Shown here: piece after piece, positions 1 to 64,000 of the stretch
Position numbering within the stretch: the stretch's first letter is position 1
Layout of the letters: every line of letters begins with the position of its first letter
Assembly: GCA_016779265.1 (NCBI GenBank)
Contig: JADHNY010000009.1
Location: 1-64,000, forward strand
From: Pirellulales bacterium
GTDB taxonomy: Bacteria; Planctomycetota; Planctomycetia; Pirellulales; UBA1268
Direction: 5' to 3'
DNA: 64,000 bases
Made by a program: the position numbers and the translations under genes
The notes under the pieces: model-generated
Databases searched by the model: none
What the model saw: only the letters and a program-made list of their open reading frames with translations
What the model was told of the DNA's origin: nothing

Positions 1-302
1 CAATCGACGAGTGAGGGGAAGCCCCGTGCTGCGACACCGGCGTGGGTCTTCGAGCGAAGCTCGGAGGACGAGAGCGAGAAACCTCGAGTGAGCGAAGGCA
101 GGGATGCCGGAGCGAACGCCCGGTGTAGCAGAACTGGGCTCCCCGAACGGCCCTGATTCATGCACGCCACTCCCAGGAGCCGAAGGAGACGACAAACACC
201 GTCCGCAACGGTATACCTTAGATCCCTCTGGTCGGCAGCGAACCAGCGTGGGAACTGTGACATTTCAGCCCGCTGCAACTTTTCGGCGAGGAGAGATTTT
301 TG

Positions 303-1625
303 ATGGCAGAGGCGTTTACCGGCATTGAGAAGATTCGCTACGAGGGCCCCGACTCGACCAACCTGCTCGCCTTCCGCCACTACGACGCCGACGCGATCGT
401 CGAAGGGAAGCCGATGCGTGATCATCTGCGGTTCGCGGTCGCCTACTGGCACGCCTTCCGTGGCACTGGCGCCGACCCCTTCGGCCCCGGCACCATGCTT
501 CGCCCCTGGGAAGCTGCGGTCGACTCCGCTGAGAACGCCGTCGCTCGTGTCGATGTCGCGTTTGAGTTCATGGAGAAGCTCGGCGTCAACTACTACTGCT
601 TCCACGATCGTGACGTGGCTCCCGAGGGTGCCAACCTCACCGAAACCAACGCCAACCTCGACCGCGTTGCCGATGCGCTCGCTGCCGCTCAGGAGCGGAC
701 CGGTATCAAGCTACTCTGGGGCACAGCCAACCTGTTTAGCAATCCCCGTTTCGTGCATGGAGCTGCAACCAGCTGCAACGTCGAGTCGTTTGCGTATGCC
801 GCGGCTCAGGTGAAGAAGGCGATTGAGGTGACCCACCGTCTCGGTGGTGCTGGCTACACCTTCTGGGGCGGCCGCGAAGGCTACCAGTGCCTGTGGAACA
901 CCGACATGAAGCGGGAAATGGACCACCTCGCGCGGTTCATGCATATGGCGGTCGACTACGCCAAGGAGATCGGCTTCTCGGGTCAGTTCTACTTCGAGCC
1001 CAAGCCCCGCGAGCCGATGAAGCACCAGTACGACTTCGATGCTGCCACCTGCATCAACTTCCTGCGGGCGTATGGCCTTGAGAATCATGTGAAGATGAAC
1101 CTTGAGACCAATCATGCCACGCTGGCCGGCCACGAGATTCAGCATGAGCTTGAGTATGCGGGCATGCAGGGCTTCCTCGGCTCTGTCGACGCCAACACCG
1201 GCGACACCCTGGTGGGCTGGGACACCGACCAGTTCCCCACCAACATCTACATGACCACGCAGATGATGTACTCGATTCTGAAGTACGGCGGACTCGCTCC
1301 CGGTGGTATCAACTTCGATGCGAAGGTGCGTCGCGAGAGCTTCGAGCCTGCCGACCTTTTCCACGCCCACATCGGCGGGATGGATGCCTTCGCTCGTGGC
1401 CTGAAGATCGCAGCGGCCCTGCGGGCAGATGGTGCCATCCAGAACCTTGTCGAAGAACGCTACGCGTCATGGTCGAGCGACCTGGGCAAGAAGATTGAGG
1501 CAGGCAACGAGAGCTTTGCATCGCTGGAAAAGGTGATGCTGGAGAAGGGCGATGCCACCCCGTGCACCAGCGGCCGACAGGAACTCTTCGAGAACGTGAT
1601 CAACCGTTATCTCGATAACGCCTGA
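303..1625 (+). CDS. xylA: Xylose isomerase
   Basis: ORF 300..1625; protein [18 protein letters not shown]..., with [32 protein letters not shown] and [12 protein letters not shown] motifs typical of XylA. Confidence 0.97.
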
Positions 1626-1730
1626 GCCGGCAACCAGTGCCGCTGCGGTGTCTCTAAGCAAGGCCCTGCGAGCGACAGACCCTGCGAGCGACAGGGCCAG
1701 CAGAGACACTGGCCAGCAGAGACATTGGGC

Positions 1731-4406
1731 CTAGCTGCGCTGAGCTGCAGCGGCTCTGAGGACAGCCTCGATCGCCGAGCGGATCTGCCGCCGGCGATCG
1801 GGGTCTTCCACTTTTCCACCATCCTGCTCGGTCACATGGAAGGCGTCGACGACCTGATCGAGGTAGGTGCCGATCTTGGCGGCCTGCACCGACAGGCCTG
1901 CCTCATAGATCGCCCGAGACACCGCATACAAGAGCCCGACTCGGTCGTGTGCGAACACTTCGATGATCGTCGTCGTCGTCGAACTCGAGTTGTCGATCCG
2001 CACGCGTGGAGGCATTTCATCCGTCAACGCGGCAGGCTGATCGGGATCCTCATAGATCAGGGGGAACGACGGCCGCTGCCCGGAGCGGATCACCTCAGCA
2101 ATCACCCGTTCAATTTCCTGCATTCGGTGCGGTGGTGGCTCACCAACAGAGTCGGGGTCTTGAGCGACGAAATGGTCAATGACGACCTCATCGTTAAACG
2201 AGTGGATATCCGCCGAGAGCACTGCCAGTCGCAGGCTCGAGAGAGCCCCAGTCACGCGATGAAACACGCCACGGATGATCGGCTTCCTTGCCGCAAATGT
2301 GACCCCAACCGTCGCCGTCTCCGGATGCCACCGCGTGAGCACGAGGAGGTCGCCAGGCGGAAGCAGCACCACCCGCTCAAGCTCCTCCACCATCTGTGCT
2401 GGCTCGGTTGCCTGGAGATAGGACGGCGTCAGCAGCCTCGACAGCCGCAGGACAGGCTCACCAACACCGCGTTCTGAGAGCAGCTGCTGCAGTTCCACCC
2501 GACGCTGGTCCGAGGGCCTCGTCGGACTCTCACCATCGAGGTACGCGAGCGTTCGATGGTAGAGATCTGAGAGCAGATCCGCTTTCCAACCGGTCCAGGT
2601 TCCCGGCCCCACCGCACTCACATCCGCCACGGTCAGAATCGTCAGCATGCGGAGGACTTCCGGCGACTCCACATCGCGGGCGAACGCCACTACCAGACTC
2701 GGATCGCCAACATTTCTTCGAAAGGCAAGGTGGGCCATCAGCAGATGCTTTGCCACCAGCAGTTCGACGATCTCCGTCTCGTCCTCCGCAAGTCCCAGGC
2801 TGACAGCCATATCGCGGGCGATCGCAGCCCCCACCACACTGTGATCTCCTGGATGCCCCTTGCCGATGTCGTGCAGGAGCAGGGCGAGCAGGAGTGGACG
2901 CCGCCAACGGAGCGACCGCCAGACGTCACCGAGCCAGCCCGGATCATCGGCCAGCTCCAAGCCGCGTTCCACCGTGTGCAGGCAATGCTCGTCAACGGTG
3001 AACTTGTGGTAGTTGTTGAACTGCAACAGGCCACGGGCATGCTCAAACGCAGGAATGAAATGCTCAAGCAGACCGATGCGGTGCATGGCCCGCAGGGAGT
3101 CGGCCAACCGGGTCGGATGCTCAAACATCGCCAAGAACCGGAGTCGTGAGACGTCGTCCGGCACGCCTCCTGGTTCCTCGGCAGCCCACTGACACCGCAC
3201 CGCCTCCCAGGCGTCGGTTTCCACGGGACGGTCGTGCCGCATAGACAGCTGCACAAGCTGCATGATCTCCGGCAGCGAACTCACCACCTCAGGCAAGGCT
3301 GATGGCCAGACGCCCACGGTCTGTGGTCCAACACAAAAACGTCCCTCCACATCATGCCCGAGCAGACGATCGACAAGCTGACGTCTCCACGGCGGTGGCC
3401 CAAGCTGATTCTCAAGCCGAGAGAGGATCCGCATCACGCCCTGGGTGACACCGCAGTAGTCCCGCATGAACCGCTCAACAGCAAGCAGCCCGTCGCTCGA
3501 GACAATCCCGCGTTCGCCAGCAATCCGCGCCTGCTCTTCACGCGAGAGCTCATCGCTTCCTCGGCCTGCCGCGAGATGCAGATCGATTCGCACCCCGAGC
3601 AGAAATGACCTCGCTTCGCGGAGTGTGTCAGCATCAGCTGCCGAGAGGGCGTTTCGCAGCACGAGCCCACTGAACGTCGCTTCGCCCCAGGCAAGAAAGC
3701 CGATCCAGCGAACCATCTGAATGTCGCGGAGGCCGCCGGGCGAGCGTTTCACGTTCGGCTGCAGCAGCGACGCAGAACGGCCATGCCGATCTCGCTCTTC
3801 CCCCCGCGCCCCGTAGAGCTGTTTGAGCAGACGCGGACGATGTCGCTCGACCAACACTCCCAGTCGCGACTGCAGCCGCTCGAGCACTCTACTCGGACCG
3901 GCAATCACCCGACTTTCTATCAGCGTGCTGAAGATCGTGGCGTCATGGGAGGCAAGTCCGACAGCTTCGGAAACGGTCCGCACGCTCTGCCCCACTTCCA
4001 GGCCAGCATCGAAAAGGTCCTGCAGCAGTTGCCGCGCGACCCCAGGCACCACGCTGTGCTGATCTCTCTCGTAGAGCAGCATCAGATCGACGTCGGAATA
4101 GGGCGCCATCTCTCGACGCCCGAAGCCCCCGTGCGCAACCACCGCGACTTCTCTTCGGACAAAGGCTGCCGTCTCCGCAGGAAGTGCCTCGACCGTCGTG
4201 TGGAAGACATCCAGCACGATCATCTCAAAGAGATCACTCGCAAGCGTGCAGATCTGTGTTCCTGGAGATCCCGCAGCCTGCTGAGCGGCAATCCGTTCAC
4301 GAGCTTCGGCAACGCCGGCGGCAGCCCGCGCAACCACAGGCCGGGAGAGGGGAGGGGAGTCGGGCAGATGCTGATGGCTGGAGGTCACGCGTTGACTTCT
4401 TGTCAT
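1731..4406 (-). CDS. glnD: [Protein-PII] uridylyltransferase / uridylyl-removing enzyme
   Basis: 891 aa; nucleotidyltransferase motif GGFGRREMAPYSDVDLMLLYE, HD domain LLLHDIGKGHPGDHS, C-terminal ACT-like repeats. Confidence 0.95.
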   Translation of the reverse strand: MTRSQRVTSSHQHLPDSPPLSRPVVARAAAGVAEARERIAAQQAAGSPGTQICTLASDLFEMIVLDVFHTTVEALPAETAAFVRREVAVVAHGGFGRREMAPYSDVDLMLLYERDQHSVVPGVARQLLQDLFDAGLEVGQSVRTVSEAVGLASHDATIFSTLIESRVIAGPSRVLERLQSRLGVLVERHRPRLLKQLYGARGEERDRHGRSASLLQPNVKRSPGGLRDIQMVRWIGFLAWGEATFSGLVLRNALSAADADTLREARSFLLGVRIDLHLAAGRGSDELSREEQARIAGERGIVSSDGLLAVERFMRDYCGVTQGVMRILSRLENQLGPPPWRRQLVDRLLGHDVEGRFCVGPQTVGVWPSALPEVVSSLPEIMQLVQLSMRHDRPVETDAWEAVRCQWAAEEPGGVPDDVSRLRFLAMFEHPTRLADSLRAMHRIGLLEHFIPAFEHARGLLQFNNYHKFTVDEHCLHTVERGLELADDPGWLGDVWRSLRWRRPLLLALLLHDIGKGHPGDHSVVGAAIARDMAVSLGLAEDETEIVELLVAKHLLMAHLAFRRNVGDPSLVVAFARDVESPEVLRMLTILTVADVSAVGPGTWTGWKADLLSDLYHRTLAYLDGESPTRPSDQRRVELQQLLSERGVGEPVLRLSRLLTPSYLQATEPAQMVEELERVVLLPPGDLLVLTRWHPETATVGVTFAARKPIIRGVFHRVTGALSSLRLAVLSADIHSFNDEVVIDHFVAQDPDSVGEPPPHRMQEIERVIAEVIRSGQRPSFPLIYEDPDQPAALTDEMPPRVRIDNSSSTTTTIIEVFAHDRVGLLYAVSRAIYEAGLSVQAAKIGTYLDQVVDAFHVTEQDGGKVEDPDRRRQIRSAIEAVLRAAAAQRS

Positions 4407-4457
4407 TCACTGCTGGTTCGAAGGAGGTCGGCCGCCCGCAGACCTTTCCTTCCCGCT

Positions 4458-4997
4458 TTAGGCAGGATGCCAAGGATCATCTGCGGTGTCTGCCTGCGCG
4501 TTGGCATGCCTGGCGAGCACGAATAGCAGATCACCGAGACGATTGAGATACTCAATGGCTGCTGCAGGGATCACCGTCTCCGGCTCCGACGCCAGCGAAA
4601 CCACGCGGCGTTCAGCCTTCCGGCAGACCGTCCTGGCAACATGCAACGCCGCGGCTGTTGGCGTTCCGGCTGGCAGGATGAAACAGTCAAGAGGCGCGAG
4701 CGTGGCATCGAACGTGTCGATCTCACGCTCGAGGGTCTCAACATGCTCCAGGCCAATCCGGTCTTGGGCCGGGTTGGGGGTCGCCAACTGAGCGCCCATC
4801 TCAAAAAGTTCGCACTGAACCCTCCGCAGCAGCGTATCCAAGCCGTCAGCCAGGGGCAGGGTGCGGACGACGCCCAGCTGGCTGTTGAGTTCATCGACCG
4901 TGCCGAACGCCTCAATACGCGCATGGTCTTTGCGAACTCGCGGACCTCCAAAGAGCCCCGTTTCACCCGCGTCGCCGGTCTTGGTGTAGATCTTCAT
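4458..4997 (-). CDS. PduO-type cob(I)alamin adenosyltransferase
   Basis: MKIYTKTGDAGETGLFGGPRVRKDHARIEAFGTVDELNSQLG is the classic PduO-type N-terminus; start moved to ATG at 4997. Confidence 0.93.
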   Translation of the reverse strand: MKIYTKTGDAGETGLFGGPRVRKDHARIEAFGTVDELNSQLGVVRTLPLADGLDTLLRRVQCELFEMGAQLATPNPAQDRIGLEHVETLEREIDTFDATLAPLDCFILPAGTPTAAALHVARTVCRKAERRVVSLASEPETVIPAAAIEYLNRLGDLLFVLARHANAQADTADDPWHPA

Positions 4998-5141
4998 GCC
5001 AGGTCGTCCCACTGCCTTCCTTGGGGGTCGCTGATTGTCGGCTCATCCACCGAGCCGTCAGGCCGAGGCGTTCGCCCGCCGCGGTCTATACTGTGGGTGA
5101 TCAGGCCTTGAGTCTGCAAACTGGTTTCTTCCGACCGCCGT

Positions 5142-6389
5142 GTGAGGCTCTCTGCCATGCTCTTTCGCCAACGCCACACCCATCGCCGTCGCTCACCTGC
5201 GGACTCCAACTGGCAGACTGCGGGCATCACAACCGCAGCCGCTATCAGTTCAGCGGCCGTGATGATCGGGAGCATACTTGCGGTCGGTCCGGCGGATGGA
5301 CTGGCTGCCGAAGATTCACCTGCTTCCAAGCTGGAAGAGGCGTTCTTCGCTGCCCCAACCCAGATGACGTTTGGGGCGACCAAGGCAGGCGAGGGCTACT
5401 TTTCACCAGACTCACGGACGATCTGCTACCAGGCGATCCCACAGGGCTACCCCTTTTACCAGATCTATCTGCAGCCGATTGACCTCACCGCACCACGTCC
5501 CACCACGCCACTGAGAATCAGCACTGGCCGCGGCCGAACCACCTGTAGCTGGTTCGCACCAGACGGCTCACGGCTGCTGTTTGCCTCGAGTCACCTCGAT
5601 CCCGCCCTCGATGCCACGGAAGAGGCTGCTCGACGCCAGGCCGCCGAGGATGCGGCCAGTGGACGACGTCGTCGCTACGCATGGGACTTCGATCCAGCGA
5701 TGGAGATCTTCACGGCACCGCTCGACGGCGATGGCAAGGCGGGGGACCCCGCCAGCTTCACTCGTCTCACCTCAGCCGCAGGCTACGACGCGGAATGCTC
5801 GTTCTCGCCCGATGGCTCACAGGTCCTCTTCGTCAGCGACCGCGACGGCGATCCCGACATCTATCTGATGAACGCAGACGGCAGTGATGTGCGACAACTG
5901 ACTAACCAGCCAGGCTACGACGGCGGCCCGTTCTTCTCGCCAGACGGAAAGTGGATTACCTACCGGACCGACCGCATTGAGAAAGACCGGCTGCACATCC
6001 ATGTAATGCGGGCTGATGGCTCAGCCGACATGGCGGTCACTGCCGGTGAGAGCGTGGAATGGGCACCCTACTGGCATCCGTCCAAGCCCTGGCTGATCTG
6101 GACCGGGGCAGACCACTCCGACCCCACCGCTCGGCCAAACTACGATCTCTGGATCTCCCGGTATTCCGTCGATACCGCAGGAAACGGGCTCTCGTGGACA
6201 CCACCGGTGCGGCTCACTGACCATCCGTCTGCCGACGTGTTGCCGGTTTTTTCACCTGACGGGCTGCATCTGCTCTGGACGGCAGGCCGATCGGAGGATC
6301 GATCGAGCCAGCTCTGGCTCGCAAGACTCGATCTTGTGGCCATCGAGCAGGCCATCAACGCTGCGGAAGATTCCGCCTTGCAGCCCTAA
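5142..6389 (+). CDS. TolB/WD40-like PD40 beta-propeller protein, probably exported
   Basis: Repeated motifs CSFSPDGSQVLFVSDRDGDPDIYLMNADGSDVRQLT and PVFSPDGLHLLW; hydrophobic stretch near the N-terminus. Confidence 0.85.
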   Translation: MRLSAMLFRQRHTHRRRSPADSNWQTAGITTAAAISSAAVMIGSILAVGPADGLAAEDSPASKLEEAFFAAPTQMTFGATKAGEGYFSPDSRTICYQAIPQGYPFYQIYLQPIDLTAPRPTTPLRISTGRGRTTCSWFAPDGSRLLFASSHLDPALDATEEAARRQAAEDAASGRRRRYAWDFDPAMEIFTAPLDGDGKAGDPASFTRLTSAAGYDAECSFSPDGSQVLFVSDRDGDPDIYLMNADGSDVRQLTNQPGYDGGPFFSPDGKWITYRTDRIEKDRLHIHVMRADGSADMAVTAGESVEWAPYWHPSKPWLIWTGADHSDPTARPNYDLWISRYSVDTAGNGLSWTPPVRLTDHPSADVLPVFSPDGLHLLWTAGRSEDRSSQLWLARLDLVAIEQAINAAEDSALQP

Positions 6390-6421
6390 CGTTCCGCACC
6401 TTCTTCCGGAAAGCCTTTCTC

Positions 6422-7264
6422 GTGACCAGCGTCTCTGCTTCCTCAACCGCCGGCCAGCAACTCACCATGATCGGAGCGGGCCAGATGGCCCTTGCCCTGG
6501 CCTCGGGGTTTTGTCGCAGCGGGCAGATTGAGGCCTCAGACATTCGCTTCTACGACCCGTCACCCGAGTCGAGCGAGCGATTTCTCGCCGCTGTTCCTGG
6601 TGCCCAGCAGGACCGCGACGCGGCGGCAGCTTCCGAGGCCGCAGACCTCATCTTCCTCGCCGTCAAGCCGCAGCATGCCGAAGATGCCTGTCGCAGTCTG
6701 GCGGGAACGCTCGACGCCTCCGCGACGGTCGTCTCGGTAATCGCTGGCGTACTGATCGATCAGCTCGCCGAGTGGCTGGGCAGCTCGCGGGTGATCCGAG
6801 TGATGCCCAACACCCCATGCCTCGTCGGCCGTGGCGTCCTTGCGGTGGCATCAGGCGATGCAGTTTCCCCCGCGATGACCGAACAGGTCTGCAGCCTGCT
6901 CTCCACCGTGGGCCATGTGCACACGCTGCCAGAGAAACTGCTCGATGCAGTCACCGGACTTTCTGGCTCAGGGCCTGGCTATGTGGCAGTGATTGTTGAG
7001 GCCCTGGCCGACGGTGGCGTACTGGCCGGCCTGCCGCGCGGACTCGCTCGTCAACTAGCCGTACAGACGCTTGCAGGCACCGCTGCACTGATCGAAGCCA
7101 CCGACGAACATCCGGCGAGCCTGAAAGACCGCGTTGCAAGCCCAGCGGGCACCACGATTGCGGGGCTGGCAACGCTTGAGCGGATGGGCCTACGTGCGGC
7201 GCTGATCGAAGCCGTCAAAGCCGCCGCCGACCGCTCTGCCGAACTGGCGAGCCCGAAGGACTGA
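6422..7264 (+). CDS. proC: Pyrroline-5-carboxylate reductase
   Basis: GTG start; MIGAGQMALALASGF, RVMPNTPCLVGRGV, GLSGSGPGYVAVIVEALADGGV, SPAGTTIAGL. Confidence 0.94.
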   Translation: MTSVSASSTAGQQLTMIGAGQMALALASGFCRSGQIEASDIRFYDPSPESSERFLAAVPGAQQDRDAAAASEAADLIFLAVKPQHAEDACRSLAGTLDASATVVSVIAGVLIDQLAEWLGSSRVIRVMPNTPCLVGRGVLAVASGDAVSPAMTEQVCSLLSTVGHVHTLPEKLLDAVTGLSGSGPGYVAVIVEALADGGVLAGLPRGLARQLAVQTLAGTAALIEATDEHPASLKDRVASPAGTTIAGLATLERMGLRAALIEAVKAAADRSAELASPKD

Positions 7265-7291
7265 TCGGAGCGGTGACGCCCCGGCCAGCGA

Positions 7292-7513
7292 CTACGACTT
7301 TGCCTTTTTCTTCGCTCCAGCAGCCTTCTTGGCGGCTGGCTTCTTCGTCACGGGCTTCTTGACAGCCGCCTTTTTGGTGCCGGCTTTCTTGGAGGCGGCC
7401 TTCTTAGAAGCTGCATTGCCTCGACGCCCGCTGCCTGTTCCGCCACCCGCACCAAAGATCGCTTCCCAACCGTCGGCGTAACTGCTGGTGGAACCGACTC
7501 GAATAATGGACAT
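7292..7513 (-). CDS. Small Lys/Ala-rich histone H1-like tailed protein
   Basis: MSIIRVGSTSSYADGWEAIFG followed by a (A)KK-repeat tail SKKAASKKAGTKKAAVKKPVTKKPAAKKAAGAKKKAKS. Confidence 0.7.
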   Translation of the reverse strand: MSIIRVGSTSSYADGWEAIFGAGGGTGSGRRGNAASKKAASKKAGTKKAAVKKPVTKKPAAKKAAGAKKKAKS

Positions 7514-7612
7514 GCTCAGATGACTCCCAGAACCTGCGGCGTGTGACACTTCAGGCGTGTCGAGGATGCTGCCGCTGTGAAGCGTCGTCCTATCGCGACA
7601 GGCCTGATGCCG

Positions 7613-7996
7613 TCAAGCGTTGTTTTCCTGAGGCAGCGTCGCTTGTTCTCGTTCATCAATCTCGAGCAGCACCTCTCCGTAGACCGCCGGCAGTGGCAGA
7701 CGACCGGTGGGCGGCGGTGCTGCTGCATCCCCGATCACAGAAAACTCCAATGAGTTGCGACGGGCGAGCAGCTGCGTGACCTCCCAGGCCGATCGATCTT
7801 CGTCAACGCTCGCGGCCGCCCCCAGCAGCCGCCCGTTGAGACTCGGCTGCAGATCGGTCCGTCCCCCCACGACCACCAGCCAGACCTGAGCTCCGCCATC
7901 GAGCCCGGACGGCATCCCAAAACTCCGCAGCCAGCCCCCTGTCTCCGATTGTTCCCAGGCGGCTGTCAGCCGGATCTCGTGCACACCTTCAGCCAT
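7613..7996 (-). CDS. Hypothetical protein
   Basis: 127 aa ORF in a gap between confident genes; codon pattern plausible; no family recognised. Confidence 0.5.
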   Translation of the reverse strand: MAEGVHEIRLTAAWEQSETGGWLRSFGMPSGLDGGAQVWLVVVGGRTDLQPSLNGRLLGAAASVDEDRSAWEVTQLLARRNSLEFSVIGDAAAPPPTGRLPLPAVYGEVLLEIDEREQATLPQENNA

Positions 7997-8171
7997 TGGG
8001 CACTCTGCTCCTCCTGCCGGGTGTCACAGGATCGAGCATCACCCCGAGGGCGACTGACGCCACCGTCCAATCCTGATCACACGCCGGCTGCTATACTGCC
8101 GTCACTGCGGTCGGTTCACAAGAACCAGCAGACAAAGACAATGCCTACAGCCAATCAAGGAGAGCCAGCGG

Positions 8172-8498
8172 ATGGGGAATGCCCTCGAGTTCACCGACGA
8201 CAACTTTCAGCAGGAAGTCCTCAGCGCCGACGTGCCCGTGCTGGTCGATTTCTGGGCTCCGTGGTGCGGTCCGTGCCGAATGATCGGCCCGGTCATTGAT
8301 GAACTCGCCGCTGAGAATGAAGGCACCTGCCGGATCGGCAAGGTGAACGTCGATGAGAACAGCAGCACGGCGATGGCCTACAACGTGGCCAGCATCCCGG
8401 CGATCATGATTTTCAAGGGCGGCCAGCTTGTACAGCAGTTCATGGGCGTTCAGCCCAAGGAACGCCTGCAGCAGGCGCTCGATGAGGCCAAGGGGTAG
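8172..8498 (+). CDS. trxA: Thioredoxin
   Basis: VLVDFWAPWCGPCRMIGPVIDELA with WCGPC active site. Confidence 0.97.
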   Translation: MGNALEFTDDNFQQEVLSADVPVLVDFWAPWCGPCRMIGPVIDELAAENEGTCRIGKVNVDENSSTAMAYNVASIPAIMIFKGGQLVQQFMGVQPKERLQQALDEAKG

Positions 8499-8549
8499 TC
8501 GCTGCGACGAGGTCGCCTCGCTTCTTTCAATCTGTAGCGAGAACATAAG

Positions 8550-8589
8550 AGGGGCGGGCAACCAGTTTTGGTCGCCCGCCCCTTTTTTT
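8550..8589 (+). terminator. Rho-independent terminator downstream of trxA
   Basis: GGGGCGGGC ... GCCCGCCCC inverted repeat followed by TTTTTTT. Confidence 0.9.
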
Positions 8590-8635
8590 GTCTCGGCATA
8601 CTCGTCACGAACGACCGCAACCGCTCCTGCGGTGC

Positions 8636-10123
8636 TCAGCAGGCTGCTGGCACCGGCTCATGGTCGAGATACTGTGACAGGTGGCCGTCAACACCTGGGT
8701 CACGAAGCTTTTCCACAGCCTTCGCTTCGATCTGTCGAACGCGTTCACGCGTCACACTGAAGATCGATCCAACCTCCTCGAGGGTGTAGGAGTAGCCATC
8801 GGCAAGCCCGAAGCGGAGCCGCAGGATCTCTCGCTCTCGGTAGCTCAGCCCAGCGAGCGCCTGGCCAATCGACCGTTTGAGCGACTGCTGTTTCAGTCCG
8901 AGCAGCGGGTCATCCTGGCGGTGATCCTCAACCACGTCACGAAAGGAAGCGGTCTCATCCTCGCCCGCAGGCTGATCGAGCGACGACGGCTGCCGAGACA
9001 TCCGCCAGACGCACAACGTCTCTTCGTGTGTGAGGCCCGACACCTCCGCGAGTTCCTCGACGGTGGGCTCGCGTCCGTTGACCTGGAGGAAATCGCGGGT
9101 CAAGTTCCGCAGTCGCGTCATCGTGTCGATCATGTGTACGGGCACGCGGATCGTGCGGCTTTGATCGGCGATCGCTCGGGTGATCGCCTGCCTGATCCAC
9201 CAGGTGGCGTAGGTGGAGAACTTGAAACCGCGGGCATGTTCGAACTTATCGACAGCCCTCATCAGGCCTGCATTTCCCTCCTGAATCAGATCGAGGAAGT
9301 TCATGCCCCGGTTGCGATATCGCTTGGCGATTGAGACCACCAGCCGCAGGTTACCGGCAGCAAGGTCTCGCTTCGCCTTGTCATAGCGAGTCTGCAGCGT
9401 GCTCAGCCGTGCCAGCCGACGCGAGAGCGTTGGTCGCGTTTCCCGCGTTCGCCAGAGGAGACGTCGCTCATCCTGTGTGAACGGTCCGTTCCGCTCAGCA
9501 CCAGCTGCATGGAGTCCCAACTGACGGCCCATACTGCGGAGCTGTTCCAGGAGTGGATAGAGCCGCTGGATTCGCAGATGGAGTTCCTCAACCAGCCGAA
9601 CCGCCTTATTCCGCTGACGAACAAGCCGCTTCCAGGCCTGCCGCCGCACCTTCATCGTGGCCTTTCGCGAGGTTGCCAGCCGGAACAGGTCGCGATGCTC
9701 ATCCTCAAGGCGATGCAGCGTGACCAGATTGGGCCCGAGACGTTCGAGGATCCGCTTCTTCTCCTTGGTGTCGGTCACCGCCACTTCGATGGTGCGGTCA
9801 AGCCGTAGCGTGCCCTCGTGAACCCGCTCAAGCAGACGGATGGCCCCACCTCGCACAAAGTCGTTCTCGAGCAGGGTGTGCCGAAACTGCCGTCGCCACC
9901 GTTCGATCTCCTTGGCGTTCTGAACCTCTGTCTCACGCGTCAGCAAGGGAATCCCGCCCATCTGGCTCAGGTAGAGCCGAACTGGGTCTTCCGTCACGCC
10001 AATCAGGTCAGCCTGACGGGCTCGAGTGCGGCTCACAGCTGCGGTGGGAGGGGCATCAAGGGTGGTTGAGGGCATGGCCGCGGTAGCTCCAGGGAAACAC
10101 TCGAAGGCCTGCGGTCGGACCAC
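8636..10123 (-). CDS. RNA polymerase sigma factor, RpoD/SigA (sigma-70) type
   Basis: [57 protein letters not shown], then region 3/4 [41 protein letters not shown]. Confidence 0.95.
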
Positions 10124-10447
10124 CGCACGGCTCAGATGTGTTCAAAAGCAGCTCTCATGCCAAAACCTGGCTCAGCGACAGTACCTCGCCTTTTCACGAA
10201 GGAAACGGGCATTCGGACCGAACGACTCAGCGGCTGTTGTTCCCTGCGGGCAACAGGCGACGACACCACTGTCGCCCTGCGGCGACACCCCTTGCGAATG
10301 GCCCGTCTCCGAAAAAACATCAGAGAAGCCGCAAAAAATCCGAAAAAACGGCCTCCCAGGGAAAGGGGGTGGCATGGCTATACTCCCTGGCCATGCCCGT
10401 CGACTACGGCGGGCCTGACGATTTGTCCACGCGTCAAGGGTATCCCC

Positions 10448-12142
10448 ATGACCTACGTCATCCTTGCGATCATCGGCATTCTGTTCCTGGCGGCACTCGT
10501 GTTCGTCGGTGTCGGCGCAAAGGGCTGGAACGCCGGCACCATCACTGCTGCCGTGCTGGTGATTCTTTCCTCACTCGGCTACCTCTTTCTCGCGAGCATG
10601 CTGACCGAGCGAGAACGCAACTGGCGGACGCGGGTGAATGCCGTCCAGGCTGAGCTACTCCGGGCACGAGATGGCCTGATCGTCAATGCCGACGGCACGG
10701 AAACACCTGCGGGGGAATGCGGTATTGAGACCCTGCAAAACTGCTCCGTTGCTGACCTGATTGACATCCGTGAGCGTTGGGTACGGCAGCGTGACCGCGT
10801 GAACTCGTGGCGAGGCATCTGGTGGCGGCATGCGAGCTTCACCGCTCCTGGCAACGGTCAGCCTGGCACCCTCGAAATCACCACATCCGAGACTCCCGCG
10901 ATCAACGAGGGAGCTCCTGTGTACGTGTTTGATGAGGCCACTGAAGAACAGCAGGGCGGCTACGTCGGTGCGTTCCAGGTCACCGCAGTAAATGGCAGTT
11001 CGCTCGAGATCACTCCGCTGTTGCCTCCCGACGACACTGATAGCAGCCGCTGGGCACAGCCGCACGACGACGTGCTCGTTCTGGAAAGTCTTCCCATCGA
11101 CCGCTGGATGGCCTTCCATCGCACAGACGAAGGGTCAGACGCCCCCACCTGGCCTGCCATCGAGCCGCCTACCAGCGACAATGTCCCCGCCGGCGTTGCC
11201 AATCTGGAACAGATGGAAACCGACATCAGCGAGTTCACCCTCGCCGGCGGCGGCCCGCTCCTGCCTGCGGATGTCGTCGACGCGGGGCGGACGTTTGAGG
11301 CACTGCAGGGCACGCCTGAACCGCCGCCCGGTGTTGGTTGGGCGGAGGTGACCTTCGGCGAAGACACAGATTTCACCTGGCCTGACGGCACGGTCACAAA
11401 GTTTCTCGCTGGTGAAGTCGTGCCTGCGTTTCCAGCAAGCCAACTCCCCCAACTGCTCGCGGACACGCCTGAGGTCGAGTATCGCTGGGTGATCCCGCCA
11501 GGACTCTACTGGGCTGAAGTGCGATTCACTGAGGCCTACACGCATGAAACCGACCCCAACGAAGAGCCGCTCGTGTTTGAAGCAGGCAGCACCGCTGTGC
11601 TCGAACTGTCCTTTGCAGAGCAGATGGCAACTGGCGGGGTGACCGAAGTGCTCCGGCGTTTCTTCCGTCGCCCACTCACCGACGGCCAGACAGAGATGCT
11701 TGGCTCCGACGCGATTACCGAACGCGTTGGCAACGAGGCTCCCGTGACCGTGTTCGACAATCTGCAGTCACTCGGCCTGTACCGGATTCGCCAAGACCTG
11801 GAGCGGACTCTCGAAAACTCAGCCGCCCGCACCGACGCCCTCACTGCTGCCTACCAGAATGCGGTGAATCAGCTTGCTTTGCTCGACCAGAAAGAGATTG
11901 ATCTCAAAGCCGATCAGACTGGCTGGGACGCAGATCTCAAGGCTGCCGACCGCATCGAGGCCTCAGTCAAAGATCGCTACGAGGCGATCGATGCGGAACT
12001 TCAGGCAACTGAAGACGCTATCGTGCTGCTCGGCCAGCAGTTGCGACAAATGACGGCGAACGTGACAGCGGAAATCGACCGCCGCACACCACCGCCAGAT
12101 CTCCTTGAGGCTCCGCCTGCAGCAGGGGCCTCCGTTCAGTAG
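10448..12142 (+). CDS. Hypothetical membrane-anchored protein with C-terminal coiled coil
   Basis: MTYVILAIIGILFLAALVFVGVGAKGWNAGTITAAVLVILSSLGYLFLASM (two TM helices), then a large soluble region ending in a helical stretch; start revised from 10136 to ATG 10448. Confidence 0.75.
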   Translation: MTYVILAIIGILFLAALVFVGVGAKGWNAGTITAAVLVILSSLGYLFLASMLTERERNWRTRVNAVQAELLRARDGLIVNADGTETPAGECGIETLQNCSVADLIDIRERWVRQRDRVNSWRGIWWRHASFTAPGNGQPGTLEITTSETPAINEGAPVYVFDEATEEQQGGYVGAFQVTAVNGSSLEITPLLPPDDTDSSRWAQPHDDVLVLESLPIDRWMAFHRTDEGSDAPTWPAIEPPTSDNVPAGVANLEQMETDISEFTLAGGGPLLPADVVDAGRTFEALQGTPEPPPGVGWAEVTFGEDTDFTWPDGTVTKFLAGEVVPAFPASQLPQLLADTPEVEYRWVIPPGLYWAEVRFTEAYTHETDPNEEPLVFEAGSTAVLELSFAEQMATGGVTEVLRRFFRRPLTDGQTEMLGSDAITERVGNEAPVTVFDNLQSLGLYRIRQDLERTLENSAARTDALTAAYQNAVNQLALLDQKEIDLKADQTGWDADLKAADRIEASVKDRYEAIDAELQATEDAIVLLGQQLRQMTANVTAEIDRRTPPPDLLEAPPAAGASVQ

Positions 12143-12311
12143 CCCTTATCGTTCGCCTCGTACTGCCACGCAGGCCCCTCACAACCTGGTCACGGCTCTC
12201 GACACTGCTGGCTGCCGGACTCCGCCGGAGAGCGAGCAAAAGACGCCGTTTCTCCGCTCTCGAGTCGTGTCCCTCACGTCAATGGTCACGGCTGGTTATG
12301 CTTAGGTCTTC

Positions 12312-13625
12312 GTGGGGTTTCGCACCAGGGAAACACGCTGTTCCATGTCATCGTCATCATCGCTCGCAGCTCGACCAAGCACCCGCAACCACCTCCGCAA
12401 GGCGGTACACCACCACAGCCTCGCCAGCCGCCGTGGCATGCTGGAGCGGATGTTCACGATGTGGTTTAAGGGCTTCGTCTACAACCAGATCTGGGAAGAT
12501 CCACGGGTTGACGCTGAGGCCTTGGGAATCGGTCCGGAGTCTCAGCTGCTGACCATCTCCAGCGGTGGCTGCAACGTTCTCAACTATCTGGTGCACCGTC
12601 CCAAGCGGATCGTGGCGGTTGACCTCAACCACAACCATATGTCGTTGACGCGGCTCAAGCTGGCAGCCGTCAAGCACCTGCCTGACTACGAGAGCTTCTA
12701 CAAGTTTTTCGGCCTCGGGCAGCACCCCGACAACCTGCACAACTACCGCACCTACATCCGCGAACATCTCGACGAGCAGACTCGTCAGTTCTGGGAATCG
12801 AGTGACTGGCCGGGCAACACGGTTGGGCCGAAGCGGATCAACTACTTCAAGACAGGCCTCTACGAAAAAGCCAAGCTCGGCCAGTTCTTCAGGGTGGTAC
12901 ATGGCATTGCCAAGGCAGTTCGCCGTGACCCTGCGAGGCTTCTGACTGCCCAAAGCAAGTCGGAGCAGGAACGCATCTTTGACGAGTACTACGCTTCGTT
13001 GTTTGAGAATCGCCTCGTGCGTTGGATGGGCCGCCAGCCGGTGGCGGTTTACAGCCTTGGTATTCCGCCGAGCCAGCATGCCGCGATGCTGGCAGAGTCG
13101 GGAGGCAACGGCCAGAAACTCTTTGACACGTACAAAGAACGGATCCGCCGACTCGCCTGCGGCTTTCCTCTCGACGACAACTACTTCACCTGGCAGGCGT
13201 TCGGCCGTCGCTACGACCACGAAGGCCGCAAGGCGCTTCCCGACTACCTCCGCGAGGAGAACTACGAGACGATCAAGGAGATGGCCGACCGGGTTGAGAC
13301 GCACATTGCGAGCCTCGGCGACTTTCTGTCGACCGCTGAACCAGGCAGCCTCAACGGCTTCATCCTGCTCGACAGCCAGGATTGGATGCCACCAAACGTG
13401 ATCGAGGCGCTCTGGAGTGAGATCGCCCGCGTGGGAGCTGCCGACACGAGGGTGATCTTCCGGACAGCAGGTGAGCTTTCTCCAGTCGAAGAGGCACTCT
13501 CGCCGGAAACCAAGGCCCAGTTCCACTATCACCAAGAACGTGCCCGAGAGCTCCACACTCATGATCGCTCAGCGATCTATGGCATGTTTCACATCTACGA
13601 GAAAACTGACGGGCAGCCCCAGTGA
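12312..13625 (+). CDS. btaA: BtaA-like S-adenosylmethionine:diacylglycerol 3-amino-3-carboxypropyltransferase (DUF3419 family)
   Basis: GFVYNQIWEDPRVDAEALGIGPESQLLTISSGGCNVLNYL and VAVDLNHNHMSLTRLKLAA match the BtaA/DUF3419 pattern; start may be ATG 12345. Confidence 0.88.
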   Translation: MGFRTRETRCSMSSSSSLAARPSTRNHLRKAVHHHSLASRRGMLERMFTMWFKGFVYNQIWEDPRVDAEALGIGPESQLLTISSGGCNVLNYLVHRPKRIVAVDLNHNHMSLTRLKLAAVKHLPDYESFYKFFGLGQHPDNLHNYRTYIREHLDEQTRQFWESSDWPGNTVGPKRINYFKTGLYEKAKLGQFFRVVHGIAKAVRRDPARLLTAQSKSEQERIFDEYYASLFENRLVRWMGRQPVAVYSLGIPPSQHAAMLAESGGNGQKLFDTYKERIRRLACGFPLDDNYFTWQAFGRRYDHEGRKALPDYLREENYETIKEMADRVETHIASLGDFLSTAEPGSLNGFILLDSQDWMPPNVIEALWSEIARVGAADTRVIFRTAGELSPVEEALSPETKAQFHYHQERARELHTHDRSAIYGMFHIYEKTDGQPQ

Positions 13626-14347
13626 CAGATGAAGTCGGGCCAGACCACGATGCCGCGGGGGCCGTCTCGAGCGGTCGCTCCAGTTCCCCTGCCGACGTCA
13701 GCAACGACGATCCCGCCAGGGCGATGGACCGGATGTATCGCGTCACGCGACACATCTACGACATCACACGCCGTTACTACCTGCTCGGCCGTGACCGAAT
13801 GCTCGAGCGAGTCGTTACGTCCGACGACACCGCGACACTCGAAGTGGGCTGTGGCACGGCTCGCAACCTGATCAAGCTCGCCCGGCGGCCCCACTGTGGC
13901 AGCCTCTACGGCCTTGATGCCTCGCATGAGATGCTGGAGACCGCGGCTGCCTCTATTCGAAAGGCGGGCGTGGGCGAAGTGAGCCTTCGTCAGGGCCTCG
14001 CTGAAGAGCTCAACGCACAGAAGATGTTTGGCCGTGCGGACGGATTTGACACGATCTTCTTCTCGTACTGCCTCTCGATGGTGCCGGCCTGGGAGGGAGC
14101 CATCGAAGCGGCTCTGGCAAACCTCCGTCCGGGCGGCCAACTGGTCATCGTCGACTTCTGGGACCAGGCGGACCTGCCAGGCTGGTTTGCCGCAGGCCTG
14201 AAAAAGTGGCTCTCGCTGTTCCACGTTTTCTACAGGCCCGACGTGCACACAGCGCTCACAGCGCTGGGCGAATCGGGACGGGCTGACGTTTCTTTTGAGT
14301 CGGTCGCTAAACGCTACGCGTATATCGCGATCGTTCGCAAGCGATAG
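13622..14347 (+). CDS. btaB: BtaB-like SAM-dependent methyltransferase
   Basis: GTG start overlapping the btaA stop (GTGA); LEVGCGTARNLIKLARRPHCGSLYGLDASHEMLETA and context next to btaA. Confidence 0.83.
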   Translation: MTDEVGPDHDAAGAVSSGRSSSPADVSNDDPARAMDRMYRVTRHIYDITRRYYLLGRDRMLERVVTSDDTATLEVGCGTARNLIKLARRPHCGSLYGLDASHEMLETAAASIRKAGVGEVSLRQGLAEELNAQKMFGRADGFDTIFFSYCLSMVPAWEGAIEAALANLRPGGQLVIVDFWDQADLPGWFAAGLKKWLSLFHVFYRPDVHTALTALGESGRADVSFESVAKRYAYIAIVRKR

Positions 14348-14425
14348 CCACGCCGACTGTCGACGACAAAATGCCGGCGACGCTTCTGACGGTGACGTTT
14401 CTGTCGCCCACGTTTCAGCAGCCGA

Positions 14426-15316
14426 TCAGGGCAGCAGAAACACGAGACCGGTGACTGTGGCGGCTTCGACTGCCATCCCTCGCACGCTGACAGGGAATGC
14501 AGGCACCGTCCAGGGAGCACAGTTGCCCGGCCGGTAGTAGCCCACCGGATAGACACACTCCCAGGGGAGTTCCACGCCCATCTTGTAGGGCAGGATAGGC
14601 AGCGTCCCGAAGAAATGAGCTGCTGAGATGAACGGGTCCGCAGCCCAGCCATAGGAGTGGCCGTACCGCTCAAAGTTCCATTGTTCAAAGTAGAGCGGCT
14701 TGTGGCAGTAGCCTGCCGCCTTCCAGGTGAAAGTGGTGGTGGCAAAGCGACGAGGCTCAAATACCTCTCCCTCGAGCCGACACTCACAGGGGTAGTCATT
14801 GCCTGCCACGCCACTGACCCGGATGTCGAGATCGATCTCAGAGATGCGGTCCAGCCGGAGCTGCTCCAAGGCCTGACGACACGCCTCCGCTTCAGCCGCA
14901 CACACCGCGGGATCTCCTTGCTGAGCAGACGCCGTGGACGCCAACGGAGTTGCATCAGCCTGGGCGAGCCGAACAGGCTCCGCTCCCATCTCTGCATTGC
15001 TGACAACGGCTTCACGAAGTCGAGTCAGTGCGGAACCGGCTCGGGAGGACGCCCCGAGGCGCTCAAGCCCCACTGACACGTCCAGGTCATCAGCCACCTT
15101 GTCTGCAAGCGAACCAGCCTGCCCCCAAGGCTGCGTCTGGATTCTTCCCGCCGGAGCCTTACCGAAAAGGTCCTGCCACGGGGCGGCGTGGAGATCTCCC
15201 GCCAAGACAAACGCCAGCAGCAGTGCAACAAGCCCTGCTGCCGCTCTTCTGGCGTCAATCGCCCCCAGCGTGTTCTGCCGTATAGTTCGGCGCTTCTTGA
15301 GTAACGACGATGTCAT
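14426..15316 (-). CDS. Hypothetical exported protein with Cys-containing C-terminal domain
   Basis: N-terminal hydrophobic segment [42 protein letters not shown]...[39 protein letters not shown]. Confidence 0.7.
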
Positions 15317-16724
15317 GCGGATGGCCCTCCCTGACCGACGCGGCGGATACCTGAATGAATCGGCCGTCGCGCCGCAACTCCTCGATCGTTTTCGTCCCGC
15401 AGTAGCCCATGCCCGCTCGCAACCCACCGACGAGCTGGTACACAAAGGTGCTCAATGGCCCCTTGAACGGCACCCGCCCTTCGACACCCTCCGGCACAAG
15501 CTTGTCCTGTCGACCACCGCGTTGGCCGTAGCGCTCGCTTGAGCCCTTGACCATTGCCCCGATCGACCCCATACCGCGATACGCTTTGAACGTTCTGCCC
15601 TGATAGAGCACCGTCTCGCCAGGACTCTCTTCGACACCGGCAAGCAGACCGCCGATCATGCAGGCATGAGCTCCCGCTGCGATGGCCTTGGTCATGTCGC
15701 CGGAGTAGCGGATGCCGCCGTCGGCGATGACTGGAACATCCGTTCCGGCCACCTCCGCTGCAGCATCGTTGACTGCTGAAATCTGCGGCACCCCCACCCC
15801 GGAGATCACCCGCGTGGTGCAGATCGATCCCGGACCGATGCCCACCTTGACCCCGTCGGCCCCTGCATCGAGCAGGCCGCGGCATCCCTCGCGTGTGGCG
15901 ATATTCCCGGCAACAATCTGAATGTCCCACTGCCGCTTAATCTCCCGCACGGTGGTGATCACGTTTGACGAGTGGCCGTGGGCACTGTCCACAACCAGCA
16001 CGTCGACATCCTTTGAGATCAGGCTCTCCACCCGCTCGAAATCGAACACACCGACCGCAGCCCCAACTCGCAGCCGGCCAACGCCGTCTTTGCAGGCCCG
16101 CGGAAACCGCTTCATCATGTCGATGTCTTTGATCGTGATCAGGCCCGTCAACTGATTCTTTTCGTCAATCAGCAGAAGTTTCTCGACCTTATTCGCCATC
16201 AAAATCTTCTCAGCCTGCTCGAGCGACACATTCCCTGTCGCCGTTACCAGGTTGGAAGACGTCATAATCTCGGCGACCGGTGTTTCCCCACTTTCCAGGA
16301 ACCGCAGGTCGCGTTTGGTGATAATTCCGACGAGTTGCTGCCCCTCAGTCGTGATCGGCACCCCTGAAATGTTGAAATGATCCATCAGCTCGCGGGCTTT
16401 GGCCACTGTGGCCGTGGGGGGAAGCGTGACCGGATCCGCGATGATGCCATTGGCACTCCGCTTCACCTTGTCCACCTCGTTTGCCTGGCGTTCGATGGTG
16501 AGATTCTTATGAATCACGCCCAAACCGCCTTCCTGGGCGAGGGCAATCGCCATCGCACTCTCGGTGACGGTATCCATCGGAGAGCTCACGATGGGGATGT
16601 TGAGGTTGATGCCTCGGGTAAAACGGGTCGTCACATCCGCCTCGGAGGGCACGACCTCCGAATAGCGGGGCACGAGCAGGACATCGTCGAACGTGATTCC
16701 GTTTGTGATGATTTTTCCGTCCAT
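15255..16724 (-). CDS. guaB: Inosine-5'-monophosphate dehydrogenase
   Basis: [31 protein letters not shown] domains, [20 protein letters not shown] catalytic loop. Confidence 0.97.
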
Positions 16725-16886
16725 GGCAACTCCGTCGGCGTGGGAAAGCCTGGGATTATGCGGCGAATGAACCGGTTTTCGCAATCCGATGGCTCGGGCA
16801 ACGAACAATCCGACACCGACACCGACCGTGTCCTAGGGTTGTGCATGCTGCGGCACGGGTCGCAGCTCCCCCAGCTCCCGTCCGTG

Positions 16887-17573
16887 ATGCCTGAACTCAT
16901 GTCTTCCACCGACGATCGTTCGACCAGCTCCCTGCAGACCGCCCCGGAGGCGGAGAGCCCATTTGCACACCCGGATCGTGCCGCTTTTGAAGCCCACCTG
17001 GCTCGCAGCAGCTACGGACGGTTCACGCTGACCGAGGCCGTTCGGCCTGGCTGGCACGCCGGCGTGGTGCCCCAGGAGGGCTACCGCTTCGACACCTACG
17101 CCGATCCTCAGACCCGCGCTCGCCTGCCTGCGATTATCGCGGCAGTCTCGAAGGAACGGCTTTTTGAGACCTTTATCGACCTGCTTGAGCCGCTCGGCGA
17201 CAGCTGCGACGTGGTGCTCGAGTCTAGCCACGACAAAAAGAGCCAGGATCGGCAGGAGTTTGTCCGTGAGTCGATGGAACGGCTCGTCCTGGAGAGCTTG
17301 CTGTGGGACTTTGAAGACCTGCTGACCAACGACGGCTGCACAGGGATTGCGATCATGCATCCCAAGCTGCCGATGGAAGTGCAGCTCGACGAGCACAAAC
17401 TGCTGATCGTCTACGCACCGTCGCGGGCACCGTTTTCGTCCGTTTTGGAAGCAGGTGGACTTCCACGCGACGACCAGATGCAGGTCATCTCGCAGGGGGA
17501 GCATCTGCACACGTCCCACTCTCGCTACAGCCGAGAGTTCTCACGGCTCCGGCATCGCCTCGGAGCTGAGTAA
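16887..17573 (+). CDS. Hypothetical protein
   Basis: In-frame ATG at 16887 within ORF 16377..17573; the upstream part of the ORF is antisense to guaB and unlikely to be coding. Confidence 0.65.
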   Translation: MPELMSSTDDRSTSSLQTAPEAESPFAHPDRAAFEAHLARSSYGRFTLTEAVRPGWHAGVVPQEGYRFDTYADPQTRARLPAIIAAVSKERLFETFIDLLEPLGDSCDVVLESSHDKKSQDRQEFVRESMERLVLESLLWDFEDLLTNDGCTGIAIMHPKLPMEVQLDEHKLLIVYAPSRAPFSSVLEAGGLPRDDQMQVISQGEHLHTSHSRYSREFSRLRHRLGAE

Positions 17574-17579
17574 AGCCGC

Positions 17580-18458
17580 CTAGCGAGGCACCGGCAGGGT
17601 CTCGATGGGCACCGGAGGCCCTGGGACAATCATCGCTCCGGGCGGCAGCTGCTCGGCTGGGATAGGCTGCACCGGCGGTGGAGCCACCACGGCCTCTGGA
17701 ACGCCACCCACGGCTCCTGGAGGCTGGTAATACGGCTGTGACGTGATCTGCGGCACCGGCGCCACACCGAGCCGTGCGAGCAGTTTGTCGAGGATACGCT
17801 TCTCAAGCAGCGGATCCCTCCCCAACGGAATCCATCCCGCGCTGCGAGATGGACTGGCGACTGGCCTCGGCTGATCACCAACCTGCTGGCCAAGCGTCGG
17901 CAGTGGTGTGCCGTAGCGATACAGCGAGTCGTCGTTTCGAAAACTCGCTCCACCGCTCGTGGCCCGCATCGGTCGCGGCAGGTTCTCCAGTTCTTTTGTG
18001 ACCACGGCCTCAATCCGCCAGCCCGAGGGATCAGGCTGCATGCGGATCACGCCGCGGCGACGAATCGACTGCAGGGTGCACTCAAGCCGCTCCTGAAAGC
18101 CCACCGAATCACCACGCCAGGGCTCCAGGAGTGTCGCTCCGGTCTGAGGAAAGGTCTCGATGAGCCCCTCAGTCGGCACTCCTGCGGCAAATACCACACG
18201 CTGCTCACGCGAAACCTTGAAGTAGTCATCGACCACATCGACAAGGCGATTCCAGATCACTTCAGCATCAATCGGTGGAATCGTCACAGTGTTCGGGGCA
18301 TTGGTGGGCCCCGCAGGCATCACCGGCCCGTTCACGCCAACAACCGCCCCCGCCGGCAGCGGCTTCATTGGGTCGAACGACATCGACGGCGGACTCTGCG
18401 ACATCGCCACAGGCGACATCAGCACGGCCAGCACGAACGAAAACAGCAACGGGCGCAT
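17580..18458 (-). CDS. Hypothetical exported/lipoprotein-like protein with Pro-rich C-terminus
   Basis: Signal-like MRPLLFSFVLAVLMSPVAMSQ; domain VIWNRLVDVVDDYFKVSREQRV... Confidence 0.7.
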   Translation of the reverse strand: MRPLLFSFVLAVLMSPVAMSQSPPSMSFDPMKPLPAGAVVGVNGPVMPAGPTNAPNTVTIPPIDAEVIWNRLVDVVDDYFKVSREQRVVFAAGVPTEGLIETFPQTGATLLEPWRGDSVGFQERLECTLQSIRRRGVIRMQPDPSGWRIEAVVTKELENLPRPMRATSGGASFRNDDSLYRYGTPLPTLGQQVGDQPRPVASPSRSAGWIPLGRDPLLEKRILDKLLARLGVAPVPQITSQPYYQPPGAVGGVPEAVVAPPPVQPIPAEQLPPGAMIVPGPPVPIETLPVPR

Positions 18459-18567
18459 ATGGACAACTCACTGAAAAGACGGCCGGATGGTCGCGATTTC
18501 CCCCTGAGGACTCAAGGGGAAAAACGCCCTTCCTGAACCATCATTTTCCGTCGGGTTGCAGCGATTT

Positions 18568-20259
18568 TCAGGCCGTAAACTCGTCTGTCACACAGCCTTC
18601 TGAGGCTGGAGCGACGCAGTGCACGTACTTCGCCAGCATCCCTCGGGTCGCCTTGGCAGGGGGAGCCGTCCAGGCCTCGCGACGACGGGCAAGTTCGTCG
18701 TCGGCAACCTCCATGTCGATCGTGTCGGCATCAGCATCGATGACCACCACGTCGCCATCTTGAACGAGGGCAATCGGCCCACCTTCCTGCGCCTCTGGCA
18801 CAACATGCCCGACGATAAATCCGTGGGAACCACCGGAAAAACGCCCGTCGGTAATCAGGGCGACATCAGCTCCCAAGCCTGCTCCCACCAACGCCGAGGT
18901 CGGCGTGAGCATCTCAGGCATACCTGGACCGCCCTTGGGACCTTCGTAGCGGATGATCACGACATCCCCGCTTTCGATGCCCCCTTGCTCAAGGGCCGCC
19001 AGCATCGCCTCTTCACTGTCGAACACGCGGGCAGGCCCGCGGAACCGGGAACCTTCCTTGCCGGTGATTTTTGCCACAGCGCTTCCGGGTGCAAGATTGC
19101 CATGCAGGATCGCGATATGCCCGGTCGGCTTGATCGGATCGGTCAGAGGCCGCACGATCTTCTGGCCTTCCTTGAGTCCTGGGCTGTCCTGCAGGTTCTC
19201 TCCGAGAGTCTTACCGGTCACCGTCAGGCAGTCTCCGTTGAGCAGGCCCGCGTCGAGCAGGACCTTCATCAGACCGCTGGTACCACCGATGGAGTGCAGA
19301 TCCTCCTGCACGAACTTCCCAGAGGGCTTCAGGTCGGCGAGGTACGGCACTCGCTTTGAGACCCGCTTGAAGTCGTCGGGGGTGAGAGACACGCCTACGC
19401 TGCGGGCCATGGCAATCAGGTGGAGCACTGCGTTGGTTGAACCACCGACCGCCATCACCACCACCATCGCGTTCTCAAACGCCTCGCGGGTCATAATGTC
19501 GCGAGGCTTGATGTCTTTCTCCAGCAGCAGCCGCACCGCTTCGCCTGCTCGCTCACACTCCTGCTGCTTCTCCGGATGCTCCGCGGGAATGGAGGCGGAG
19601 TTGGGCAGGGCCATCCCCATCGCTTCGATGGCCGACGCCATTGTGTTGGCTGTGTACATACCGCCACACGCGCCTGCTCCAGGGCAGGCATGACTGACAA
19701 TATCGCCACGCTTGGCATCGTCGATTCTGCCAGCCACGTATTCGCCGTAACACTGAAACGCGCTGACGATGTCGAGGGTCGTGCCATCCGCAAGATGCCC
19801 CGGTCGGATCGTGCCGCCGTAGACCATCAGGGCGGGGCGGTTGAGCCGCCCCATCGCGATCAGACAGCCTGGCATGTTCTTGTCGCAGCCTGGAATCGCT
19901 ACCAGGCCGTCGTACCACTGCGCCTGCATCACCGTTTCGATCGAGTCGGCGATCAGGTCGCGTGATGGCAACGAGAAGCTCATACCCTCGGTGCCCATTG
20001 AAATGCCGTCGGAAACACCGATGGTGTTGAATCGCATGCCCACCATGCCGGCCGCCACCACGCCCTCGCGAACCTTCGCCGCGAGGGTGTTGAGATGCAT
20101 GTTGCAGGTGTTGCCCTCGTACCACATGCTCGCGATGCCGACCTGGGCTTTGTTCAGGTCTTCAGACGACAAGCCTGTTCCCAGAAGCATCGCCTGAGAC
20201 GCTCCCTGGCTACGTGGCTGAGTGATGCGGGAGCTGTAACGGTTCGGTGTCGAGGACAT
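18568..20259 (-). CDS. ilvD: Dihydroxy-acid dehydratase
   Basis: [61 protein letters not shown]. Confidence 0.97.
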
Positions 20260-20455
20260 ACGGTCATCCTTGCGAGTTCAGACAGGCTTACGAGGCAGCC
20301 GCGGCGTGGTGCCCTCCGATGGGGTGGCACGCGCAGCAAAAACCTCGCCAAAGCCTAGTGAACAGCCAGCTCGGCTGCCACGGATAGCCATTCTTCGGCC
20401 ACCGCACACGTCCCCCGAGAGGCAAAACCCCCGCTGCTGACAGAAGTCACCTCAG

Positions 20456-20677
20456 TCACCGACAGATCGCAGCTGCCACCGCGATATCGGTAAACCGGCC
20501 CTCGAGGAGCACGTCGTCCCCCCGGGTGAGCACCGGCACCCGCAGGCCATAGAGACGAACCGCCGCGGGATCTTTGTCGACGTCGATCAGCTCAATCTCC
20601 GAGAGCATTTCAGCGAGCATCTCCTCGGCCTCTTCGCACAGCCCGCAGCCATGACGAGTGTAGAGTTTCAGCGTCAT
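20456..20677 (-). CDS. Glutaredoxin-like protein
   Basis: MTLKLYTRHGCGLCEEAEEML with CGLC motif; thioredoxin-fold pattern DVDKDPAAVRLYGLRVPVL. Confidence 0.85.
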   Translation of the reverse strand: MTLKLYTRHGCGLCEEAEEMLAEMLSEIELIDVDKDPAAVRLYGLRVPVLTRGDDVLLEGRFTDIAVAAAICR

Positions 20678-20831
20678 AACGGTTCCTCCTGCCCCTTGAA
20701 CTGTGGCTCATCTGCCGTGTCGCAACAACCGATGCCGGGAATCTTTGGACGAGTCTGCGGGGGCCCGAGTACGATACGGCCCGTGGGCCACAGGCCGCTC
20801 GATCCATGTAGTTCTTCCCCATCGTTCTCCT

Positions 20832-22388
20832 ATGTCTGCTCTCGAGCACGACTCACAGACCCCTGAGACCCGGATCGACGACTCGCCGCCGCCACCGCCG
20901 CGGAAGCCGGCGAGTTCGGTGGAGACGCCGGAGTTTTTGACGGCCCTGAGAGCAAGCAACCTTGCTCCCGTCGACAAGATCGACGCGGTCGTGGCGGCCT
21001 GGGCGGAGGCAACAGGCCCGATTCCCAAGGCACTCGTCGATGCCCTCGTGGAAAACGGCCTGATCACGATCTGGCAGTACGGGTTCCTGCGAAAAGGCAA
21101 GTACAAAGGCTTCTTTCTTGGGAAGTACAAGCTTCTCGGCCTGCTCGGGGCGGGAGGGATGGGCAGCGTCTATCTCGCCGAACACACCACGCTTGGCCAC
21201 AAGGTGGCGATTAAGGTGCTGCCGGAAAAGAGCGTGGAGAAAACGAGCTTCCTGGAACGGTTCAAGCGGGAAGCCATGTCGGCTGCACGTCTCAATCACC
21301 CCAACATCTCCCGTGCGTACGATCTCGACGAAGCCGGTAAAGTTCACTTCATGGTGCTGGAGTATGTCGAGGGCACCGACCTCTACGCACGCGTGAAGCA
21401 GGACGGCCCGTTCAGTGTTCATGAAGCCGTCGACTGCATTCGCCAGGCAGCCCTCGGGCTCGACTACGCCCACTCGCAAGGCTTCGTGCACCGCGACATC
21501 AAGCCGGCCAACCTGATGCTTGACGGGCGAGGCACGCTGAAAATCCTCGACCTCGGCCTCGCACTCCCTCCGGAAGAAGAGGACACCACCTCGCTGACTC
21601 AACGCCATCGCGAACGAGTGTTGGGCACCGCTGACTATCTCGCCCCCGAACAGTCGCGAAACAGTCATCTCGCCGACCGGCGGAGTGACATCTACAGCCT
21701 CGGCTGCACGTTCTACTACCTGCTAGTGGGCAAGCCTCCCTTTCATGTCGGCAAGGCAGCCGAGCGGATCAAGGCCCACCGCGAACAGCCGCCCCCAAAC
21801 CCACTCGAGGTACGTGCGGACCTTCCGCCGGAACTCGTTGAAACCTGCCTGCGAATGATGGAGAAGCATCCCGAGGCTCGCCCTCAGGATGCCGGGGAGA
21901 TCGCCAAGACGCTGGCGACCTGGCAGACCAACAACCCAGCTCCTGAGCGACCTGCAACAGAGCCGGTCCGCCGTCCTGTGAAGAAGCCTCCCGTGAGACG
22001 TGCCGGCACCACACCGGCATCGAGGCCCTTCGTACGATCGGAGAGCCGCAGGATTGGTCCCGCCTCAAGCGATGGCGACGCCACGGGCAGCGGCGGTTCT
22101 GGGATCGGTATCGGTGGTCCTGCTGACTCCGGACAGTCTGGCATCACCTCATCTGACATCTCGATCGCCTCATCGAGCGGCATCAACGTCGGCCGGAGCA
22201 GCCGGGTGAGCACGACCTCAAGTCGCCGAGGCAGACGCACCCGCGACGTAGAGAAGCCGATTCCATCAAAGCCGCTGCTGAGCCGTGACTGGCTGGGCCA
22301 GCCCCTCGGACTCTGGCTTGCCATGCTCGCCGTCCTCGGCTTGATCGCAGCCCTGGCAGCAAAGCTGCTGATGCGGGGCGGTGCATAG
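20832..22388 (+). CDS. Serine/threonine protein kinase with C-terminal TM helix
   Basis: LGAGGMGSVYLAEHTTLGHKVAIKVL, FVHRDIKPANLML, DLGLAL; C-terminal LGLWLAMLAVLGLIAALAAKLLM. Confidence 0.94.
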   Translation: MSALEHDSQTPETRIDDSPPPPPRKPASSVETPEFLTALRASNLAPVDKIDAVVAAWAEATGPIPKALVDALVENGLITIWQYGFLRKGKYKGFFLGKYKLLGLLGAGGMGSVYLAEHTTLGHKVAIKVLPEKSVEKTSFLERFKREAMSAARLNHPNISRAYDLDEAGKVHFMVLEYVEGTDLYARVKQDGPFSVHEAVDCIRQAALGLDYAHSQGFVHRDIKPANLMLDGRGTLKILDLGLALPPEEEDTTSLTQRHRERVLGTADYLAPEQSRNSHLADRRSDIYSLGCTFYYLLVGKPPFHVGKAAERIKAHREQPPPNPLEVRADLPPELVETCLRMMEKHPEARPQDAGEIAKTLATWQTNNPAPERPATEPVRRPVKKPPVRRAGTTPASRPFVRSESRRIGPASSDGDATGSGGSGIGIGGPADSGQSGITSSDISIASSSGINVGRSSRVSTTSSRRGRRTRDVEKPIPSKPLLSRDWLGQPLGLWLAMLAVLGLIAALAAKLLMRGGA

Positions 22389-22482
22389 CCGCCATTGTCA
22401 GTTCCATCAACGACTCTCGTACGGCATCGAAGCCCGTGCTGCATCGATGAATGCGTCATGGGCTCACAGCACGATGCCACCT

Positions 22483-23253
22483 TCAGACGCCGGCACGGAG
22501 CTGCCAGGGACAGCTCGCGAGGCTCGCGAGCATGTCTCGCCGCGTGAGGTCAAAATGCAGCGGCGTGACGGTGACTGCCCCCGCAGCCAACGCGGTGACA
22601 TCCGACTCATGAGGTGAGGGGGCAGGTGGAGGATCGTTGGTCGCCCAGTAGTAGGAGCGACCCCGTGGATCGACACGTCGTTCAAACGCTTCGCCATATC
22701 GGGCAATGCTCATCGGCACGACCCGCACCTCAGGTAGTCCAGAGAGGGCCGCCGTGGGAATGTTCACGTTAAACAGGCTGCCGGCGGCGGGCTCTGTCGC
22801 GAGCAGATCCTTAATCACATCGATCGCGATCTCGGCGGCGCGAGCGAAGTTGAAGTGGTCATTCCACTCCAACGACACCGCGATGCTTGTGATCCCGAAG
22901 AAGGCTCCTTCGATCGCCGCGGCGACGGTTCCTGAGTAGAGCACGTTGATACCGGCGTTGAGCCCACCATTGATGCCACTCACGACCAGCGTCGGCCGCT
23001 CAGGACAGAACTCGCCAATCCCGAGTTTCACCGAATCTGCTGGACTGCCATCCACAGCCCAGCCTCGCAGCCGGTCCCCGTCGAAGACCTCCTTGGCCGT
23101 GAGCGGCGTGAGAAAGGTAATCGCATGCCCAACACCGCTCTGTTCGGTCGACGGAGCGGCCACCGTCAGGTCGCCAATCCCACGGAGCTGCTTCTCCATT
23201 GCCGCAAGGCCAGGCGCGTAGATCCCATCGTCATTGGTCAGCAGCACACGCAT
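22483..23253 (-). CDS. surE: 5'/3'-nucleotidase SurE
   Basis: MRVLLTNDDGIYAPGLAAME, VVSGINGGLNAGINVLYSGTVAAAIEG; start moved to ATG 23253. Confidence 0.95.
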   Translation of the reverse strand: MRVLLTNDDGIYAPGLAAMEKQLRGIGDLTVAAPSTEQSGVGHAITFLTPLTAKEVFDGDRLRGWAVDGSPADSVKLGIGEFCPERPTLVVSGINGGLNAGINVLYSGTVAAAIEGAFFGITSIAVSLEWNDHFNFARAAEIAIDVIKDLLATEPAAGSLFNVNIPTAALSGLPEVRVVPMSIARYGEAFERRVDPRGRSYYWATNDPPPAPSPHESDVTALAAGAVTVTPLHFDLTRRDMLASLASCPWQLRAGV

Positions 23254-23442
23254 CGAAGTCTCGTCATCGGAGGGAGGGGAGCAGAGAGCGAAGGCCGCTA
23301 CTATAGCAGCGAGTAGTGCCATTTCCGGGGTCTGAAGCGGGGAATCGCCAAGAAAAAGCAGCCGGCCTATACTGAGGGATTTTCGCCGCCTGGCGAATCA
23401 GACGTTCAAGATGTTCCTCCCCGTTCCTGCGATCTAACGACT

Positions 23443-25038
23443 GTGACCACGACACCTGACCGGCGGCCTTCGCCCGACACCACCACCACTGACGGTATCA
23501 CCGCTGAGAAGGTGCTGGTCCTCGACTTCGGTTCGCAATACGCCCAGTTGATTGCCCGGCGTGTTCGTGAACAGCGCGTCTACTGCGAGATCGTTCGCCA
23601 TGACCTGCCGATGGAGCGGATCCGCGAACTGGCACCAGCAGGTCTGATTCTCTCAGGTGGTCCTTCGAGCGTGTATGCCGAAGGAGCCCCTCGTTGCGAT
23701 CCCGCGATCTTCGAGAGTGGTATCCCGGTGCTCGGCATCTGCTACGGCATGCAGCTCGTCTGCGACGCGCTAGGAGGCAAAGTCGGCGGCGTCTCAAGCC
23801 GCGAGTATGGCCGAGCCCTGCTTGATGTCACTGGCGAAGACACGCTCTTTGATGGCGTGCCTGAGCATTCTGAAGTCTGGATGAGCCATGGCGATCAGGT
23901 GACGGAGGTTTCTGACGACTTCATCACTCTGGCAGAGACATCGACCTGCCCACTGGCAGCAGTGAAACACACCACACTGCCGGTCTACGGCATGCAGTTC
24001 CATCCAGAGGTAACCCACACCGCTCACGGCGACGTGATGCTTGCCAACTTTCTCCGGGCCACCTGCGGCTGCCATGGGACCTGGCGACTCGACGACTTCG
24101 CGGCGGCCTCGATCGCCAAGATTCGCGAGCAGGTGGGCTCCGGTCGGGTGATCTGTGGGCTCTCAGGTGGAGTCGACTCCGCAGTCGTGGCGGCACTCTT
24201 GTCGCGTGCGATTGGTGATCAGCTCTCCTGCATCCTCGTCGACAACGGCCTGCTGCGGAAGAATGAAGCCGCGACGGTGATCGAAGAGTTCACCAACCAT
24301 TTCCGGACCGACCTGCATGTCGTTGAGGGGGAGGGACGCTTCCTGGAAATGCTCGCCGGTGTCACGGAACCACAAGAGAAGCGTCGTCGCATCGGAAAAG
24401 CCTTTGTCGATTGCTTTGCGGAGGAGGCGTTGCGGATCGAGGATGTGCGTTTCTTGGCTCAGGGAACACTCTATCCAGACGTGATCGAGAGCGGTGCCGC
24501 CGCAGACGGGCCTGCCGCCACCATCAAACTTCACCACAACGTCGGTGGACTGCCGGAGAAGCTAGACTTTGAGCTAATCGAACCGCTGCGAGATCTTTTC
24601 AAGGACGAAGTTCGGCAACTGGGCCTGCAACTGGGCCTGCCCGAAAAGATCGTCTGGCGACATCCCTTCCCTGGACCAGGGCTGGCTGTCCGCTGCCTGG
24701 GCGAAGTGACCAAGCCTCGCCTCGAGACACTCCGCGAGGCAGACGCCATCGTGCTTGAAGAGATCGACAAGGCAGGACTCTCGCGAAAGGTCTCGCAGGC
24801 GTTTGCGGTGCTCCTGCCGGTGCAGAGTGTAGGCGTCATGGGCGACTCCCGCACCTACGATGATGTGCTCGCCGTGCGTGCTGTCGAAACGGAAGACTTC
24901 ATGACGGCAGACTGGAGCCATCTGCCCTACGAGGTGCTCGCTTCGATCTCAAGCCGTGTGATCAACGAGGTTCGTGGGATCAACCGAGTCGTTTACGATA
25001 TTTCCTCGAAGCCACCAGCCACGATTGAGTGGGAGTAG
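23443..25038 (+). CDS. guaA: GMP synthase (glutamine-hydrolysing)
   Basis: [46 protein letters not shown]-terminal [19 protein letters not shown]. Confidence 0.98.
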
Positions 25039-25127
25039 GCGAGTTCCTGTCAAAGCTGCAAGCATCCTTCACGGGCGGATCGCAGTGAGACAGGATAGGT
25101 GTATTTTCTCCGTCCGGTTCTGATCGC

Positions 25128-25799
25128 ATGCACGTCTGCCTTGTTGAAGATGACCCGCTGGTCTGTCGCGCGGTGGATCGAGCGCTCCGTGACGCAGGTC
25201 ACTCGTGCATCTGTTTTGATGATGGCCGGCAGGCGATCGATGCTCAGGGACTCGCTGGCTGTGACGTGGCTGTGCTCGATGTCACTCTGCCTGGTGCAAC
25301 TGGCCTTGAGGTGCTTGCCGACGCTCGGGAGAAGGGCATCCGCACACCGGTGATCATGCTCACGGCCTTGGGTGCGACACCGGAGAAGCTTCAGGCCTTC
25401 GACCGAGGGGCCGATGACTACCTCGTCAAACCGTTCGACACCGCTGAACTCGTCGCTCGTCTCGACGCCATGCATCGTCGAGCGGCATATCGCCCCACAC
25501 TCGAACTGGTGGCTGGTTCACTCAAACTGAGTTTGGCCACCAAACGGGTCAGCTTCGACGGCCGTCAGGTCGACCTGACCCCCACGGAGCTGAGCATCCT
25601 TGAAATGCTCATGCGGTATAAAGGGCAGGTGGTGACCCGCACCATGCTCTGCGAACACATCTGGGGCTTCCGCTGGGATGGCCCAACCAATGTGATCGAG
25701 GTGCACATCACCCGCATTCGAGGCAAACTCGACCACGGCCGAGACCAGTCACTGATTAAAACGATTCGAGGCCGCGGCTATGCCCTCGCCGCCGAGTAA
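25128..25799 (+). CDS. OmpR/PhoB-family response regulator
   Basis: REC domain MHVCLVEDDPLVCRAVDRAL...VAVLDVTLPGATG, winged-helix C-terminus TPTELSILEMLM...IRGRGYALAAE. Confidence 0.93.
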   Translation: MHVCLVEDDPLVCRAVDRALRDAGHSCICFDDGRQAIDAQGLAGCDVAVLDVTLPGATGLEVLADAREKGIRTPVIMLTALGATPEKLQAFDRGADDYLVKPFDTAELVARLDAMHRRAAYRPTLELVAGSLKLSLATKRVSFDGRQVDLTPTELSILEMLMRYKGQVVTRTMLCEHIWGFRWDGPTNVIEVHITRIRGKLDHGRDQSLIKTIRGRGYALAAE

Positions 25800-27333
25800 G
25801 ACGACTGCTTCCACCCTTCGCCAGGGTCTCCTCCACTGGGCCACGCTACGTCTCCGACTGACGCTTTGGAACACAGCCGTTGTGCTCTTCGCAACGCTAG
25901 CCACCCTCGGGGCAGTGCTGTTTGGTGCTCGAGCGGCCTTATTTCGTGAGGCCGATGCGGTCCTTGCCGGCGAAGTCGCTGAGATTGTGCTGGCGATCCG
26001 TGACCTTCATCCCGACACACAGGCCGTCACCGACGAACTGCGTCGCAAAGCCGTCGGTCATGAGCAGCGAGGCTGGTTCACGCAGCTTCTCGACGCATCA
26101 GGCAGCACACTCTGGTCGAGCGATGGATGCCCTCACGAGGTCCTCAGGTTCTCAGACACCACGACGACTGAAATCACCAGCGACCCCGAACTCGTGCAGG
26201 TGGGTGACTACCGCTTTGCCTGGCAAAAAGTCGACACGCCATCGCATGCGCCGCTCTCCGTACGGATTGGCATGTCGACTGCCTACCTCGATGAAGACGT
26301 CAATGCGCTGGCACGCTTGCTGATCGCCATCGGCGTGGGAATCAGCGTCCTGACGCCGGTGGGTGGTTTTTGGCTGGCCGTACGGGCCACGAGGCCGATC
26401 GCCGACATCCTGAAAGCCGCCGCACGCCTGCAGCCAACGAGGCTCACCGACCGTCTTCCGGTGCGTGGCACGAACGACGAGCTTGATCGGCTTGCAGCCA
26501 CGGTCAATCGGCTCCTCGATCAGATTGCCCAGCATGTGCAGCGTCAGGAGACGTTCATCGCTGATGCGGCCCACGAACTGCGAGGCCCTCTCGCCGCCGT
26601 CCGCAACACGCTCGAGCTGGCGATGTCGCCGCAACTCGCCGCAGAAGACATTCAGCAGTTGCTTGAAGAGGCAATCGAACAGACGCAGCAGCTGTCCAAA
26701 CTCGCCAGCGACCTGCTGGTGCTTGCAGAATCCTCGGATGCACCTCCTGCACCTGCCACCGATCCCGTCGACCTCCAGGAGGTCGCCACCAGCATGGTGG
26801 ACATGTTCTCCGGAGTTGCCGAAGAAGCCGGCGTGACGATCACCTGCGAAGACACAAGCGGTCGTCCACACACGAGCCGTGTCGCAGGAATTCACACGCG
26901 ACTGCGAGAAGTTGTCAGCAACCTGCTCGAGAACGCGCTGCGATTCACCCCGCGAGGAGGGTCGATCCGCGTGAGCCTGGAAAGCAATCCTGCAGACCGC
27001 ACGATCTCGCTGGTCGTCGAAGACACCGGCAGTGGCATCACAGAAGCGGATGCCGCTCGGGTTTTCGAACGCTTCTACCAGGCGAATTCCTCACGAGACC
27101 GCCGCGACGGGCGACGGGGTGGTGGCCTGGGCCTGTCGATCTGCAAAGCAATCGTCGAGTCACACGGCGGCAGCATCTCGCTCAAGAGCCAACCGGCAGG
27201 CAAGGGGCCCGGCTGGACGCGTGTCACAGTCACCCTGCCGTGGGCTTCAGCATCCGCCGCGGAGCAACCGACGGCAGCTCAAGCAGCGGCCGCCTCCAAC
27301 GCCTCCGTCGAAGCCCGCGGCGGCGAGTCATGA
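25780..27333 (+). CDS. Sensor histidine kinase (HAMP, HisKA, HATPase)
   Basis: FIADAAHELRGPLAAVRNTLELA H-box; VVSNLLENALRFTPRGG; GGGLGLSICKAIVESHGG. Overlaps the response regulator 3' end by 20 bp. Confidence 0.93.
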   Translation: MPSPPSKTTASTLRQGLLHWATLRLRLTLWNTAVVLFATLATLGAVLFGARAALFREADAVLAGEVAEIVLAIRDLHPDTQAVTDELRRKAVGHEQRGWFTQLLDASGSTLWSSDGCPHEVLRFSDTTTTEITSDPELVQVGDYRFAWQKVDTPSHAPLSVRIGMSTAYLDEDVNALARLLIAIGVGISVLTPVGGFWLAVRATRPIADILKAAARLQPTRLTDRLPVRGTNDELDRLAATVNRLLDQIAQHVQRQETFIADAAHELRGPLAAVRNTLELAMSPQLAAEDIQQLLEEAIEQTQQLSKLASDLLVLAESSDAPPAPATDPVDLQEVATSMVDMFSGVAEEAGVTITCEDTSGRPHTSRVAGIHTRLREVVSNLLENALRFTPRGGSIRVSLESNPADRTISLVVEDTGSGITEADAARVFERFYQANSSRDRRDGRRGGGLGLSICKAIVESHGGSISLKSQPAGKGPGWTRVTVTLPWASASAAEQPTAAQAAAASNASVEARGGES

Positions 27334-27463
27334 CGTCGCCCGCTGGTGCGATAGGTTCTCGCCAGAATGCTGTTTGCGTGGACGGGGCAGGGCAAGAAGA
27401 TACCTTCACCCGAATATGCCGCAGACGTTGTCTGCGGGCCAGAGCAGGGATTCCTGAAGGGCG

Positions 27464-28225
27464 TTGAGCATGACTCCCGTCTTCGATGACGACGCACTCC
27501 GACGAGTCGATGTGGCGATTCTTGTTGCCCTCTCACTCGAGGCAACTCCCCTCGTGGAGAAGCTCCATGATGTGGTGAACCTGACCGCTGCTGCCGGCCT
27601 CAAGATCACCGTGGGCCAGCTGAAAGAACGCCGTGTCGCGGTGGTGACCACCGGAGTCGGTCGGGAAGCCGCCGTTCGTGGCACGCAGATCACGATCGCA
27701 GGCCATCGCCCGCAGCTGATCCTGGCTGCAGGCCTCTGCGGCGGCCTCGCTCCGGATCTTTGTCGTGGTGAGGTGGTGATTGGCCAGTCCGTCACCCGGG
27801 CAAGTGGCGGCTCGCTGACACCGATTCGCACTCAGGGGCTGCTCACGACCGACGGTCTGCGGCAGGTACGCGTGGTCACCGCTGACAGCGTCGTCGAGAC
27901 TCCGGAAGGGAAGCGTCAGCTGAGAGCAGCGACCGACGGCGACGTCGTCGACATGGAAAGCTGGTGGATCGCTGAAGCGGCTGAGGCCACTGATACCGCC
28001 TGGGCAGTGGTTCGCAGCATCTCCGACACGGCTGAAGACCGGATTCCCAAAGACGTGGCACACCTTGCATCGGTCAAACATCCCGCCCGGCTCGCAGGAG
28101 CGGCAGCCCGGCTGCTGTTCTTTCGGCCCTCTGCAATCGGCGACCTCGCAGAACTTCGCGAACATGCCTGCGCCGCGGCGGATCGCCTCGCAGCAGCCGT
28201 GGAGATCATGCTCGGCCGCCGGTGA
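27464..28225 (+). CDS. Nucleoside phosphorylase superfamily protein, HpnG/MTA-SAH nucleosidase-like
   Basis: VAILVALSLEATPLVEKL...VVTTGVGREAA...LILAAGLCGGLAPDLCRGEVVIG...VVDMESWWIAEAA; located next to hpnDE. Confidence 0.8.
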   Translation: MSMTPVFDDDALRRVDVAILVALSLEATPLVEKLHDVVNLTAAAGLKITVGQLKERRVAVVTTGVGREAAVRGTQITIAGHRPQLILAAGLCGGLAPDLCRGEVVIGQSVTRASGGSLTPIRTQGLLTTDGLRQVRVVTADSVVETPEGKRQLRAATDGDVVDMESWWIAEAAEATDTAWAVVRSISDTAEDRIPKDVAHLASVKHPARLAGAAARLLFFRPSAIGDLAELREHACAAADRLAAAVEIMLGRR

Positions 28226-30641
28226 GTAGCCGCACCAAGAGGCCAGGCGGGAGATCAGCTGTCAGCGTCTGCTGAACCGCGCCACACGACGTCAGGCAGG
28301 CGGCCGCCGCAAGCCTCCCGCTCCGCACGGCCCCCTCCATCGTCGATGGCCATCCGGTGGCGGTCCAGTCTCCGGCCAAGAACAGATTCGGCACGCCGGT
28401 TGTGGCCGCTGGCCGCAACGCGTCGACACCGGGGCGAACCGAGAGCACCGCTGTGGGATCGGTCACAATCCGCGAGTCGAGCAGTGTGGCCTCTCGGGCC
28501 GCCGGGAAGAGCTCACGCAGTTCGCCCACCACGCGGGCCAGCAGCTGTTCGCGATCGGTGCCTAGCAGATCATGCGAACCGCTAATCACCACCTGACAGT
28601 AGCCGCTTTCAGAAGCCTCGTTTGCGTCTCCGGAGCGGAAGACCCACTGCGAAAGACGGCCCAGCAGCACCGCATGCGGCAGATCAATCACCGGTCGATC
28701 GAACCACAGGTGCACGCCGGTGATCGGTGAACCGGCCAGGCCGTCTCCACCTTCAGGCACCTCGTCGGGCACAAGCCGAGCCGCCGCCCGCCAGGGCACC
28801 GCCAGGATCACACCGCGGCAGGCGATGCGTGCCTCACCATCTTCACCACGGCGATCGACCATCACCGCCTCGACCCGACCGTCGTCGTCATACGCCAGCG
28901 AGGAGACCACCGTGCTCTGGTCGATCTGCACTCCCTGCGACTGCAGCCATCCAGCCAGCCCACCACCAAACAGCTCACCGAGCGGCCGGCAGGGCACGTA
29001 CAAGTCGGCAGCATTGCGATGCGCTAAAAAGCCCTCCAGGATCACCTTCCGCGATGCTTCGACGGAGACCTGGTGGATGGAATCTCCCAACGCACTTTCC
29101 AGCACTGGCTGCCAGAACAGATCGATCACACGCTGCGGCTGCCCACGGTCCACCAGCCAGGCGAAGGCTTCCTCCGGCTGCTGTCGGCCAGGCCGCCACC
29201 AGACCAGCTGCAGCATCCCACGGGCGAGAGCCATCTTTTCAACGAGATTGAAGTGCGGCATGGCACCGAGCAAGGGAGCAAGATGCAGGGGCGGAGGGAG
29301 CCAGGTCGACGGGGTACACCCCGCCCGCTTGCCATCGGGCCCGATGAACCACAGTTCTCGATCATGCCTCAGCTGATCACCAATTCCGCCCCGCTCACAG
29401 AGATCCAAGAAGTTGGTGCAGCAGCCCATCGCGACATGCTGGCAGGCATCGACGAGCCCACCCGTCTCACGATCGGCGAATGAGGCTGCCCGTCCACCAA
29501 CATGCCGTCGCGACTCAAGCAGCCGTACGGGTGTTCCTTGCTCGATCAGTCCTGCTTCGACAAGCGATGCCGCCGCTGCCAATCCAGCCAGCCCACCTCC
29601 GACCACCACCAGCGGTAACGGTTCACCATCGACACCACGTTTCGGCGTGACGGCACACCGCGAACCGGAGGCGACTGTGCTGCGGCCATCGGTGCCGGCG
29701 AATGAGGTGACAGCCAGTGACCCCAGCAGGCGGAGCCGAGTCGGTTTGGGACGGACATGAAAGATGCCGGTCCCGGCAGACGCGACTGCCGCAAAGATGC
29801 TGCGGTAAATACCGAACATCGCCCGAAAGATCCGTCGTCCGTCACGCGAGAGAAACCGATCGAGTCTGGCCGCCTCGGCATAGAGCTGTTGCGTGTGGAC
29901 CACAAACTGATCCCGCAGCCGTACGAGGCCCCGATCCTCAAGGCTCGCAGTGCCCGCTGCGGCCTGCCGCAGGAGTTCCGGCGACACCCCGCACGCCGCG
30001 AGATCTTCACGAGGCAGATAGATACGGCCACGGTCGAGGTCTTCGGTCACATCCCGGAGGATATTCGTCAGTTGAAACGCAAGCCCACAGGCATCCGCAG
30101 CAGGCAAGGCGGCAGGTCCGTTGAACCCCCAGATATGGATCGATGCGAGGCCCACCGCGGAAGCGACCCGTCGGCAGTAGCGGTGTAGTTCATCGAGGCT
30201 CTCAAACAGACACGCCTTGTTCCCAGCGTATTGCTCAAGCGCCAGATCTTGTTCAACGCCGTCGAGCACCGCAAACAACGCCCGTGTGGGAATCGCATAC
30301 GCCCGCACAACGCGGGCCATCGCTCGCAGCACGGGATCCTCACAGTCACCACCTGCCACCGCCGACGTGAATCCCTGCCGAAAGGAAGCCAGTTCAGCCT
30401 GTCGTCGCTCACGATGTTCGTCACCGATGCCGGCGGCCGTCGCGGGTGCAGGAGCATCGACAATGTCGTCGGCCCGCCGACAGAAAGCGTAGAGGGCTGT
30501 CATCGCCCGTCGTTTGGCTGTCGGCAGCAGGCGAATCGGCAATGCAAAACTGGAACGTGACGCAGCGAGCACCTCGCCGCAGAAGGCATCGTCCTGTTCC
30601 GCGGTCTGGTCCACCATGCTTGACCTGCCCGTTCCCATCAC
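28206..30641 (-). CDS. Fused presqualene diphosphate synthase (HpnD-like) and squalene-associated FAD-dependent desaturase (HpnE-like)
   Basis: N-terminal SFALPIRLLPTAKRRAMTALYAFCRRADDIVDAP and AFQLTNILRDVTEDLDRGRIYLPREDL (HpnD); C-terminal VVVGGGLAGLAAAASLVEAG...ESRRHVGGRAASF...NLFLAGDWTATGWPSTMEGAVRSGRLAA (HpnE). Confidence 0.88.
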   Translation of the reverse strand: MMGTGRSSMVDQTAEQDDAFCGEVLAASRSSFALPIRLLPTAKRRAMTALYAFCRRADDIVDAPAPATAAGIGDEHRERRQAELASFRQGFTSAVAGGDCEDPVLRAMARVVRAYAIPTRALFAVLDGVEQDLALEQYAGNKACLFESLDELHRYCRRVASAVGLASIHIWGFNGPAALPAADACGLAFQLTNILRDVTEDLDRGRIYLPREDLAACGVSPELLRQAAAGTASLEDRGLVRLRDQFVVHTQQLYAEAARLDRFLSRDGRRIFRAMFGIYRSIFAAVASAGTGIFHVRPKPTRLRLLGSLAVTSFAGTDGRSTVASGSRCAVTPKRGVDGEPLPLVVVGGGLAGLAAAASLVEAGLIEQGTPVRLLESRRHVGGRAASFADRETGGLVDACQHVAMGCCTNFLDLCERGGIGDQLRHDRELWFIGPDGKRAGCTPSTWLPPPLHLAPLLGAMPHFNLVEKMALARGMLQLVWWRPGRQQPEEAFAWLVDRGQPQRVIDLFWQPVLESALGDSIHQVSVEASRKVILEGFLAHRNAADLYVPCRPLGELFGGGLAGWLQSQGVQIDQSTVVSSLAYDDDGRVEAVMVDRRGEDGEARIACRGVILAVPWRAAARLVPDEVPEGGDGLAGSPITGVHLWFDRPVIDLPHAVLLGRLSQWVFRSGDANEASESGYCQVVISGSHDLLGTDREQLLARVVGELRELFPAAREATLLDSRIVTDPTAVLSVRPGVDALRPAATTGVPNLFLAGDWTATGWPSTMEGAVRSGRLAAAACLTSCGAVQQTLTADLPPGLLVRLLTGGRA

Positions 30642-31684
30642 AGCCCCTCTTTCCTGTCCGTGATCGGTTCCGCATCACGGCGGATCACTGCGGCCAAACA
30701 GCCCAGCAGTGCGGTGAGGGCCAGGCTGAGTTTCGTGACCTTCGAGACCACCGGGCGACGGGACAGAGTGTCATAGTCTGCCCGACGAATGGCTGCCGCC
30801 ACAGCCCGCCCCCCCCCTGCAAACGCTCGGATCGCAGGCCGCAGCCCGCGAGGTGCTCGTTGCACGAGTGGCTCACCCGCGGTGAAACACTCCTCAGCCC
30901 AGGTCACCTCCTCGGCAAGGAGTCGTCGCATCGCGGGTGATGCGGTCGGCCGGTCGAGATCAGCTTCCGTCACCCCATGCCGCTGCATATCTTCCCGCGG
31001 CAGATAGATGCGACCGGCGGCTCGATCCCGCGTGATGTCCTGCCAGAAGTTGACGAGTTGCAATCCCGTACAGATGGCGTCGGACTCCTGTTGCCGCAGC
31101 GGATCCTGGCAGCCAGCCAGGGCCAACACGATCCTGCCGACGGGGTTCGCCGAGCGACGGCAGTAGTCACGGAGCTGGTCGCGAGTTTCGTAGCGAACCA
31201 CCTCCTGATCCTGCACAAAGGCATCAAGCAGGTCATGAAAGGGCTGACCGCTCAGCTGGTGGCGTTGCATCGTCTTCGCAAGGGCCACAAAGATCGGATG
31301 CTGCGGATCTCCCTGACAGCAGGCGTCGAGTTCAGCCCTCCACGCATCAAGAGCCTCCGACGCCGCCCCAGGGCTCTCGGACTCATCAGCGAGATCGTCG
31401 CTCCAGCGGGCAAACGCATAGACATTGGCAAAATCTTGCCGCAGTGACCGAGGCACAAGCCAGCTGACCACTGAAAAGTTTTCGTAGTGGCCCGTGGCGA
31501 TCTGCCGACAGAAGGCCTCCGCATCTGGCAGTGCCGTTGCGGCCGGAGCAGGCGGATATTCTGCAGGCATTGCTGCGGCATCGGCTGTTGGTGAAGCCGC
31601 AACACCGCCTGGCTTCGTGCCCTGCACGAGGGTCCAGGCAGCAGGGTCCCGCACCGTCGCCGACCGCGACGTCTTCCAGCCCAT
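30638..31684 (-). CDS. hpnC: Squalene synthase-like HpnC (hydroxysqualene synthase)
   Basis: NFSVVSWLVPRSLRQDFANVYAFARWSDDLADE, LVNFWQDITRDRAAGRIYLPREDM; start assigned at ATG 31684 because upstream ORF is antisense to ispH. Confidence 0.86.
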   Translation of the reverse strand: MGWKTSRSATVRDPAAWTLVQGTKPGGVAASPTADAAAMPAEYPPAPAATALPDAEAFCRQIATGHYENFSVVSWLVPRSLRQDFANVYAFARWSDDLADESESPGAASEALDAWRAELDACCQGDPQHPIFVALAKTMQRHQLSGQPFHDLLDAFVQDQEVVRYETRDQLRDYCRRSANPVGRIVLALAGCQDPLRQQESDAICTGLQLVNFWQDITRDRAAGRIYLPREDMQRHGVTEADLDRPTASPAMRRLLAEEVTWAEECFTAGEPLVQRAPRGLRPAIRAFAGGGRAVAAAIRRADYDTLSRRPVVSKVTKLSLALTALLGCLAAVIRRDAEPITDRKEGL

Positions 31685-31852
31685 CAACCTGTCTCCTCCC
31701 GACGGCAGCCCAGAGAATCGTCGGAACATCTGTTGGAAAACTGCCGCTGGGCCTACGATACCCGAGATTCCATGAACTCGCCCCCTCATACCCTCCCGGC
31801 CGCGTCGGCAGGTAGAGGAGGCGGTCAGCCGCCCCAAAACGAGACTGAAGCG

Positions 31853-32791
31853 ATGAAGATTCTGCTGGCAAGCCCACGAGGTTTTTGTGCCGGGGTAAAC
31901 ATGGCGATCGAGACCCTCGAGACCGCCATCCGGATCTACGGAACGCCGGTCTACGTCTATCACGAGATCGTGCACAACAAGCATGTGGTGGAGCGGTTCA
32001 CCAGCGAAGGAGCTGTTTTCGTCAACACCGTCGAGGAGGTGCCCGAGGGTGCTGTGCTGCTGTTCTCCGCACACGGTGTGGCTCCTGAGGTTCGTCGCGT
32101 GGCCCAGGAGCGACAGCTGCGAGCGATCGATGCCACCTGTCCGCTGGTCACCAAGGTGCACCTCGAAGCGATCAAGTACGCCAAGGCAGGCTACCGGCTG
32201 ATTCTGATTGGCCACGAAGGCCACGACGAGGTGATCGGCACCATGGGGCAGGCACCCGATTCCTTCACACTTGTAGAGAGCCCCGAGGAAGTTGATGCCC
32301 TCACGTTTGGGCCCGACGACAAACTTGCTTACCTCACGCAGACCACGCTCTCCGTCGACGATGCATCCCGAATCATCCGGCGACTCAAAGAGAAGTTCCC
32401 CCAGATCGTGGGGCCGCCAAAAGACGACATCTGCTACGCCACCCAAAACCGTCAAGAAGCGGTCCGCGTGCTCTCTGACGAGGCCGATATCGTGCTGGTA
32501 CTCGGCAGCCAAAACAGCTCCAACAGCCAGCGTCTGGCGGAACTCGGCCGTGAACATGACGTGCCCGCGCACCTCATCGATGGGGCCGACGAGATCACTC
32601 CAGAGTGGTTCACCGGAGACGAGACAGTCTTGATCACTGCCGGGGCGAGCGCCCCTGAACGCGTGGTACAGGACTGCATCGCGTGGCTGAAAAACCGCTA
32701 CGATGCAACGGTTGAAGAGCGAACGCTCCGGGAGGAAGAGGTGTACTTCCCGTTACCGAAAGAGATTCGTCAAGCAGCCGGCCCCGCATAG
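31853..32791 (+). CDS. ispH: 4-hydroxy-3-methylbut-2-enyl diphosphate reductase
   Basis: MKILLASPRGFCAGVNMAIETLE, DATCPLVTKVH, conserved Cys positions and NSSNSQRLAEL. Confidence 0.97.
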   Translation: MKILLASPRGFCAGVNMAIETLETAIRIYGTPVYVYHEIVHNKHVVERFTSEGAVFVNTVEEVPEGAVLLFSAHGVAPEVRRVAQERQLRAIDATCPLVTKVHLEAIKYAKAGYRLILIGHEGHDEVIGTMGQAPDSFTLVESPEEVDALTFGPDDKLAYLTQTTLSVDDASRIIRRLKEKFPQIVGPPKDDICYATQNRQEAVRVLSDEADIVLVLGSQNSSNSQRLAELGREHDVPAHLIDGADEITPEWFTGDETVLITAGASAPERVVQDCIAWLKNRYDATVEERTLREEEVYFPLPKEIRQAAGPA

Positions 32792-32810
32792 GGGAGGCGA
32801 GGTTTTCTGC

Positions 32811-35540
32811 ATGGAGATGGAACTGCCCAAACTGCAGTCGGATATTGAACTGCTGTCGTCGGCATTGGATGACGTCATTCGTGATCTGGCCGGCGACGAT
32901 GCTTTTGGTGAGCTCGTTACGATCCGTGAGATCGCGGCGGAGCGACGGCGTGGGGTTCCTGACGCCGAGCGTCGACTTGCCACCGCGATTGCCGACCTGG
33001 CGGAGCCTTCGGCCCGAAATGTGGCACGAGCGCTGGGAATCTTCTTCGACCTGGCCAACATCGCAGAAGACCTACAACGGATCCGAGTGCTGCGGGAGCG
33101 AGAGCAGGAGCGACACCCTCAGCCGCTGTCGGAGTCGCTGGCAGGTGCTCTCCGCGAACTCCGACACGCCGGACACTCCGCCGAAGCGGTGCAGGAGGCA
33201 ATCAATCGGCTCTCCATCGAACTGGTGTTTACGGCACATCCCAGCGAGGCCAAGCGTCGCAGCATTCGTTCCAAACTCCGCCGCCTTCGCACCAACCTTG
33301 CTGACCTCGACCGTGACAACCTGCTCCCGAGAGAGCGCGACCAGCTGCTGCGGGCGATCGCGTCAGAACTTCGCGTTCTCTGGCAGACCGAGTTTCTCAA
33401 GCCGGCCAAACCCTCGGTGGGGGATGAAGTCGATCGTGGGCTCTCAATTCTGCCGCGGCTACGCGAGGTCGTGCCGCAGGTCTGCCGAGCGATGCGGCTG
33501 GCATTGGCTGAGGAATACCCGGGCCACACCTTTAAGATCCCGACCATTCTCTCGTTCGGATCCTGGATGGGTGGCGACCGCGACGGCAACCCGTTTGTCA
33601 CCGCCGAAGTCACGGCTGCAACGCTCTGCAAACTTCGAAATGCGGCCATCGACATTCACCTCGAGGAGTGCCAACGGCTCTCCGATTACCTGACCGTCTC
33701 GCTCACCTGCACCTCAGGAGCAGAGACCCTCGCGAGCGATCTCGACCGTCTGCAAGCAACCTGGCCAGGTCTCACCGAAGCGATTGGCTCAGTGCCCTCT
33801 TACGAGGCCTACCGACGTTGGCTGCAGATGATTCGCTGGCGTCTGGAACAGTCGAGAACCGACTCGATCGACGACGAACCTAGGCCTGGTGGTTACAGCA
33901 GCGGCCAGGCACTGGAAGAGGATGTCCTGGCCATCTGCCGCAGTCTGGAGATCGACCATGACGCGAGCATTCTCGACGGCGATCCAGGACGGTGGCTCGA
34001 CCTCGTCCGCACGTTTGGGCTGCGGGTGACGCGGCTCGACGTCCGGCAAGACTCGCGGCGATATGAAGAGATTGCCGCAGACATCCTCAAGGTGGCAGGC
34101 TGCTGCGACGAATTTGCGTCATGCTCGGAGGATCAGCGGCGACAGCTACTGATCGACACGCTGGGCTGCCTTCCAGAGCTTTCCGTCGAACGCCTGCAGC
34201 CGCTCACGCAAGACACGCTGGCGCTCTACGACCTGCTTCGCCGAGCCGTGGAGCGGTTCGGGCCAGAATGCCTCGGTGGAAGCGTGATTAGTCTCACGCA
34301 GTCGCGGGTCGATGTACTCACGGTGCTCTGGCTCTGGCGGCATGCCTGCCGTGGTGCCAGTGACGAGGTCACGTCATCGCTGCGGATCGTGCCGCTGTTT
34401 GAAAAGATCGGCGACCTGAGGCGTTCGGACACCACGGTCTCAGCCTTTCTGACTGAGCCAGCCTACGCTGCACACCTCAAAGCTCAGGGCAACCGCCAGG
34501 TGGTGATGGTTGGCTATTCCGACAGCACCAAAGATGGTGGTTACCTCTCCGCCTGCTGGGGACTCTACGACGCCCAACGCCGGATTTCTGCCGCAGCCAC
34601 AGCTCATCAGGTGCGGGTCACCTTCTTTCATGGCCGTGGCGGCTCGCTTGGTCGTGGTGGTGGCCCCGCAGCACGCGGCATTCTTTCGCTCCCTCCGGAG
34701 GCGCTCGACGGCACACTTCGGCTGACAGAGCAGGGGGAGGTCTTGGCGGAGCGTTACGACGACGTGCAGATTGCGTTTCGTCATCTCGAGCAGGTCAGCT
34801 GGGCCACACTCGTTGGCTCCACGATTCATCCAGCCGCGCCTGCAGAGGCCTGGCTCGAACTCGCCGACCGGCTGGCCACACGCTCATTTGAGGTCTATCG
34901 CGAGCTTGTGGATCAGCCGGGCTTCATCACGTTTTTCTCGCAAGCAACCCCGATCGATGAGATCGAGAACCTGCCGATTGGCTCCCGACCAGCCCGTCGT
35001 CGGGGCGAGCGATCACTCCAAGACCTGCGGGCCATTCCCTGGGTCTTCGCCTGGACCCAAAACCGCTGTCTGCTACCCGCCTGGTACGGGCTCGGCACAG
35101 CGATCCTCGATGTGAAGTATGCCGACCGCCAGGCCTGGGAGCGGCTCCGCGAGATGTATCGTGACTGGCCGTTCTTCACCGCCACCATCGACAACGCGGC
35201 GGTCGCCTTGGCCAAGGCCGACCCCGCGATCGGACAACGCTATGCCGAACTGATCGACGATGATGATGTGCGCCAGCGGCTCTGGCCACGGCTGGCTGCC
35301 GAATGCGATCGTTCTCGGCAGGCTGTTCTCGACATCGTGGGCAGCCGTGAACTCTTGGAAACAACTCCATGGCTCAAGCGTTCCATCGAAGCCCGTAATC
35401 CGTTGGTCGACCCCCTGAACCTGATCCAGGTGGAGTTTCTCCGTCGACGCGAGCTTGCTGGTGATGGCGACGGCAGCCTGCGAGAAATCCTCCGGCTCTC
35501 CGTGCAAGGTATTGCCTCAGGCATGCGGACGACCGGCTAA
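32811..35540 (+). CDS. ppc: Phosphoenolpyruvate carboxylase
   Basis: FTAHPSEAKRRSIRSKLRRLR, GSWMGGDRDGNPFVT, GYSDSTKDGGYLSACWGLY, FFHGRGGSLGRGGGP, FAWTQNRCLLPAWYGLG. Confidence 0.97.
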   Translation: MEMELPKLQSDIELLSSALDDVIRDLAGDDAFGELVTIREIAAERRRGVPDAERRLATAIADLAEPSARNVARALGIFFDLANIAEDLQRIRVLREREQERHPQPLSESLAGALRELRHAGHSAEAVQEAINRLSIELVFTAHPSEAKRRSIRSKLRRLRTNLADLDRDNLLPRERDQLLRAIASELRVLWQTEFLKPAKPSVGDEVDRGLSILPRLREVVPQVCRAMRLALAEEYPGHTFKIPTILSFGSWMGGDRDGNPFVTAEVTAATLCKLRNAAIDIHLEECQRLSDYLTVSLTCTSGAETLASDLDRLQATWPGLTEAIGSVPSYEAYRRWLQMIRWRLEQSRTDSIDDEPRPGGYSSGQALEEDVLAICRSLEIDHDASILDGDPGRWLDLVRTFGLRVTRLDVRQDSRRYEEIAADILKVAGCCDEFASCSEDQRRQLLIDTLGCLPELSVERLQPLTQDTLALYDLLRRAVERFGPECLGGSVISLTQSRVDVLTVLWLWRHACRGASDEVTSSLRIVPLFEKIGDLRRSDTTVSAFLTEPAYAAHLKAQGNRQVVMVGYSDSTKDGGYLSACWGLYDAQRRISAAATAHQVRVTFFHGRGGSLGRGGGPAARGILSLPPEALDGTLRLTEQGEVLAERYDDVQIAFRHLEQVSWATLVGSTIHPAAPAEAWLELADRLATRSFEVYRELVDQPGFITFFSQATPIDEIENLPIGSRPARRRGERSLQDLRAIPWVFAWTQNRCLLPAWYGLGTAILDVKYADRQAWERLREMYRDWPFFTATIDNAAVALAKADPAIGQRYAELIDDDDVRQRLWPRLAAECDRSRQAVLDIVGSRELLETTPWLKRSIEARNPLVDPLNLIQVEFLRRRELAGDGDGSLREILRLSVQGIASGMRTTG

Positions 35541-35587
35541 GACGTGGTTGGCCCAGGCAACGCTCCGCTCTCCCCACGAGGCTTCCA

Positions 35588-36937
35588 ATGGCATCTCACA
35601 GCCCCCTCGACCTGACGATCCCGACGCTTGGGCCCTGCACAGTTCGCTCCCCGATGCAGCCATTGCTCGAGGGGCGGCACACGAGCCAACACTATGTCGG
35701 CGAGCATGACCGCGTGCTTTTTGACGACACCGCGTCGATGGTCACAGAACGCGGCACCGCTGTTGCCGATCTGCCCGGCTTCGAGCCGGCAGGCGCCCGC
35801 AAGCAGATCTACTTTGATCCCTCCAAGACACGCGTTGGCATTGTCACCTGCGGTGGCCTCTGCCCTGGGCTCAATAACGTGATCCGCGGCTTGGTGATGG
35901 AGCTCTGGTTTCACTACGGGGTAAAGAAGATCTACGGCTTCACCCAAGGATTTCGCGGGTTCATTGCCGAGCACGGTCACAGCGTCGTGGAGCTCACGCC
36001 AGAGTTTGTCTCCAACATCCATGACGATGGCGGCACCATCCTGGGCACATCGCGGGGCCGTCAGGAGTCTGATCAGATCGTCGACTGCCTGGAGCGAATG
36101 GGCATCTCGATCCTGTTTGTGATCGGCGGCGATGGCTCCCTCCGTGGCGCCATGAAGATCGCGACGATCGTTGCCGAACGCAACGAAAAGATCTCCGTGG
36201 TTGGGATCCCTAAGACAATCGACAACGACATCCCCTACATCGATCAGAGCTTTGGCTTTCAGACCGCCTTCTCCGAGGCCGTTGAAGCGATTTCCTCGGC
36301 CCACGTGGAAGCAAAAGCAGCCCCGAACGGCGTAGGGCTGGTCAAGCTGATGGGCCGCCACTCCGGCTTCATTGCCTGCTATGCGGCACTCGCCCGCAAC
36401 GATGCCAACTACGTACTAATTCCCGAAGTGCCGTTTGCCATCGACGGCCCCGGTGGCTTTCTTGAGCACCTGCTAACGCGGGTAAAGACACGCGGGCATG
36501 CGGTGGTGGTGGTCGCGGAAGGAGCAGGGCAGGACGCCTTTGCGAGCGGACCTGAAAAGACCGATGCCTCGGGCAATGTGCTGCTCTCGGATATCGGCAC
36601 GTTTCTCAAAGATCGGATCAAGGCCCGCTTCCGCGAGGCCGAGTGCGAGCTGAACATGAAGTACATCGACCCGAGCTATCTGATTCGCAGCGTGCGGGCC
36701 AATGCGTTTGACTCGGTGTACTGCCTGCGGCTCGCCCACAACGCCGTGCACGCCGCCATGGCAGGCCGAACCGCAATGGTGATCGGCCGGTGGCACGGTC
36801 GTTTCGTGCACATTCCGATGCCGATGACGGTCAGCCGCCGCAATCAGGTCGACCCCAACGGTGATCTCTGGCTCTCAGTGCTCGAAGCCACGGGCCAGCC
36901 ACGACGCTTTGTCACCCCACCGACTCCGCCGGCCTGA
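35588..36937 (+). CDS. 6-phosphofructokinase
   Basis: GGLCPGLNNVIRG, IGGDGSLRGA, GIPKTIDNDIPYIDQSFGFQTA, LMGRHSGFIA. Confidence 0.94.
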   Translation: MASHSPLDLTIPTLGPCTVRSPMQPLLEGRHTSQHYVGEHDRVLFDDTASMVTERGTAVADLPGFEPAGARKQIYFDPSKTRVGIVTCGGLCPGLNNVIRGLVMELWFHYGVKKIYGFTQGFRGFIAEHGHSVVELTPEFVSNIHDDGGTILGTSRGRQESDQIVDCLERMGISILFVIGGDGSLRGAMKIATIVAERNEKISVVGIPKTIDNDIPYIDQSFGFQTAFSEAVEAISSAHVEAKAAPNGVGLVKLMGRHSGFIACYAALARNDANYVLIPEVPFAIDGPGGFLEHLLTRVKTRGHAVVVVAEGAGQDAFASGPEKTDASGNVLLSDIGTFLKDRIKARFREAECELNMKYIDPSYLIRSVRANAFDSVYCLRLAHNAVHAAMAGRTAMVIGRWHGRFVHIPMPMTVSRRNQVDPNGDLWLSVLEATGQPRRFVTPPTPPA

Positions 36938-37038
36938 CGACATCCTGCCCTCGCAGAAAGACAACATGCTGCGAGAGCCCCCGGATATAGAGAGCCTGGG
37001 CATGCAGAGACAACTCGAGCTCCGGCTTTCAGCCTCAC

Positions 37039-38712
37039 TCAGTGGGTCAGTTTCTTGTAGCGGAAGCGGTGCGGCTCATCCGCACCGATCCCGAGCCGCT
37101 CGCGGCGACTTCGCTCGTAGACGTCGAAGTTGCCCTCGCAGACATGGACATAGCCATCCCCTTCAAAGGCAATGATCGTCGTCGCCAGCCGGTCGAGGAA
37201 CCAGCGGTCGTGGGTGATCACCACCACGCTTCCGGGGAAGTGAGTGATGCCCTCCTCGAGGGAGCGGAGAGTGTCAACGTCGAGGTCGTTCGTCGGCTCG
37301 TCGAGCAGCAGCAGGTTGCAGCCCCGCCGAAGCAGTTTGGCCAGATGCACGCGGTTGCGTTCACCGCCTGAGAGCTTGCCAACCTTTTTCTGCTGGTCGG
37401 GACCCATAAACATGAACTTGGCAACGTAGCTGCGAGCGTTCACCGTTCGCTTTCCAAGCTCGATTGTGTCGTGCCCGCCCGAGATCTCCTCGAAGACGGT
37501 CTTCTCTGGATCGAGTGCATCGCGGCTCTGATCGACATAGCCGACATCAACTGTCGAGCCCACCTTGATCTCGCCTGCATCAGGCTGCTCCTGGCCGACA
37601 AGCATTCGAAACAGCGTGGTCTTGCCAGCTCCATTCGGACCGATGATTCCCACAATGCCACCCGCGGGAATCCGGAACGAAAGGTTTTCAAACAGCAGTT
37701 TGTCGCCGTAGGCCTTGGAGAGTCCTTCGGCCTCAATCACCTGATCGCCGAGGGCACGGCTCGCTGGAATCATGATCTCCACGTCGGAATCACGCGTTGC
37801 GGCCTGCTCGGCTGCCAGTTTCTCATAGGCAGCCACGCGTGCCTTGCTCTTCGCCTGCCGCGCTTTCGGCGACATGCGAATCCACTCAAGTTCTTTGTCG
37901 AGCGTCTTCTGGCGGGCTGACGCTTGCTTCTCCTCAAGCTCAAGCCTGGCCTTCTTCTGCTGCAGCCAGGCGGTGTAGTTGCCTTCAAAGGGGATACCTC
38001 GGCCATGATCGACCTCGAGGATCCACTTCGCCACGTTGTCGAGGAAGTAACGATCGTGGGTCACCGCCACGACAGTCCCCTCGTAGTCGGCCAGATGCCG
38101 TTCGAGCCAGGCAACACTCTCTGCGTCGAGGTGATTGGTCGGCTCGTCGAGCAGGAGGAGGTCTGGCTTTTCCAGCAGCAGCCGGCAGAGCGCCACGCGA
38201 CGACGTTCCCCGCCAGAGAGGTTGGTCACCGGCCAGTCACCTGGAGGCAGGTTCATCGCCTCCATGGCGATCTCAAGCTGCCGCTCGAGATCCCATGCAT
38301 TCTTGGCCTCGATCTCATCCTGAACCGTCGCCTGCTCTTCGAGGAGCTTCTCCATCTCCTCGGGCTCCATCGGCTCCGCCAGTTTGGCGTTGATCTCCTC
38401 AAACCGCTTCAGCACTGCGCGGGTCGCCGCCACGGCTTCCATCACATTTTCCTGAACGGTCTTGTCGGGGTCGAGCTGAGGCTCCTGCTGCAGGTAGCCC
38501 ACCGTGTAGCCCTCGGCCAGCCGAGCCTCACCCTCGTACTCCTTGTCGAGGCCGGCCATGATCTTCATCAACGTGCTCTTGCCGGCGCCGTTTCGCCCCA
38601 GCAGACCGATTTTGGCCCCAGGGTAGAAGGCGATATTGATGTCTTTGAGCAGTTCCCGCTGGCCAAACTTCTTGGTGAGGTGCGAGATCTGATAGATGAA
38701 GGCAGCGCCCAT
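37039..38712 (-). CDS. ettA: ABC-F protein, energy-dependent translational throttle EttA-type
   Basis: [54 protein letters not shown]; two ABC domains with [15 protein letters not shown] and [31 protein letters not shown]. Confidence 0.94.
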
Positions 38713-38944
38713 AGATGCAGGTATCCGTCCAAGCGTTTCGTGAGGAGGGTGTGGAAAGGCGGGGTCGCACGGGAGCCATGCGAGCGATCTTTGTCGCGCG
38801 AGACCGAAGTCGGCACGAGACCCGCATCCTAGCGAAGTCGGGCTCTGTCAGCGAGGCTCGGCCCTGACGGCGGCTCGTTGCAGGTGGGCAGCCCTTTCAC
38901 TACGATGCCGGACGTGCTGGCGTTAGAACCCGAGGGAGGACGCA

Positions 38945-39853
38945 ATGGCGTCGTACGCAAACGAGGACGTGCTGGTGTCGACCGAATGGGTGGCCAATGT
39001 GGCTGCCAATCCGGAGGCTCACCCAAACGTGCGGATCGTCGAATCTGACGAGGATCGGGCACTCTACACGCAGGGCCACGTCCCTGGAGCGGTCGAAATC
39101 GACTGGCAGGTCGATCTGCAGGACGCCACCTGGCGTGACTACATCGATCGGGCCGCCTTCGAGGATCTCTGTCGACGCAAAGGGATCTCCAACGACACCA
39201 CCGTCGTGTTCTACGGCGACAAGAGCAACTGGTGGGCCTGCTACGCCTTCTGGACGTTCAAGCTCTACGGTCATGCCGACTGCCGGATCATGAACGGCGG
39301 ACGAAAAAAGTGGGCTCTCGACGGGCGTCCGTGGTCCACAGACCGTGTTGATCCAGCCCCAGGCACCTACACCGCCAGCGAACAGGACATGTCGATCCGC
39401 GCCCTGCGAGACGAGGTGCTCAAGCATCAAAAGGCGGGCAAACCGCTGGTCGATGTGCGAAGTCCGGAGGAATACACCGGTGCCAGGCTGCACATGCCCG
39501 ACTACCCAAACGAGGGCTCCCTTCGCGGCGGACATATTCCTGGTGCCATCAGCATCCCATGGCCCTTGTCGGTCAACGAAGACGGTACCTTCAAGTCTGC
39601 GAAGGAGCTCGAGAAGCTCTACGTCAAGGACGCCAAACTTCGTCGTCGTTCAGCCACCGTGGCCTATTGCCGCATCGGCGAGCGATCGAGCCTGACCTGG
39701 TTTGTGCTGACGTATCTGCTCGGCTTCTCCAACGTGAAGAACTACGACGGGTCTTGGCTGGAGTGGGGCAATGCGGTTCGCATGCCTATAGTCCAAGGCC
39801 CCACACCAGACGGCAGTGCGGCTCCTGCCTCTCCGGACACGCCGACGGCATAG
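38945..39853 (+). CDS. Two-domain rhodanese / thiosulfate sulfurtransferase
   Basis: Tandem rhodanese domains; second-domain active-site loop [16 protein letters not shown]. Confidence 0.9.
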
Positions 39854-39906
39854 GGGCATAGGTCACAGCAGGGCGTAGGTCACAGCAGTCTCGTGAGCAT
39901 AGTTCG

Positions 39907-40356
39907 ATGAGTACCGTTGCCGAACGACTCGACGAGGTCGTGGAAGACTTTGTCGACCTCGATGGTCGCGAGAAACTTGAGATGCTCTTGGAGTATGCGG
40001 CCACGCTCCCGCCACTCCCGCCCGGCCAGAAAGGCCTGGATGAAAACCGGGTGCACGAGTGCCAGTCGCCCGTGTTTATCCGTGTTGAGCTGAAGCCAAC
40101 GTCTGATGGGCACGCAGGCGTCCACCTGCAGGCTGAGGTAGCCGAGGAAGCACCGACAGTCAAAGGCTTCGTGGCCATGCTCGCGAAAGCCTTCACGGGC
40201 AGGCCGACCGACGAGGTGCTGGCCGTCGACGACACCCTGCTCGACAGGCTGGGCCTTGCCGACGTGCTCGGCATGCTCCGGACTCGCGGCCTACGGGCCA
40301 TCATCGAGTACGTGAAGCGGGGCGTCGTACGCAGCCTGGCAGACTCAGCTTCTTAG
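39907..40356 (+). CDS. sufE: SufE-family cysteine desulfuration protein
   Basis: EMLLEYAATLPPLP...VHECQSPVFIRVEL...VKGFVAMLAKAFTGRPTDEVL...LSxxR-like RTRGLRAIIEYVK. Confidence 0.88.
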   Translation: MSTVAERLDEVVEDFVDLDGREKLEMLLEYAATLPPLPPGQKGLDENRVHECQSPVFIRVELKPTSDGHAGVHLQAEVAEEAPTVKGFVAMLAKAFTGRPTDEVLAVDDTLLDRLGLADVLGMLRTRGLRAIIEYVKRGVVRSLADSAS

Positions 40357-40546
40357 AGCCGTTTCACCGTCTGACAGCCGACTGTCTGACAGCCGACCGA
40401 CCTGGCACCGACCAACAGCCCTCAGCGGCGGCCACAAACGCACCCGCAACGTTTCCGAGGATGCACTCGGAGTGATACCTGCTCGCAACCGAGACGATCA
40501 ACGCCCGTTGTTTTTCGAGGCCAGCACTGTTTATCGAGGCCAGCAC

Positions 40547-41641
40547 TCAATCGAGAATGGGCAGGAGCGGCTCCGACACAGGCTGCGGACGGACTGGCTG
40601 CGGCGGGGCAGTAGGCACGCCACCGTCGTTCGATCCAAAGACCATCAGCCGCGCGGTGGCCAGCATGCCCCGCAGCGAGCCGAGCGATGCCTCGACGGCG
40701 GCCGGCTCGTAGCCGCAGTGCACCATGCAATCGGCACACTTGGGATTCCCACTGGCACGGCCATACGCATCCCAGTCAGTCTCTTCCATCAGTTCGCGGA
40801 AGGACGACACATACCCCTCGTCGAGCAGATAGCAGGGCTTCTGCCAGCCGAAGAGGTTGTAGGTTGGCGTGCCCCAAGGCAGGCACTCTAGGTCCCAGGC
40901 ACCCTTGAGAAACTCAAGGAACACCGGCGACTGATTAAACTTCCAGCTTCGCTTGGCCTTTCCCAGGATGCGGCGAAACAGACTCTCGGCATCATCACGG
41001 GCCAGAAAATGCTCCTGGTCCGGAGCCTTCGCATAGGAGTAGCCCGGCGAAACCATCATTCCTTCGACACCGAGGGCCATCACCTGATCGAAGAAGCTGC
41101 GGTACTTCTCGGGCGGAGCATCGGCAAACAGGGTGGAGTTCGTGGTCACCCGGAAGCCCGCCTCGCGAGCAGCTCGAATCGCAGAAACCGCCATCTCATA
41201 GACGCCCTCACGGCAGACAGCCGCATCGTGAATCTCACGTGGACCATCGAGATGCACAGAAAAGGCGAGATACTTTGAAGGCTGAAAGCGATCGAGCATC
41301 TCCTCGAGCTTCAAGGCGTTGGTGCAGAGATAGAGATATCGCTTGCGAGCCACGATGCCCTTAACAATGTCCACAATCTGAGGATGCAGCAGTGGCTCAC
41401 CTCCGGGGATCGAAACGACCGGCGCGCCGCACTCGTCCACGGCTCCCAGGCAATCGTCCACCGAGAGGTGCCGTCGCAGGATATCGTTGGGGTGCTGAAT
41501 CTTTCCGCATCCCGCGCAGGCGAGGTTGCAGCGAAACAGAGGCTCCAGCATCAGCACGAGCGGATACCGTTTATTCCCTGCCAGCTTCTGCGAGAACACA
41601 TGCCGCAGCACAGCGGCCATCTGGCCGAACGGAACTCCCAT
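40547..41641 (-). CDS. hpnH: HpnH, hopanoid biosynthesis radical SAM protein
   Basis: YPLVLMLEPLFRCNLACAGCGKIQHP (CxxxCxxC), VSIPGGEPLLHPQI, CMVHCGYEP; start overlaps shc stop (TGATG). Confidence 0.92.
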   Translation of the reverse strand: MGVPFGQMAAVLRHVFSQKLAGNKRYPLVLMLEPLFRCNLACAGCGKIQHPNDILRRHLSVDDCLGAVDECGAPVVSIPGGEPLLHPQIVDIVKGIVARKRYLYLCTNALKLEEMLDRFQPSKYLAFSVHLDGPREIHDAAVCREGVYEMAVSAIRAAREAGFRVTTNSTLFADAPPEKYRSFFDQVMALGVEGMMVSPGYSYAKAPDQEHFLARDDAESLFRRILGKAKRSWKFNQSPVFLEFLKGAWDLECLPWGTPTYNLFGWQKPCYLLDEGYVSSFRELMEETDWDAYGRASGNPKCADCMVHCGYEPAAVEASLGSLRGMLATARLMVFGSNDGGVPTAPPQPVRPQPVSEPLLPILD

Positions 41642-43881
41642 CAGACTGTCTCCTGTTCGGACAAGGTCATCGCTTCCCGGAACTTCGTGGCGAAGTTCGC
41701 CTCCCCGTCTGCCAGGTCATCAGAGAGCGTGCGGGCGAGGGATTGGAGCGGAAAGTAGATCGGATAGTAGTGGTACCGAAGGTAGAAGACCTTCGGGAAA
41801 CCTGTGCCGGTAAACGCCGTCTCGTGCCAGCTGCCATCGTCCTGCTGTTCCCGCACGAGCCAGGCCAGCCCGCGTCGGCATGCATCAGACTCTGACCGGT
41901 TGGCAGCCGCGAGGCCGGCGACTGCCCACGCTGTCTGTGAAGCCGTTACCTCACCTCGGCCAGCCCAACATGGATCTTCGTAGCTGCGTGGCGATTCCCC
42001 CCAGCCACCATCTGCCTGCTGGCACGACTCCAGCCAATCGATAGCACGAGTGATCAGCGGATCACTTGCCTCCACGCCGATCGAACGCAGCCCTTCAATG
42101 ACCTGCCAGGTGCCGTAGAGGTAGTTCACACCCCACCGGCCAAACCAGCTGCCGTTCGACTCCTGGCACTGCCGAAGATATGCCACCGCCCGGTCGACGA
42201 CAGGGTGTCCTGGCCGCAGCCCGACCTGCCCAACCGCCTCCAAGACACGCCCGGCAAGGTCGGGCGAACTCGGGTCGATCATCGCATTGTGATCGGCGAA
42301 GGGAACCTTACACAGCAGTTCCATCGTGTTGTCACGATCGAAAGCTCCCCAGCCGCCATCGGAGTTTTGCATCGCGCCGAGCCACTCGGTGGCCCTGGGC
42401 AGGCAGGCCGCAATCCGAGCCAGCCGCTCTGCGACTGCGGGCTGCAGATGAATCTTCAAACGCCGGCAGGCATGCCGGTAGTCAGAGAGGGCGAGCACGA
42501 CCATCGCCGTGTCATCAACATCTGGGTAGAAGCGATTCGCATACTCAAAGCACCACGCTGCCGGGGCCGCCTTGACCTGTTCACTCCAGTCACCCGGTGT
42601 GCGAATCTCTCGCTCGAGCAGCCAGTCAACAGCTCGCGCCAGGTGAGCATGCTCCACAGCTCCCTCCAGCCGCGTCGACTGACAGAGTGCCCGTATCGTG
42701 ATCGCTGTATCCCAGACCGGTGAATGACACGGCTCAAGCCGTGTCGAGCCATCCGGCTCATGCTCCACCAGTCGCTGCAGCCGCTCCCAAGCCCGCGAGA
42801 CCTCGGGGGATTCGTCGGAGTAGCCAAGGCATTTCAGTGCAATGATGCTCCACACCATTGGCGGGAAGATGGCTCCCAGGCCATCACTGTCGACGCACCG
42901 CTCCAGCATCCACTGCTCACACGCAGCGACAGCCCTCCGCCGCAGCGGCATCAGCCCAAGCGACTCGCACCACTTGATGCCCACATCCACAACACGGAAA
43001 AACTTCTCCCAGCCCCGAGCACGCACGCGTGGTGCCGCGTGGTGGCCTTCAGTGAAGAGTTCGGCGATGCCGCGTTCGGCCGGGACCTGCCGCTGTGGCT
43101 TATAGGTCCACATCAGTGACAAAGGCACAATCATCGTTCGCGACCAGGCCGACACACTGTGCAGGTTGATCGCCGACCATTTCGGCAGGAGCACGATCTC
43201 CGGAGGCACAGCCGGGCAGGCCGAGTAGGGCATCTGGCCGAGGAGCGCGAGATAGTACCTCGTGAAGCTGTTTACAGCCCACGGCCCTCCGAGCACACGA
43301 ATCGCCTCTCGGGCCCGCTGCATGGCTGGCTCATCGGGTGAGTGACCGGCCAGCTTAAGCACCAGGTAGGCCTTGACCGTAGCGCTCACTTCGGCAGGTC
43401 CGCCCGGGTAAATCGGCCAGCCACCGTCAGGAAGCTGCAAGGACCTGATTCGCTGCAGAGCACCGGCGACCTCCGGCCGATCGAAGCGATCCAGCCAGGC
43501 TAAGAGCAGGAGGTACTCTGTCTCAAGGATCGTGTCGCCCTCAAGCGCCGCCCGCCAGTGACCATCTGCATGCTGACGCGTGAGCAGCCAGTCAGTCACC
43601 CGACGAACGGCCACCTCACGAGCGGCATCGCTCGGGCCCAGTTGCGACTCCACCACAACGTCAGACGAGGTGTCCGTCGTCTTGGTCAGAAACGCCTCGC
43701 TCAGCCGCAGGCCACGATGGGGCCGCGTCATCACTGCGGCAGGGAGGCGTCCTTCCACGACGCGACGGCCTGTCGGCATCCGATCCGTCGCATCATCGCT
43801 GCGAACGCATCCCGGACCCGATGAAACATCCATGTCTCTTTTCCCGTTTCCAACGGCGATTCTGGCAGCAGGCGTGTCCAT
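41641..43881 (-). CDS. shc: Squalene-hopene cyclase
   Basis: DXDD motif in YPDVDDTAMVVLAL; repeated QW-like motifs (QNSDGGWGAFDRDN, QQADGGWGESPRSYEDPCWAG); start uncertain (43881 or 43833). Confidence 0.95.
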   Translation of the reverse strand: MDTPAARIAVGNGKRDMDVSSGPGCVRSDDATDRMPTGRRVVEGRLPAAVMTRPHRGLRLSEAFLTKTTDTSSDVVVESQLGPSDAAREVAVRRVTDWLLTRQHADGHWRAALEGDTILETEYLLLLAWLDRFDRPEVAGALQRIRSLQLPDGGWPIYPGGPAEVSATVKAYLVLKLAGHSPDEPAMQRAREAIRVLGGPWAVNSFTRYYLALLGQMPYSACPAVPPEIVLLPKWSAINLHSVSAWSRTMIVPLSLMWTYKPQRQVPAERGIAELFTEGHHAAPRVRARGWEKFFRVVDVGIKWCESLGLMPLRRRAVAACEQWMLERCVDSDGLGAIFPPMVWSIIALKCLGYSDESPEVSRAWERLQRLVEHEPDGSTRLEPCHSPVWDTAITIRALCQSTRLEGAVEHAHLARAVDWLLEREIRTPGDWSEQVKAAPAAWCFEYANRFYPDVDDTAMVVLALSDYRHACRRLKIHLQPAVAERLARIAACLPRATEWLGAMQNSDGGWGAFDRDNTMELLCKVPFADHNAMIDPSSPDLAGRVLEAVGQVGLRPGHPVVDRAVAYLRQCQESNGSWFGRWGVNYLYGTWQVIEGLRSIGVEASDPLITRAIDWLESCQQADGGWGESPRSYEDPCWAGRGEVTASQTAWAVAGLAAANRSESDACRRGLAWLVREQQDDGSWHETAFTGTGFPKVFYLRYHYYPIYFPLQSLARTLSDDLADGEANFATKFREAMTLSEQETV

Positions 43882-43973
43882 CCTTCGCCTACGTTCTCAG
43901 ACCGCAGCTCCACTCGGGGAGCAGGCGGTGCTGCATCGCAGCGGCTCCATCCCGGAACTCCCTGCGGGGCAGC

Positions 43974-44002
43974 AGAATAAAAAACGTAGGAAATACCGAC
44001 AA
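43974..44002 (-). promoter_or_regulatory. Putative sigma-70-like promoter upstream of shc
   Basis: On minus strand TTGTCG (43997-44002), 17 nt spacer, TATTCT (43974-43979). Confidence 0.4.
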
Positions 44003-44096
44003 GACCGGCTGGACCAAGAGACGCCGGCGAGCCTGGAGAGACAGGGGGGCTGCGCAAAGACTAGCGACTCGCGAGCTGCTCATTCCGTGTAAAAAT

Positions 44097-45359
44097 CTAC
44101 GTCTCGGCGAGAGGATTCTTCGCCGACCCCATCACCTCACCAGGCTGTTCGGCTGGCAACACGAGCCGAACGGAAGTCCCTTGCTCAGAACCTGACACGA
44201 GTTCCATGCGTCCTCCACAGGCCCGAGCGAGAGCCCATGCGTGCGAAAGCCCCACGCCCAAGCCGCGGCCCGCCTCACGTCCACAGTGAAAGGGATCAAA
44301 GACAACGGGCAGATCCTCTCGATCGATCCCGGGGCCGTCATCCTTCACCAGAATCGCCTGCAGCCCATCCTCTGAACTCGCGGCCAGCGAAACGGTGACC
44401 GTGCCAGCCTTCTGGGCAGCCTCAATGGCATTGAGAATCACTGCATGCAACGCCTCTGCAACCAGCTTGGGGTCCACCCAGCCCCAGACAGCGTCTGCTG
44501 GCACATCGCTTCGCAGCGTGAGCCCTTCGCCACCAGGCCGCTCACCGAGCGAACCAATCACCGACTCCACCAATGCAGCCAGGTCGACGCGTGCCGGCCT
44601 CGCGACCGGTGGCTTGGCGAAGACCATCAGCCCCCCGATCATGTCTCGGGCACGAAAGGCCTGGTCGACGATGGTTGCGAGCTTCCGGCGGCGTTGTGGA
44701 TCCGGCTCATCTCTCAGCAGCGACTGGCCTCGCGTCGCGATATTGGCCAGAGGGTTGTTGATTTCGTGCCCGGCGCCGTAGGCCAACTGCCGCACTGCCT
44801 CCAGCCGTGCATCGGCCAACGCTGCATCAAACCGTTCACGAAGCCCAAGGTGCTCGCGAAGCAGCCGAACAGCAGCGACGAGCAGTTCTGCTTCTGCCCG
44901 CCGATCCGCAGCAAGAGCCGCCAGCCGAAGGTCGCGACCAAATCGTGTCAGCAGATGCTCACCTCGACTGCGTCGGCCAGGGGATGTGTCGGCCTGACCA
45001 CCAGCGTCATGCTCGCCAACCGCCGTCAGCCACCGCTCAACCGCACACGCTGGAACGCCCAGATCCGCGACTGCCACCGCCAACGCATGCTGCAGGGAAA
45101 AGCCACCCTCGGGACGCCACGCAGTCAACGCGGCAGCCACAGCGACACACTCTGCTGTCGTGAGCTCAGCATGCTCAATCGGCAACTCACGCCCACCTGG
45201 CGGAGCTACCTCCCCAGGCGAGCGACACGCACCGCCCGGCACTGCCGCCACAGACGAGGCACCTTTCGAGGAGTCATCAAAAGACATGGTGCTCGAGGGC
45301 TCTTTCGAACCCCCGAGCACCAGCCAGGCACCCGTTGTTTCATCAGCGTGCTGCGTCAC
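44097..45359 (-). CDS. Soluble sensor histidine kinase
   Basis: AYGAGHEINNPLANIATRGQSLL H-box; LHAVILNAIEAAQKAG; VKDDGPGIDRED; GRGLGVGLSHAWALARACGG; no obvious TM segment. Confidence 0.88.
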   Translation of the reverse strand: MTQHADETTGAWLVLGGSKEPSSTMSFDDSSKGASSVAAVPGGACRSPGEVAPPGGRELPIEHAELTTAECVAVAAALTAWRPEGGFSLQHALAVAVADLGVPACAVERWLTAVGEHDAGGQADTSPGRRSRGEHLLTRFGRDLRLAALAADRRAEAELLVAAVRLLREHLGLRERFDAALADARLEAVRQLAYGAGHEINNPLANIATRGQSLLRDEPDPQRRRKLATIVDQAFRARDMIGGLMVFAKPPVARPARVDLAALVESVIGSLGERPGGEGLTLRSDVPADAVWGWVDPKLVAEALHAVILNAIEAAQKAGTVTVSLAASSEDGLQAILVKDDGPGIDREDLPVVFDPFHCGREAGRGLGVGLSHAWALARACGGRMELVSGSEQGTSVRLVLPAEQPGEVMGSAKNPLAET

Positions 45360-45418
45360 GGCGTCTCACCATCGTGTTGCACACGGACGTTTACTCGCCA
45401 CTCGGCAGCACGAGGGCT

Positions 45419-46006
45419 TCAGCCCCCGGCAGCCACCGATTCGATATCGAGCAGGCTGCAGATGCGATCGAGGAGCACCTCGCCCTCGAAGGGCTTCTGC
45501 AGAAACTCATTCGCACCCGACAACTTGAGGTCCTCAATACGATCCGGCTCACACATGCCCGAGATGCAGATGATCCGCACTTCGTCCATCGTGGAGTCGC
45601 TTCGCACACGTTGGCAAACCTCTTTGCCGTTGATATCGGGCAGCATGACGTCCAACACAATCAGGTCAGGACGATATTCCTTCACCATCATGCCGGCATC
45701 AAAGCCGTTATTCACACTTCGCACCTCGAAGCGGCCATCCCGCTCCAGCACGTCGGTGATCAGTTCCACCAGATCCTGGTCATCATCAACGACGAGGATC
45801 TTTCGCCGACCGCTCTCGAGCGCATCGGTTGGGATTCCGTTGTCACGCATGAACAGAAACAGCTGATCCCGAGGAATCCGGCGAAACCGGCTCCCTGGAA
45901 CACGAAATCCCTTCAGCTGTCCTGAGTCGAAGCAGCGAATGATTGTCTGCTGGCTGACCTTGCAGATCTTCGCCGCTTCGCCGGTTGTGTACACGGTCTT
46001 TTGCAT
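45419..46006 (-). CDS. Response regulator with N-terminal MerR/excisionase/BldC-like HTH and C-terminal REC domain
   Basis: MQKTVYTTGEAAKICKVSQQTIIRCFDSGQLKGFRVPGSRFRRIPRDQLFLFM then KILVVDDDQDLVELITDVL...DLIVLDVMLPDINGKEV...FLQKPFEGEVLL. Confidence 0.92.
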   Translation of the reverse strand: MQKTVYTTGEAAKICKVSQQTIIRCFDSGQLKGFRVPGSRFRRIPRDQLFLFMRDNGIPTDALESGRRKILVVDDDQDLVELITDVLERDGRFEVRSVNNGFDAGMMVKEYRPDLIVLDVMLPDINGKEVCQRVRSDSTMDEVRIICISGMCEPDRIEDLKLSGANEFLQKPFEGEVLLDRICSLLDIESVAAGG

Positions 46007-46354
46007 CTGCCGAACCACCCTCTCCCTAGCTGTGGTATCGCTAGTCTCTACGGCACGCTGACAGAAAACGGCTGACGGCAAACCTGCCGCCATTCCCAAC
46101 CACCGACACCCGGCAGTCGAGGGCTCCGTGATTCCTCAGCGTGTCTAGGCCTCCTTGTTGCCCAATGACACTGTTTCCCACGCGAACGCGGTGAAACCTG
46201 CCATACCGACGCTACGCCCATCATGGTGCAGAACTCCACACCAGTGAGGACAACCGGAAGAGATGGGTGGGCGTGGTCAGCGAAGGGACTCCTTTTCCCT
46301 TTCGCAACAATCGTTGCCGACTGCCAAGCTTGCCATCCTTGCCAGGCTGGCGGG

Positions 46355-46383
46355 AATATAGCGCAGCTTACGCAACGAGTCAA
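46355..46383 (-). promoter_or_regulatory. Putative sigma-70-like promoter for the HTH-REC response regulator
   Basis: On minus strand TTGACT (46378-46383), exact 17 nt spacer, TATATT (46355-46360). Confidence 0.65.
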
Positions 46384-46430
46384 CATCAACATAGTTGACG
46401 CAACTGCTGTCTGCGCAACAGTTTGCGCAA
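46368..46430 (-). repeat. Array of TTGCG-core boxes (TTGCGCAAA, TTGCGCAGA, TTGCGTCAA, TTGCGTAAG) overlapping and upstream of the promoter
   Basis: Minus-strand boxes at about 46422-46430, 46410-46418, 46395-46403 and 46367-46375; another TTGCGAAAG at about 46300-46308. Confidence 0.6.
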
Positions 46431-46534
46431 TAAGCATGAATGCCCCGCAATACCCCGGTCGCCGCCTTCTCGACCGTAAGGGCATGCGTTGACCATGCTG
46501 GCGACGCAGCGTTTCTGCCTCGCCAATGAGCCTT

Positions 46535-47122
46535 TTAGCCCGCAAAAGACGGCACGACCTCAAGCAGTTCGACGGCAGGCCGGCCGTCGAGTCGGATTTC
46601 AGCAACGCGGCCATACGTCGGCTGCTTTGCCTTCATCAGCTCAGCAAACGCAGTCCCAGGCGTGAGTTCAAGCAGCTGCACAGCCTGCACGTCACGATGC
46701 ACTCCAGAGGCGATCAAGATTCGCCCCAGAGGCTCCTCCTTGCTCAGGATGGCCTCACGGGAGGCCGCCGGCAGGGGAGAGAGGTCGATCCGCACGATCC
46801 CGTACTGCACCACCGTACCATCAGCACGGGAAAGCAGAATTTCTCGGGCATAGCTGCCGGCGTTCGCACCGGCAGGCTCCGTCGTCCCCTCAGCAACCAC
46901 GGTCAGGTAAACAGGGCCGCCGTGATACCGCTCCATCGCCACCGTCATATGGCTGTTGTGTGCCAGCAGTCCGGCATAGGGCTCTGGCACCCGCTCGGCA
47001 TCAACTTCACGCAGCCCAGCGAAGTTCTCTTCCTTGCCGTGAAACAGCGAGATCAGGCTCTCGGCTCTGCACACCGCGTGGCCTGTGGACGAGAAAGCTT
47101 GAGCTGAAGACGGGTCGGCCAT
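46535..47122 (-). CDS. Hypothetical protein
   Basis: MADPSSAQAFSSTGHAVCRAESLISLFHGKEENFAGL...; start set at ATG 47122. Confidence 0.65.
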   Translation of the reverse strand: MADPSSAQAFSSTGHAVCRAESLISLFHGKEENFAGLREVDAERVPEPYAGLLAHNSHMTVAMERYHGGPVYLTVVAEGTTEPAGANAGSYAREILLSRADGTVVQYGIVRIDLSPLPAASREAILSKEEPLGRILIASGVHRDVQAVQLLELTPGTAFAELMKAKQPTYGRVAEIRLDGRPAVELLEVVPSFAG

Positions 47123-47217
47123 GGCTGGCTCCGGGGGGAGGAACGAACCCCGGCCAGTGTACCCGCTCTGTCTTCCGCCGCCTCGGCTGATCACAGGGGT
47201 CTGACACTGAAAACGAC

Positions 47218-49251
47218 TTACCCCGGCGACCCTTGCTCAGGCGCTGCAAGATCGAGCAAAAACTCCAGCACATCCCGCAAGCGAGGTAGGCAACACGTCG
47301 CCGCGGCCCGCAGGGCTTGCTGGCGATGCTCGCAGACCATCGCCTCCGCTGCGGCGAACACCTCCGCTTTCTCATAGAGACCGCGTGCCTCACGAAGTCG
47401 CATGCCCTCCTGCTGCAGGTCACTCGACGTCGAGGCTTGCGAGAGCGTCAGCAACCGCTGGCGATCTGGTTCTGAGAGCCGCTCCATCGCCGTTGCCCAC
47501 AGCACTGTCGGCCGGCCACCAAGCAGATCCCCGGCAACCTGCCGGAGGTTTTCCAGATCACCGTGCCAGTCTTTGAGGTCATTGAGAACCTGGAAGGCAG
47601 TGCCCACATGCAGGGCGTAGTTCTCAATCTGGCCCGCCTGCTCCGGATCGCACCCGGCAAGCCGCACTCCCATTTCCAGTGCGGCCGCGAACGCAGGCGA
47701 GGTCTTGAGCCCATAGATCTCCAGGGCCTCACGCGGACTGAGCCGCTTCTCCTGAGCATCCCTCCACCAGAGTTCGGCACCTTGGCCGCGAGCCAGTTCC
47801 AGATGAGCCCGGGACAGAATCGCCAGCAGATCCCGCGGCAATGCCAGATCGCTCCCCGGATCGTCCGCCACGTTTGGCAGACCGGCGATCACCCGATACC
47901 CAAGACCGATCAGGTAGTCACCCGCATTGATCGCCGTCGGCACACCGAACTCACGATGCATCGTGGGCCTGCCGTACCGCATCGCGTCATCGTCTTCGAT
48001 GTCGTCGTGAACAAGCGAGGCCTTGTGGAAAACCTCGATCGCTGTCGCCGCAGCCCTCGCCACCCCCCGGTTGGCCTTCGCGTGCGTTCGCACAGCACGT
48101 TGAGCCTCGACATCGGCTGACACCGCATCGAACGCGGCCAAGGCCATAAACGGCCTGAGGAACTTCCCTCCTTTGGCAAGAAAGTCGATGCCCAAGACAC
48201 TCGTGGCCGCAGCCGCGGAGGTGGTGCCGTGATCGCTCAAGCAGGCGGCTTCAGCGCTGACGACACCGATCTTCCCAAAGAGCTTCGCCAGTGACTCCCG
48301 CGTAAACATCTCAGCCGATTCACGAAGAAGCGGCAGATGGTCAGCCACTGGCGACACCGCGCCGCCGGCAACACCGAGCAGCCCAAGCACCCATTCTGCA
48401 TCGACCTGTTCGACCGCGCAGCCGTTGTGCGAGCCAGCCTCCGTGTTGACTGGTACCGCCGCAATCGGCATCGCGAAGGGCGGGAGCAGCGAAAACGCTT
48501 TTTCCAGTTCCTCAAGCGTGGCCACGCCCAGCACGCTGTCGTAGCGACCTCCGAGCATGCCTGCGATAGCCACTGCCGCCTCACGAGTGCTCGCCACCTG
48601 CCAGCCAGAGTCGTCTGCGGCAGAGGCAAGCGTTGCATAGACACATTGCGGACCACAGGTCCGTGGAGTTCCCACCGTGTCAACAGAAGCCCCACAGCAG
48701 TCGGGCAGCAGCAGCAACCGACGACCACCAGGCGTGGTGAGCTGATCTCGCCAGTATGCCGTCACCAAAGCCACCATCGTCCAGCCAACATGCTCGGGAC
48801 GTCCGCCGGCCCGGCGTACCACATCCCCGGCAGCAGCCCTCAGGCCCGCCGGTGTAGACACCTCTTGGGGAAGTGCTTCTGCCCGCCAGACCGCGGCGAC
48901 GTCCGCTGAAATCGCATGCAACCGGTCACGAAGCATCTTCGGCTGCGGCACCCGCACGGCAGCGGGATCATGGGGGGCAGCATCGTCGGACGTCGAACTC
49001 AGCGATGGCTTCGGGCTGCGTAGCGGCACACCGCCTGTTGGGTCAGAAAATCGATCGAGATGCGAGGCAGGCTGCTGCACGTGGCATTCTCCGTCGGTGT
49101 GTCCTGAGGCAGGCGACTGAATGCCCTTCGCAGCCAGCGACCGTGCTCTCAGAGAGAACCGCAGATCTGCGGCCGTGGTAACACCGCAACGCCTTCGGAA
49201 TCCGCAGAACCGTGGCACTCGGTGTTGGGCCTGTTCATCGGAAGAAAGCAA
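47218..49251 (-). CDS. Polyprenyl diphosphate synthase with N-terminal DUF116-like Cys-rich domain
   Basis: C-terminal trans-prenyltransferase: VHDDIEDDDAMRYGRPTMH and HVGTAFQVLNDLKDWHGD. N-terminal LLLLPDCCGASV...TCGPQCVYATLASAADDSGWQVAS...YDSVLGVATLEELEKAFSLLPPFAMPIAAVPVNTEAGSHNGCAVEQVDAEWV resembles DUF116. Start uncertain; GTG 49080 or ATG near 48936 are likelier. Confidence 0.85.
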   Translation of the reverse strand: MLSSDEQAQHRVPRFCGFRRRCGVTTAADLRFSLRARSLAAKGIQSPASGHTDGECHVQQPASHLDRFSDPTGGVPLRSPKPSLSSTSDDAAPHDPAAVRVPQPKMLRDRLHAISADVAAVWRAEALPQEVSTPAGLRAAAGDVVRRAGGRPEHVGWTMVALVTAYWRDQLTTPGGRRLLLLPDCCGASVDTVGTPRTCGPQCVYATLASAADDSGWQVASTREAAVAIAGMLGGRYDSVLGVATLEELEKAFSLLPPFAMPIAAVPVNTEAGSHNGCAVEQVDAEWVLGLLGVAGGAVSPVADHLPLLRESAEMFTRESLAKLFGKIGVVSAEAACLSDHGTTSAAAATSVLGIDFLAKGGKFLRPFMALAAFDAVSADVEAQRAVRTHAKANRGVARAAATAIEVFHKASLVHDDIEDDDAMRYGRPTMHREFGVPTAINAGDYLIGLGYRVIAGLPNVADDPGSDLALPRDLLAILSRAHLELARGQGAELWWRDAQEKRLSPREALEIYGLKTSPAFAAALEMGVRLAGCDPEQAGQIENYALHVGTAFQVLNDLKDWHGDLENLRQVAGDLLGGRPTVLWATAMERLSEPDRQRLLTLSQASTSSDLQQEGMRLREARGLYEKAEVFAAAEAMVCEHRQQALRAAATCCLPRLRDVLEFLLDLAAPEQGSPG

Positions 49252-49303
49252 TGCCGCCCGAGAGCCGGAATCCGCCCAGCATCGCCGGCGAGCGACCGCT
49301 TTC

Positions 49304-50605
49304 TCAGGAGGCCGCCGTCTGCTCTTGCGGGGGGGAAGGCTCGAAGAAGCGGTGCAGCAGGCTGTCGACCTGCAAGAGCCCCTGCCGCGTCAGCCGGGGC
49401 ACTCCGTCAGTGACCGTCAGATGCCCTTCCTTCTCAAGCCCCCGCCAGATGTCAGTCCACTCTGTGAGCAGATCGACGCCAAACTTCTCCCGCAGGCGAG
49501 AAACGTCCAGCCAGCCACGCTTGAGCTGCAGAATCATCTCACGGATCAGCCGTTCACGCGGAGCAGGCGTCATCCCGCGAGCGATCGGCAGTGTCCCAGC
49601 TTCAACCGCTTCCAGGTAGGCATCCCAGTGCGGCTCATTCTGGTAGTGCAGCCCCGAGAGGTGCCCAAAGCTCGCCACGCCGAGCGCGATTAGGTCGCTG
49701 CCTTCCCAGAGCATGTCGCGATACCGGAAGGCAACCCGGGAGGGATCCTTGACCAGGGTGTAGCCGCTGGAGACGGCGTATCCTGCGTCCTCAAATCGAC
49801 GAAATGCTCGGTCGACCCAGGCCCGCTTCGTCGGCCAATCAGCAACCGGCGCTGGCACGCCGCTTTCTTTCCAGTCGTGGACGAGCGTGGTGTTCAGCGG
49901 CAGTTCCATCTGATAGATGGTCACGCTGTCAGGCGCCAGCTCAAGGGTCTTGCTCACAGTCGCATCCCACGACTCGTCGGTTTCTCCCACCATGCCAGCG
50001 ATCAGGTCGACGTTGGTGTTGGGAAAACCAGCCGCGGCAATCCAGTCCCAGGCACGCATGATCTCAGCAGAGAGGTGTGCCCGGCCATTGGCCTGCAGAA
50101 TATCGTCGTCGAAGTTCTCCACGCCGAGCGAAATACGGGTCATTCCCAGTTTTCGCAGGGCCTTGACCTTCGGCTCCGACAGCGTTCCCGGCTCACACTC
50201 GAATGTGACTTCCTCAGCGTTGTCCCAACCGAAGCTGTTGTTCAGTCCATCTACCAACCGCTCCAGCTGCCGCACGCTGAGAAACGATGGAGTGCCGCCT
50301 CCAAAGTACACGTACTTCAGTTCGCGGCCAGCCACCGCAGGGCTCGCGGCGGCAAGCTCCGCCTCTTTGACCAGCCCCTGCGTGTACCGCTCGACGTCGC
50401 CGGCGGCCTTGTCGGTGTAGACCCGGAAGTAGCAGAACTTGCACCGTTTGCGACAGAACGGGATGTGCAGGTAGAGCCCGAGCGGTACGTGGGCGGGCGG
50501 TGCCGCAAATGCCGCCCGCACCGCAGACACCGAGTCGGTGTTCCAGCGATCAAACGGTGGGTAGTTGGAGACAAAATAACTTCCGGGTTCGGTTGTCTCG
50601 CTCAT
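49304..50605 (-). CDS. HemN/coproporphyrinogen oxidase-like radical SAM protein
   Basis: LGLYLHIPFCRKRCKFCYFRVYTDK; YVYFGGGTPSFLSVRQLERLV; RISLGVENFDDDILQANGRAH; HemN C-terminal domain. Confidence 0.9.
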   Translation of the reverse strand: MSETTEPGSYFVSNYPPFDRWNTDSVSAVRAAFAAPPAHVPLGLYLHIPFCRKRCKFCYFRVYTDKAAGDVERYTQGLVKEAELAAASPAVAGRELKYVYFGGGTPSFLSVRQLERLVDGLNNSFGWDNAEEVTFECEPGTLSEPKVKALRKLGMTRISLGVENFDDDILQANGRAHLSAEIMRAWDWIAAAGFPNTNVDLIAGMVGETDESWDATVSKTLELAPDSVTIYQMELPLNTTLVHDWKESGVPAPVADWPTKRAWVDRAFRRFEDAGYAVSSGYTLVKDPSRVAFRYRDMLWEGSDLIALGVASFGHLSGLHYQNEPHWDAYLEAVEAGTLPIARGMTPAPRERLIREMILQLKRGWLDVSRLREKFGVDLLTEWTDIWRGLEKEGHLTVTDGVPRLTRQGLLQVDSLLHRFFEPSPPQEQTAAS

Positions 50606-50679
50606 GGCTCTCCTCAAACACCGCTTGTCCGTCGATCGCCGGCTGTCGTCGGCTTGAAAACGGTCGCCAGCACCATGCC

Positions 50680-51729
50680 TCAGCCTGCGGTCATCCCGCG
50701 AGCAGCTAGCAGGTCATCAAAATCACGCAGGTGGTACGACACATTCGCCTTGTCGAGCACTCGGCACAGGCCTCGCAGGGCGATCCCCATGCCGTCTGGG
50801 CCGCTCGTGCCGCCAAACTGACCGCCCCCACGCACGTGAGGCTCCAGGTCGACAAACACGCCGGGAATACCTCGTCGCTGCAGCCGTTTCTGCAAAGAAG
50901 GCAGCATGGTTTTGAGATCGGCAAAAATCTTCGCATGGTTTGCCGAACCGCGGTCAGCCGGCACAAAGTTGCTCAGAGCGTCTTCATCGACATGGCCGCC
51001 CTTCGCGTTCTTGCTGCCAGCAGGCCGCTTTGGCGACCGATAATCCTTCACGTGCACCCAGCCCAGGCCGGGCTTCATCGCCTCCCACTGCTTGTAGACC
51101 TCAGCGGGCGAGAAGCCCTGCACAATGAGGTTGGCCGCGTCGAACACAAGCACCAGTGCAGGGTTGTTCACCCGGCGATGAATCTCAGCAAGCAGATGGC
51201 CGGTGCGGCCGATCAGATTGGCCTCCACTTCAAGGCCGAAGGTCAGATCGGAGCGATGACAGGCATCGGTGATCTGACCGATTTGATCGACGGCCTGTTC
51301 GAGATAGTCCTCAGGATTGGCATCACGCGGTGGATAGAACGAGAAGCCGCGAATGAGCTTTGTCTCAAACGCGTGTGCTCGCTCGCAGGCTTTGACGACA
51401 TCCTTGGCGAGATACTTCTTGAAAGGCACGTAGCGATTCGACGTGCCATCCTCGACGTCAACGAGCTTCACCTTGCCGATCGGCGAAGCGATCGACGCAA
51501 CGTTCAGGCCGTAGGTGTCTTCGAGGTGTCGCAGCTCCTGGATTTCTCGCAGCGTGAGATCCATCACGTTTTTCACGCCGCGGCCAAGGTCAACGAACCG
51601 CAGGCTGTAGTATTCGAGCCCGAGTGCGGCCAGCGCCGAGAACTGCTCGACAGCGGTGAGATGAAACGCAGCCTCATCGGCGAGGGCAGAGAGCAGGATT
51701 CCACGCGACGTGGCCATTGATTTCTCCAA
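50680..51729 (-). CDS. Sugar phosphate isomerase/epimerase, xylose isomerase-like TIM barrel
   Basis: GLEYYSLRFVDLGRGVKNVMDLTLREIQELRHLEDTYGLNVASIASPIGKVK...VLVFDAANLIVQG...WVHVKDYRSP. Confidence 0.82.
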   Translation of the reverse strand: MEKSMATSRGILLSALADEAAFHLTAVEQFSALAALGLEYYSLRFVDLGRGVKNVMDLTLREIQELRHLEDTYGLNVASIASPIGKVKLVDVEDGTSNRYVPFKKYLAKDVVKACERAHAFETKLIRGFSFYPPRDANPEDYLEQAVDQIGQITDACHRSDLTFGLEVEANLIGRTGHLLAEIHRRVNNPALVLVFDAANLIVQGFSPAEVYKQWEAMKPGLGWVHVKDYRSPKRPAGSKNAKGGHVDEDALSNFVPADRGSANHAKIFADLKTMLPSLQKRLQRRGIPGVFVDLEPHVRGGGQFGGTSGPDGMGIALRGLCRVLDKANVSYHLRDFDDLLAARGMTAG

Positions 51730-51958
51730 GGAAGCACGATCAGCAAGTCAAGCAGCGGCAAGAGCCTTGTGTGGCTCCACCGAAGGTGAACATCCTGCCA
51801 AAGCAGTACCACCGACGTGGGTGGCTCACCCGAAACCGAACACAAGCAGGCAATCCCAGCGCTCCTCTGGTGCACGCGTCTGCCTGCCTCGGGAAAACGC
51901 GACCGTCCAGCTTCAGCATATTGTGGGCCGGGTTGGGGTGTTCTTCAACTGTGACAGC

Positions 51959-52363
51959 TTACGCCGTTGGCCCGAGCGGATCTCCAGCAGGGTGTGACAC
52001 GAGCAGTTTGGAAGAGACCCCACCTCGAGGCGTAAAGACCGCAAGCAGAGTCATCTTCCTCGGCGTGACCACCGCCATCAGATCGTCAAAGATCCGATTG
52101 GAGACATGCTCGTAGAAAATTCCCTGATTGCGAAACGACTGCAGATAGAACTTGAGGCTCTTCAGTTCGACGCACAGTCGATCGGGGACATACCGAAACG
52201 TCAGGCATCCGAAGTCAGGCTGTCCCGTCTTCGGGCAGACCGACGTAAACTCCGGACAGACGATCTCGATCTGATAGTCACGATCGGGAAACTGATTTTC
52301 GAACGTCTCCAGCAGGCTCCGATCAGGGCCTGAGGCGATGTGATCTGAAAAAATGTTGCTCAT
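51959..52363 (-). CDS. queF: NADPH-dependent 7-cyano-7-deazaguanine reductase QueF
   Basis: [53 protein letters not shown]; start ATG 52363 or 52372. Confidence 0.95.
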
Positions 52364-52378
52364 GCGAGGCATTGTGCC

Positions 52379-53113
52379 ATGACGTCTGCTGCGAAAGAAG
52401 ATGGGCCTCCCGCCCCACTGAAGACCGCGGTTGTTTTGCTCTCGGGCGGCCTCGACTCCACCACCGCGGCCGCCTGGGCGGCCAGCCAGGGCTGGAGGTT
52501 GGCTGCACTCTCGGTGGACTACGGACAGCGGCACCGGGTTGAACTCGACTGCAGTCGCAGAGTCGCCGCATCCCTCGGAATCACAGATCACGTGATCCTC
52601 ACGATCGACCTCGCTGCCTTCGGGGGTAGCAGCCTGACCGACTCTTCAGACACGGTACCGAAAGGCCGCACCGCCCACGCGATCGGCGAAGGCATTCCCT
52701 CCACCTATGTACCGGCCCGCAACACGGTACTGCTGTCTCTCGCCCTCGCCATGGCAGAGACGAGGCAGGCTGAAGCGATCGTGATTGGTGTCAACGCACT
52801 CGACTACAGCGGCTACCCGGACTGTCGCCCCGAGTTCATTGACGCGTACAGAAAACTCGCCGCACTCGCCACTAAGGTGGGTGTGGAGGGCAACCCGATC
52901 GACATCCTTGCCCCACTGCAACACCTCACCAAAGCGGAGATCATCCGCCTCGGCTGCTCACTCGGCGTCGACTACGGCCAGACCACCAGCTGCTACGATC
53001 CGCATGCCGATGGACGCCCCTGCGGCAGCTGCGATGCCTGCCTGCTGCGTGCCAACGGCTTCGCAGCTGTAGGGGTGCGTGATCCCGCGGTCACACCACG
53101 TGTTGAAGACTGA
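52379..53113 (+). CDS. queC: 7-cyano-7-deazaguanine synthase QueC
   Basis: [18 protein letters not shown], Cys cluster [25 protein letters not shown]. Confidence 0.96.
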
Positions 53114-53124
53114 GGAGCTCCGCG

Positions 53125-53835
53125 GTGAAGGTTGCCGAACTCTACCGGTCGCTCCAGGGCGAGGGCCTCCTCGCAGGCACACCGAGCACATTCCTCAGAA
53201 CCAGCGGTTGTAATCTCCGCTGCCGCTGGTGCGACACTCCGTTCACGTCCTGGGAGCCCACCGGTGACGAACGTTCTGTCGGCGAGGTCGTTGAGGAGAT
53301 CGCTGCGCTGGGCTGCCGGCATGTGGTGGTCACCGGCGGTGAGCCCCTGCTGTTTGTGGAGGTGATGCGGGTCTGCGAGCAGCTGCGAGCAACTGGCGAG
53401 CATGTCACGATCGAAACTGCTGGCACCGTGTTGCCGCCGGAGATTCCTGCCGCTGAGCTCGCGGACCTCTTCTCGATCAGCCCGAAACTCGCCTCCTCTG
53501 CACCGCCGCCCGACACGCCAGGAGACTGGCACCGACGACACGAAGCCGCCCGCCGCCGAGATGACATCGTCGCCACCTTGCTTACCGCGGCCAACTATCA
53601 GCTGAAGTTTGTGATCGACCGCCGAGACGACCTCGACGAGGTCCAGCAGTGGCTCAACGACATTGATCGGCAAGTCCATGTCGACCGCAGTCGTGTGTTC
53701 CTGATGCCTCAGGGCGTTCGCGAAGACGACCTGGCCGAGACGGCCCGCTGGCTTCAGCCCGCCTGCCAGGCCCACGGCTTTCGATTCGCTCCGCGGCACC
53801 ACCTCAGCTGGTACGGCCACACCCGCGGCACCTGA
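53125..53835 (+). CDS. queE: 7-carboxy-7-deazaguanine synthase QueE
   Basis: ELYRSLQGEGLLAGTPSTFLRTSGCNLRCRWCDTPFTSWE; VVVTGGEPLL. Confidence 0.95.
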   Translation: MKVAELYRSLQGEGLLAGTPSTFLRTSGCNLRCRWCDTPFTSWEPTGDERSVGEVVEEIAALGCRHVVVTGGEPLLFVEVMRVCEQLRATGEHVTIETAGTVLPPEIPAAELADLFSISPKLASSAPPPDTPGDWHRRHEAARRRDDIVATLLTAANYQLKFVIDRRDDLDEVQQWLNDIDRQVHVDRSRVFLMPQGVREDDLAETARWLQPACQAHGFRFAPRHHLSWYGHTRGT

Positions 53836-53850
53836 ACTGCCGTTGCGCAC

Positions 53851-54918
53851 TTAGGCCGGCTTCGGCTTGGCATGACCACGCGGCCCAAACACGAGCACGG
53901 TCGCAGCTCCCACGGCGACAACGAGCAGGCCCGCGTAGAAGATCGGGCTGATCGCCGACATCGACGTGCCGCTGGTCACGAGGGAAACGAGCGTGTTGAT
54001 CACCGGTGCGAGGCCAAACACGACCGGCATCACGGTGAACGGCTTGCCGCCGAAGTTGAAGGCGAGCACGATCCCCAAGGCACCCATCGCCCCAAGTGCA
54101 CCGCCAGCGAGGCTCCAGATGCTCCCGGTCACATCCCAGGTGCCTGTGTCACCCATCGGCCCGATCAACGCGAGCGGCACGAGTACCGCGATCAAAAAGT
54201 ACGACACGCCAATGCAGATCAGCGGCCGCAGACGGCTGCCACCCATCGCCGACTGCCCCTTGTGCAGCACCGAACCGTAGGCTCCCCAGCACGTCAGAGC
54301 CATCACTGTCGACAACAGGATTTCCAAAAAGCGTTCACTTCCCGCTTGAGCGGCCGCCACCAGCGAGGGCTTCGGCTCTTCTGCAGCCTCGTTCGCAGCC
54401 TCCCCGTCGGCAGCTTCCGTCTCAGCAACTCCAGCTGCCACGACCTCAGGCTTGGGCTGAGGCTGTGGCTTAAAGACGAGCACGGTCACCGCCCCAGAGA
54501 TCACCAGGATCAGTCCGGCGAGGAAAGGAGCCTTGATCTGATTAAAGGCGTTGTTCATCGCTGCAGTCAGCAGCGTATTGACGACTGGCGCACCGCCAAA
54601 CACCAGCGGCATCACATAGATCGGCTTTCCGCCAAACGACAAAGCCAGGATCACACCGAGCGCTCCCACCGCCCCCGCTGCTCCGGAGAACAGGCTCCAG
54701 GCCACGCCCGTCGTCGTCCATGCCCCCTTCTCGCCGGTCCGAAACAAGACGGCCAGCGGAGCCAGGACGGCGATCACAAAGTAGGACACGCCCACGCAGA
54801 CAAACGGCCGCAGTGCCGAGTGCATCAGTTCGCGGCCGTGGTGAAGCGTTGGGCCATACATGCCCCAGCAGGCAGCGGTCATGGCAATCGCGGCGAGCAT
54901 GCCAACGAGACCCATCAT
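53851..54918 (-). CDS. Internally duplicated membrane protein (about 5+5 TM), transporter-like
   Basis: Two homologous halves: CWGMYGPTLHHGRELMHSALRPFVCVGVSYFVIAVLAPLA...VMPLVFGGAPVVNTLL and CWGAYGSVLHKGQSAMGGSRLRPLICIGVSYFLIAVLVPLA...VMPVVFGLAPVINTLV; start set at ATG 54918. Confidence 0.85.
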   Translation of the reverse strand: MMGLVGMLAAIAMTAACWGMYGPTLHHGRELMHSALRPFVCVGVSYFVIAVLAPLAVLFRTGEKGAWTTTGVAWSLFSGAAGAVGALGVILALSFGGKPIYVMPLVFGGAPVVNTLLTAAMNNAFNQIKAPFLAGLILVISGAVTVLVFKPQPQPKPEVVAAGVAETEAADGEAANEAAEEPKPSLVAAAQAGSERFLEILLSTVMALTCWGAYGSVLHKGQSAMGGSRLRPLICIGVSYFLIAVLVPLALIGPMGDTGTWDVTGSIWSLAGGALGAMGALGIVLAFNFGGKPFTVMPVVFGLAPVINTLVSLVTSGTSMSAISPIFYAGLLVVAVGAATVLVFGPRGHAKPKPA

Positions 54919-54939
54919 GGTGAGTGTCCTTATGGAAGT

Positions 54940-54982
54940 GGTGGGGGTGGGAGAAGGTGAGGGTGGGGGTGGGAGCAGGTGA
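54940..54982. repeat. G-rich 21-bp near-tandem repeat (22-bp period), potential G-quadruplex
   Basis: ggtgggggtgggagaaggtga at 54940-54960 and ggtgggggtgggagcaggtga at 54962-54982. Confidence 0.8.
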
Positions 54983-55015
54983 AGAAGGTGGAGTGACAGT
55001 GGGCGAACGGCGGCC

Positions 55016-56116
55016 TCAGGCGACCCGCGACACCGTCGGGGCCGCTGCAAGCTGCAGCATCGCCTGCCCCACATCTTCAACGGAAAGCAGCCGCATGCAA
55101 TCGTGGTGGCCAAGTGGGCAGGTCCGCCGGCCACACGGGGAGCAGGGAAGGTCTCGCCGCATTTCCAGCAGTGACGCATGTTCGGAGCGACTCAGCCGAG
55201 GATCCATCGGGCCGTGCAGGACAATCGTGGGGCGATCAAAGGCGGCCGCAATATGCCGGGGACCACTATCGGTGCTAACCACCACAGTGGCTCGGCGGAT
55301 CACCGCTTTGGCGAGGCCGAAGGGAAGATCGTCCTCCTCGGCGAGGCTGGCCACATGCGGTGAGCCTGCCAGCGACACGAGTTTTCTCGCCTCATCTCGG
55401 TCGCCCGGGCCACAGTGGACCAGCACCCGGGCCCCAGGCATGCGTTTTAGAGCGAAGCCCGCCAGGGCGGCAAATCGCTCGGTGCCCCACGACTTCGCAG
55501 GCCCATAGGCACCGTTATCGTTGAAGACCACCAGCGGTCCATCGGTGCCCGCATTCCAGCCAGGGAAGCACCTCTGCAGCACGGCTTCGCCGAGCGCCTC
55601 ATCCTCCTGGGTTGTGGCCAGTTCGAGACGCAGCGGGCCTGGCGGCACTCCCAGACGCTCAGCAAGCCTCATGGCATGCTCCGCCGTTGATGCTGGCTCG
55701 ATTCGCAGGCCTTGCCTGGGTGGGGCGAGGGGATCGGTCAGAAGCCACCGTCGCCAGTGGCGGGCGATGCCAATCCGCCGCTTGCCTCTGGCTGCAAAAG
55801 CGAGCATGCCTGACGAGAGTGAGTTCGGCACGAGCAGGATCGCATCGGGCCGATCTTCACGGAGCTGGCGAGCAACAGCCCGAAAACGGTGTTCAGGCCG
55901 ACGGCTGCGACGATCGTAGGGCAACACCCTGTCGAGCCATCCAGTGCCCTCAAGCAGACCGGCCAGCGGCGGCTTCATCACGCCGGTGATCCGCGTATGA
56001 CCAGCGGCTCGCGACTCGGCAAAGTGCTCGGCGAGCGACCGCAGCATCGGGGTACTCATCACAAGATCGCCAACCCAGCGGGGCAAGACGACAACAATGT
56101 GGGCGGGAGCAGTCAT
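55016..56116 (-). CDS. Glycosyltransferase family 9, lipopolysaccharide heptosyltransferase II-like
   Basis: IVVVLPRWVGDLVMSTPMLRSL, KSWGTERFAALA, STDSGPRHIAAAFDRPTIVLHGP. Confidence 0.9.
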   Translation of the reverse strand: MTAPAHIVVVLPRWVGDLVMSTPMLRSLAEHFAESRAAGHTRITGVMKPPLAGLLEGTGWLDRVLPYDRRSRRPEHRFRAVARQLREDRPDAILLVPNSLSSGMLAFAARGKRRIGIARHWRRWLLTDPLAPPRQGLRIEPASTAEHAMRLAERLGVPPGPLRLELATTQEDEALGEAVLQRCFPGWNAGTDGPLVVFNDNGAYGPAKSWGTERFAALAGFALKRMPGARVLVHCGPGDRDEARKLVSLAGSPHVASLAEEDDLPFGLAKAVIRRATVVVSTDSGPRHIAAAFDRPTIVLHGPMDPRLSRSEHASLLEMRRDLPCSPCGRRTCPLGHHDCMRLLSVEDVGQAMLQLAAAPTVSRVA

Positions 56117-56179
56117 CGCTGCACCGTACCCTCACTGGCGGAAAACAGGCAACGCCAGCGTTCGGTAGAGGCTGGGTTC

Positions 56180-59100
56180 TCAGCGAGGTCGCTCACCAAT
56201 CCCCGCTCGCTGCACCGCAACCACGCCGGCAACCACGGCCGTCAGAAACATCAGCCCTGCCACACCGAAGATCGCACTCGTAGGCAGCGTTGCCCGTCCA
56301 GCCTCGAGCGCGGGCCAGAGGGCGATCATGCCGCAGGCTCCTCCCACCGCCAGGCCCGCGACCACCAGCAGCAGCTGCTCGGAGATCACCAGCCGACGCA
56401 GCCGCGATTGCGAAAAACCGATTGCTCGCAAGACCGAGAACGCCTGCCGTCGCTCAAACACACCCTGCATCGCCACTGCTGCGATTCCCGCGGTGCCCAA
56501 GAGCAGGCCCAGCCCACCCAACGCCTGAAAGCCCGCCAGAAACGTATTCTGGACAGCATAGAGACTGGCGAGCCGATCACGAGCCATTTCAACGGAAACG
56601 CCGTCATCTCCCCAGGCCACCTGGAGCGTTTCCAGCACAGGCTCGACGGGGCCGTCGGTCGCCACCATCGCCATTCGGTAACCGCTCTGGTCTGGAAATG
56701 CCCGCGTAAAGTCGTCCTCAGCAACGAGCACCCAGCCCTGCATGATGCCCGGGGCGAGCAGTCCCACAATCTCAAACGTCTGCGGCTTTCCATCGTCACC
56801 GGGCAGGGTGAAACGATCCCCAACTCCGCCGAGTTTCAACGCCCACATCGCCGTCGACTCATCAAGGATCGCCGGGATGGCGTCGGTGGCGGGCTTCTTC
56901 AGCAGCGTCCATGGGTTGGTTTCACCAGCAGGTAGGTCCACGTGCCCGGTGAACTGAAAGCCCCCGCGTTCCACCCACACCTCTGGCAGGCCGATCACCG
57001 TGGGCCGCAGCGTGGCGTAGAGGTTCGTACAGTCAGCAGCATCACCGCTGCTTGCCCGCAGGCGGGCGATCTGACACGACTCCAGCGGCTCCACTTCATC
57101 GCCGGAAAGCCCAAGCTCCTCTTGGGCCACGGGGTCAAGCGGGTCGACCCCAGTCGGTCGACTGAACGACACGAGCATGCCCCAGCCGCCTGTAGGCGAC
57201 CCACGCTCCTCGAGGTCGTTAGGCACTCGCAGCGAGAATGACGACACCGCCACGAGCAGAAAACTCGCCACAGCCAGCATCGAGACCACCACAAACGTTC
57301 GCGATGCCTGTTGCTGCAGGCCACCGATCGCGACGGCCAACAGGCTTCGCTGTGGTCGCTCACGCCGCGGAGCCGCGTTGAGCCAAATCTTGACCAAGGC
57401 CAGCATGCCGATGAGCGTCAGTCCGCCGGCTGCGAAGAAGCCTCCCACGGCAGCGGCAGCAGAGGCTTGGCGACTCACCGCCGCCACCACACCTGCCGAA
57501 AGAATGCCGATCACCGCCAAGCCCTTGCGGACCAGGCCCGAGTTTTCAGCCTGCGGGACGGTCCGGCTTGCCTGCCAGAGACCGCGGAGCAGTGGCAGCG
57601 GAGGACGAGCCGCCGCTCGGGCTGCCCCTTGGCGAATCGCTACAGCCGACACAAGGATCGCGGACATCGCCCCGAGCACCACACTGGTGATACCCGGGAG
57701 TGATGCTGAAAACGCCGAGGAGGATCCAGCGGCCACGCTCGTATTCCAGGCAGTCGCCAAGCCACGGAGCAACGCGGCTGACCAGAAAGGCCCCACCGCT
57801 GCCCCAATCAGAATTCCGACGACAGCTGCAATACCGCCTACCAGCATCAGCAGTCGGGCGAGCCGCCGTGGAGCAAAACCGATGGCCGCCAGCAGCCCCA
57901 CCTCCGTCTGTCGCGTAGTCACCAGCAGCCCCAGCAGCAGCCACATCAGGAGCAGCCCTGCCGCTACCACAAAACTCGACAGGGCAACAAACAGCCCACC
58001 AAAGGGAGTGGAACCGCGTGCCGCCTGGAGGGCGTCCTCACGCACCGGCAAGACACGAACACCCATTGCAGCGGGGTCGATCGCAGCCGCCAGTTCCGCT
58101 GCGAGCGTCTCCCGATCAAGGCCCGCAGCAGGCAGATGCCACGCTGTCGTTTGACCAAAACGGCCTGCGGCAATCCTGCGGGCATCCTGCAGACTGACAA
58201 ACGCCTTTGGTGTGGCGGCATACGTCTTCCAGTAACGGTCGTCCTGATCGTTGGGCGGTGATGACCGCACCCGCGAGGCGTCGAAAGGGAAGGGGGGATC
58301 CCAGTCGGCAATGGAGTCTTCATCCGTCACGCCAGCCACTTCCGGCACCAGATCCCTCGCTAGGCCGCCGCCCTCCATCTCCACGACCCCTGTGACCGTG
58401 AAGGTGTCGCTTCGTTCCTGGACCTGACCGTGGAGCGTTTCTGGCTCAAACGACCGTACCGTCAGCGTCGATCCCGGCCCCACCGGTGTCCCCTGGGCGG
58501 CCAAGTCATCAGCCATCCAACGGTTGACGAGTATCGAACCAGGCTCAAGCGCGAGCGGCTGCTCATCTCGACTGCGGAGATCGCCATTGGGCAAATGCGT
58601 ACTGGGCACACCCGCCAGGGTGGAGTAGGGGATCGATCCGGCTGGAAGCTCGCCGCTACCGGCAGCGGCTGCGGTATCGATTGAAGTGGCCAAAAAAATC
58701 AGCGAGGGACTCCCCCCGTGAGCCGTGAGCACTTCAGCCGCCGCTCGATCCGCTTCTGCGGAGAGAATCAGTCGCTCACTTGTGAGCCGGAGCGTGCGTC
58801 CTTCCGCGACGGGCTCAAGCACGAGGCCGTAGTCCGCCAGCTGCGGAGCGAGGCTCGCCCGAATCTGGTCGACGCTCGAACCGCTGCCCGACCCGGCAGG
58901 ATCTGCTCCCGGCTCTGCTACTGGGCCAGCGACCGCAAAGATCGCATTCGCCACGTCATCGCTCTCAAGGATTGCTTGCGCGACTGCCAGCGACGTGACC
59001 ACCAGTGCGTCAGTGACCTGAACTGGCCGCAGCGAAAAGCGGCTGATGCCCTCCGCTGGCAGCAGCCGAGTGTTTTCCAAACGTCGTCCGTTGGTGGCCA

Positions 59101-59650
59101 GGCTGCGGCGGCCCAACGGACTGTCGGCCGGAGCAGCAGAACGCTCGGGGATACGCACGATGAGTGGCTCACCGGCACCCGCGTCCAGGCTCGCTGCGAG
59201 CGGCGGGTTGACCGCTGCAGTCGTGTCGTCGATCGGTTCGGTGGTTGGTGAAAACCCGAGCGCCGCTGGGTCATCACACGCGAGCAGCGTCGCCCGGCGA
59301 CTGAGCCGAGGTCGTCCAGCAGAGGCAGGGCGATCCACGATCACGTCGAGCACCAACGCCGGCACCAGCTGCATCCCAGGACCAACAGCAGCGGCGAGCT
59401 CCTCCGCGAGCTGCTCACGGAAAAAGCCTTCCCCCACGATCGCCGCGTCAATGCGTCCCAAACGGCTCAAAGCCAGGGTGGCGAGCCCGTTTCGCATGCT
59501 CTCGCCAACACCTACTGCGCCCACGATCGTGGCGGCGACGATACCGCAGGCCGCCGCAAGGGCGGCAACGGGCCGTGCCCACTGTCGTGTAAGGCGAACA
59601 GCCAAGCCAGCCAAACTGTGAAGGGCCGCACCGCCCCGCGAGTCGCTCAT
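56180..59650 (-). CDS. FtsX/MacB-like ABC transporter permease
   Basis: 1156 aa; N-terminal TM, large periplasmic-type regions, TM clusters LLMWLLLGLLVTTRQTEVGLLAAIGFAPRRLARLLMLVGG and ERRQAFSVLRAIGFSQSRLRRLVISEQLLLV. Confidence 0.88.
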   Translation of the reverse strand: MSDSRGGAALHSLAGLAVRLTRQWARPVAALAAACGIVAATIVGAVGVGESMRNGLATLALSRLGRIDAAIVGEGFFREQLAEELAAAVGPGMQLVPALVLDVIVDRPASAGRPRLSRRATLLACDDPAALGFSPTTEPIDDTTAAVNPPLAASLDAGAGEPLIVRIPERSAAPADSPLGRRSLATNGRRLENTRLLPAEGISRFSLRPVQVTDALVVTSLAVAQAILESDDVANAIFAVAGPVAEPGADPAGSGSGSSVDQIRASLAPQLADYGLVLEPVAEGRTLRLTSERLILSAEADRAAAEVLTAHGGSPSLIFLATSIDTAAAAGSGELPAGSIPYSTLAGVPSTHLPNGDLRSRDEQPLALEPGSILVNRWMADDLAAQGTPVGPGSTLTVRSFEPETLHGQVQERSDTFTVTGVVEMEGGGLARDLVPEVAGVTDEDSIADWDPPFPFDASRVRSSPPNDQDDRYWKTYAATPKAFVSLQDARRIAAGRFGQTTAWHLPAAGLDRETLAAELAAAIDPAAMGVRVLPVREDALQAARGSTPFGGLFVALSSFVVAAGLLLMWLLLGLLVTTRQTEVGLLAAIGFAPRRLARLLMLVGGIAAVVGILIGAAVGPFWSAALLRGLATAWNTSVAAGSSSAFSASLPGITSVVLGAMSAILVSAVAIRQGAARAAARPPLPLLRGLWQASRTVPQAENSGLVRKGLAVIGILSAGVVAAVSRQASAAAAVGGFFAAGGLTLIGMLALVKIWLNAAPRRERPQRSLLAVAIGGLQQQASRTFVVVSMLAVASFLLVAVSSFSLRVPNDLEERGSPTGGWGMLVSFSRPTGVDPLDPVAQEELGLSGDEVEPLESCQIARLRASSGDAADCTNLYATLRPTVIGLPEVWVERGGFQFTGHVDLPAGETNPWTLLKKPATDAIPAILDESTAMWALKLGGVGDRFTLPGDDGKPQTFEIVGLLAPGIMQGWVLVAEDDFTRAFPDQSGYRMAMVATDGPVEPVLETLQVAWGDDGVSVEMARDRLASLYAVQNTFLAGFQALGGLGLLLGTAGIAAVAMQGVFERRQAFSVLRAIGFSQSRLRRLVISEQLLLVVAGLAVGGACGMIALWPALEAGRATLPTSAIFGVAGLMFLTAVVAGVVAVQRAGIGERPR

Positions 59651-60309
59651 TGCAGCACGCCGTCGACCAGCTGTCGCACGGTTCCGACCCGAGAGGCAAG
59701 TCGCTCGGCATGCGTCACCACGACCAGCATGCCCCCAGCCTCATTGGTGATTTCCACCAGCAGATCCGTCACGCTGTCTGCGGTGTGTGAATCGAGCTGG
59801 CCGGTCGGCTCGTCCGCCAGGAGCAGGCGTGGGCCGAGAAGCATGGCTCGGGCCACCGCGACCCGCTGCCGCTCCCCACCGGAGAGTTCACCCGGCAGAT
59901 GACCGGCCCGTTCTGAGAGGCCGACCCGCCTCAGCAGTTCACGGCCCCGCTGCTCTTGCGTTTCGGTGACGCGGCCGCTCGCCAAGGCTGGGAGCACCAC
60001 ATTGTCGAGCGCCGTGCAGCCAGGGAGCAGCTGATGCTCCTGAAACACGAAGCCGACTTCACGATTGCGAAAAGCCGCCCTTTCGGCAGCACCTCCGGCG
60101 TAGGGATCGATGCCATCGAGGCGGATGGTACCGTCGCTGGGCACCTCAAGCCCTCCCAACATTGCCAGTAGCGTGCTCTTGCCAGAACCGCTGGGGCCCA
60201 TGATCGCGAGCGTCTGCCCTGGCTCAACCTGAAACGAGACGTCTCGCACAACGTGCAGATCGCCTCCAGGAGCTGGATACCGTTTGGAGAGGTGAGCAAC
60301 GTCGAGCAT
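59647..60309 (-). CDS. ABC transporter ATP-binding protein, LolD/MacB-like
   Basis: LAIMGPSGSGKSTLLAMLGGLE, GFVFQEHQLLPGCTALDNVVLP, LSGGERQRVAVARAMLLGPRLLLADEPTGQLD; overlaps permease start (ATGA). Confidence 0.94.
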   Translation of the reverse strand: MLDVAHLSKRYPAPGGDLHVVRDVSFQVEPGQTLAIMGPSGSGKSTLLAMLGGLEVPSDGTIRLDGIDPYAGGAAERAAFRNREVGFVFQEHQLLPGCTALDNVVLPALASGRVTETQEQRGRELLRRVGLSERAGHLPGELSGGERQRVAVARAMLLGPRLLLADEPTGQLDSHTADSVTDLLVEITNEAGGMLVVVTHAERLASRVGTVRQLVDGVLQ

Positions 60310-60452
60310 GGGCGGCAGACCTTTGAGAAGACAACAGCCTAACGCGACGAAGCCGCTTCACCCAAAAACAGGCCCCTTCACCCAAAACAGATCTCACCGC
60401 AGCAGCATGACTCGCATCGGCCGACGCCGTTTGGCTGTCAGCTGCTGGTGAG

Positions 60453-60950
60453 TCAGCTGGAAGCCACTTGTTCGTCGGCTGGAAACGAGTAGCGAGCCAG
60501 TGTGGCGGCGATCTCCTCGGGTACCGGAACCCCCTGCAGTCGCTGGCCTTCCCCGTGTTGCACCCGACATCGGACCGTCACCACACGTCCGGTGGCCACA
60601 AGTCGCCCTTCGTGCGTAAAGCGAAAGCGGTAGGTCACGCTCTTGCCGCCGACCCGTTCCACGCCCGCCTCGATATCGATCACATCGCCGAAGCGAATCG
60701 CAGATGCGTAGTCACAGGAGACAGAGACCCGAGGCCAGCTTTCGATTGAGCCGTCGGGTCTCTCGTCCATGACCGCAATGCCCGCATCCCGCAGCAGTTC
60801 ATGCTCCACAGACTCCATCCAAAGCATGAATGAAGAAAAGTGGACAATCCCTGCAGCGTCAGAATCGACAAACTCCACGCGACGACGCGTCTTCAATGGC
60901 GATGGCGTGGAGGAACCCACAGGCGACTCGTCGGTAGGACAGTTCTTCAA
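60453..60950 (-). CDS. Acyl-CoA thioesterase, YbgC/4-hydroxybenzoyl-CoA thioesterase-like hotdog protein
   Basis: RRVEFVDSDAAGIVHFSSFMLWMESVEHELLRDAGIAV. Confidence 0.88.
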   Translation of the reverse strand: MKNCPTDESPVGSSTPSPLKTRRRVEFVDSDAAGIVHFSSFMLWMESVEHELLRDAGIAVMDERPDGSIESWPRVSVSCDYASAIRFGDVIDIEAGVERVGGKSVTYRFRFTHEGRLVATGRVVTVRCRVQHGEGQRLQGVPVPEEIAATLARYSFPADEQVASS

Positions 60951-61048
60951 TACGCCAGGCCCGAAACCGCAGTTTTAAAAAACAATGCCGAGTCGGCACT
61001 GCCAGAGACTGCTGGAAGGGGGGCACCTGAAGGGAAACTGCCAGAGGG

Positions 61049-61324
61049 CTATTCAGAAACGTATGGCAGGAGCGCCATGAAGCGTGCCCGCTTCACCGCC
61101 AGCGTGACCGCGTGCTGACTGGCGGCAGTACAGCCACTCTTGCGTCGCGACAGCAGTTTGCCCTGTCGATTGACCATCTTCCCAAGCAGATCGAGATCCT
61201 TGTAGTCGACATACATCGGACGGGGACGAACGCCGTCGATGAAGATGGGATCCTTCTTCTTCGCTTTGATCTTCGGCTTGGCCTTACGCTTGGAAGCCTT
61301 GGCACGGGAGCGGGGAGGGGGCAT
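61049..61324 (-). CDS. rpsR: Ribosomal protein bS18-like
   Basis: VDYKDLDLLGKMVNRQGKLLSRRKSGCTAASQHAVTLAVKRARFMALLPYVSE with Lys-rich N-terminus. Confidence 0.8.
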   Translation of the reverse strand: MPPPRSRAKASKRKAKPKIKAKKKDPIFIDGVRPRPMYVDYKDLDLLGKMVNRQGKLLSRRKSGCTAASQHAVTLAVKRARFMALLPYVSE

Positions 61325-61465
61325 AAACGCGTCGAACCTTCAAACAGGTGAGAGATCGGGAAATCCGGAAAGCCGAAGAATAGCGTCTCCGCCATTTTCT
61401 TGCGAGCCCCACTGCACGACCGCGTACAACAGCAACTCGACTGAACGAAGACTCGGCATCCGCTT

Positions 61466-61519
61466 CAAAAAATAAGAATCCGTTCGGGCCAGCCATCACA
61501 AGCCTGACCCGAACGGAAT
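61466..61519 (-). terminator. Rho-independent terminator of the RRM gene
   Basis: Minus strand TCCGTTCGGG ... CCCGAACGGA stem (61479-61488/61508-61517) followed by TTCTTATTTTTT. Confidence 0.85.
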
Positions 61520-61573
61520 GACTGCATCGTGGTGACCGAGGCCACCCGTTGTCACGTCAGTGGACGACAGGGA

Positions 61574-61924
61574 TTAATAACGATCCCCACCGCGGTAGCC
61601 GCCGCCACCGCCGCCGCCACCGTAACCACCACGGCCGCCACCGCCGCCGGGACGACCACCGCCACCCGGACGAGGAGTCCGCTCGCGGGCTTCGTTCACC
61701 GTCAACGCGCGACCACCCATGTCGTGACCATTGAGAGCGTCAATCGCTGCCTGCGAACCCTCGTCGCTCTCCATCTCGACAAATCCGAACCCACGAGACC
61801 GCCCCGTCTCACGATCGGAAATCACCTCTGCACTACGAACCGCGCCGTGAGCCGCAAACATCGCCTCAAGATCAGCGGACGTGGTGGACCAGGGCAGGTT
61901 CCCCACGTAAATCTTCCGAGCCAT
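61574..61924 (-). CDS. RRM-type RNA-binding protein with Gly-rich C-terminus
   Basis: MARKIYVGNLPWSTTSADLEAMFAAHGAV...GRSRGFGFVEM (RNP2/RNP1), tail RPGGGGGRGGYGGGGGGGGYRGGDRY. Confidence 0.94.
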   Translation of the reverse strand: MARKIYVGNLPWSTTSADLEAMFAAHGAVRSAEVISDRETGRSRGFGFVEMESDEGSQAAIDALNGHDMGGRALTVNEARERTPRPGGGGRPGGGGGRGGYGGGGGGGGYRGGDRY

Positions 61925-62155
61925 AAACTCAAACCTCAAAAGCCGGGAGTTGTTCTCGAACACTCTTGTGATCGACACTCGCCACGTGCACGCAACCGCA
62001 ACTCCCAACGGATTTCAGTGCAGACAAGGGTCGGCAAAACTTGAAAGGTTCTAGCATGTCAAGACCCCCTCGGCAACTTCCTGCCGGCAGCCAAAACCGC
62101 TTTTTTTCAGTCCGTGGTCCCTGGGGGGCAAACCAGCGGGGTCGGCGAATGACGC

Positions 62156-62440
62156 TCAGCCACCGCTGCCGCGGTCCTGCCTCTGCCACTCGCCGCACCA
62201 ATCAGCAGCTTCCGTGGACGGCCAAAGGCCAACGTGGACCATCTTTTCGTCTTCAATTTCAGGCAAAACTGGAGGCATTCGCTTGCACTGCCCCCAGTCT
62301 GGGCCGGGCCCATCACGACCCGCCCGCCGCCAGAAGCGACAGTTCCAGCAACCCGGAGCCGGAGAGGAGGTGGCCCCTCCATCATCGGCTGCTTCACCAG
62401 GCTGATCAGGATCCTCTGGCAGCATTTCACGCCGAATCAT
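62156..62440 (-). CDS. Small Cys-motif protein (possible metal-binding)
   Basis: CWNCRFWRR...WGQCKRMPP...LWPSTEAADWCGEW: CxxC...C...C pattern; stop/start coupled to the upstream small TM ORF. Confidence 0.65.
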   Translation of the reverse strand: MIRREMLPEDPDQPGEAADDGGATSSPAPGCWNCRFWRRAGRDGPGPDWGQCKRMPPVLPEIEDEKMVHVGLWPSTEAADWCGEWQRQDRGSGG

Positions 62441-62694
62441 GCCTGACCTCCTGATTTCCGGCGGAGCTCACCTCCCCAAGACCCGACGGGGTCTGCATAG
62501 GTGCAACTCACACTCAAGGTGGCAAACGAAGCGAGAAAGACGGCGCTCATCGCCGCGATCATCCGCCACAACTGCTCCCGGCTGTCATCATCGAGAACAG
62601 ATGTCCAGATCATCACCAGGCCCTGCACAGCACCTGCCACGATCGACACTATGGCGATCGCGAAGCAGACCTTGTTGAGCAGGCCGAGGTTCAT
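62437..62694 (-). CDS. Small membrane protein (about 2 TM)
   Basis: MNLGLLNKVCFAIAIVSIVAGAVQGLVMIWTS...MIAAMSAVFLASFATLSVSC; ATGA overlap with 62156..62440. Confidence 0.6.
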   Translation of the reverse strand: MNLGLLNKVCFAIAIVSIVAGAVQGLVMIWTSVLDDDSREQLWRMIAAMSAVFLASFATLSVSCTYADPVGSWGGELRRKSGGQA

Positions 62695-62771
62695 AATCAA
62701 GGCTGCCGAGGGAGAGCACGGCGGCCGCATGCCTCAGCACACGCCCTCGCTGAAACACTCAAAATAAGCAG

Positions 62772-62845
62772 TGGGCGGCACAGGATTCGAACCTGTGACC
62801 TCTACGGTGTGAACGTAGCGCTCTAACCAACTGAGCTAGCCGCCC
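62772..62845 (-). tRNA. tRNA-Val (anticodon CAC)
   Basis: Minus strand GGGCGGC TA GCTC AGTTGGTTA GAGC G CTACG TTCACAC CGTAG AGGTC ACAGG TTCGAAT CCTGT GCCGCCC A; full cloverleaf, no encoded CCA. Confidence 0.96.
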
Positions 62846-63063
62846 GACACGCCAACCCCGACTTTCAGGGGCTGACAGTGGACGAACGATACCAACTACA
62901 CACGGGGAACAGCAATCCCCTCAGCTTCTCACTGCAGCTCGGTTTTCAAAATCCTGCGTGAACGCCCCAGCACATTCCGCGTGGTCACGGCAGCCTTGCA
63001 CACGAGAGGCTGTCCCCGCGAGAAACGATCTCCCACTCGCCTGATGAAGGCTTCGGGGCACAC

Positions 63064-63318
63064 TCAGGTCGGCGGATCAAATCGTGGAGATGACGACGCG
63101 GTGTCGTCATCACGGCGAGCCGGCCGCTGAGAGACAGCACTCACGTCATCCCGCATCGCCGCAGAAATGTCGACCTCTTTGGTGATCGACTGCATCGACC
63201 GCTTCATCTCGCCGATGGTCTTGCCGAACGAGCGGCCGACCTCAGGCAACCGCTTCCCGTAGATCATCACGGCAATCGCACCGATCACGCAGATCTCAAG
63301 CGGACCGAGTCCAAACAT
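63064..63318 (-). CDS. Twin-arginine translocase TatA/TatB-like subunit
   Basis: MFGLGPLEICVIGAIAVMIYGKRLPEVGRSFGKTIGEMKRSM. Confidence 0.9.
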   Translation of the reverse strand: MFGLGPLEICVIGAIAVMIYGKRLPEVGRSFGKTIGEMKRSMQSITKEVDISAAMRDDVSAVSQRPARRDDDTASSSPRFDPPT

Positions 63319-63331
63319 GCTGCTTCGCCAC

Positions 63332-63562
63332 CTACTTGGCGGTGGCGTCCTGGTTGCTCTCGTCTTCGATGCCCTGCACACCCCGCTTGAACTCGACGAT
63401 GCCTTGTCCGAGGGACCGCATCACCTTCGGGAGACGCGACCCAAACAGCAGCAAGATGACGCCCGACACCACGAGCAGCTCGACCGTTCCCAGGCCCATA
63501 AACCCGAGCACTGGTACGCCCAAGAAAACTGAGGAAAGCACGAACACAGCGGGAGCCTCCAT
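63332..63562 (-). CDS. Twin-arginine translocase TatA-like subunit
   Basis: MGLGTVELLVVSGVILLLFGSRLPKVMRSLGQGIVEFKRGV; start 63562 or internal ATG. Confidence 0.9.
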   Translation of the reverse strand: MEAPAVFVLSSVFLGVPVLGFMGLGTVELLVVSGVILLLFGSRLPKVMRSLGQGIVEFKRGVQGIEDESNQDATAK

Positions 63563-63795
63563 GAAGTTTGGCCGGGGGCGTTGAGCACCCCCACGCCTTG
63601 GCAGCCTCTGCGGAAAACCGCTGAAAACCGCACTAGGTAAGTCTATTCCACCACCCACACCGGTCAAACGAGCTCACCAAGCGTTGGAAAAACCGGGAGA
63701 CGTGGCTGCGGACGCTCTGTCATGATCCTGTTCGCACACGAGAGACTGCAGACCTGCCTTACGCACAGTTCAGCAGCCCCCGCTGCCGTCAGAAG

Positions 63796-64000
63796 TCACT
63801 GCAGCCGCGAGCGATCCGTCTCGCGGGCGACTCGGGTTTCGCCTCCGATGTGCATCGGCAGGTAGCGGTAGTAGACCTCGAGCGTCATCACCGACAGGGC
63901 CGTGGAGTAGACCCGGCCTCCATGCCCTCCCCAGACGGGATCAGGATCCCAGCTGCCCTGCAGCTTTCCAGCATCCTTTCGCTGCAGCTGCAGGACGGCC
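63796..64000 (-). CDS. Prenyltransferase/squalene-oxidase-repeat-like protein, C-terminal fragment (truncated by window edge)
   Basis: Minus-strand translation AVLQLQRKDAGKLQGSWDPDPVWGGHGGRVYSTALSVMTLEVYYRYLPMHIGGETRVARETDRSRLQ*; GSWD...GGRVYSTALSVMTLEVYYRYL pattern. Confidence 0.65.
   Translation of the reverse strand, partial: AVLQLQRKDAGKLQGSWDPDPVWGGHGGRVYSTALSVMTLEVYYRYLPMHIGGETRVARETDRSRLQ

Follow-up and report, generated by a model that had tools for sequence, protein, structure and literature searches.

We find that the DUF116–polyprenyl synthase fusion encoded in the window (by which we mean the whole 64,000-nucleotide stretch analyzed here, from a Pirellulales bacterium) is most likely, to judge from its sequence, an ordinary prenyl synthase with an attached DUF116 domain that has lost most of its cysteines. 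The open reading frame occupies positions 47,218–49,251 on the reverse strand and encodes 677 amino acids from a TTG codon. Two features that emerge from our sequence comparisons are new: a gene module that extends across the phylum and is tied to the intact form of the fusion, and a single clade that holds the degenerate copies.

Both halves of the protein can be assigned. We know of no function for DUF116. The corresponding profile, PF01976, matches residues 148–289 (48,385–48,810, reverse strand) with an E value of 3e-5 and 24.0 bits against a Pfam cut-off of 25, and rises to 27.9 bits with the entire open frame as query. Intact relatives with the same architecture score 104–142 bits (E ~1e-29 to 1e-41 in the order and the phylum), and the paralogue in the window's own genome is also among the strong matches. 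Because these relatives match so strongly, the similarity in the window, as judged by profile searches, is not due to chance and the DUF116 assignment is sound, as the initial annotation had supposed for the N-terminal half. The identity of the C-terminal half as a polyprenyl synthase is certain (PF00348, E 1.9e-45, residues 358–608; 47,428–48,180, reverse strand), which bears out the further claim that the two domains are joined in one reading frame. Periplasmic-binding-protein profiles also matched DUF116 weakly (best E 0.004), with the score scattered over several weak segments, and we set them aside.

The architecture itself has been published: in 2015, Makarova et al. described a DUF116–polyprenyl synthetase fusion, Psta_0175 of Pirellula staleyi, and suggested that DUF116 binds metal and transfers electrons (PMC5898192). 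Psta_0175 has the same domain pair as the window protein and comes from the same bacterial group, but most of the conserved cysteines have been lost in the window copy; moreover, unlike the present analysis, that paper gives no module, no co-occurrence, and no degenerate clade. The flavodoxin-like fold proposed there for DUF116 was unconfirmed by our fold search, in which the predicted structure of the domain (pLDDT 85) gave no significant match in the PDB (best E 0.047). Stand-alone DUF116 proteins (COG1852/arCOG02078, e.g., MMP0162) share the PF01976 family with the window protein but have no attached prenyl synthase; the archaeal ones are described as having six or more cysteines and transmembrane segments at the N terminus (PMC5898192). 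In two members of the phylum, we noted by eye stand-alone DUF116 genes (L196:8453–8917 and L197:8755–9225) lying between fmt-like and rsmB-like genes, a neighborhood that is unlike that of the fusion and in which nothing pointed to lipoate or prenyl metabolism at either locus.

The fusion is widespread. Matches were found in every searched genome of the window's family and in most families of the order. Across 119 genomes drawn from the phylum, DUF116 was present in 40, and 20 of the 30 loci that we fetched were fusions; the loci of Blastopirellula marina and Rhodopirellula baltica hold intact ones. The window's genome (3.9 Mb) encodes a second two-domain copy, 35% identical, on contig C92 and a third gene that consists of the synthase only.

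To define the cysteine pattern, we read it from an alignment of 33 fusions and from a larger alignment. Intact fusions follow LPxC1...C2PA...FGLxC3xxC4GxC5...GVAC6...DC8...VD, in which only C7 varies. Each of the 78 named Pirellulales-type fusions whose sequence spans the domain has the seven fixed cysteines, as do 18 of 18 phylum fusions and 11 of 11 B-type rows (one gene being counted twice); 10 A-type copies of the order, some of which overlap with the named records, have all eight. In the window's family, only three of the seven remain fixed (C1, C4, and C5); C2, C3, and C6 are lost, as is C8 in most members, and the canonical CGxC has become CGPxC, which lengthens the C4–C5 spacing by one residue. 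The initial annotation had pointed to an LPxC...CxxxC...HxGC pattern, and the first two elements of this pattern hold: C185 (C1, in LPDC; 48,697–48,699, reverse strand) and C199 and C203 (C4 and C5, in CGPQC; 48,643–48,657, reverse strand) occur without exception in the 30 family orthologues. The third does not. In HNGC (H275–C278; 48,418–48,429, reverse strand), the cysteine, although present in the window copy itself, recurs in 5 of 30 orthologues and the histidine in 2 of 30, so that by this alignment the HxGC element is no conserved feature of the window's family. The same annotation was to be abandoned if DUF116 profiles failed to match and the cysteines proved unconserved; a profile match was found, but of the four cysteines in the motif, one is indeed unconserved in orthologues.

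The loss of cysteines appears to trace to one lineage. Partial or full loss is seen at L046, L048, and L051, and at L062 the DUF116 domain is no longer recognizable while the synthase remains. All degenerate copies, together with the domainless L062, form one clade (tree support 90/98) nested within the A-type clade (96/96), and the window's family sits on a long stem in the fusion tree. Within that family, dN/dS is 0.10–0.30 for the DUF116 half and 0.11–0.25 for the synthase half; by this measure, the DUF116 domain is under purifying selection, and for this family we reject the idea that it is simply decaying in the window copy. Over residues 24–95, where dN/dS could be computed, it was 0.58–1.08, with no clear constraint. 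Because this segment is nearly unconstrained and both domains are constrained, the true start of the fusion probably lies downstream of the TTG, near residues 60–100.

The motifs of the synthase half are those expected of its clade. The first Asp-rich motif, DDIED (residues 416–420; 47,992–48,006, reverse strand), is intact and conserved, and the second reads NDLKD (residues 557–561; 47,569–47,583, reverse strand). The departure from DDxxD that was remarked on initially is real, and since NDxxD is found in 23 of 23 aligned A-type fusions vs DDxxD in 10 of 10 B-type paralogues, the sequences identify the Asn as a clade character that predates the cysteine loss rather than an oddity of the window copy. 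Compared with trans-prenyl diphosphate synthases of the PF00348 family at large, the window protein shares the profile match and the first DDxxD and differs in its NDxxD second motif and N-terminal DUF116 domain. The best PDB match of this half is a GGPP synthase (1wy0), the nearest structures being ordinary GGPP and octaprenyl diphosphate synthases; the best NCBIfam match, a family 2 encapsulin cargo polyprenyl transferase (NF041169), falls far under its cut-off.

The intact fusions belong to a defined set of genes. B-type copies and most copies in the phylum lie in an operon, conserved across Planctomycetota, that encodes a GcvH-like protein, a CobW GTPase, a ferredoxin, a radical SAM protein, the fusion, and two terpene-cyclase-like toroid proteins, c5 and c2. 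Of these toroids, c2 has the DxDD motif in 107 of 107 copies vs 0 of 43 for c5. The GcvH-like carrier retains the lysine that corresponds to the lipoylation position. Module carriers at L045:13916–14392 and L053:4511–5047, which read IESSKAES and VEGFKAVSD, respectively, are distinct from the ordinary GcvH of the genome. Among 59 related genomes, strong DUF116 (E < 1e-28) and the module ferredoxin (E < 1e-20) are found in the same 30, and the remaining 29 have neither (Fisher p 1.7e-17, relatedness ignored; the counts are not independent events, as 36 of the 59 genomes are of one family). The module radical SAM gene is present in 29 of the 30 genomes with intact DUF116, being missing in G039, and the A-type carrier occurs in only ten genomes, all of which have an intact A-type DUF116. 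Operon linkage or co-loss alone does not account for the association because the parts can lie far apart: in the single-contig genome G040, ~1.5 Mb separates the fusion from the radical SAM gene, and in G049, ~0.28 Mb separates it from the carrier and ferredoxin. The window's genome has the intact system on contig C92, and some members of its family have no module at all. The fusion at L050:8824–10581 in G051 is an exception with respect to the carrier: it has all eight cysteines, yet an A-type GcvH is lacking and the radical SAM homologue is only 39% identical, so that this may be a third version of the module. Our literature searches returned no description of the module, and terpene-type clusters that include polyprenyl synthetases as well as terpene cyclases have been mentioned for planctomycetes (PMC8303584).

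We propose that the product of the window gene is a working trans-prenyl diphosphate synthase and that its DUF116 domain derives from one with seven cysteines that probably bound an Fe-S cluster and had a presumed role in electron transfer. The ancestral form would be kept in the C92 paralogue and in most fusion-bearing Planctomycetota, where the DUF116 cysteines would serve the radical SAM/ferredoxin part of a module that also comprises the lipoyl-type GcvH-like carrier, the CobW GTPase, and the DxDD class II terpene cyclase; the cyclase would process the prenyl product, with the order of the pathway and the nature of the product likewise conjectural. The lineage of the window copy would then have parted from the module, leaving the B-type copy to serve it in the window's genome, and four of its seven cysteines would have disappeared, with selection continuing to maintain the fold and the other three. 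Because the lineage left the module and lost cysteines with the fold still selected, the DUF116 domain in the window is now most likely structural or interaction bearing, perhaps with a simpler metal site; such a site is possible given the invariance of C1, C4, and C5 in the family. As a whole, this account (a working synthase, a DUF116 domain from an Fe-S module, a separated lineage, and structural reuse of the domain) seems to us a reasonably likely one. More tentatively, and short of an even chance in our estimation, the module may constitute an undescribed isoprenoid pathway of Planctomycetota in which the synthase-tethered DUF116 passes electrons between ferredoxin, radical SAM protein, and lipoyl-type carrier to modify a terpene cyclized by the divergent class II cyclase, the window gene being a branch that was freed and reused. 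With its cysteines tied to a defined group of genes found across the phylum, DUF116 becomes open to functional tests in cultivated planctomycetes such as Blastopirellula marina and Rhodopirellula baltica, and the module points to an uncharacterized terpenoid; the window copy offers a natural cysteine-loss control.

The initial annotation suggested a different role, in which DUF116 would sense metal or redox state and regulate the synthase to which it is joined, the window copy included. The invariance of C185, C199, and C203 in the 30 family orthologues and the purifying selection on the domain are consistent with such a role, but most of the window's family has lost four of the seven canonical cysteines, L062 keeps its synthase without a recognizable DUF116, and the intact cysteine set tracks the radical SAM/ferredoxin module and not the synthase. 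We consider this reading improbable, and our comparisons lend no support to regulation of the synthase by DUF116. From the sequence, a sensing role is least likely in the window copy in particular because C2, C3, C6, and mostly C8 are gone and the C4–C5 spacing is altered.

The gene neighborhood suggests two more specific roles for the synthase. The order in the window's family, all on the reverse strand in the window where we give coordinates for enzymes and U, is a xylose-isomerase-like TIM barrel protein (50,680–51,729), upstream of the radical SAM gene and conserved in the family; a HemN-like radical SAM protein (49,304–50,617), the immediate upstream neighbor within the family and also found in some of the order; the fusion; a partner that we call U (46,535–47,194, with a candidate ATG at 47,122); a response regulator; a histidine kinase; a squalene-hopene cyclase (41,641–43,881); and an HpnH-like radical SAM protein (DUF3463; 40,547–41,641). 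With the last two lying 4–7 kb downstream and syntenic with the fusion in all examined family loci, the window copy might supply farnesyl diphosphate for hopanoid or squalene synthesis. However, the neighbors in the rest of the order are U and a divergent DxDD cyclase and not a true squalene-hopene cyclase, and the persistent neighbor is U rather than the cyclase; we therefore regard this role as rather doubtful. In the rest of the order, the divergent cyclase, c2, lies ~2 kb upstream of the fusion in 76 of 80 named loci, and U, ~1.3 kb downstream, is near the fusion in 73 of 80 (distances from midpoint to midpoint).

The persistence of U raises the alternative that synthase and U form a supply pair, providing polyprenyl diphosphate and 4-hydroxybenzoate for a prenylated aromatic compound. 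When U alone was the query, sequence searches of Pfam and the PDB gave no match, and its fold was found only through structure prediction: the model (pLDDT 87.9) resembles the DUF98/Rv2949c chorismate lyase family (Foldseek match to 2nwi, E 5e-8, TM 0.64). PF01947 matches 2 of 21 U orthologues, weakly (best E 0.006), and one Arg and one Glu are invariant among the orthologues, at what we take, by eye, to be the positions expected from UbiC. Against this, the predicted fold of U is common to GntR effector domains, and of the three UbiA-family genes in the window's genome, whose identities we judged by eye, one has menaquinone-type neighbors, one is heme O synthase-like, and the third shows no evident connection to U. 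A supply pair thus strikes us as unlikely, though conceivable, and we retain the reading of the window copy as an ordinary prenyl synthase with a cysteine-depleted DUF116 domain.

Other neighbors of the window copy are also maintained in the family. The response regulator (45,419–46,099) has an N-terminal helix-turn-helix (HTH_17) and at least 90% identity across the family, and the adjoining histidine kinase (44,097–45,359) is far more variable. A group of queuosine genes (51,959–53,835), comprising a QueF-like gene (51,959, reverse strand) and QueC (52,379, forward strand), is kept upstream of the cluster in the family; a radical SAM protein in this group (53,125, forward strand) may be QueE.
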